A DNA stretch of 32,328 bases from Verrucomicrobiales bacterium (GTDB lineage: Bacteria > Verrucomicrobiota > Verrucomicrobiia > Limisphaerales > CAIMTB01): contig JADLFD010000089.1 of the NCBI GenBank assembly GCA_020845805.1, positions 1 to 32,328 on the forward strand, given 5' to 3'. Within the stretch, counting starts at the first letter, position 1, and every line of letters begins with the position of its first letter. Shown here piece after piece: positions 1-32,328 of the stretch. The notes beneath the pieces were generated by a model. The model searched no databases and was not told where the DNA came from. It saw nothing but the letters and a program-made list of their open reading frames with translations. The translations under genes and the position numbers were made by a program.

Positions 1-25
1 TCCGGTCTCGAGCGAGGTCGAGCTT

Positions 26-616
26 GTGAAGTTCGTGAGATCCGAGTTCTCCCACTACCTGCCAAGGTTGCACCGTGCGTTTTATCAAGCGGACGCGGTC
101 GTGCTCTGGACGATGCCCATGGCCAATCGTGCGGCGGGATGGCTGGACGACCAGTTTCATGCGGCGTTCCGTGAGATGATGCTCCACGCCGCCATGCGGG
201 AAGGGTTGCTCTGCCCGGCGTATTGCCTCATGCCGGATCACGTACACTTGGTCTGGATGGGACTGCGTCCGCAGAGCGACCAACGAAACGGGATGAAGTT
301 CCTTCGGGCGCACCTCTCCCGGCATCTGCGAGGGTATGCTTTCCAACGCCAAGCCCACGATCGGGTCTTTCGTCGCTCGGAGCGGCATTCGACGGGAATC
401 GCAGCGGGCTGTTCCGAGTACGTGCTGCTGAATCCCGTGCGTGGCGGTTTAGTGTCCGAGTCGAAGGCGTGGCCGTACTTGGGGGCGATTGTGCCGGGTT
501 ACCCGAGGTTGAACCCGTTGGACCCAGGGTATTGGGAGTGGTTTTGGGAACGCTATCACTCGGTTCTGGATCCCAAGGTGCTGGATCGGGTCGTCCCCCC
601 TCGTTCGATGGAATGA
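26..616 (+). CDS. REP-associated tyrosine transposase (RAYT, Y1_Tnp family), possibly 5'-partial
   Basis: Single-strand DNA transposase of the Y1/HUH class, whose relatives nick and mobilise REP palindromes. The HUH metal-binding motif is visible as MPDHVHLVW at about residues 69-77. The tyrosine motif appears as SEYVLLNPVRGGLV at about residues 130-143, matching the family pattern Y-hhh-NPVRAGLV, with the Tyr as likely nucleophile. The listed start is a GTG. The frame stays open to the left edge of the window, so the true start may lie upstream. About 196 residues fits single-domain RAYTs. The gene ends where a palindromic repeat array begins, which is the classic RAYT/REP arrangement. The stretch between HUH and Tyr motifs looks somewhat divergent, so activity is not certain. 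Family assignment is firm. Confidence 0.85.
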   Translation: MKFVRSEFSHYLPRLHRAFYQADAVVLWTMPMANRAAGWLDDQFHAAFREMMLHAAMREGLLCPAYCLMPDHVHLVWMGLRPQSDQRNGMKFLRAHLSRHLRGYAFQRQAHDRVFRRSERHSTGIAAGCSEYVLLNPVRGGLVSESKAWPYLGAIVPGYPRLNPLDPGYWEWFWERYHSVLDPKVLDRVVPPRSME

Positions 617-617
617 T

Positions 618-945
618 TTGTCCGCGCTGGATGGCATTGGCGAATGGGGTGAGCGGCGGTGGTGGAGTGAGCGCCGTCTGCACGACGGCGGCTACGGAAC
701 GGGGAAGTAGCCGCGGACGTGAAGTCCGCGCTGAACGGCGTTGGCGAATGGGGTGGGCGGGAAGGGGCGAGTGAGCGCCGTCTGACGACGGCGGCTACGG
801 AATGGGGAAGTAGCCGCGGACGTGGAGTCCGCGCTGGATGGCGTTGGCGAATGGGGAGGGCGGGGGTGGTGGAGTGAGCGCCGTCTCACGACGGCGGCTA
901 CGGAACGAGGGAGTAGCCGCGGACGTGAGTCCGCGCTGGTTGGCG
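618..945. repeat. REP/BIME-like palindromic repeat array 1
   Basis: Three full and one partial copies of a unit of about 103 bp fill the space between the RAYT gene and the CotH-like gene. Each unit has two short hairpins. The first, GCCGTC-loop-GACGGC, is at 673-689, 777-792 and 880-895. The second, GCGGAC-loop-GTCCGC, is at 713-729, 816-832 and 919-934. An outer pairing GGCTAC/GTAGCC brackets the spacer between them. The linker reads roughly GCGTTGGCGAATGGGG. The partial copy starts 1-2 bases after the RAYT stop. No gene is supported here; open frames across it are an artefact of high GC. From 946 to 1045 I see only the leader of the next gene. Confidence 0.9.
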
Positions 946-1045
946 TGGCTGCGGCGTCCCCGGCGAAGCCGCCACCGTCACGTCCGATGCCCGGTTCGTC
1001 CCATTCGGATTCCAGGGGAGGCGAGGATGAGCGACACAGGGTCTC

Positions 1046-3145
1046 ATGAAGATTCCGTTCACCAGGGCGACCGGGGTTCTGGGACTGGCAAGTCTGCTCG
1101 TCGCCGCAGCGATGGTCTGGGCTCAAGACGGTCCGCCGCCGGGCGGTGCGGGTCCGGGCGGGTTTGGTCCAGGTGGACCGGGCGGACCGGGTGGTCCCTT
1201 CGGAAATCAGGAGGAACGCAAGTTGGTGAAGCAGCACGACCGGGACGGGGACAAGCGATTGAATGCCGCGGAACGCAAGGCGGCGCGGGAAGCGTTGGCC
1301 AAGGAGTCAGCCAACGGGGGCGGTCGACGCGGTCCAGGTGGGTTCGGGATGCGCAACCGGGGTGGAGGAGCCGCGCCGCAAGCGGGTGCCAAGGTGACAA
1401 TCTCCGAGGTGCCGGCGTACCCGAATGCGCCGTTCTACGATGGGCTTACGCTGCGTACCGTGTTCCTTGAGTTTGAATCGGGGGATTGGGAGAAGGAGCT
1501 CTCGGACTTCCACAACACGGACGTGTTGGTCCCGGCCACCCTGACGGTGGATGGGAAAGCGTACCCGGAGGTGGGCGTTCATTTTCGCGGGATGTCGTCC
1601 TACGGCATGGTGGGCGAGGGACAGAAGCGTTCGCTGAATCTCTCGGTCGATTTCGCGCACGAGAGTCAGAACGTGATGGGCTATCGCACGCTGAACCTTC
1701 TGAACGCGCATGAGGATCCTTCCTTTCTGCGGTCGGTGCTGTTTTACGACATTGCGCGCAGCTATCTGCCGGCGCCCAAAGCGAACTTCGTGAGGGTGGT
1801 CATCAACGGGGAGAACTGGGGTGTGTATGTCAACGTGCAGCAATTCAACAAAGACTTCCTGAAGGAGTGGTACAAGACCACCAAGGGCGCGCGCTGGAAG
1901 GTGCCGGGCAGCCCGGGTGCTCGCGGCAGCCTGGCCTACCTGGGGGATGATCCCGCGGCGTCCCGCGGAATCTATGAGTTGAAGAGCAAGGAGGATCCCA
2001 AGGCGTGGACGGACCTCGTCAGGTTGTGCAAGACCCTCAACCAGACGCCGGCGGACCAGTTGGAAGCGGCGTTGTCGCCGTTGCTCGATGTGGACGGTGC
2101 GCTGCGCTTCCTCGCGCTCGACAATGCCCTGATCAACAATGACGGGTACTGGATCCGCACCAGCGACTACAGCCTCTACCAGGACGAGGGCGGGAAGTTC
2201 CATGTGCTGCCGCAGGACGCCAACGAGACGCTGACGCGACCGGGGGGCCCAGGTTTTGGGGGCGGTCCAGGCGGGCCGGGCGGGCGTCGGCGATTTGGTC
2301 CGGGCGCCATGCTCGGACAGATCCTGCTGGAGCAGGGGGATCGATCCGGCGACGGCACGTTGAGCAAGGAGGAGATGTCGGGTTTGGGCGGAGCCTGGTT
2401 TGATCGCTTTGACACCGCCAAGGCCGGCAAGTTGAACGCGGAGCAATTCACCACCGGGCTTGCGACCGTGCTGCCTGCGCCTCCCGGCTTCGGTGGGCAA
2501 CGCGGTGGTGGGCCGGGTGGCGGTCCAGCGATGTTCATGGGTCCGGGTCTGTTCGGGGTGTTGGATGCGAACAAGGACGGGTCGTTAACGCGCGGGGAGA
2601 CGGAATCGGTGTTGGCGAAGTGGGCGACGGACTGGGATACGGACAAGGCCGGGAGTCTGACCGCGGAGAAGCTTTCCACTGGATTGGATGCCACGCTGCC
2701 GCGTCCCAACTTCGGCGGGCCCGGGGGGCCTGGCGGACCGGGCGGACCTGGAGGCGGTCGCATGGGGGGGCCACCCGGCGGGATGATGGCCGCCATGAAC
2801 GTGAAGGGCGTGGAGCTGGATCCGTTGATCGCGGCCAACGACGCCAGCAAGCCGCTGATTTCGAAGTTGCTGGCGGTTCCGGCGCTGCGCGCGAAGTACC
2901 TGGGTTATGTGCGGGAGATCGCGGAGAAGCACCTGGATTGGAGCCGGCTCGGTCCGGTGGCAGCGAAGTACCACGCGTTAATTGCGGACGCGGTGAAGGC
3001 GGACACGCGGAAGTTGGATTCGACCGAAGATTTCCTGAAATCCGTCGAAGGTGGTGGCGAATCCGGCGAGGCGGGACACATCAGCCTCAAAGCCTTTGCC
3101 GAGCAGCGGCGGGCCTATCTGCTGAAACAGACGGCGGCGAAGTAA
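1046..3145 (+). CDS. Secreted CotH-like kinase-fold protein with inserted EF-hands
   Basis: Predicted exported protein of 699 residues with a signal peptide at about 1-26. A Gly/Pro-rich stretch (28-55) and an EF-hand loop (D65-E76) follow. CotH family signatures run from about 137 to 395: HFRGMSSYG (179-187), NLLNAHEDPSFLRS (217-230), NGENWGVYVNVQQ (254-266), INNDGYW (363-369) and LPQDANET (388-395). CotH proteins are atypical protein kinases first known from spore coats; the Asp residues of the last two motifs are candidate ATP/metal ligands. A GGPGG-rich block with canonical EF loops at D432-E443 and D507-E518, plus two degenerate ones near 456 and 531, precedes a helical tail (591-699) that resembles the C-terminal part of CotH. 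The EF-hands therefore look inserted into the fold. The gene is flanked on both sides by repeat arrays. Kinase activity is inferred, not shown. Confidence 0.82.
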   Translation: MKIPFTRATGVLGLASLLVAAAMVWAQDGPPPGGAGPGGFGPGGPGGPGGPFGNQEERKLVKQHDRDGDKRLNAAERKAAREALAKESANGGGRRGPGGFGMRNRGGGAAPQAGAKVTISEVPAYPNAPFYDGLTLRTVFLEFESGDWEKELSDFHNTDVLVPATLTVDGKAYPEVGVHFRGMSSYGMVGEGQKRSLNLSVDFAHESQNVMGYRTLNLLNAHEDPSFLRSVLFYDIARSYLPAPKANFVRVVINGENWGVYVNVQQFNKDFLKEWYKTTKGARWKVPGSPGARGSLAYLGDDPAASRGIYELKSKEDPKAWTDLVRLCKTLNQTPADQLEAALSPLLDVDGALRFLALDNALINNDGYWIRTSDYSLYQDEGGKFHVLPQDANETLTRPGGPGFGGGPGGPGGRRRFGPGAMLGQILLEQGDRSGDGTLSKEEMSGLGGAWFDRFDTAKAGKLNAEQFTTGLATVLPAPPGFGGQRGGGPGGGPAMFMGPGLFGVLDANKDGSLTRGETESVLAKWATDWDTDKAGSLTAEKLSTGLDATLPRPNFGGPGGPGGPGGPGGGRMGGPPGGMMAAMNVKGVELDPLIAANDASKPLISKLLAVPALRAKYLGYVREIAEKHLDWSRLGPVAAKYHALIADAVKADTRKLDSTEDFLKSVEGGGESGEAGHISLKAFAEQRRAYLLKQTAAK

Positions 3146-3149
3146 GGCG

Positions 3150-3509
3150 GAGCGAAGTGGGAATGGGGTGAGCGGGAGTGGAGGAGTGAGCGCCGTCTGC
3201 ATGACGGCGGCTACGGAGGCGAGATGTAGCCGCGGACGTGAGTCCGCGCTGAATGGCGTTGGCGAATGGGGTGAGCGGGAGCGGGCGAGTGAGCGCCGTC
3301 TCACGACGGCGGCTACGGAACGGGGAAGTAGCCGCGGACGTGAAGTCCGCGCTGAATGGCGTTGGTGAATGGGGTGAGCGGGAGTGGAGGAGTGAGCGCC
3401 GTCTGCACGACGGCGGCTACGGAACGGAGAAGTCGTCGCGGACGTGAAGTCCGCGCTGAACGGCGTTGGCGAAGGGGGTGAGCGCCGTCAGATGGCGGCG
3501 ACTACGGGG
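3150..3509. repeat. REP/BIME-like palindromic repeat array 2
   Basis: Three full copies and a degenerate fourth of the same unit as the array at 618-945. First hairpins (GCCGTC/GACGGC) are at 3192-3208, 3295-3310 and from 3398. A diverged one starts at 3484, where the second arm reads GGCGGC. Spacing is 103 bp, then 86 bp to the last copy. The array fills the space between the convergent CotH-like gene and the histidine kinase gene and may act as a transcription barrier for both. Its last copy overlaps the 3' end of the kinase gene. No other gene is seen in this stretch. Confidence 0.9.
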
Positions 3510-5493
3510 AGGAAGGTGGGGCGGTCGGCGTGGCGTCGGGCGGCGCGAACGGGAGTTCGAGACGGAAGGAGGCGCCCAGGCCGGGGCCGTCGCTGGAGAC
3601 ACCGAGGCTGCCGCCCATTTCACGTGCGGCGTTGGCGCCGGAGTGGAGTCCGAAACCGTGGCCATCGCGCTTGGTGGTGAAGCCCAGTTGGAAGATGCGC
3701 ATGAGGGCCTCGGGGGCGATGCCCATGCCGTTGTCGGCGACGGCGAGGAAGGCGTGGGTGGGAGAGGCGACGCCGACGAGGAGCGTGAGTTTCCGCGGGA
3801 TTTGGGCGCCGTTTTCGAGGGCGTGACGGGCGTTGCCGATGAGGTTCAGCAGGATTTGCAGGACCTTATGGCGGTCCGCCAGGACGCGGCTGGTCGGGGC
3901 GAAGCGGCGCTCGATAAGGATGCCGCGTTTCTCGAATGAATCGATGTTCATGCGAAGTGCATCCTCGAAGAGGGCGGCGGGTTCGAGGGGTTCGCGGACT
4001 CCGCTGACCCGGGCGAAGCTCTGCTGCATCGAGACGATCTCCTTGATGTGCTCGATATTGACGGTGAGTGAGTTGGCTTCGCCGATGAGACGGTTCTGTT
4101 CCTCGAGGAGATGGTCAGTGAGTTGAATGAGGAAGGGGGCGACGAGGCGTCCCTGGGGATCGCGGGTGACGAACTCGCCGAGGGATTCGAGGTGGGGTTT
4201 AAGGAGATCGGTGGTGCGGCGGAGGGAGTTGAGCTTGGAGGCGCCGAGTCGATCGCGGATGAGAGTGGCGGAGACGTTGACGCTGTTGAGGACGTTTCCG
4301 ACGTTGTGAAGAACGCCGGTGGCGACTTCGGCCATGCCGGCCTGGCGCGATGTTTCGATGAGTTTCTCGTTGGCGGCCGCGAGGTCGGCCTCGGCTTGTT
4401 TGCGGGTGGTGACATCCTGCGCCACGACGAGCCAGGCGCGGCGGTCGCGATACTGGATGGGGTCGGCGCAGACCTCGACATCGATGAGGGTGCCGTCCTT
4501 GCGCCGGTGTCGGCGCAGGCAGCCGCGAATCGGTTGGAAGGCGTCGTCGGTGGGTGCCGGGGCGGGGATCGCGTTTTGGAGGAGGGAGGCGGACTGGGTG
4601 CAGACGTCCGGCACGCTGAGCGAGAGGAATTCCTCCTCGGTGAACCGGTAGGTTTCGAGGGCGGCCTGGTTGACCTCGAGGAAGCGGAAGGACTCGGCAT
4701 CGAAGAGCCAGGTGGGGAGCGGGCTGCTGCGGAACAGGATGCGGTATCGGGCTTCGGACTGGCGGAGGGCGGTGGCTTGATCGTCGATGCGATCGAGCAT
4801 GCGATTGAAGGCCTGAGTGAGTTCCCCGGTCTCGTCGTCGGAGACCACCTGGGCGCGTTGGGTGAAGTCCTGGTCCTGGGCGATGGTACGCGCGGTGCGG
4901 GTGAGTTCCTGGATGGGGCGCAGGATGGAGCGATGGAACCGGGTCGCCATGAGCAGGGCGACGAGGGTGGAGACGCCGAACACGCCGGCGAGGATGACGC
5001 TGTGGCGGACGGCGTAGGCGCGCAGGTCGGACAGATCGGCGCGGATGACGACGGTACCGATGGGAGTGCCGTCGAGTTCGATGCGGCGGACGACGGTGAC
5101 GGTGGAGGCGGTGTACTGTTCGGCGTCGGCCATCGGTTCGTTCGGATCATGCGAGTGATCCGGGTCGACGCCGTGGTTGGAGCCGGAGCGGTGGAACTCA
5201 GCGAACACGGTCCCTTGGTGGTAGAGGATCGCGCACTCGATGTGCTTCTGCTGGTTCAGTTCGGAGAGGGTGCGTTCGGCCTCCACGCGATCTTCGAAGC
5301 TGAGGGCGGCGCGGGTGAGACGCCCGAGGATGCGGGCCTGGGTGGAGAGTTCGGAGACCAGTTTGCCGCGGAAGGTGAGGACTTCGTGGACGAGCAGCGC
5401 GGCCCCGGAGAGGACGACGGCGGTGAGGCAGGTCAGGAGAGCGACCAGATTGAGCTTCCTCCGGATGGAGCGCTGGTGGAGTGGCATCATCAC
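3502..5493 (-). CDS. CHASE8-HAMP-PAS sensor histidine kinase
   Basis: Membrane-bound kinase of 663 residues. TM1 is at about 14-36 and a CHASE8-type periplasmic domain at about 45-150 (LTRAALSFEDRVEAERTLSEL, then ECAILY). TM2 spans about 163-184, HAMP about 185-238 and PAS about 246-365. The H-box is GVLHNVGNVLNS with His396, the N-box is LLNLIGNARHAL, and DNGMG (587-591), FTTK and GHGFGLH (611-617) complete the ATPase site. Tandem starts GTG5493, ATG5490 and ATG5487 are possible; the first overlaps the stop of the YfiR-family gene, implying translational coupling. CHASE8 is the sensor of YfiN-type cyclases, so the upstream YfiR-like protein is a likely periplasmic partner. No receiver domain or response regulator gene is adjacent, so its target is unknown. 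The TAG stop lies in a repeat unit. Confidence 0.9.
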   Translation of the reverse strand: MMMPLHQRSIRRKLNLVALLTCLTAVVLSGAALLVHEVLTFRGKLVSELSTQARILGRLTRAALSFEDRVEAERTLSELNQQKHIECAILYHQGTVFAEFHRSGSNHGVDPDHSHDPNEPMADAEQYTASTVTVVRRIELDGTPIGTVVIRADLSDLRAYAVRHSVILAGVFGVSTLVALLMATRFHRSILRPIQELTRTARTIAQDQDFTQRAQVVSDDETGELTQAFNRMLDRIDDQATALRQSEARYRILFRSSPLPTWLFDAESFRFLEVNQAALETYRFTEEEFLSLSVPDVCTQSASLLQNAIPAPAPTDDAFQPIRGCLRRHRRKDGTLIDVEVCADPIQYRDRRAWLVVAQDVTTRKQAEADLAAANEKLIETSRQAGMAEVATGVLHNVGNVLNSVNVSATLIRDRLGASKLNSLRRTTDLLKPHLESLGEFVTRDPQGRLVAPFLIQLTDHLLEEQNRLIGEANSLTVNIEHIKEIVSMQQSFARVSGVREPLEPAALFEDALRMNIDSFEKRGILIERRFAPTSRVLADRHKVLQILLNLIGNARHALENGAQIPRKLTLLVGVASPTHAFLAVADNGMGIAPEALMRIFQLGFTTKRDGHGFGLHSGANAAREMGGSLGVSSDGPGLGASFRLELPFAPPDATPTAPPSSP

Positions 5494-6098
5494 GAGTCCT
5501 TGCCTTGGACGATGGTGGCCAACTGGAGGAGCTGAGGGTCGATGCGCAATCCGGTGCGTGCGACTCGGGTCGGGTTGATTTCGAGACGGATCCGGCGATC
5601 GGCCGGCACCATGCTGATCATGCCGCCGGCGCGTGCGAACTCGGCGGTCTCTCCCACGGTCAGGATGGGGTGATTGGCAAGGACACGGAGCGAGGCGGAG
5701 GTGAGTTCGCTACCGGCATTGCAGAAGAAGATGATGTCGCAGTGGAGGGTGTCCTCGGGGGTGGTGCACTCGACGAGGCGGAGGGCACGCGCGTCGCCGC
5801 CGGGTTGTTTGCTGGCCAGGGGGAGGCGAGGTCCGAATGGGTTGCGGCCGACGATGCCGAGGACGGCGGGTTTGGCTTGGGCGGGGTCGTGGCTGGCGGG
5901 CCAGTGGACGAAGGCGCGGAAGCGTTCGAGGAACGCGGCCTTGAGTTGGTACTCGGGGACGGAGCCGGGCGGGTCGGATTGGCCGCGAGCGGAGAGGGAG
6001 GCGAGCGTGAGGGCGAGCGCGATCCAAGTCAGCGCGAGCACGCGGAGCATGAGCTTCGCGTGCGTGGCGGGAGTTGGACTGGTAGGGCGGCGCGCCAT
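5490..6098 (-). CDS. YfiR family periplasmic protein (DUF4154)
   Basis: Predicted periplasmic protein of about 202 residues. A signal sequence is centred on LRVLALTWIALALTLAS, and the family signature YQLKAAFLERFRAFVHWP starts near residue 50, followed by VLGIVGRNPFG and later GGMISMVPADRRIRLEIN. YfiR of Pseudomonas is a periplasmic repressor that binds the CHASE8-bearing cyclase YfiN; here the next gene encodes a CHASE8 histidine kinase, so this protein probably modulates that kinase. Several Cys residues (in VECTTPE, LHCDI and FFCNAG) could form disulphides as in YfiR. ATG6098 sits 10 bp after the receptor gene stop. ATG6050 would give a shorter, cleaner signal peptide and is an alternative start. 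The operon is receptor, YfiR-like, kinase. Confidence 0.88.
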   Translation of the reverse strand: MARRPTSPTPATHAKLMLRVLALTWIALALTLASLSARGQSDPPGSVPEYQLKAAFLERFRAFVHWPASHDPAQAKPAVLGIVGRNPFGPRLPLASKQPGGDARALRLVECTTPEDTLHCDIIFFCNAGSELTSASLRVLANHPILTVGETAEFARAGGMISMVPADRRIRLEINPTRVARTGLRIDPQLLQLATIVQGKDS

Positions 6099-6108
6099 TC
6101 GGGGGCGG

Positions 6109-8136
6109 TCAGAATCGGTACGTCAACTTGAAGCGGAACGTCCGGCCGGGTTGGGGCATGGCATTGCCGATGTACTCGGTGGAGATGGGGTGATCGATGG
6201 TTTCGTTGAACAGGTTGTAGACCGTGGCGGAGGCTTCGAGGCCGGGCAGGAGTTCGCGCGTGAAGAGCGTGATCTGGGTGGTCCAATAGCCGTCGATGCG
6301 GCCTTGGTTGCCGAGGCTGGAATCGACGTAACGGATCTCGGGGGAGAGGTGGATGCGGTCGCGCCAGAGGGGGATGCGGGCCTGGAGGCGCGCGAGGTGC
6401 TCGGGGGCGTTGAACAGGCGTTGGCCGGACTCGATGTTCTCGGCGTGCTGGGCGGAGTAGCTGGCACGGAGGAGGCCGCGCGAGGGCCAGCGGTATTCGA
6501 GTCCCAGTTCGGCGCCGTAGGCGTGGTTGGCGTCGGCGTTGCGGAACGTACCGATGCCGGCGTTCTCCTCATAGACCACGAGGTCTTCGACGCGGTTGTA
6601 GAAGAGGCTGGCCGTGGCGGTGAGGGAGGGGGTGACGAGTTCCTGCTCGGCATTGAGTTCGAAGGACTGGACCACCTCGGGGTCGAGTTGGGGATTGCCC
6701 TCGAAGTAACTGGCGACGAAGCCGTACTCGTACGCATTGGGCGCCCGGAACGCCGAGCCGTAGAGGAGTTTGAGCGTGGTGCTGTCCCAGGGTCGACCGA
6801 TCAAGCCCAGCCGTGGACTGAGGTGACCGTCGGCGGTGGAGGAATCGTCGTAGCGCAGGCCGGCGCTGGCGATGAGCCGTTCGTGCACGGTCCAGTCGGC
6901 CTGACCGAACACGCCGAGGCTGGTGGATTCATCGCGCACATCGCCGAAGACGTCCTCGACCAGGCCTTCGTCGAAGTTCTGTTGGTCCTGCTGGAAGTTG
7001 TGTCGGAACTCGACTCCGCCGGTGAGGATGAGTTTCTCGAAGAGCGTGTGTTCGTAGGAGACCTCGGTGCCCCACCAGGCGCCGTGGACATCGTCACGGT
7101 TGAGGAGGAGATCGGGCGGGTCGCCGGGGGCGGCGGTGTCGTAGGGGTACCAACCCAGGTAGGTCATCTGGTGGTAGCCGAGACGCGCGAGCAGGCGTGC
7201 GTCGTTTTCGAACCGGTGATCGAGCTTGAGATCGAGCCAGGTGCTGGCGTCGGTGTTGGCCCCACGCGGGTCTCCGAACGTCGAGCCAGCGCCGGCATCG
7301 GGGATGGTTTTGTCGCGCGCGGACGTGGAGGCGGTCAGCGAGAGATCGTGGTAGGAAACGGTGGCGTGGAGGTTATGACCGTGGAAGCCGTCGAGATCTC
7401 GGGCGATGGCGGGAGGCGAGCCAGGCGTGTCGTGATAGGGGAGCCGGATGGCGGCTTCGCCGTCGGATTCGAAGTAGGTGGCGGAGAGCAGGAACTCGAC
7501 GCCGGAGTCGAGTTTGTAACCGGTGGTGGCGCGGGCTTTGTAGGTCTCGTCGGAGCCGGCTTCGGCGGAGAACTCGGCGCCCTGGAGGTCGCCGCCCCGT
7601 CGGGGGATCACGTTGAGGATGCCGAAGAAGGCACTGCTGCCGTAGAGCGAGGAGGCGGGACCGCGAATGACCTCGATGCGTTCGACCAGGTCGATGTCGA
7701 GCAGCCCTTCCGTCCCGAGCAGGGCCGAGTCGTAGATGTTGTCGTTGGCGCGATGCCCATCGATGAGCAGGAGGACACGGCCGTTGTAGTCACCGGGCGG
7801 GCTGAATCCGCGGACGCCCAAGTAGGAGTAGTCTCGGTCGGAGGTGACATAGGTGCCGGGCGTGCTCTCGAGGGCGTCGGCGAGAGTGCGGTAGCCGAAG
7901 GTCTGGATATCCTGCCGGTTGACTACGGTGACGCTGGCCGGGGCCTGCCAGGTTTTCTGGGTGCGTTTCGAGGCGCCGTAGACGCTGTCGTAGCGCACCT
8001 CGAGCAGCTCGGAGAGGCTGAGATCGGACAGGGAAAGCCCGGGGTTGGCCTCGGGGGACGCGCCCGGGGCGGGGTCGGCCGCGAGGGTGATGAACGGGGC
8101 GAGGAACATCACGCCATGAGACGTCCAACGTCGCAT
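6109..8136 (-). CDS. TonB-dependent outer-membrane receptor
   Basis: Outer-membrane beta-barrel transporter or receptor with a plug domain. From ATG8136 (675 residues) the protein begins with signal peptide MRRWTSHGVMFLAPFITLA. Plug motifs follow: QAPASVTVVNRQDIQTFGYR, ADALESTPGTY, LGVRGF, VLLLIDGHRANDN and VERIEVIRGPASSLYGSSAFFGILNVI, with the barrel after them. The chain ends with an aromatic beta-signal (FKLTYRF). ATG8169 and the far upstream ATG8280 also keep the frame open; I prefer 8136 because the signal peptide is then N-terminal. No Shine-Dalgarno is obvious at any of them. The substrate cannot be told from sequence; siderophores, cobalamin and oligosaccharides are all possible. It heads an operon with the YfiR-like protein and the kinase, suggesting a link between uptake and envelope sensing. 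Confidence 0.9.
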   Translation of the reverse strand: MRRWTSHGVMFLAPFITLAADPAPGASPEANPGLSLSDLSLSELLEVRYDSVYGASKRTQKTWQAPASVTVVNRQDIQTFGYRTLADALESTPGTYVTSDRDYSYLGVRGFSPPGDYNGRVLLLIDGHRANDNIYDSALLGTEGLLDIDLVERIEVIRGPASSLYGSSAFFGILNVIPRRGGDLQGAEFSAEAGSDETYKARATTGYKLDSGVEFLLSATYFESDGEAAIRLPYHDTPGSPPAIARDLDGFHGHNLHATVSYHDLSLTASTSARDKTIPDAGAGSTFGDPRGANTDASTWLDLKLDHRFENDARLLARLGYHQMTYLGWYPYDTAAPGDPPDLLLNRDDVHGAWWGTEVSYEHTLFEKLILTGGVEFRHNFQQDQQNFDEGLVEDVFGDVRDESTSLGVFGQADWTVHERLIASAGLRYDDSSTADGHLSPRLGLIGRPWDSTTLKLLYGSAFRAPNAYEYGFVASYFEGNPQLDPEVVQSFELNAEQELVTPSLTATASLFYNRVEDLVVYEENAGIGTFRNADANHAYGAELGLEYRWPSRGLLRASYSAQHAENIESGQRLFNAPEHLARLQARIPLWRDRIHLSPEIRYVDSSLGNQGRIDGYWTTQITLFTRELLPGLEASATVYNLFNETIDHPISTEYIGNAMPQPGRTFRFKLTYRF

Positions 8137-8189
8137 TGCGGAGCCGGTGGGCCTGGAGTTCTGGGGCATGCGGCGGGGCGGGGCCGGTG

Positions 8190-8207
8190 ATCGTTCGGCC
8201 AAACGAT
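8190..8207. promoter_or_regulatory. Candidate operator dyad upstream of the TonB receptor
   Basis: Inverted repeat ATCGTT-CGGCCA-AACGAT, symmetric except for one base pair, centred about 62 bp before ATG8136 and 30 bp before ATG8169. The position fits a repressor or activator site for the receptor operon. A chance palindrome is possible and no matching regulator gene is adjacent. Confidence 0.3.
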
Positions 8208-8319
8208 ACGATACTGACTTTGGCCGAGACGCGTGCCCGGAGACGACGGGCACTTCCGGGGAACACCCTGGGGTGTTCATCGGCGTCCCTGGTGAAATTC
8301 TTTAGGTGGATTTCCCGAT

Positions 8320-8344
8320 GCCTGCCGGAGCAGAGGTGGCAGGC
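8320..8344 (-). terminator. Candidate terminator hairpin after pxpA
   Basis: Perfect 7-bp stem GCCTGCC/GGCAGGC with an 11-nt loop, 12 nt past the pxpA stop on the minus strand. There is no clear U-tract, so intrinsic termination would be weak. It separates the oxoprolinase set from the downstream receptor operon. Confidence 0.4.
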
Positions 8345-8355
8345 GGGGTGGTCGG

Positions 8356-9102
8356 TCAATGAGCGGATCGAGGTCCCAGGGCGGTTCGAGCGGCGGCGAG
8401 CAGCGCGGCGGCGTCGGGGGAGTCGCCGTGGAGGCAAAGGGTCCGGGGGGCGAGCGGGAGGAAGGCGCCGTGGCAATCCTCCCAACCGCCGCGGAGTTGA
8501 AGCGTGTTGAGGCGGGCGACCAGGCGTCGCGGATCGGTAAGGAGTGCGTTCGGTTGGTCTCGGGGCACGAGCGAGCCATCGGGCCGGTAGCCACGGTCGA
8601 GGAAGGCTTCCGGCCAGGCGGTCAGGCCGTAGGACGGGGCGAGTCCGGCGACGAGGCCGCCGGCGCGCGCGTAGACGAGGCAGTGTGGCCAGCGACGCGC
8701 GACGGTCTGGAGGTAGGTGGCGGCCAGGTCCGGATGGGTGTCGGTGAGGTGGTAGAGTGCGCCGTGGAGTTTGATGTGGTGCAGCGGGACCTCGGCCGCG
8801 CGGGCGAGGGCGTGCAGGCGTTCCACTTGGGACACGATCCACTCCGCCAGCTCAGCGGGGGTGGGGATGTGGTCGGTGGCGCGCCCGAACCGGGTGCGGT
8901 CGGGGATTCCGGGGTGTGCGCCGGCGTGCACGCCGAGGGATTGGGCCTGGGCGAGGCAGAAGCGCATGGAATCCTCGGTACCGGCGTGGCCGCCGCAGGC
9001 GATGTTGATGGAGTCGAGGGAGACCAGGCAGGCGGCGGTGGTGGCAGCGGGTTCGCCTTCGCCGAGGTCGCAGTTGAGGTCCAGCGGCAGAGGGTGCGGC
9101 AT
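8356..9102 (-). CDS. pxpA: 5-oxoprolinase subunit A (LamB/YcsF family)
   Basis: Subunit of the ATP-dependent prokaryotic 5-oxoprolinase PxpABC, which opens 5-oxoproline (pyroglutamate) to glutamate in the cytoplasm. The protein is 248 residues, the usual size. It shows the family start LDLNCDLGEGEP, INIACGGHAG (about 33-42), GVHAGAHPGIPDRTRFGR, HIKLHGALYH and CLHGDSPDAAALL near the C-terminus. The common HAGDP motif reads HAGTE here, a small deviation. ATG9102 overlaps the pxpC stop by one base (TGATG), implying coupled translation. It is the last gene of the set, followed by a hairpin. Assignment is firm because all three subunits are contiguous. Confidence 0.93.
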   Translation of the reverse strand: MPHPLPLDLNCDLGEGEPAATTAACLVSLDSINIACGGHAGTEDSMRFCLAQAQSLGVHAGAHPGIPDRTRFGRATDHIPTPAELAEWIVSQVERLHALARAAEVPLHHIKLHGALYHLTDTHPDLAATYLQTVARRWPHCLVYARAGGLVAGLAPSYGLTAWPEAFLDRGYRPDGSLVPRDQPNALLTDPRRLVARLNTLQLRGGWEDCHGAFLPLAPRTLCLHGDSPDAAALLAAARTALGPRSAH

Positions 9103-9998
9103 CAGCTGGGGCGGGTGGCCGGAAGGGGGGGGCAGGTGGCGGGGATGAAACGGATTTCCTGGCCGGGGCGGCATTGGACGAGCCAGGAGAGGTCCGCGGG
9201 ATCGACGACGCCGATTTTGGGATAGCCGCCGACGGTGGGTCCGTCGCGCTGGGTGACGATGGGAACTCCGTCGGGGGGGAGTTGGATGGAGCCGGGCAGG
9301 ACGGGTTCGCTGGGGAGTGGCACGCTGGAGACGGAGAGTGGGTTGCCGTCGAGGCGGTAGCCGGTGCGATCGGAGCGCGAGCTGATGCGCCAGGGCTGAC
9401 TGAAGAAGCGGTCCCGGGCGGCTTCCGGGAACAGGTCCCATTGGGGTCCGGGCCAGACGCGGAGGGCGGGGGGGTGGGCGTAGTTGCGTTGTTCGGTGGG
9501 ATCGACCCAGCGGCGTCCGATGTGGGGTGGGGAGTGGGGAGGGGCGTGGGGGGCCTGGTGCAGGAGGGAGCGCGCGGTGAGGGCGGAACCGAGGCCACCG
9601 CGGGGAAAGACGCTGACGCTGCCGAACCAGCGGGAGGCGAGGAAGCCACCGCGGACGGCGAGGTAGGTCCAGACCCCGGATTCGGGTGGGGGCACGGCGA
9701 CCTCATCGTCTTCCTCGAGGTCGAAGGTTCGCCAGAGGCCTTCGGCGTCGGGGATGAGCGCGGCGCCGGTGATGGAGACGGTCAGCGGGCGCAGGACGCG
9801 GAGGACGGCGCCGTGGAGCAGGAGTTCGAGGACGGGTGTGTGGAGTGGATTGCCGACGAGGAGATTGGCCCAGCAGGCGGCGTGGTCATCCAAGGCGCCG
9901 CCGGGTGGGACCCCGAACCGTTTCCACCCGCGACGTCCGTGGTCTTGGAGGGAGGCGCCGAGCCCGGGGCTGATGAGTTCAAGCACGGGGTCGTTCAT
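9102..9998 (-). CDS. pxpC: 5-oxoprolinase subunit C (KipA / carboxyltransferase-like)
   Basis: Second catalytic-complex subunit of PxpABC, of the biotin-dependent carboxyltransferase-like (KipA, AHS2) family; 298 residues. Visible signatures are GLGASLQDHGRRGWKRFGVP followed by PGGALDDHAA near the N-terminus, AVRGGF, SRSDRTGYRLDG, and the late block PSEPVLPGSIQLPPDGVPIV with RDGPTVGGYPKIG. ATG9998 overlaps the stop of pxpB by four bases (ATGA) and its own stop touches the pxpA start. Gene order B-C-A with such overlaps is typical of an oxoprolinase operon. The middle region includes a short His/Pro-rich loop that looks lineage-specific. Confidence 0.93.
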   Translation of the reverse strand: MNDPVLELISPGLGASLQDHGRRGWKRFGVPPGGALDDHAACWANLLVGNPLHTPVLELLLHGAVLRVLRPLTVSITGAALIPDAEGLWRTFDLEEDDEVAVPPPESGVWTYLAVRGGFLASRWFGSVSVFPRGGLGSALTARSLLHQAPHAPPHSPPHIGRRWVDPTEQRNYAHPPALRVWPGPQWDLFPEAARDRFFSQPWRISSRSDRTGYRLDGNPLSVSSVPLPSEPVLPGSIQLPPDGVPIVTQRDGPTVGGYPKIGVVDPADLSWLVQCRPGQEIRFIPATCPPLPATRPS

Positions 9999-10684
9999 GA
10001 GGGGGGAGGGGCGCTCTGGTCGCGCAGGTGGCGCACGGGCACGAACCGGACCAGGTCGCCGGGATGCAGGGTAAAGGCGTCACGGCGATCGGCGAGGGCC
10101 GCCTCCGGATCCAGCAGGCGCAGGTCGGTGCGCCCGATCAGGTTCCATCCGCCGGCGGTGGACACGGGGTAGATCCCGGTGTGTTCGCCGCCGATGGCGA
10201 CGGAGCCTGCGGGAACGCGGGTGCGCGGGGTATCCAAGCGCGGGACGTGCAGGCGGCGGTCGAGTCCGGAGAGGTAAGGGAAGCCGGGGCAGAACCCGAG
10301 GATTTGAACGCGGTAGGTGACGGCGGCGTGGAGTTCGACGCAGCGGGAGACGGGCAAACCGGTGCGCGCCGCGACGGCGTCGAGATCCTGGCCGTCGTAG
10401 ACGACCGGCACTTCGACGGTGCGCGGCTGGGCGAGCGGGTCGGGATCGAGGCGCGCGGCATCGGCGAGGATGGCGCCCAGGAACTCGGGTTGGGGGCAGT
10501 GGCCCGGCTCGAACTCGAGCAGCAGGGTGGTCATGCCCGGGGTGGATTCGATGAGTCCGACGGGCGGGTGTTGTTCCAGGTAGCGCAGCAATGCCTGGCA
10601 GCGCGTGAACGCGTCGAGTTCTCCGCGCGCCGCGAAGCGCACGAGCACGGCGTTCGGGCCGAAGGGATCAACGCGCAGGGACAT
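9995..10684 (-). CDS. pxpB: 5-oxoprolinase subunit B (KipI family)
   Basis: KipI/AHS1-family subunit of the 5-oxoprolinase complex; 229 residues from ATG10684, starting MSLRVDPFGPNAVLVRF. Signature segments are GFCPGFPYLSGLD (about 130-142), TPRTRVPAGSVAIGGEHTGIYP and GGWNLIGRTDL. The frame is open further upstream to 10813, but that stretch lies within the M48 peptidase gene and has no family similarity, so 10684 is chosen. The start lies 17 bp inside the 3' end of the peptidase gene, indicating cotranscription and probably coupled translation. KipI of Bacillus inhibits a sporulation kinase, but with pxpC and pxpA alongside the enzymatic role is far more likely. Confidence 0.92.
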   Translation of the reverse strand: MSLRVDPFGPNAVLVRFAARGELDAFTRCQALLRYLEQHPPVGLIESTPGMTTLLLEFEPGHCPQPEFLGAILADAARLDPDPLAQPRTVEVPVVYDGQDLDAVAARTGLPVSRCVELHAAVTYRVQILGFCPGFPYLSGLDRRLHVPRLDTPRTRVPAGSVAIGGEHTGIYPVSTAGGWNLIGRTDLRLLDPEAALADRRDAFTLHPGDLVRFVPVRHLRDQSAPPPS

Positions 10685-11513
10685 GGGATGAATCGCGCAG
10701 GCGCGGTGCGGCGCGTTGGTATTCCTCGAGGGCGCGGGGGAGCAAGGCGCGGAGGCGTTCGATACGACTGCCGTGCGAGGGGTGGGTGCTGAGGAACTCG
10801 GGGGGATTCCCACCGCTGTTGGCGCTCATGCGTTCCCAGAAGCCGATGGCTTCGCGCGGGTCATACCCGGCGCGTGCCGCGTAGAGCAGACCGCGTTCGT
10901 CGGCCTCGGATTCGTGTTCCCGGCTGAAGGGGAGGAGGACGCCGACGCGGGTGCCCACGCCGAGGGCGGAGAGCACGGCCTGTCGTTGTTCCCCCGACAT
11001 GTCACTCATGGAGGTCGAGGCGGCCACGCCCTGCATGACGGTCTGGGCGAGCTGGGTTTTCAGCATGCGCTGCGAGCCATGGCGCAGGGTGGCATGGGCG
11101 ATCTCGTGTCCCATGACCACGGCCAGGCCGTCCTCGGTGCGGGCCACGGGGAGGATCCCGGTGTAGACCACGATTTTGCCGCCGGGCAGGCAGAACGCGT
11201 TGGCTTGCGGGTTCCGCACCACGCTGACTGCCCATTCGAAGCCGCGGCCGGCCTCACCGATCACGGGGACGAGTCGTGCAGCGACGCGGCGCACGAGATC
11301 GGCCTCCGCGCCTGATTCCAGCACTTGCTCGCTGGCGAGGATCTGGCGATAGGCCTGGAGGCCCAGTGCCGCGCCCTGTTCGTCTGAAAAGGCGCCGCGG
11401 AGCACGCGGCCGGTCTCGGAGTCGACGGTCTTGTGGGCACTGAAATACTGGACCGCGGCCACCACCAACGCGATGGCCAGTGGTACCAAGACGAGTCGCC
11501 CCCTTCGCTGCAT
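10668..11513 (-). CDS. M48-family zinc metalloprotease
   Basis: Membrane-anchored or exported peptidase of about 281 residues. An N-terminal hydrophobic segment (LVLVPLAIALVVAAVQYF, about 7-24) precedes the peptidase domain. The zinc motif is HEIAH near residue 137, and ESEADERG supplies the third ligand near 203. NAFCLPGGKIVVYTGIL, typical of BepA/Oma1/HtpX-like M48 proteins, lies just before the active site. No lipobox Cys is seen after the hydrophobic segment, so it is probably anchored by the helix. ATG11513 or GTG11516 can serve as start; both overlap the stop of the preceding membrane-protein gene. Its 3' end overlaps pxpB. Likely role is envelope protein quality control; the substrate is unknown. 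Confidence 0.9.
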   Translation of the reverse strand: MQRRGRLVLVPLAIALVVAAVQYFSAHKTVDSETGRVLRGAFSDEQGAALGLQAYRQILASEQVLESGAEADLVRRVAARLVPVIGEAGRGFEWAVSVVRNPQANAFCLPGGKIVVYTGILPVARTEDGLAVVMGHEIAHATLRHGSQRMLKTQLAQTVMQGVAASTSMSDMSGEQRQAVLSALGVGTRVGVLLPFSREHESEADERGLLYAARAGYDPREAIGFWERMSANSGGNPPEFLSTHPSHGSRIERLRALLPRALEEYQRAAPRLRDSSHVPAR

Positions 11514-11890
11514 CACGGCCCCAGGCTAGAGCCGGGCGTCGATCGCGCAACCTGTTTGGTGCGAGCCGTTCGCGTGGCGATGATGGGGACGCTGAGGACG
11601 AAGGACACCCCCAGGAGGAACCAGAAGCGCGGGGGGACGAGAGCCGAGGCGAGGACGAGCACGACCGCCAGCGCGATGGACCAGAGGGCGACTCCGTGTC
11701 GCGTGGGCCGGGTTTCGCACTCGCGCCACGCCACCCATCCAAAGGCCGGGACGCAGAGCACCGGGATGGTCCAGGTCGGCGCCCCCAGCCAGAACGCAGG
11801 CCCCAACCCGATCGCGTTGGCGGCCAGAGCGGTCAGGATCCGGCCGACCCAGGGGGCGGAGTCGTGGGTGGGGTCGGGGCGGGGGGGCAT
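11513..11890 (-). CDS. Small hypothetical membrane protein
   Basis: About 125 residues from ATG11890, with two strongly hydrophobic blocks: ILTALAANAIGLGPAFWLGA with a following helix (TIPVLCVPAFGWVAW), and WSIALAVVLVLASALV with FWFLLGVSFVLSVPII. This gives about four transmembrane helices. No family is recognised. The frame continues to an ATG at 11965, but the extra 25 residues are basic and Pro-rich and look non-native; the start is uncertain because no Shine-Dalgarno is visible. The stop overlaps the start of the M48 gene, so the two are cotranscribed and it may be an accessory of that protease. Confidence 0.6.
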   Translation of the reverse strand: MPPRPDPTHDSAPWVGRILTALAANAIGLGPAFWLGAPTWTIPVLCVPAFGWVAWRECETRPTRHGVALWSIALAVVLVLASALVPPRFWFLLGVSFVLSVPIIATRTARTKQVARSTPGSSLGP

Positions 11891-11927
11891 ATGGAACCAC
11901 GGTGTACTGCGCAATTTTCGGGGCGAT

Positions 11928-11946
11928 CTGACAAAGATTCTGTCAG
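11928..11946. promoter_or_regulatory. Candidate operator dyad between divergent genes
   Basis: Perfect inverted repeat CTGACA-N7-TGTCAG in the space between the divergent genes starting at 11890 (minus) and 12077 (plus). On the minus strand TTGTCA within it could also serve as a -35 element, but I find no convincing -10. An operator is possible; chance is not excluded. Confidence 0.3.
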
Positions 11947-12014
11947 GAGGGCGATTCGACCGCACTCGCGCGGGGGCGAAATGCCGGCACGAACGCGAGC
12001 GTGGGGGGGGGAGC

Positions 12015-12019
12015 GGAGG
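12015..12019 (+). promoter_or_regulatory. Shine-Dalgarno before an alternative GTG start
   Basis: GGAGG lies 6 nt before GTG12026, which is in frame with the PSCyt2/DUF1553 gene and 17 codons upstream of ATG12077. Since ATG12077 has no Shine-Dalgarno, GTG12026 may be the real start, at the cost of a longer region before the signal helix. Confidence 0.4.
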
Positions 12020-12076
12020 AAGTGGGTGACGTATTGCGTGGGCGCTGACGCTTCGTTAAGCCTTGCGCGCATCAGC

Positions 12077-14989
12077 ATGACGCGCACTTGTCCACCCACG
12101 GGGGGTCATGACCGGCCGGCGGGGAGGACCCGGCGCTGGCGGAGCTGGGCCGGGGGCGGCCTGGCTCGGTGGGTGGTCTGCTTCCTGGTTCTCAGCCCGC
12201 TGCGCGGTGCGACGGGTGAAGCCTCGCCAGATGCGCGCGGGCACTGGGCGTTCCAGCCCTTGCGCGAAGTGGCGGTGCCGGGGATGGGGGAGTCACGACG
12301 CGCGCGCACCGCCGTGGACCGCTTCATCCTGGCCCGACTCGCGCCCGAGGGTTTGACCCTGTCGCGATCGGCCTCACGCGACATCCTATTGCGGCGTGTG
12401 GCGTTTCTGGTCACGGGTTTGCCTCCGACCTTGGAGGAGAGTCGGGCGTACGCGTCGGATCGCTCGGCGGGGGCGACGGACCGCATGCTGGAGCGTTACC
12501 TGGAGTCACCGCGGTACGCGGAACGGTGGGCGAAGCACTGGCTCGACGCCGCGGGGTACGCGGATTCCAACGGGTACTTCAACGCGGACACGGATCGTCC
12601 GCTGGCGTATCGCTACCGCGACTACGTGATCCGTGCCTTTCGGGCGAACAAGCCCTTCGACCAGTTTGTGCGCGAGCAGGTGGCGGGGGACGAGTTGTCC
12701 GGCTGGCAGCCGGGCCAACCGGTCACGCCGCGCGTCGTCGAGTTGCTCGAGGCCACGCACTTTTTGAGGAACGGGCCGGACGGTTCAGGGGAAAGCGATG
12801 GGAACCCTGACGAAGTGCGCGCGGACCGGTACTACGCCTTGGAGTCCGCGTTGCAGATTGCGGGTTCGAGTCTGCTGGGGATGACGGTGCAGTGCGCCAA
12901 GTGTCACGATCACAAATTCGAGCCCCTGTCGCAGCGCGAGTACTACCAGTGGCAGGCGTTCTTTTATCCGGCATTTCCCGTGGAGAACTGGCTGAAGCCG
13001 AACGAACGCGTGGTGACGGCGGCGATGCCGGACGAGGTGGAGCGGTGGCAGGGGAAGGAGGCGGAGCTCGATCGCCGGGAGTCCGGGTTGCGCCGGGAGT
13101 TCGCGGAGTGGATCGATCTGCGGCGACCGCGCGGTGAGCTGTTGTTTCAGGATTCATTCCAAGCGTCCTCCAGCCTGGCGGAGCGTTGGAGTGCCACGGC
13201 GCCGGGCGACGATGCTCCGGGGGGAAGCCCGCCCGTGGCGGTGGATCGGAACGAGGCCCCTGGTGCGGTGGTGGTGGCGGGGCAGTTGCAGGTGTTGGAA
13301 GGCGGTGGGAGCGGCGATCGGTGGCTGACCACGCGCGCCGCGTTCTCGTGGCGACCTGAGATCGAGGGCGCATGGGTGCAGGCGAGTTTTGAGTTGGTGG
13401 CGGTCACCAATGCGCATCACCGCACGCCGGCGGAGCGCGTGGGGTACTTCATTGCCGCGCATGATTTCAATGACAGCGGGGCGGTGGCGGGCGGCAACGT
13501 GCTCCTCGATGGCAATCCCTCCGGCCCCACGGCTGTGCACGTGGATTATCCGGGGTCCGACGAGACGCGGCGTGGAGTGATCGGCGGCACTCCGTATCGC
13601 GCGGGGCATCGGTACGGAGTGCGAGTGACACGCGGCGGGGCGGATTCCTTTCTGCTGCAGCACCTGGTGGACGGCGTGGCGGACGGAGAGGCGCTGCGTT
13701 TGAAGTCGGAGGATCTGCCGGACGGCGCGTTTGGCTTTGAGTACTGCTGCGGTCGCGGGTTTGTCGTCGATGGCGTGGAGGTGGAACGCTCCCGGAGCTC
13801 GGACCCGGCGTGGCGCGATCAGGAGCGCGAATTCGAGGAAAAGCTCGCGACGCAACGCCGACGGTACGAAGACGAACAGAAACAGATCGCGGCCGCGCGT
13901 TCTCCGCATCCGGGTCGGATCGCCTGGGTCACGGATCGCGGAGCCGAACCTCCGGTGGTTCCGCTCTTGAAACGAGGTAATCCCAAGACACCGGGAGCCG
14001 CGGTGGAGCCTGGGTTTCCGGCATTTCTGGAGGGTGCGACTCTTGCCGTGTCGACACCGGCGGGGGTGGTGGGATCCGAACCAAGGTCGGCCACTTCGAC
14101 GGGTCGCCGGCGAGCGTGGGCCGAATGGCTGACGCAGCCGGGGTCGCGGCAGTCGGCCTTGCTGGCGCGCGTCACGGTCAACCGGATTTGGCAGCACTAC
14201 TTCGGGGTGGGGATCGTGGCGACGCCGGAGAATCTTGGGCGGTCGGGGGCGGTGCCGTCGCATCCGGAATTGCTGGAATGGCTGGCGGGAGAGTTCGTGC
14301 GCTCGGGCTGGGATCAGAAGGTCGTGCACCGCCACATCCTGCGATCGGCGGTGTTTCAGCAGAGCTCCCGCGCCGATGCGGCGTCATGGGAACGGGATCC
14401 GTCGAACGAACGCCTTTCGCGGTTCCCGTTGCGGCGGCTGGATGCCGAGGCGTGGCGCGACGCGGTGCTGGCCGTGTCCGGTCGCCTTGATTTGGAGAAG
14501 GTCTCGGGACCGTACGTGCCGACGCAGCGGAGCAGCGAGGGGGAGGTGGGGGTGGACGAAGCGCGGCCCGATGCGTGGGTGCGGAGTGTGTTTTTGCAGC
14601 AGCGGCGCACGCAGGTCCCCACCCTTCTGGGTGTGTTCGATGCGCCGTCGCTGGTGGTCAACTGCACGCGGCGGGCGTCGACCACCATGCCGCTGCAGTC
14701 GCTGGCGCTCCTGAACTCGGAATTCGTGGTGCGTCGCGCGCAGGACTTCGCCCAGCGGTTGGAGCGCGAGTGCGGCGTGGACGAAGCGGCACGCCTCGGG
14801 CTGGGGTATCGACTGGCGTGGGGTCGTGAACCGGGACGTCAGGAGAGGCGTGAGGCGGCCCAATTCCTGGCGGCCCAGCGTGACCTGGCGCTTGGGACGG
14901 GAGTGGCGGTGGAGGAGGCGGGCCGTCGAGCGTGGGCGGATCTGTGCCAGTCGTGGTTGGCGGCGAACGAGTTTCTTTATCTCGAATGA
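12077..14989 (+). CDS. PSCyt2 (DUF1549) / DUF1553 secreted protein with lectin-like insert
   Basis: About 970 residues. An Arg-rich N-region precedes a signal helix (WVVCFLVLSPLRGATG). DUF1549 follows at about 75-300, with AVDRFILARL, ESPRYAERWAKHWLDAAGYADSNG and the c-type-like motif CAKCHDHK at 273-280. A segment at about 355-570 (from LLFQDSFQ to VDGVEVERS) looks like a beta-sandwich, laminin-G/concanavalin type. DUF1553 runs from about 677 to the end: NRIWQHYFGVGIVATPENLG, HPELLEWLAGEF and FDAPSLVVNCTRRASTTMPLQ. This family is expanded in Planctomycetes and Verrucomicrobia, often paired with a DUF1501 sulfatase-like gene; no such partner follows here. It is proposed to take part in extracellular polysaccharide breakdown, but its biochemistry is unproven. 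See 12015-12019 for an alternative start. Confidence 0.88.
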   Translation: MTRTCPPTGGHDRPAGRTRRWRSWAGGGLARWVVCFLVLSPLRGATGEASPDARGHWAFQPLREVAVPGMGESRRARTAVDRFILARLAPEGLTLSRSASRDILLRRVAFLVTGLPPTLEESRAYASDRSAGATDRMLERYLESPRYAERWAKHWLDAAGYADSNGYFNADTDRPLAYRYRDYVIRAFRANKPFDQFVREQVAGDELSGWQPGQPVTPRVVELLEATHFLRNGPDGSGESDGNPDEVRADRYYALESALQIAGSSLLGMTVQCAKCHDHKFEPLSQREYYQWQAFFYPAFPVENWLKPNERVVTAAMPDEVERWQGKEAELDRRESGLRREFAEWIDLRRPRGELLFQDSFQASSSLAERWSATAPGDDAPGGSPPVAVDRNEAPGAVVVAGQLQVLEGGGSGDRWLTTRAAFSWRPEIEGAWVQASFELVAVTNAHHRTPAERVGYFIAAHDFNDSGAVAGGNVLLDGNPSGPTAVHVDYPGSDETRRGVIGGTPYRAGHRYGVRVTRGGADSFLLQHLVDGVADGEALRLKSEDLPDGAFGFEYCCGRGFVVDGVEVERSRSSDPAWRDQEREFEEKLATQRRRYEDEQKQIAAARSPHPGRIAWVTDRGAEPPVVPLLKRGNPKTPGAAVEPGFPAFLEGATLAVSTPAGVVGSEPRSATSTGRRRAWAEWLTQPGSRQSALLARVTVNRIWQHYFGVGIVATPENLGRSGAVPSHPELLEWLAGEFVRSGWDQKVVHRHILRSAVFQQSSRADAASWERDPSNERLSRFPLRRLDAEAWRDAVLAVSGRLDLEKVSGPYVPTQRSSEGEVGVDEARPDAWVRSVFLQQRRTQVPTLLGVFDAPSLVVNCTRRASTTMPLQSLALLNSEFVVRRAQDFAQRLERECGVDEAARLGLGYRLAWGREPGRQERREAAQFLAAQRDLALGTGVAVEEAGRRAWADLCQSWLAANEFLYLE

Positions 14990-15052
14990 ACGGTTCCGGT
15001 TCGGGGGTGAGCGACCTGGGGGTTTCGTTCAGACAGGATCACCCGTGGCGGA

Positions 15053-15667
15053 TCAGACGCCGAAGTCAGTGTGGTGCTTCTTCAAGCACTCCGGGCAGAT
15101 GCCGTGGGAGAAGGTCGCCTCGGAACGTTTCGAGATGTAGGTCTCGATGGGGTGCCAGCGGTTCTCCGGATCCCTGATCTTCTTGCAGTGCATGCAGGTG
15201 GGGAGGAGTCCGGTGAGCGTCTGAACCTGCCTCTCCAGTCCGCGCGCGTAGCGGGCGGTGCGCGCCACGAAGTAACCCAGAAGCAGCAACACGACGATCC
15301 GAGTGGCAGCGTTGGCGAGGATGAATCCCAGCGGTTGACTCGCTTCCACGAAGGTGGCGATGACGGCGCGACCGAGCGGCAGCATCACGGCGAGGGCGAG
15401 GCAGGTTCTCAACCGTCCGTACCATCCCGAGAGGAGGATGGGTACCACGAAGAGGATCGGGAACATGAGGAAGGGACCCGTGGCGAGGTCCGCGGCAAGG
15501 ATGAGAAACCCGACGAGCCAATGCGTGACGGGATGGCCGAGGAGCTTTGCTCCCAGCCGATCTCCATCCGGTTGGAGGAGGGGATGTTTCACGAACCTGA
15601 GGGGATATGGATCAGGAATCCGCCCGTTCCTCCGTGCTGGAGCGGAATCGCTGTGCGCTTGTTCCAC
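15053..15667 (-). CDS. Four-helix membrane protein with C-terminal Cys4 zinc-ribbon-like motif
   Basis: 204 residues from GTG15667. Hydrophobic helices span about 50-140 (HWLVGFLILAADLATGPFLM, ILFVVPILLSGWY, LALAVMLPLGRAVIATFV, ATRIVVLLLLGYFVA). A short coiled segment (ARYARGLERQVQTLTGL) follows, then a C-terminal module with CMHCKKIRD, HPIETYI and FSHGICPECLKKHH. That CxxC...CPxC module is known as a tail on PAS and receiver-domain regulators; its function is not established but metal binding is plausible. It starts 18 bp after the NtrC-like gene and is the last gene of the secretion operon. It may be a membrane sensor or partner for the adjacent two-component pair. Start choice is uncertain (no Shine-Dalgarno). 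Confidence 0.75.
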   Translation of the reverse strand: MEQAHSDSAPARRNGRIPDPYPLRFVKHPLLQPDGDRLGAKLLGHPVTHWLVGFLILAADLATGPFLMFPILFVVPILLSGWYGRLRTCLALAVMLPLGRAVIATFVEASQPLGFILANAATRIVVLLLLGYFVARTARYARGLERQVQTLTGLLPTCMHCKKIRDPENRWHPIETYISKRSEATFSHGICPECLKKHHTDFGV

Positions 15668-15685
15668 GCCTGGCCGGGGCTGGGC

Positions 15686-17098
<1,413 letters not shown>

Positions 17099-17106
17099 CT
17101 TGGGGG

Positions 17107-18720
17107 TCAGGAGCGGGCGGGGGTCTTGAGGTGTCGGAGCTGGAAGAGGGCGCCGCGCGGTTGGTTGGCAAGGCATTCGATGTCCCAGCCGTGGGCGAGG
17201 ACGATCTGGTGCACCACGGCGAGGCCGAGGCCGGTGCCTTCGGCGCGCGTGGTGAAGTAGGGTTTGAAGATTTCGGCGCGATGCTCGGGTGGGACGCCGG
17301 GGCCGTCGTCGCGGATATCGAGGTGGAACTCGCCCGCTTCGACGGGGCTGGCGACGATCTCGATGGTGCCATCGCGGTGGGCGGCCTGGATGGCGTTGAG
17401 GAGGAGGTTGAAGAGCGCCTGGCGGAGCAATTGTTCGTCGGCGCGCAGGCTGGGGAGGCTGGGGGGGAGCACCAGACGGACCCCGTGTTCCTCGAGATCG
17501 GAAGCGAGGGCGCGGGCGACGTCCTGAGTGACGGCGGCGAGATCGACGGCGGCCCAGTGGACTTCGCGCGGGCGCGAGTAGTTGATGAACTCGTTGAGTT
17601 GCGCGGTGACGCGGTCGGTTTCGGCGACGATGGCGGTGGCGCGCACGTTGACCTCCGGCGAGCCGGCGGGCTGGCGCGAGATCAGCTGGGCGAGACCGCG
17701 GATGATGTTGAGCGGGTTGCGGGTTTCGTGGGCGAGTCCTGCGGCGGCGAGGTTCATCTCCTTGAGGCGCGCGTTGAGTTCGGCGGCGCGCGCGAGTCGG
17801 ACCTCGAGATCGGCGGAGTGGGCGAGGTTTCGCCAGGCCAGGCCGAGGCCGAGGGCGGAGACCCCGGCGAAGGCGCTGATCATCAGTCGCGCCCAGAGAT
17901 CCTGGGCGGTGGCTTCCTGGAGGGAGCGGGTGGAGAGCTGGAGGACGAAGCTATGGACGCCCTGCTTTTGGGCGAGCGACTTGAATTCCTGTTCGCTCAT
18001 CCAGAACGGGCGATTGAAGGGGAACCGGCCATCGCGCCGGCCGCGGCGCGGGCGGCTCGGGGCGTTGGTGGAGGCGGAGTCGGGGGCGTCGGGATCGGGC
18101 CGAAACCGCGCTTCGGGTGGCGGCGGCGGTCGTGGGTTGACCGTGTCGCCGGCGTCGGAGTCACGAGTGGGGTTCGGGTTTCGTGCGTCGTCGGGGGGTG
18201 GACCCAGGGGCGGGCCGGGTGGCGGACCGCCGGGGGGTCGGTTGGTGGGGAAGCCGGGCATGTCGCTGCGTGAGATCACGATGGTGGCCAGGCGTTCCTC
18301 GGGTTCGGAGGTGATGTTGGTGCCCAGATCGACGAGGTTCATGAGGGCCACGGTGTGGGCGGCCCAGTATTCGGCGCTGGGGACGAGGGCTTTGAGTTCC
18401 AGGTCGATGGGAGGACCGGCGGAGGCGACGACCTCCACCGAGTCATTGAGCAGCGCGATGGCGTTGAGTTCGCCGGGGCGGATGAGGGAGGCGAGCGCGG
18501 ATTCGATGCGTTCGCGGGAGATGAGGCCACCGAAACGGCGCTGAGAACGAATGACCAGGCCCAGGGTGCTGGAGATGTCTTTGGCGCGGGTGATGAGTTC
18601 AGCGCGGGCGGCGGCGCGGACGCGGCGGTGTTCGACGGACTGCCAGGCGACGACCAGGAGCCAGAGGAGGAGGAGTCCTCCGTAGACGAGGCGCGTCTTC
18701 TGGCTGGTCTGGGCGCTCAC
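17107..18720 (-). CDS. NtrB/ZraS-like sensor histidine kinase with Pro-rich periplasmic segment
   Basis: 537 residues from GTG18720. TM1 is at about 11-27. The extracytoplasmic region at about 28-275 carries an unusual Pro-rich, charged stretch (161-225, with GGPPPGPPLGPPPDD and NPRPPPPPEA) and ends before TM2 (about 278-297). His331 sits in the H-box GLAHETRNPLNIIRGL. The N-box is FNLLLNAIQAAH; DDGPGVP, FTTR and GTGLGL complete the ATPase. It is followed after 8 bp by its sigma-54 response regulator, so the pair is a standard NtrB/NtrC-type system. It lies 35 bp after the secretin barrel gene on the same strand, so it is probably cotranscribed with the secretion genes and may sense the state of the secretion apparatus or envelope. 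The signal is unknown. Confidence 0.93.
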   Translation of the reverse strand: MSAQTSQKTRLVYGGLLLLWLLVVAWQSVEHRRVRAAARAELITRAKDISSTLGLVIRSQRRFGGLISRERIESALASLIRPGELNAIALLNDSVEVVASAGPPIDLELKALVPSAEYWAAHTVALMNLVDLGTNITSEPEERLATIVISRSDMPGFPTNRPPGGPPPGPPLGPPPDDARNPNPTRDSDAGDTVNPRPPPPPEARFRPDPDAPDSASTNAPSRPRRGRRDGRFPFNRPFWMSEQEFKSLAQKQGVHSFVLQLSTRSLQEATAQDLWARLMISAFAGVSALGLGLAWRNLAHSADLEVRLARAAELNARLKEMNLAAAGLAHETRNPLNIIRGLAQLISRQPAGSPEVNVRATAIVAETDRVTAQLNEFINYSRPREVHWAAVDLAAVTQDVARALASDLEEHGVRLVLPPSLPSLRADEQLLRQALFNLLLNAIQAAHRDGTIEIVASPVEAGEFHLDIRDDGPGVPPEHRAEIFKPYFTTRAEGTGLGLAVVHQIVLAHGWDIECLANQPRGALFQLRHLKTPARS

Positions 18721-18755
18721 GGGTGAGGGGGCGGAGGAGCGTGGGGACGGCGGGG

Positions 18756-19910
18756 TTACTTGGAGGAGGAGCGGCGTTTCCGTCGGGATTCCTCGCGCGT
18801 GGGCACGGTTTGCTTTTTGGGCAGGTCCTGGAGGAAGCGGTCGAGTTCCTCGTCGGAGAAAGCCTGGGGCACGAGTTCCTGGTGAGCGCGTTCGCGCGCG
18901 GTCATGGCCGAGAGTTGGGACGGCGCCTTGACGATGTGCGGGGTGAGGAAGATGAGCAATTCGGTTTTGGTATCCCCGCGTTCCTTGCGTTTGAAGAGCG
19001 TGCCCAGGAGGGGGATGTCGCCGAGGCCGGGGATTTTGCTGTCGGTTTCGGTGCGGCTGTCGGACATCAGGCCGCCGATGACGACGGTTTGTCCGTCGGG
19101 CGTGACCACCACCGTGTCGGCGGAGCGCAGGTTGATGACGGGGGCATCGACGTCGGGACCGATGGGCACGGTTTGTTCGGAGAGATTGGAGATCTCGGGG
19201 GACACGATCATCTCCACCATGCCTTCGGTGGTGATGAAGGGGGTGACGCGCAGGATGATGCCGACGCTCTGGTAGGTGACCGTGTTGATCTGATTGTTCA
19301 GGTTGTCGTAGCGGACGTTGGTGATGAGCGGGACCTGCTGACCGACGGTGATGGTGGCCTGCTGGTTATTGCGGGCGAGCACGGAGGGTCGGGAAAGGAT
19401 CTCGGATTTGCCGGCCTCGGCGATGGCGCGGAGCGTGGCTTGGAAATCGGTGCCGAGGATCTGGTAGATGCCGGCGCCGGGCGCGGTGGGGACGACTCCC
19501 TGAGGGTTCATGCCGAAGATCTGGCTGACCCCGCCGGTGGTGGAGTTGCCCATGTTCTTCTGGTACGAGCCTTCGATGCCGAGGTCGATGCCCTTGCGAT
19601 AGGTGACCTCCAGGAAGACCACCTTGATCAGCACCTGGGGCGCCGGGCGGTCGAGATTGGTGACCACCTGGCTGATGTAGGAGGCCGTCTCCTCGTCGGC
19701 AACGACGATGAGCTTACGCGTCTCCTGGTCATAGGTGATCGTGGCGCCCCCGATTTCGGTGGCGGACGGATAGGAGGCGGTGCCTGTGCCCGCGGTGCGC
19801 GCCCGGGCGCCGGTGGTGACCTGGCCGGGTGCGGAGGCGGGGAGGAGTCCGAGAAGGGCCAGGATCAGGGGGATCCAGGCACTCCGGGAGCGGCGAAGGA
19901 GGGAGTTCAT
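18756..19910 (-). CDS. gspD: Secretin barrel protein (C-terminal part of GspD), separately exported
   Basis: 384 residues. Its own signal peptide is at about 1-29 (AWIPLILALLGLLPASA). A linker follows, then the second half of a KH-like N-domain at about 55-88 (ATITYDQETRKLIVVADEET to VVTNLD). The secretin core runs from about 90 to 328 (PQVLIKVVFLEVTY, EILSRPSVLARNNQ, VGIILRVTPFI, the signature TVVIGGLMSD, KIPGLGDIPLLGTLF, LLIFLTPHI). A basic tail ends the chain. A complete GspD of about 650 residues would carry four N-domains before this core; here they sit in the preceding gene. The signal peptide argues against a simple frameshift. It should form the outer-membrane pore of the T2SS. No pilotin gene is nearby. 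Confidence 0.93.
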   Translation of the reverse strand: MNSLLRRSRSAWIPLILALLGLLPASAPGQVTTGARARTAGTGTASYPSATEIGGATITYDQETRKLIVVADEETASYISQVVTNLDRPAPQVLIKVVFLEVTYRKGIDLGIEGSYQKNMGNSTTGGVSQIFGMNPQGVVPTAPGAGIYQILGTDFQATLRAIAEAGKSEILSRPSVLARNNQQATITVGQQVPLITNVRYDNLNNQINTVTYQSVGIILRVTPFITTEGMVEMIVSPEISNLSEQTVPIGPDVDAPVINLRSADTVVVTPDGQTVVIGGLMSDSRTETDSKIPGLGDIPLLGTLFKRKERGDTKTELLIFLTPHIVKAPSQLSAMTARERAHQELVPQAFSDEELDRFLQDLPKKQTVPTREESRRKRRSSSK

Positions 19911-19969
19911 GAGTGGGGATGAGGTGGGGGAAAGAAGCTCGAGCTCAGTATGGGGCGCGGCGCGGCCGA

Positions 19970-21709
19970 TCAGTTGCCACCGAAGCCACCGCCTCCGCCG
20001 CCGGTGCCGAAGCCATTCCCGGTGCCGCCGGTCTGATTGCGGTTTTGGGTTTGGCGGTTGTTGAGCTGGTTGGCGTTTTGCCGTTGCGAGTTCTGGGTGT
20101 TGCGACCCGCGGTGGTGCTCTGGTTGGGGAATAGATTCTGCAGCACTTCCTGCACCGCCTGCGGATCGGAGTTTTCGACGGAGTACACGAACACCTTCTG
20201 TTTGCGCGCGGGGTCGGAGTCGAGTTGTTCGAGCATGCGCGCGATCTGTTCCATGAGATCACGGGCGGCACTGACGACGATGGAGCGCGTGCGGAGGTCG
20301 GGGACCGCGACGACTTCGTTCTGCTTTTGCGACCGGGCACTTTGATCGGCGCTGCCGTTGCGATTGGCTCCCGTGCCAGCGGCGCCGCCGCCGCGGCCGA
20401 AGGGACCGGCTCCGCCAAAGGCGCCGCCGAAGCGGAGCTGGCCGCCCTGGGAGGAAGACTGCTGACGGGTGGTCGAGGAGAAGAGTCCAGTGAGCAGGTC
20501 GGCGGTCTCCTGCGGATCGGCGTACTTCAGGCGGAAGACACGTAGCTCAGTGATTTCCTCCACGTTGGTATCCACCTGCGTGACCACGCCTTCGATGATG
20601 ACCATTTGTTCCTCGGGCGCGTTGACCACGACGGAATTGCTGCGTTCATCGGCGACGGCGACCACCTTGGTGGTGGGGGCACGGCCCCCGGAGGCGGAGG
20701 CATCGGTGGCAGCGCCACCGCCGCCGGGGCCGCCGGGGCCACCGGGGAAGCCGCCCCGGAGTGCGTTGAAGAAGCGGCCCTGGCCGCCGGTGTTGTTGCC
20801 GGTCCGGGACGTGTCGGTGGAAGGGAAGAGATCGCGGATCATGGTGGAGACCGCCTTGGCGTCGGCGTAGCGCAGTGGGAAGACGCGCACGGACGAGACG
20901 CTGGCGATGGCGGTGTCGAGCGCTTGAACGATCTCGGCCATGCGCCGGATGTTGGTCTGGGTGTCGGTGACGACGAGGGCGTTGCCCCCTTCGTTGGCGG
21001 TGAGCGTGGCGGTGTCCGGCAGGAGCGGTTGGAGGTCCTTGGTCAGTTGGACCGCGTTGATATAGCGCACGGGAATGATCTGCGTGACGATTTCGTCGGA
21101 GCGCGGGATCTCGGCGGGTTTATTGCCGGAGATCACCGGGATATCGCGCTTCTTGGCATCGCTGCGACTGACGATGGTGAGGGTGCGTTCGTTGCGGATG
21201 GCGGCGTAGCCGTTCTTGTTCAGGACCGAATTGAGGAGGGTGATGGCCTCCTCTTTCGAGAGGGGTTGATTGCTCCAGACGTCGACCTTTCCGCGGATCT
21301 CGGTCTCCAGATTGATGATGAAGCCCGCGGCATCACTCAGGTAGTCGAGGACCATCTCCAGCGGCACGCCGCGGAAGTTGAAGCGCAGTCCGGGTTCGCC
21401 GTTGGCGGCGCGTTCGACGGGCGGTGCGGGGAGAGTGGAACGGCGCTCGGTGCGCGAGGGGCGCGCTCGTTCCTCGCCGCGCTGGCGGAAGGGCTCGCGG
21501 TCGGCCGTGGCGGGTTCGTCGGCGGGCACGGGGGTGCCGGGGGTCGGCGCCGGTTCGGCATCGACGGCGGGGCTGGGCTCCGCCGGGACCGGCTGCGTCA
21601 GGGCGGGCGTCTCCTGCGGGGGGACTTCGGGGGCGGGATCGGCGGCGAGGGCTTGTCCGCAGAGGAGCAAGCCGCCGAGCCAGCGGGAAAGGGCGCGCAT
21701 GGGCTTCAT
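19970..21709 (-). CDS. Secretin N-domain protein (N-terminal part of GspD)
   Basis: 579 residues from ATG21709, which overlaps the gspC-like stop (ATGA). Signal peptide is about 1-22, then a Pro/Ala-rich linker to about 105. N0 is at about 107-185 (RFNFRGVPLEMVLDYLSD...). KH-like N-domains follow at about 208-266 (IIPVRYINAVQLTKDL), 274-382 (VFPLRYADAKAVSTMI) and 389-498 (VFRLKYADPQETADLL), two of them with Gly-rich loops. A fourth begins at 504 (KVFVYSVENSDPQAVQEVL) but only its first half is present before an Asn/Gln/Gly-rich tail (531-579). There is no secretin barrel. The matching second half is in the next gene. Likely role is the periplasmic vestibule contacting GspC and substrates. Confidence 0.92.
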   Translation of the reverse strand: MKPMRALSRWLGGLLLCGQALAADPAPEVPPQETPALTQPVPAEPSPAVDAEPAPTPGTPVPADEPATADREPFRQRGEERARPSRTERRSTLPAPPVERAANGEPGLRFNFRGVPLEMVLDYLSDAAGFIINLETEIRGKVDVWSNQPLSKEEAITLLNSVLNKNGYAAIRNERTLTIVSRSDAKKRDIPVISGNKPAEIPRSDEIVTQIIPVRYINAVQLTKDLQPLLPDTATLTANEGGNALVVTDTQTNIRRMAEIVQALDTAIASVSSVRVFPLRYADAKAVSTMIRDLFPSTDTSRTGNNTGGQGRFFNALRGGFPGGPGGPGGGGAATDASASGGRAPTTKVVAVADERSNSVVVNAPEEQMVIIEGVVTQVDTNVEEITELRVFRLKYADPQETADLLTGLFSSTTRQQSSSQGGQLRFGGAFGGAGPFGRGGGAAGTGANRNGSADQSARSQKQNEVVAVPDLRTRSIVVSAARDLMEQIARMLEQLDSDPARKQKVFVYSVENSDPQAVQEVLQNLFPNQSTTAGRNTQNSQRQNANQLNNRQTQNRNQTGGTGNGFGTGGGGGGFGGN

Positions 21710-22608
21710 TTCAGTTCCTTTTCGCGTTGCTGCATGAGTCGTTTCAAAACGTCGCTGACCTCGCCGCCGCCGCTGCTGGAGCTGGCGGAGGAGGCGTCGG
21801 AGGAAGGGGTCGTGGTGGTGGGAGCGGGGGTCTCTCCTGATCCCGAGCCCGAGCCGGCGGCGGGGGGAGCGGCGATGTCGGACAGTTGCCATTCACCGTC
21901 GTCTTCCCGCCGTAGGTGGCGGCTGACCATGAGATCGAGGGTCTGGTCGCCCGCGCGGAGCCGGATGCCGTTCTGGGAAATTTCGTCGATGGTATGCCCG
22001 GCGATGGTGCCGCCGGTCTGGAGCACTTTGCGGAACTCGCTGCTGGAGCCGTCGAAGAAGGCGAAGCGGCCTTTTGCATAGGCCATCGTGCCGACCAGGG
22101 AGATGGACTCCACTTTGGGGGCGCGACGGGTTTCGCGCGGCCGACCAGAGCCTGGACCGCGTGCCGTGCGGGTCGGATTGAAGATGTTGCGTTCCGAGAT
22201 GATGCGGAACGAGGGATAGTCGGCGCGCGCGCCGGGGGACGCGTTGGTGGGCGTGACAGTGGCGGGAGCGTCGGAAGTGCTATCGAGAGCGGAGGCGACC
22301 GAGTTGGTGTCGATGGACGACTCACTCGAAAGGGCCGTGTCTGGCGCCGCGTTGGCGGTTGAGTTCGTGCGGGTGGTGGACGAGTTGGGGACGTCATTCG
22401 TCCTGGCCGGGGCGGGGACCTCGATGGCGTTGGCGCGGTTGGTTTCCGCGGCGTCGGCGGCGCGAGCCAGTGGGGTCAGAGCCAGGGCCAGGGCCAGAGT
22501 GAGGGCAGAGGCGACGGACAGCGCGAGGGCGGTGGCGCGCAGGGGGCGGGGACCGTCGAGGTGAACTCGGCGGGGGCCGAACGGTGGGTGGAGAGTCGCG
22601 TCGCTCAT
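21706..22608 (-). CDS. GspC-like inner-membrane protein (HR domain)
   Basis: 300 residues from ATG22608. A single N-terminal membrane helix (about 25-48, ALALSVASALTLALALALTPLA) is followed by a long Thr/Ser/Asn/Ala-rich linker. An HR-like domain spans about 140-235: FRIISERNIFNPTR, SISLVGTMAYAKGRFAFFDG, GGTIAGHTIDEISQNGIRL and LDLMVSRHLRR. The tail is low in complexity. GspC (and PilP) HR domains bind the secretin N0 domain, linking inner and outer membrane parts; here the next gene encodes exactly the N0-bearing protein. Both ends overlap neighbours by ATGA. No C-terminal PDZ is seen. The HR match is by motif only, so gspC is likely rather than certain. Confidence 0.78.
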   Translation of the reverse strand: MSDATLHPPFGPRRVHLDGPRPLRATALALSVASALTLALALALTPLARAADAAETNRANAIEVPAPARTNDVPNSSTTRTNSTANAAPDTALSSESSIDTNSVASALDSTSDAPATVTPTNASPGARADYPSFRIISERNIFNPTRTARGPGSGRPRETRRAPKVESISLVGTMAYAKGRFAFFDGSSSEFRKVLQTGGTIAGHTIDEISQNGIRLRAGDQTLDLMVSRHLRREDDGEWQLSDIAAPPAAGSGSGSGETPAPTTTTPSSDASSASSSSGGGEVSDVLKRLMQQREKELK

Positions 22609-23162
22609 GACTTGGGCGGGGCGGAAGGGGTCGCGGGTCCGGGCGCGAGGACGAGACCACTGACCTGGATGCCGAGAGTGAGTTGCTGACCCTGGGGATC
22701 GCGCGTGCCGAGTTCGAGGGATTCGACGCGCACGGCGAGTGGGTCCTGTTCGAGGAGGTAGAGGAATCGCGTCAAGCTGGAGAGCGAGCCGAAGGCATCG
22801 GTTCGGCATTCGATGGTCACCTGGTCCTTGGTGTCGCGTTTCCATTGCGGTCGGATGGAGGCGATCCCGACGCCGCTTTCCTGGGACCAGCGGTCGAAAG
22901 CTTTGAGAAGGGTATTCTCGGCCGCGGAAGGTTCGGCGGGAAGGGTGTTGGTCCTCATGGTCCCCCAGCGTTCGCGCAACGTGTGATCGCGTTGGAGGAG
23001 GGCTTCGCCTTGGGCGACCTGCAGGCGCAGCGACGCGAGGCGTTGGGTGCGGGCTTTCCACGAACGGGCGAGCGGGCCGACGAGGGCGCGATCGCCGACG
23101 AGGAGGATGAGGGCGGTGGCGGCGAGGACCACGAGGGTCCGTTGGCGGTTCTGCGGGTTCAT
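22605..23162 (-). CDS. gspM: GspM/PilO-like assembly platform protein
   Basis: 185 residues from ATG23162. One N-terminal membrane helix (LVVLAATALILLVGDRALV, about 9-27) is followed by a helical region (ARTQRLASLRLQVAQGEALL) and a ferredoxin-like fold with SGVGIASIRPQW, SLTRFLYLLEQDPLAVRVESLEL and LTLGIQVSGLVL. This is the architecture of GspM and PilO, which pair with GspL/PilN in the inner membrane. It overlaps gspL at its start and the gspC-like gene at its end by four bases each. Sequence similarity across this family is low, so identification rests on architecture and position. Confidence 0.85.
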   Translation of the reverse strand: MNPQNRQRTLVVLAATALILLVGDRALVGPLARSWKARTQRLASLRLQVAQGEALLQRDHTLRERWGTMRTNTLPAEPSAAENTLLKAFDRWSQESGVGIASIRPQWKRDTKDQVTIECRTDAFGSLSSLTRFLYLLEQDPLAVRVESLELGTRDPQGQQLTLGIQVSGLVLAPGPATPSAPPKS

Positions 23163-24595
23163 GGCGCGGGCGGGTCGCCCCATTGGAAGTGGAAGGTGAA
23201 CTCGAGCGGGGTTTTGCCGCGCATTTGTTCGACCTTGAGATCGGAGACCTGGGAAGAGGCGCGGAGTTTATCGAGGGCCTGGAGGAGGGCCTGGCGGTCG
23301 CGAGCGACGCCGCTGCACACGATGGTGGCGGGAGGGCGCAGCTCGAAGGATTTGGCGGAGAGCGAATTGTCCTCGGGAAAGGCCTCGGTGAGGCGGCGGA
23401 GGATGCTGAGCGATTTTTGTGACTCGTCGAACCAGGGCCGGAAGCGTCGAATGTTCTGCTGGATCTGGTCGAGTTGTTGGGCCTGGGTGGCGATGGCGTT
23501 CCAGCGGTTGTTCCAGTGCCAGAGTTGGATTTGCTGGATGAGAAAGGCGGCGATGACCAGGGCGGCGGCGGCGGCGACCGGCACCCCGAACCAGCCCAGG
23601 CGGCGGTTGGCGAAGCGCGCGCGGAGGCGTTGCCACGCGCTGAGGCGCGGGGGGAGGAACTCGATGGGGGTGGCGGTCCCGGTGAGATGGCGCAGGCCGA
23701 GGCTGAGGGCGGGGGTCACCGCGGTGCCGGTGGGGACTTTGACGGGAAACTCTGCGGGGGCGTAGTCCCGGACCGACTCGACGCGCAGGTTCCACGCCTC
23801 GGCCTTGCGGTGGAGGAGGTCGGCGATGGCCCGGGCGGGCTCGTCGCGTCCGTACACGCGGGCGCGACGGATGGCATCGCGCAATTCCGGCGGCAGTTGG
23901 CCGAGCGTGATGCGGAGGTCGCGCAGGAACGTCTCGGGGTCGTGGCCGAGGGGGGCGTCGGGCGAGGCGTCGCCGACTTCGATCGTGCGCAGGAGCGCGA
24001 TGCCGCCGCCGTGGGTGACCTGGAGGGCGACATGGGAACCTTCGTGCAGGATGGTGAGCGCGCTTTCCTGGCGGGCGTCGGCCGGCGGGTGCAGGGCGGC
24101 GGTGGCGAGCGAGAGTGTGAGCGGGCGGAGACGGGCGGCGGCGAGCACTGCCTCGAGGCGGTGCACGGACTCGCGGGGCACGGCGAGCAGTTCGGCGAAG
24201 GAGGCGCCGGCGGCCGTTTGGAAGAGGGACTGGGCGACCAGGAGGTCCTCGGGCGGATAGGGAAACCCGCGCTCGGCCTCGAGTTGAAGGAAGCTCTCGA
24301 GGTCCGCGCCCTGCAGCGGCGGGAGCGCGACCTGGAGGGAGAGCACCCACGACGACGGCAGGCATACGGTACAGGCGCGTTCGCGCACCCCGGCGGTGTC
24401 GAGGAGCTTGCGCAGATCCCGGCCGACGAGCTCGGGCTCGGGTCCGAGCAGGGGAAGGGCGAGGTCCTGCGCGAAGGCGTGGCGCAGGGTGACCGAACCG
24501 TTGCTGCGACGGATTTCGATGCCTTCCACCCGGCTGGGCCCGAAGGCGAGGGCCAGGACGGAGGTGGCGGACTTGGGTTTGCGATGGGTGGTCAT
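23159..24595 (-). CDS. gspL: GspL-like protein (PilM-like actin fold fused to PilN-like region)
   Basis: 478 residues from ATG24595. The cytoplasmic actin-like part (about 10-300) includes VLALAFGPSRVEGIEI, CLPSSWVLSLQVALPP, LESFLQLEAERGFPY and a later nucleotide-fold-like stretch. One membrane helix at about 335-358 (WFGVPVAAAAALVIAAFLI) precedes a periplasmic coiled segment and a ferredoxin-like domain. In T2SS GspL binds the ATPase GspE through its cytoplasmic part and GspM through its periplasmic part. The frame is open a little upstream to 24649, but ATG24595 overlaps the gspK stop by ATGA and is preferred. The long actin-like part resembles PilM more than proteobacterial GspL; this is an inference from motifs. 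Confidence 0.88.
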   Translation of the reverse strand: MTTHRKPKSATSVLALAFGPSRVEGIEIRRSNGSVTLRHAFAQDLALPLLGPEPELVGRDLRKLLDTAGVRERACTVCLPSSWVLSLQVALPPLQGADLESFLQLEAERGFPYPPEDLLVAQSLFQTAAGASFAELLAVPRESVHRLEAVLAAARLRPLTLSLATAALHPPADARQESALTILHEGSHVALQVTHGGGIALLRTIEVGDASPDAPLGHDPETFLRDLRITLGQLPPELRDAIRRARVYGRDEPARAIADLLHRKAEAWNLRVESVRDYAPAEFPVKVPTGTAVTPALSLGLRHLTGTATPIEFLPPRLSAWQRLRARFANRRLGWFGVPVAAAAALVIAAFLIQQIQLWHWNNRWNAIATQAQQLDQIQQNIRRFRPWFDESQKSLSILRRLTEAFPEDNSLSAKSFELRPPATIVCSGVARDRQALLQALDKLRASSQVSDLKVEQMRGKTPLEFTFHFQWGDPPAP

Positions 24596-25986
24596 CGGTT
24601 TCGCGCGGCGAGAAGGAACGAACGGCGGACTTCGCGTCCGAGGCTCCATCCGAAATCAGTGAGATCACGGCGGGCGACGAGGCGGGGGGCGGCGCCGGAG
24701 AGGTCGCAGATGAATCGGACGCGGCGGTATCCGCGGCCGTGGCGACCGACGGCGGCGACATCGGCGACAAACTGCGTGGTGCGGCTGGAGAGGAAAGGTC
24801 CGGCCTGCGTGGCCTGGGATTCGTCGAGCACCTCGGTGACCCAGGCCAGGGAAGGTGGGGCGGTGCTGGCGTTGGAGCGACGGCGGGCGACCAGATTGGG
24901 AGCGAGGTCGGGACCGATGCCCGGGATACAGGCGAGCACCGCTTCGCTGGCGGTGTTGACGTTGACCGTGGCGTTGGTGGCGGGGGCGCCGGCGGTGACC
25001 GAGCCCTCGATCTGGGCGAACTCGTCGGGAGTGAATCCGGCGCGCAGGTAGAACTGGAGCGGGCTCGCGAGCTGGGCGGTATTGGTACCGAGCTGGCGCA
25101 GCAGGGCGTTGGCGCGGTCGGCTCCGAATTTCTCCTGGAGCAGCGTGGCGAGCTGCTGACGGTCGCCGGTGGTGACGTTGATCAGGGCGTTGCCTTCGTC
25201 ATCCACGGTGGGCGGTCGAGTCCAGAGCGTGAGATACTCGATGAGGCCTGGATCCAGATGTCCGTCGCGGTTGTCGACCGGGGGTGACTGATCGCCATCG
25301 TTCTCGTTGGAGTCGAGGACGCCATTGAGGTTGGTATCCTCGCCGTAGAGGATTTCGGTGGTCATGCCGCGGACGAGACGAAGTTCCTCGAGGGATTCGA
25401 AGGGCGCGTTTTTGCAGCGGTAGGGTTGGTTCAGACGCTGGTAGGTCTCGTCCTCGGCACCCCCGTCTCCGGCGTCCGAATCCTCATCACGCCAGTCAAC
25501 GATGGCGGCGGCGAGCTCGGCGGTCATGCGGGGGAGCCATTGGAGCATCTCCGCAGTGGCGCTGTTGAGTGGGAGGCGTGCGCCTTCATCGGCGAGGCTG
25601 AATACGGGTTCTTCCTGGGCGGTGTCGGTCTCCGGGCGGCCGATGAACCAGAACTGAGCTTCGCCAATGGGCACCGCTTCAGCGCGATAGGACCAGGAAT
25701 CGGGCAGGCGCCCGGGAATTTCGAGATCGGCCAGCAGGTTGGTCACGTACTTCGCGGCGCCGAGGATGGCTTGGTCGGCCTGGACCGCGGCGACGCGGTT
25801 CTCGGAGGCGCGGAGTTCCATGGACATCGAGTTCGCGAAGTAGAGCGCGAGGCTGACGAGTCCGAAGGTCACCCAGAGCACGATGATGAGCACCGACCCC
25901 CGTTGGGCGCGGGGCGAGGTGGGCGCGGGAGGGATCCCGGCAGGGGAACCGGTGGCGCGAGGAAACGCTGGAGGGGGCAGCGTCAT
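24592..25986 (-). CDS. gspK: GspK minor pseudopilin with EF-hand-like insert
   Basis: 464 residues from ATG25986. The prepilin leader ends at Gly30 before SVLIIVLWVTFGLVSLALYF; Glu5 of the mature chain is absent, as is usual for GspK. The large domain has PLNSATAEMLQWLP, IVDWRDEDSD, YRCKNAPFESLEELRLVRG and the helix-hairpin-helix-like VNVNTASEAVLACIPGIGPDLA. Residues 217-228 form a canonical EF-hand loop (D, N, N, G, L, D and E at positions 1, 3, 5, 6, 8, 9, 12), continuing with SNENDGD. GspK caps the pseudopilus with GspI and GspJ, and the family is known to bind calcium. ATGA overlaps join it to gspJ and gspL. Confidence 0.93.
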   Translation of the reverse strand: MTLPPPAFPRATGSPAGIPPAPTSPRAQRGSVLIIVLWVTFGLVSLALYFANSMSMELRASENRVAAVQADQAILGAAKYVTNLLADLEIPGRLPDSWSYRAEAVPIGEAQFWFIGRPETDTAQEEPVFSLADEGARLPLNSATAEMLQWLPRMTAELAAAIVDWRDEDSDAGDGGAEDETYQRLNQPYRCKNAPFESLEELRLVRGMTTEILYGEDTNLNGVLDSNENDGDQSPPVDNRDGHLDPGLIEYLTLWTRPPTVDDEGNALINVTTGDRQQLATLLQEKFGADRANALLRQLGTNTAQLASPLQFYLRAGFTPDEFAQIEGSVTAGAPATNATVNVNTASEAVLACIPGIGPDLAPNLVARRRSNASTAPPSLAWVTEVLDESQATQAGPFLSSRTTQFVADVAAVGRHGRGYRRVRFICDLSGAAPRLVARRDLTDFGWSLGREVRRSFLLAARNR

Positions 25987-26855
25987 AGGCTGGAACCTGG
26001 GCCACCGGGCGGGGGACCTCCCGCCGCACCGCCACCCGGATTTCCCCCGGAGCCCGAGCCCGAGCCGCCGGTGTTTCCACTGGGAGAACCTCCGGAGGAA
26101 CCGCCGGTGGACGAGGCGGACGTGCTGGCGGTGTCGGTGGTGTTGGTCGAGCCGTCGAGGAGGATGGGGACCACCGTCGTGATGACGGGAGGGAGCGGGC
26201 CACGGGACGCGTTCGGTTGCGCGAGGGCCTCCGCGTCGCTGAGGCCGGACCCGGCCTCGAGCTGCAGTTCGACCTTGATCGCCGCGGGCAGCGGGGTGGC
26301 GGCGGTGGCGGAGTCCCAGGTGGTCTGCCATTGGGTGCCGTCGTGGTAGAGGAGCGTGAGGGATTCGACCCCGTCGAGCACGGGTTCGTAGGCCGGCGAT
26401 TCGGTGACCGTGGCGAGCAGGTTGCGGGTCACGGCGCGGACGAGTTGCTTGCCGTGGGCGCGGTTGGTGGAAGGCAGGACGAGATAGGCGACTTTTTGGA
26501 CCTCAGGCCACGGGGTGAGATCGTCGAGCGTGGCGCTGGCGGTGAAGAGATCGGGGGTGACCTGACCGGGGAGGAGGGAGTTGGTGGGCACGGTGGCGAA
26601 GGCGCCCGACATCGTGGTGCCGGGGGGCACCAGACTGGCGAGGTCGCGGGTGACCAAGTTGAGGGCGCGCTGGACGGGGAGCGCGCTTTCGATCAGGCGG
26701 GTGGTGCGTTCGCGCAGGCGGAGAGCGGAGAAGAAGACGCCGTTGATGGCCACGAGCACCACGGCGCCCACGGTGATGGCCAGGAGGACCTCCAACAGCG
26801 TGAAGCCCGCCGCGCGGGGCGCGGGGTTCGACATGCTGGAGGAGGGCCGGTTCAT
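25983..26855 (-). CDS. gspJ: GspJ minor pseudopilin with Ser/Gly-rich tail
   Basis: 290 residues from ATG26855. Leader ends at Gly17 before FTLLEVLLAITVGAVVLVAI, with Glu5 of the mature chain conserved for assembly. The body has VQRALNLVTRDLASLVPPG and VLDGVESLTLLYHDG, and WPEVQKVAYLV lies between them. The C-terminal 55 or so residues are Ser/Thr/Gly/Pro-rich low-complexity sequence absent from typical GspJ. An upstream extension of the frame to 27071 lies inside gspI and is rejected. Belongs to the pseudopilus tip complex with GspI and GspK. Start is 23 bp after gspI; the end overlaps gspK by ATGA. Confidence 0.9.
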   Translation of the reverse strand: MNRPSSSMSNPAPRAAGFTLLEVLLAITVGAVVLVAINGVFFSALRLRERTTRLIESALPVQRALNLVTRDLASLVPPGTTMSGAFATVPTNSLLPGQVTPDLFTASATLDDLTPWPEVQKVAYLVLPSTNRAHGKQLVRAVTRNLLATVTESPAYEPVLDGVESLTLLYHDGTQWQTTWDSATAATPLPAAIKVELQLEAGSGLSDAEALAQPNASRGPLPPVITTVVPILLDGSTNTTDTASTSASSTGGSSGGSPSGNTGGSGSGSGGNPGGGAAGGPPPGGPGSSL

Positions 26856-26878
26856 GGATGGGCAACGTGGAGGCGGAG

Positions 26879-27334
26879 TCAGAGTCCGGCCAGGGTGGAA
26901 ACGCGGAGGTCGTACTCGCGGCCCTGGACCGTGTAATCGACGACCACGGTGACCAGGCGCATGGAGTCGATGGGCCACCATTCGGTGCGGACCGACCAGC
27001 GATACTCGGATTCCCCTTCGAGGACTGTGCCGCGGGTGGGGGCGGCGAGGCCCTGGCTGGCGGCGCGCCATTCGTTGAGGACGTTTCCAGCGACGCGCGC
27101 GGCGACGGTTTTACGTTGTCCGAGTTGTCCCGCCAGGCTGGCGACGCGAAGGGCTTCGAGAGCGACCGGGATCACGATGCCGAGAAGCGCGAGTGCGGCG
27201 AGGACTTCGGCCAGGGTGAAGCCCGCGGTGCGAGCGCGCCGGACGGTTCGGCCGCCGGCGACGAAGCCGGCCGGGCTCACGCGATGAGCGTGGGCCGCGG
27301 GAGCTTCGGGGCGAGGGTGGCCGGGAAAGTACAT
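26879..27334 (-). CDS. gspI: GspI minor pseudopilin
   Basis: 151 residues from ATG27334. Prepilin cleavage site is Gly38 before FTLAEVLAALALLGIVIPVAL. A 38-residue leader is long; GTG27280 would give a 20-residue leader and is a realistic alternative start. The mature part has RVAGNVLNEWRAASQGL and EYRWSVRTEWW, matching the GspI pattern of a short pseudopilin with a conserved A-x-N-x-L-x-E-W region. Position between gspH and gspJ agrees. Spacing is 20 bp from gspH and 23 bp to gspJ. It nucleates the pseudopilus tip in known systems. Confidence 0.9.
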   Translation of the reverse strand: MYFPGHPRPEAPAAHAHRVSPAGFVAGGRTVRRARTAGFTLAEVLAALALLGIVIPVALEALRVASLAGQLGQRKTVAARVAGNVLNEWRAASQGLAAPTRGTVLEGESEYRWSVRTEWWPIDSMRLVTVVVDYTVQGREYDLRVSTLAGL

Positions 27335-27354
27335 GGCGTGGCGGCGAGGTGGGG

Positions 27355-27990
27355 TTAGTAGGTGGCCCGGAGGACGGGTCGTTCCGTGCGCAGTTCGTAG
27401 GCCAGGCGATTGGTGGTTTGCACCAGCCAGAGGGCCTCCGTCTCGCCCCGGCGCAATTCAATCGAGTCCGGGCTGCGCGCATCGAGGTAGCCATCCGGGA
27501 GCAGTCGGATGGCGGGGAGCCCGGTCAGCGGGCGTTGGTCGAGTGTGGAACGTCGTGCGGTGAGCGTGGCGGTGCCGGGAGTGCTGAGCGACGAGAGCGT
27601 GCCGAAGACGCGGGAGACGGGCGGTTCGGTGATCCGGATTTCGAGGGTGTCCTCGATTTCGAACTCCAGCGCGCGCGTGTCCTCGTCCAGGTCGGCGGCA
27701 TACCCGGCGGCCATTTGGAGGCCATAGCGGCGGGCGGTGGGATCGAACCACAGGACCATGGGCACACCCTCGGTGACGGCGCGATTCTGGCCATAGCGCG
27801 CGAGGGACTGGAGTCGCCGCGCTTCGGAATCGAGGGCGCGCCCGCCGAAGAAGCGGCGGAGCGTGGGCAGGGCGGCGCCGAACCCGATGACGAGCAGCGC
27901 CATGACGAGGATGAGCTCGAGGAGCGTGAACGCGGCGGGCGATCGCGAGATCGCGGACTTAGCGGGTGAGTTGGAAGTTGGTGATGTCAT
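27355..27990 (-). CDS. gspH: GspH minor pseudopilin (Ala at -1)
   Basis: 211 residues from ATG27990, which lies 32 bp inside gspG. The N-terminal methylation motif is FTLLELILVMALLVIGFGAALP after Ala20, so the -1 residue is Ala, not the usual Gly. The following region, SEARRLQSLARYGQNRAVTEGVPMVLWFD, is the typical GspH/FimT pattern, and the rest is beta-rich. An ATG at 28017 is a further alternative start. GspH is thought to join the tip complex to the GspG shaft. The gene sits between the major pseudopilin and gspI, as in other T2SS loci. Confidence 0.88.
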   Translation of the reverse strand: MTSPTSNSPAKSAISRSPAAFTLLELILVMALLVIGFGAALPTLRRFFGGRALDSEARRLQSLARYGQNRAVTEGVPMVLWFDPTARRYGLQMAAGYAADLDEDTRALEFEIEDTLEIRITEPPVSRVFGTLSSLSTPGTATLTARRSTLDQRPLTGLPAIRLLPDGYLDARSPDSIELRRGETEALWLVQTTNRLAYELRTERPVLRATY

Positions 27991-28402
27991 CTTCCGTGCC
28001 GTCCTGTCCGTCCGCACCGGCGGAGGAGAGGTCGTAGGACGTGGTGTTGCGGCGGCCCGGGCATTCGTAGACGTAAGGGCGGTTCCAGGGGTCGGCGGGG
28101 ATATCCTTCAGGTAGGGACCCTTCCAGGTTTGGGAGTCGCGCGGCTGCTGGACGAGGTTGAGGAGACCGTCCTTGCCCTTCGGGTAGGAACCGTTGTCGA
28201 CCTCGTAGGCGTCGAGCGCGGTGGCGAACGACGCGAGCTGGGTTTTGGCGGCGGTGACGCGTGCCTGCTCGGTGCGGCCGGCGAACTTGGGCACGACGAT
28301 GGCGGCCAGGATGCCGAGGATGACGAGCACGAGGAGCAGTTCGATCAGCGTGAAGGCGAGGGAGGCAGGGCGTCGCCGGCGGGAAGGAGCGGGGATTCTC
28401 AT
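27959..28402 (-). CDS. gspG: GspG major pseudopilin (Ala at -1)
   Basis: 147 residues. A basic leader (SRRRRP) ends at Ala16, followed by FTLIELLLVLVILGILAAIV, with Glu5 conserved. The mature domain has the GspG pattern TQLASFATALDAYEVDNGSYP, GPYLKDIPADPWNRPYVY and a calcium-site loop SSAGADGQDGTEDDITNF near the C-terminus. Gly at -1 is nearly universal in this class; Ala is seen here and in gspH. ATG28402 is 22 bp after gspF. This is the main building block of the pseudopilus. No second gspG copy and no prepilin peptidase gene lie in the window. Confidence 0.95.
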   Translation of the reverse strand: MRIPAPSRRRRPASLAFTLIELLLVLVILGILAAIVVPKFAGRTEQARVTAAKTQLASFATALDAYEVDNGSYPKGKDGLLNLVQQPRDSQTWKGPYLKDIPADPWNRPYVYECPGRRNTTSYDLSSAGADGQDGTEDDITNFQLTR

Positions 28403-28424
28403 GCGGGGGGAGGTGGGGGTTGCG

Positions 28425-29768
28425 TTACTTGATGTAGTCCTGGAGCGTGAAGATGGGGATGACCATGCCGATGAAGATGGTGCCGATCATGCCGGCGATG
28501 AGGAACAGCATGAGCGGTTCGGCCAGGGCCACGGCGGTGCGCAATTGGCGATCAAGGTCGCCCTCGGTGAGGTCGGCGATGCGCACGAGTTCGCGGTCGA
28601 GCCGCGCGCTTTCCTCGGCGACGGCGATCATCTCCAGCGTGGCTCCGGAGAACAGCGCGGGACACTCGGCCAAGCTGGGCCCAAGGGCCTTCCCCTCTTT
28701 GACGCGGTCGATGGAGTTGGAGACCGCGTCGACGAGAATCTGATTTCCCAGCGAGCGGCGCGCGACATTGAGGCCGTTGATCAGGGGCACACTCGCGCCG
28801 AGCAGTGTGCCGAGCATGCGGCAGAAGCGCGCCATGGCGAACTGAGCCACCAGCGGTCCGACCACGGGCAGGCGCAGTATGACGCCCTCCCACGTGCGAC
28901 GGCCGGCAGGCGAAAGGAACCAGGTGCGGGCCAGCAGCAGGCCGACACCCAGTGCGAGCGCGACGAAGAGGCCGTAGGAACGGATCACCTCGCTCGCGGA
29001 AACGATGAGCTGCGTGAGCAGGGGAAGCCTCGCGCCGAAGCCGGCGAAGATGGTCTGGAATTTCGGGATGAAGAAGACCAGGAGGAAGACCAGCACTCCC
29101 AGCGCGAGGGTTAGCAGGATGACCGGGTAAAGCATCGCGGCGAGCACCTTGCCGCGGATCTCCTTCTCGCGCGCCTGGAAGTCGGCGATCTGGGCGAGCA
29201 CCACATCCAGGAAGCCACCGGCTTCGCCGGCCTCGACCATGGCCACGTAAACGCGTGGGAAAGTCTCGGGCGACTTGGCCATGGCGTCGGCCAGGGACAT
29301 GCCGTCGACGACACGGTCGTGGATTTCCTTCCACTTGGCGCGCGCCTGGGGTGCGCCGGCTTCCTTGTGCAGGATTACGAGCGCGCGGCTGAGCGGCACG
29401 CCAGCGGCCAGCAGGCTGGACAGCAGGCGCGTGAAATTCTCCAGCATGCGCGCCGTGATGCGCGGACTGCCGCCCAGGGAAAGGAGGGGGGACGACGCGG
29501 CCTCGGCGCGCGGCGCGGCGGGGGCCGTGGCGGAGCCAGGCGAATGGTGCTTGCCGTTGGGGACGGGCGAGGAGGCGGCGACGGGTGCCGGGTGCGAAGC
29601 GCGGGCGGCACGCGGGGTGCGCGCAGCGGCGTTCTGTTCGACGAGGCTGATCGGGCGCAGCCGTTGTTCGTCGATCCGACGCAAAGCTTCCTGGCGTCCG
29701 CCGGCTTCGATCTGCCCTTCGGCGATCGACCCGTCGGCCTGGAGTGCGCGGTATTGGAACGTGGCCAT
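28425..29768 (-). CDS. gspF: GspF inner-membrane platform protein
   Basis: 447 residues. The N-terminal segment (MATFQYRALQADGSIAEGQIEA) is followed by an Ala/Pro-rich linker at about 47-100. Two T2SSF repeats follow, at about 107-230 (FTRLLSSLLAAGVPLSRALVIL, VYVAMVEAGEAGGFLDVVL) and 310-435 (FCRMLGTLLGASVPLINGL, MIAVAEESARLDREL). Membrane helices lie near 210-235, 265-285 and 415-437 (LFLIAGMIGTIFIGMVIPIF). GspF couples the ATPase GspE to pseudopilus assembly. ATG29768 is 11 bp after gspE. The linker is longer than in typical GspF. Confidence 0.95.
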   Translation of the reverse strand: MATFQYRALQADGSIAEGQIEAGGRQEALRRIDEQRLRPISLVEQNAAARTPRAARASHPAPVAASSPVPNGKHHSPGSATAPAAPRAEAASSPLLSLGGSPRITARMLENFTRLLSSLLAAGVPLSRALVILHKEAGAPQARAKWKEIHDRVVDGMSLADAMAKSPETFPRVYVAMVEAGEAGGFLDVVLAQIADFQAREKEIRGKVLAAMLYPVILLTLALGVLVFLLVFFIPKFQTIFAGFGARLPLLTQLIVSASEVIRSYGLFVALALGVGLLLARTWFLSPAGRRTWEGVILRLPVVGPLVAQFAMARFCRMLGTLLGASVPLINGLNVARRSLGNQILVDAVSNSIDRVKEGKALGPSLAECPALFSGATLEMIAVAEESARLDRELVRIADLTEGDLDRQLRTAVALAEPLMLFLIAGMIGTIFIGMVIPIFTLQDYIK

Positions 29769-29779
29769 GGGCTGGCGGG

Positions 29780-31534
29780 TCAGTGGGCGGGCGTGGCGTT
29801 GGCCAGCATCTCGGCGGCGCTGTCACCGGCCTCGGTGCCCTGGGATTGTTCCTTGGTCACGCGAAGGACTTCCTCCGGTGTGGTGACGCCGGTGCGGACC
29901 AGTCGCCATCCGTCTTCGGCCAGGGAGCGCATGCCCCCCTTGCGTGCTGCCTCACGCAGGATATCGCTGGAGACATTCTTGAGGATGAGCCGCCGAAGCT
30001 CGTTGTCGGTGTCCATCCACTCGAAGACCGCGCGGCGTCCGTGGTAGCCGGTCTGCCGGCAGGCGCGGCAACCCACCGCGCGGTAGATCTTCGCCTCGCG
30101 CGGAATGCCGAGCTGCGCCTTGAACGCCTGGGCCGGCGTCGAGGTGTCCTCCTGCTTGCACTGCGGGCAGAGCACGCGCACGAGACGTTGGGCGAGCACG
30201 GCTTCGAGGGAGGACGCGACGAGATAGGGTTCGACCCCCATGTCGACGAGGCGGGTGAGTGCGCCGGGGGCGTCGTTGGTGTGCAGTGTGGAGAAGACGA
30301 GATGGCCGGTCAGGGATGCCTGCACCGCAATCTGCGCGGTTTCCTGATCGCGGATTTCGCCGACGAGCACGACGTCCGGATCATGCCGCAGGATGGAGCG
30401 GAGCCCGCGCGCGAAGGTGAGCCCAGCTTTCTCGGAGACCTGGATTTGATTGATGCCCTTGAGTTGGTACTCGATGGGGTCTTCGATGGTGATGATCTTA
30501 CGGACGGCGTCGTTGATCTCGTTGAGGGCGGTATAGAGCGTGGAGGTCTTGCCGCTGCCGGTGGGGCCGGTGACGAGGATGATGCCGTGGGGCAGTGCGA
30601 GCACCCGGCGGAAGGAGCGCAACTCGCGTTCGTCCATCCCGAGATCCTCCATCCCGCGCAGAGTGGAGCTCTGGCGAAGAAGGCGCAGCACCACGGCTTC
30701 GCCGTGCAGCATGGGGATGACCGAGACGCGGATATCGACCTCGTGGGCATCGACGCGAATCTTGATGCGGCCGTCCTGGGGCAACCGTTTCTCGGCGATG
30801 TTGAGATGGCTCAGGATCTTGACGCGCGAGACGATGGCGGGCTGGAACCGCTTGATCTGAGGCGGGACCGGGATTTCCTGGAGCACGCCGTCGATGCGGT
30901 AGCGGATGCGGAGTTCGTCCTCGAACGGTTCGAGGTGAATGTCGGAGGCGCGGAGTTCGATGGCGTCGCGCAGGACCTGATTGACGAAGCGGATGATCGA
31001 CGCGTCTTCGGCCGCATTGTCGAGGTTGGTGTCGTCGTCCTTGGAATCGTCCACCACCTCGAAGGGCGTCTCCTCCTCGAGCGTGTTGAGGGTGTCGGCC
31101 CCCACGCCGAGATGCTTCTTCATCTCGCGCAGGATGGCCTCGGTGGGGGCGAGCACCGGTTTGAGGCGGAGGCCGGTGACCGTCCGCAGCGTGTCGAGGC
31201 CCTGAGTGGCGAAGAGGCGGCTGGTGGCGACTTCGACGCATCCGTTGGTGCGACGCAGGGGCAGCAGTTCGTCGCGCAGGAGGAGACGGGCGGGGAACAG
31301 CGAGAGGACCTGCTTGTCGGGTTCCACGCCGTCGAGCGCGGTGAATTCGAGGTCGTATTCGCGGGCGAGCCAGCGGAGCACGTCGTCTTCCGAAGCGGGC
31401 GTCACCTCACCGCCCCGGAGACCGGGGCTTCCGCCCGATAGCGCGTCCGCGTCCCCAGGCGACAGTTGTCGCGCGGCGACCATGCGTTGCAGCAGGTCGG
31501 TCGGGGTCGAGGTGACGTTCTCGGGGTTGGCCAT
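29780..31534 (-). CDS. gspE: GspE secretion ATPase
   Basis: 584 residues. The N-terminal GspE-N region (about 1-150) precedes the hexameric ATPase: ASDIHLEPF, Walker A GPTGSGKTSTLY (about 322-333), ITIEDPIEYQL (Asp box), LRSILRHDPDVVLVGEIRD (Walker B), and TGHLVFSTLHTNDA (His box). A zinc-binding tetracysteine (CPQCK and CRACR, about residues 455-490) is present, as in GspE and PilB. It powers pseudopilus extension. ATG31534 is used; a 93-bp space separates it from the small secreted-protein gene upstream. It starts the conserved order E-F-G-H-I-J-K-L-M-C-D. PilB of a type IV pilus is the alternative, but GspK and GspC-like genes favour T2SS. Confidence 0.95.
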   Translation of the reverse strand: MANPENVTSTPTDLLQRMVAARQLSPGDADALSGGSPGLRGGEVTPASEDDVLRWLAREYDLEFTALDGVEPDKQVLSLFPARLLLRDELLPLRRTNGCVEVATSRLFATQGLDTLRTVTGLRLKPVLAPTEAILREMKKHLGVGADTLNTLEEETPFEVVDDSKDDDTNLDNAAEDASIIRFVNQVLRDAIELRASDIHLEPFEDELRIRYRIDGVLQEIPVPPQIKRFQPAIVSRVKILSHLNIAEKRLPQDGRIKIRVDAHEVDIRVSVIPMLHGEAVVLRLLRQSSTLRGMEDLGMDERELRSFRRVLALPHGIILVTGPTGSGKTSTLYTALNEINDAVRKIITIEDPIEYQLKGINQIQVSEKAGLTFARGLRSILRHDPDVVLVGEIRDQETAQIAVQASLTGHLVFSTLHTNDAPGALTRLVDMGVEPYLVASSLEAVLAQRLVRVLCPQCKQEDTSTPAQAFKAQLGIPREAKIYRAVGCRACRQTGYHGRRAVFEWMDTDNELRRLILKNVSSDILREAARKGGMRSLAEDGWRLVRTGVTTPEEVLRVTKEQSQGTEAGDSAAEMLANATPAH

Positions 31535-31571
31535 GGTGCCGGGGCGGCGGGTGGTTTGGGGTGGGTTGGGT

Positions 31572-31588
31572 ACGGGTGCCTATCCCGT
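31572..31588 (-). other. Short inverted repeat upstream of gspE
   Basis: ACGGG-N7-CCCGT, 38-54 bp before the gspE ATG within the 93-bp spacer. It could be a leader hairpin or operator. Short arms mean chance is likely; no promoter could be placed with confidence here. Confidence 0.2.
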
Positions 31589-31627
31589 GAGGGAAATCGA
31601 GATGATGGGCGAATCCCGGGCGCCGAC

Positions 31628-32188
31628 TCAGTCGAGCAACCCCATCAGCACGGCGGCGGCTTCCTGCCGGACCGAGAGCACTTTGCGCAGCTCGTCCTGG
31701 GCCTTGGCGAGATTCGCCTGCTTGGCCTTACGCGCGTCGCGGTACTTGGCCAGCTTGGTCTTGATCTCTTCCGCCGAGGCCTTGGCGTCGATGGCCTTCT
31801 GGAGTTCCTCCGCCTCGGGAAGCTGGGAACCGCCGAATCCGCCCGGACCCCCACCCCGATTGGCGCGTGCGCCCTCCTGACCGTCGTTGCCGCCGCCCTG
31901 GCGCTGCGGGCGCATCATGCCGAACCCGCCGCGGCCGGATCCGGCGTCGCGCCGCGCTTCGTTCACCTTGTTGACGCGTTCCTCGATGATCTTCCATTCG
32001 TCGTCGCCCTTGATATCGAGCACCTCGCGGTACCGTTCCATCATGCGCTGCCGCATCTGCTCGGGGTCGAAGTTCCCGCGACCGGGGCGTTCTTGGCCTC
32101 CACCGGTCTGTTGGGCGATGGCGGAAGGGGTGGCGAGCAACACGCTGGCGGCGATGCCAGCCAGGGTCAGGATCTGACGGAGATGCAT
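31628..32188 (-). CDS. Small secreted helical protein with Gly/Arg-rich middle
   Basis: 186 residues from ATG32188, predicted exported. The signal peptide is about 1-25 (ILTLAGIAASVLLATPSAIA), followed by a helical region (FDPEQMRQRMMERYREVL, then DDEWKIIEERVNKVNEAR). A Gly/Arg/Gln-rich stretch lies at about 80-120. A second long helical region (LQKAIDAKASAEEIKTKLAK to ELRKVLSVRQEAAAVLMGLLD) ends the chain. The helical layout recalls Spy/CpxP-type periplasmic proteins, but I cannot assign it to that family. The frame extends to 32239; ATG32188 is preferred because it starts a clean signal peptide. It precedes gspE by 93 bp and has a sigma-54-like promoter upstream, so it may be the first gene of the secretion operon. 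Function unknown. Confidence 0.75.
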   Translation of the reverse strand: MHLRQILTLAGIAASVLLATPSAIAQQTGGGQERPGRGNFDPEQMRQRMMERYREVLDIKGDDEWKIIEERVNKVNEARRDAGSGRGGFGMMRPQRQGGGNDGQEGARANRGGGPGGFGGSQLPEAEELQKAIDAKASAEEIKTKLAKYRDARKAKQANLAKAQDELRKVLSVRQEAAAVLMGLLD

Positions 32189-32220
32189 GTGATCAGGGAT
32201 TTGAGGGTTGGGGTGCGAGC

Positions 32221-32237
32221 GCCGGGGCAAACCCGGC
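32221..32237 (-). other. Leader hairpin of the first gene of the secretion set
   Basis: Perfect 6-bp GC stem GCCGGG/CCCGGC with a 5-nt loop, 33-49 bp before ATG32188 and downstream of the sigma-54-like promoter, so it would be in the 5' leader. No known riboswitch class is recognised. Confidence 0.3.
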
Positions 32238-32288
32238 ACGCCGGTGAGGATATTGGGCTCTCAGCCGACGCATGTTAGGCGTTAAGAG

Positions 32289-32303
32289 GCAGTTCCCATG
32301 CCA
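32289..32303 (-). promoter_or_regulatory. Candidate sigma-54 (-24/-12) promoter
   Basis: Minus strand reads TTGGCATGGGAACTGCC. The core TGGCAT-N5-CTGC matches TGGCAC-N5-TTGC with the GG and GC doublets correctly spaced. Predicted transcription start is near 32278, about 90 nt before ATG32188. Enhancer sites would lie beyond the window edge. The four-base inverted symmetry (GGCA/TGCC) means a protein-binding palindrome is another reading. Confidence 0.5.
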
Positions 32304-32328
32304 ACGCCCGGGTGAACGAGGGTCGGAA

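Follow-up and report, generated by a model that had tools for sequence, protein, structure and literature searches.

The window analysed here (the whole stretch of DNA, 32,328 nucleotides in length) carries on its - strand a T2SS operon with the genes E, F, G, H, I, J, K, L, M, a GspC-like gene, D1 and D2. The secretin of this operon is encoded by the last two of these, D1 and D2, both of which are - strand ORFs; they are spaced by 59 nt and lie in different reading frames. The genes of the operon are:

29780..31534, - strand: GspE ATPase (profile match)
28425..29768, - strand: GspF (profile match)
27959..28402, - strand: GspG major pseudopilin (TIGR01710, above cut-off)
27355..28017, - strand: GspH-like pseudopilin (profile match)
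26879..27334, - strand: GspI (Pfam T2SSI)
25983..27071, - strand: ORF with GspJ (Pfam T2SSJ)
24592..26331, - strand: ORF with GspK (Pfam T2SSK); the upstream stretch of the open frame is probably non-coding
23159..24649, - strand: GspL / PilM-like protein (profile match)
22605..23183, - strand: GspM (profile match)
21706..22602, - strand: GspC-like protein, directly upstream of D1 (NCBIfam GspC_delta, E=3.8e-6, under its cut-off)
19970..21709, - strand: D1, 579 aa, the exported periplasmic chain; after the signal peptide come N0, N1, two more N-domains and the opening half of the final N-domain
18756..19910, - strand: D2, 384 aa, the exported pore chain; its signal peptide is followed by a linker, the second half-domain and the secretin domain

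Beyond D2 lie genes for a sensor kinase and an NtrC-type response regulator (window 15686-18720, - strand). Downstream of D2 in relatives, a sensor kinase is present in 27 and an NtrC-type response regulator in 22 of 35 cases, an arrangement that suggests two-component control of the T2SS of this operon.

The TIGR02517 model of GspD is divided between the two chains, with D1 covering its positions 1-301 and D2 its positions 278-600. As neither chain alone reaches the single-chain cut-off of 351.35 bits (222.8 bits for D1 and 238.2 bits for D2), the pair is a two-chain GspD variant and not an ordinary GspD. Between them the two chains display the features of GspD, namely N0 with Secretin_N repeats, a pore domain, and location in a T2SS operon with a GspC-like neighbor. 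Pfam models detect N0 (PF21305) and three Secretin_N (PF03958) stretches in D1, in which the Pfam Secretin domain was not found; D2 contains the Secretin domain (PF00263, E=4e-49) and only the second half of a Secretin_N domain (31-69 of 69). The pore residues of D2 are invariant in the alignment of the split clade. A motif of the form PKAFxExELxxFLxxxPxK is also kept in this clade after the pore domain, at the C-terminus of D2 (window about 18756-18870), and is perhaps a pilotin- or partner-binding tail.

The N-termini of both D1 and D2 are basic, hydrophobic and Ala-rich, as in Sec signal peptides. A simple hydrophobicity rule called a signal peptide at the D2 start in 174 of 176 loci, as against 74 of 172 interior controls, and at the D1 start in 153 of 168 loci. 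These results bear out the initial annotation in its description of a secretin spread over two consecutive genes, each with its own signal peptide, with no barrel in the first and no complete N-domain in the second. The relevant elements within the two genes are:

21644..21709, - strand: signal peptide of D1, MKPMRALSRWLGGLLLCGQALA (end approximate)
20123..20197, - strand: half-domain A (beta1-alpha1) of the last N-domain, in the end part of D1, KVFVYSVENSDPQAVQEVLQNLFPN
19973..20122, - strand: Asn/Gln/Gly-rich tail of D1, holding a short conserved motif [NSTQ]xLxxR, here NQLNNR
19824..19910, - strand: signal peptide of D2, MNSLLRRSRSAWIPLILALLGLLPASAPG (end approximate)
19650..19748, - strand: half-domain B (beta2-beta3-alpha2) of the last N-domain, in D2, GATITYDQETRKLIVVADEETASYISQVVTNLD
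18927..19424, - strand: Pfam Secretin (pore) domain of D2

Strong relatives of D2 were recovered from 188 of 320 genomes of the order, and a scan of named genomes yielded 80 D2 loci, from Limisphaerales, Opitutae, Spartobacteria, Kiritimatiellota, Omnitrophota, Hydrogenedentota, Sumerlaeota/BRC1 and unclassified bacteria. The initial annotation had proposed a search of related genomes for the same split and for fused versions: D2 is a separate gene in all 176 loci collected, and no fused D1-D2 was found among them. Some contigs are counted twice in this set because they were reached via two collections, leaving 144 distinct half-domain sequences. D1 lies upstream of D2 in all but one of the 176 loci, the exception being at a contig end. 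Long open frames that looked like D1-D2 fusions in several loci were chance open frames, and one locus flagged as fused (L156) proved to be split on reading by eye. Of the 35 relatives with enough flanking sequence, nearly all show the gene order G-H-I-K-L-M-C-D1-D2, the departures being GspC and GspM locally exchanged in L066 and a GspG match out of place in L083; a GspC-like gene stands directly or nearly directly upstream of D1 in 35/35. Two loci (L048 and L101) have similar inserts of ~805 nt between D1 and D2, with no evident gene.

Such constancy (176/176 D2 loci split) rules out assembly error or chance as the source of the split. It is also conceivable that D1 and D2 yield one protein in practice by means of ribosomal frameshifting or stop readthrough, or that the stop is a sequencing error, and in 28 of 79 named loci the frames are indeed consecutive with a single stop. 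However, the relative frames of D1 and D2 are random across the loci (62/61/52 over the three possible relations, with a median gap of 41 nt), in 174/176 loci D2 opens with a start codon and then a signal peptide, and the same arrangement is shared by about 144 distinct sequences of several phyla, which already refutes the sequencing-error version. We accordingly regard a single product here as extremely improbable, and as a general cause of the split all three processes are ruled out by the random frames and the conservation.

Elsewhere in the same genome, contig C255 encodes a single-chain secretin of 1101 aa that scores above the GspD cut-off. The initial annotation had named a full-length gspD elsewhere, with the pair left unused, as an observation that would refute it; the first part is met, while disuse of the pair is not supported. 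If the pair were a decaying copy, the C255 protein, a single-chain GspD-type secretin above the TIGR02517 cut-off, could be the functional one. Against this, the C255 gene is part of another T2SS operon, which has E, F, G and further components of its own, and so does not make the pair redundant, the pair itself sits within a complete E-to-D2 operon kept across families, and the pore residues of D2 are invariant; decay of the pair is thus very unlikely. Although expression has not been seen, we argue from the conservation of the operon and of the sequences that the pair is in use. The same genome (840 contigs) has at least eight nearly full-length matches to GspE/PilB-type ATPases, which represent a large set of T2SS/T4P-like systems. 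At the similarity level searched it holds a single D1 and a single D2, which in relatives are adjacent within one operon; the earlier idea that the two parts are possibly exchangeable or separately dosed thus finds no support.

When compared individually with the Pfam Secretin_N profile, the halves score 13.8 bits (profile 1-28) and 16.5 bits (32-66), whereas the two joined by hand score 30.5 bits over profile positions 1-64 and pass the family cut-off of 28.2. Measured by this profile, the D1 half and the D2 half are exactly complementary. As a profile built from both halves together aligns with E. coli GspD (5wq7) at 247-265 and 286-319, immediately upstream of the pore domain, the split domain is identified by alignment as the counterpart of the canonical GspD N3, the last N-domain, and the predicted break site is the alpha1-beta2 loop of N3. 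The earlier placement of the break in the final N-domain thus stands, with the correction that this domain is the canonical N3 counterpart and that D1 has one N-domain beyond textbook GspD. In PulD, the loop 288-303 was not buildable in the cryo-EM map (PMC6882859), and the D2 profile match on the PulD chain begins at position 307; hence, if the loop numbering of that paper and the numbering of the chain are close, as we assume, the cut appears to lie in a loop that seems flexible in single-chain GspD. On the D1 side, the [NSTQ]xLxxR motif is present in 140 of 174 tails as against 18 in shuffles, the tail being otherwise of low complexity, and one may speculate that the motif aids docking.

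The half-domains are about as well conserved as complete domains: mean entropy is 1.58 for the D1 half and 1.49 for the D2 half, with two intact N-domains of the same protein at 1.33-1.49. Because their conservation is this close to that of intact N-domains, the halves are not, as far as sequence can tell, decaying remnants. The structural models of read-through chains, in which the two halves fold as one domain with a single sheet, point in the same direction. In an AlphaFold2 model of the read-through chain of L084, built with the stop read as Gly, block-mean pLDDT is about 83-96 in both halves and the elements follow in the expected order, namely beta-alpha, a long disordered linker, and then beta-beta-alpha. 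A minimal read-through from another phylum (L124, Omnitrophota) gave a model whose only strands are beta1, beta2 and beta3, with beta1 marked as paired by DSSP. Since only these three strands exist in the model, beta1 is inferred from the DSSP definition to pair across the junction with the other half. Superposition of this model on the crystal structure of an XcpQ N-domain fragment (4ec5) covers 166 columns at 2.7 A, with a probability of 0.99 and a non-significant E of 0.38. The pTM values are modest (0.56 and 0.46) because the linkers are disordered. All these targets were read-through single chains, in which the linker places the halves close by construction, and no multimer prediction was made. 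Inter-chain covariation between the D1 half and the D2 half exceeds that of scrambled pairs, with enrichment between beta1 and beta3 that was matched in 1/300 scrambles. This beta1-beta3 block was picked after the map had been seen, and the intact-domain controls gave little signal; moreover, the plmDCA and MI maps of the intact N-domains disagree (Spearman 0.03-0.05), for which reason the covariation map was dropped as proof of contacts. On balance, non-covalent pairing of the D1 and D2 half-domains is likely but not proven, being predicted without any experiment. The initial proposal that the halves complement each other to one N-domain agrees with the joined Secretin_N score, the conservation and the read-through models; the physical pairing in it remains unproven.

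The absence of a physical demonstration leaves room for the D1 half to be a mere leftover of fission, with the D2 pore carrying a truncated N-domain, D1 being held elsewhere, for instance by GspC, and the halves remaining unpaired. That D2 contains a whole pore domain and its own signal peptide is compatible with such a situation. A leftover would not be expected to come close to intact N-domains in its conservation over several phyla, to terminate at a similar position in the loci inspected by eye, or to have its beta1 modelled as paired with the D2 half, and we consider this account quite unlikely. A further variant, which overlaps with the two-chain pairing, is a domain swap, in which the D1 half completes the D2 half of the neighboring protomer, or D1 chains partly pair among themselves, such that vestibule and pore interlock around the ring. 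The linkers between the halves are long enough to entertain this (102-154 residues, including the signal peptide, in the in-frame loci), ring oligomers permit it, and our data do not distinguish which protomer does the pairing. There is no direct evidence for such a swap and same-protomer pairing most simply reproduces the canonical N3 ring, making it a doubtful option, if one that cannot be set aside.

The explanation that we favor, and hold to be quite probable in the absence of any experiment or observed expression, is a two-chain GspD in which the two halves rebuild N3 between the separately exported D1 and D2. Sequence shows that a single secretin gene was split once, long ago, within the alpha1-beta2 loop of N3, that the downstream part has its own signal peptide, and that D1 and D2 are encoded in one operon as products with separate export signals. 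Once in the periplasm, the beta1-alpha1 unit at the end of D1 is inferred to dock onto the beta2-beta3-alpha2 unit at the start of D2, which would rebuild one KH-like ring-building domain and tie the N0-N1-N2 vestibule of D1 to the pore of D2 without a covalent bond. The D1 vestibule would in turn meet the GspC-like protein, with binding expected through N0. The former loop may be seen as surviving in its two ends, namely the long, Gly/Asn-rich D1 tail and the Gly-rich start of D2. It is also possible, if only tentatively so and on the whole improbable, that the secretin consists of two or three exported chains linked by nothing but half-domain complementation, with the periplasmic N-module (D1) assembling independently of the pore (D2), such that their subunit numbers can differ.

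In a tree of 115 secretin domains, the difference between fused and split forms amounts to a single change (96% SH-aLRT). The process of cutting seems to have gone further in some members of the clade: in L046, L078, L079, L200, L147 and L151 (and in L247, apparently the same contig as L147) D1 is itself divided into two genes. In the five three-chain loci that were read out, as well as in L161, every piece seen has a signal-peptide-like start; the contig of L161 stops upstream, with the second D1 piece present. In another candidate (L212) the D1 frameshift seems genuine, and this locus was left out of the three-chain count. The second break site in the three-chain forms is the homologous alpha1-beta2 loop of an earlier N-domain, and the twice-broken D1 would represent the same kind of event as the split of N3. 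As the three-chain form requires about four changes on the same tree, of which at least three are imposed by branches with good support, N-domains have probably been cut repeatedly in their predicted alpha1-beta2 loops. The occurrence of three exported chains in about four separate lineages is a new finding of this study.

D1/D2 resembles the single-chain GspDs (E. coli GspD 5wq7, PulD 6hcg and XcpQ 5wln) in the presence of N0, the N-domain repeats, the last N-domain by the pore, and the T2SS operon with a GspC-like gene upstream; it differs from them in consisting of two chains, each with a signal peptide, in the break in the N3 loop and in the extra N-domain. No account of a GspD split in a bacterial T2SS came out of the literature searches, most subscription journals being outside their coverage; those for a split GspD or a Verrucomicrobiota T2SS secretin returned only RhcC1/RhcC2, and the mitochondrial case was reached via secretin gene fission. 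The secretin of the rhizobial-type T3SS is encoded by rhcC1 and rhcC2, which lie apart, RhcC1 being an N-terminal T3SS secretin remnant and RhcC2 a later-acquired Tad secretin (PMC3459982, PMC3574062, PMC4500985). There too, the N-terminal and pore parts are separate proteins; however, those proteins have two origins, complete domains and distant genes, whereas D1 and D2 both derive from one GspD, are broken inside a domain and are encoded by adjacent genes. In the mitochondrial T2SS of some protists, GspD is divided among several proteins (GspD plus GspDN1-GspDN3), of which two correspond to halves of a Secretin_N domain; yeast two-hybrid data suggest that a GspD-GspDN1 interaction may occur, N0 and GspC are absent, and the halves could not be assigned to a particular domain (PMC8134430). 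The common element is the presence of half Secretin_N domains on separate proteins, with each half in D1/D2 being part of a larger chain. Unlike the mitochondrial system, D1/D2 is encoded in a bacterial operon, N0 and a GspC-like protein are both present, and the break can be assigned to N3.

Four proteins have the highest D2-profile scores (262-294 bits) of the single-chain secretins compared; they differ from D1/D2 in being one chain, with 5 to 33 Secretin_N domains ahead of the pore, and come from the same order:

L055, 9655-15042, - strand: many-N-domain single-chain secretin
L054, 7005-17945, - strand: many-N-domain single-chain secretin
L051, 26-2956: many-N-domain single-chain secretin
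L052, 3748-6042: many-N-domain single-chain secretin

L055 has 16 Secretin_N domains before one pore domain in 1795 aa and L054 has 33 in 3646 aa. Other genomes of the order contain open frames of about 3100-5155 aa with a D2-like pore at the end. Such proteins might form a very long periplasmic tube; a full T2SS operon was not found beside any of these four (L051, L052, L054, L055).

The structural and mechanistic papers that we examined take GspD to be one chain, with N-module and C-module as its parts. The existence of a multi-phylum clade with two or three chains suggests that a covalent bond between vestibule and pore is not needed, and points to a flexible loop within a ring-building domain as the site of several evolutionary cuts. 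As neither part meets the cut-off of the curated model, the split may explain GspD genes that are missed or mis-named in bacteria of this clade. The two-chain GspD also provides the half-domain proteins of the mitochondrial T2SS with a counterpart in bacteria. Finally, the way in which a 15-fold pore meets inner-membrane partners of other symmetry is under debate, as are 15:12 and C15:N12 arrangements (PMC10550240), and these natural split constructs make the subunit number of N-module versus pore directly testable; if D1 and D2 did assemble separately and in different subunit numbers, the mismatch in symmetry between 15-fold secretin pores and their inner-membrane partners would be resolved in a natural way.
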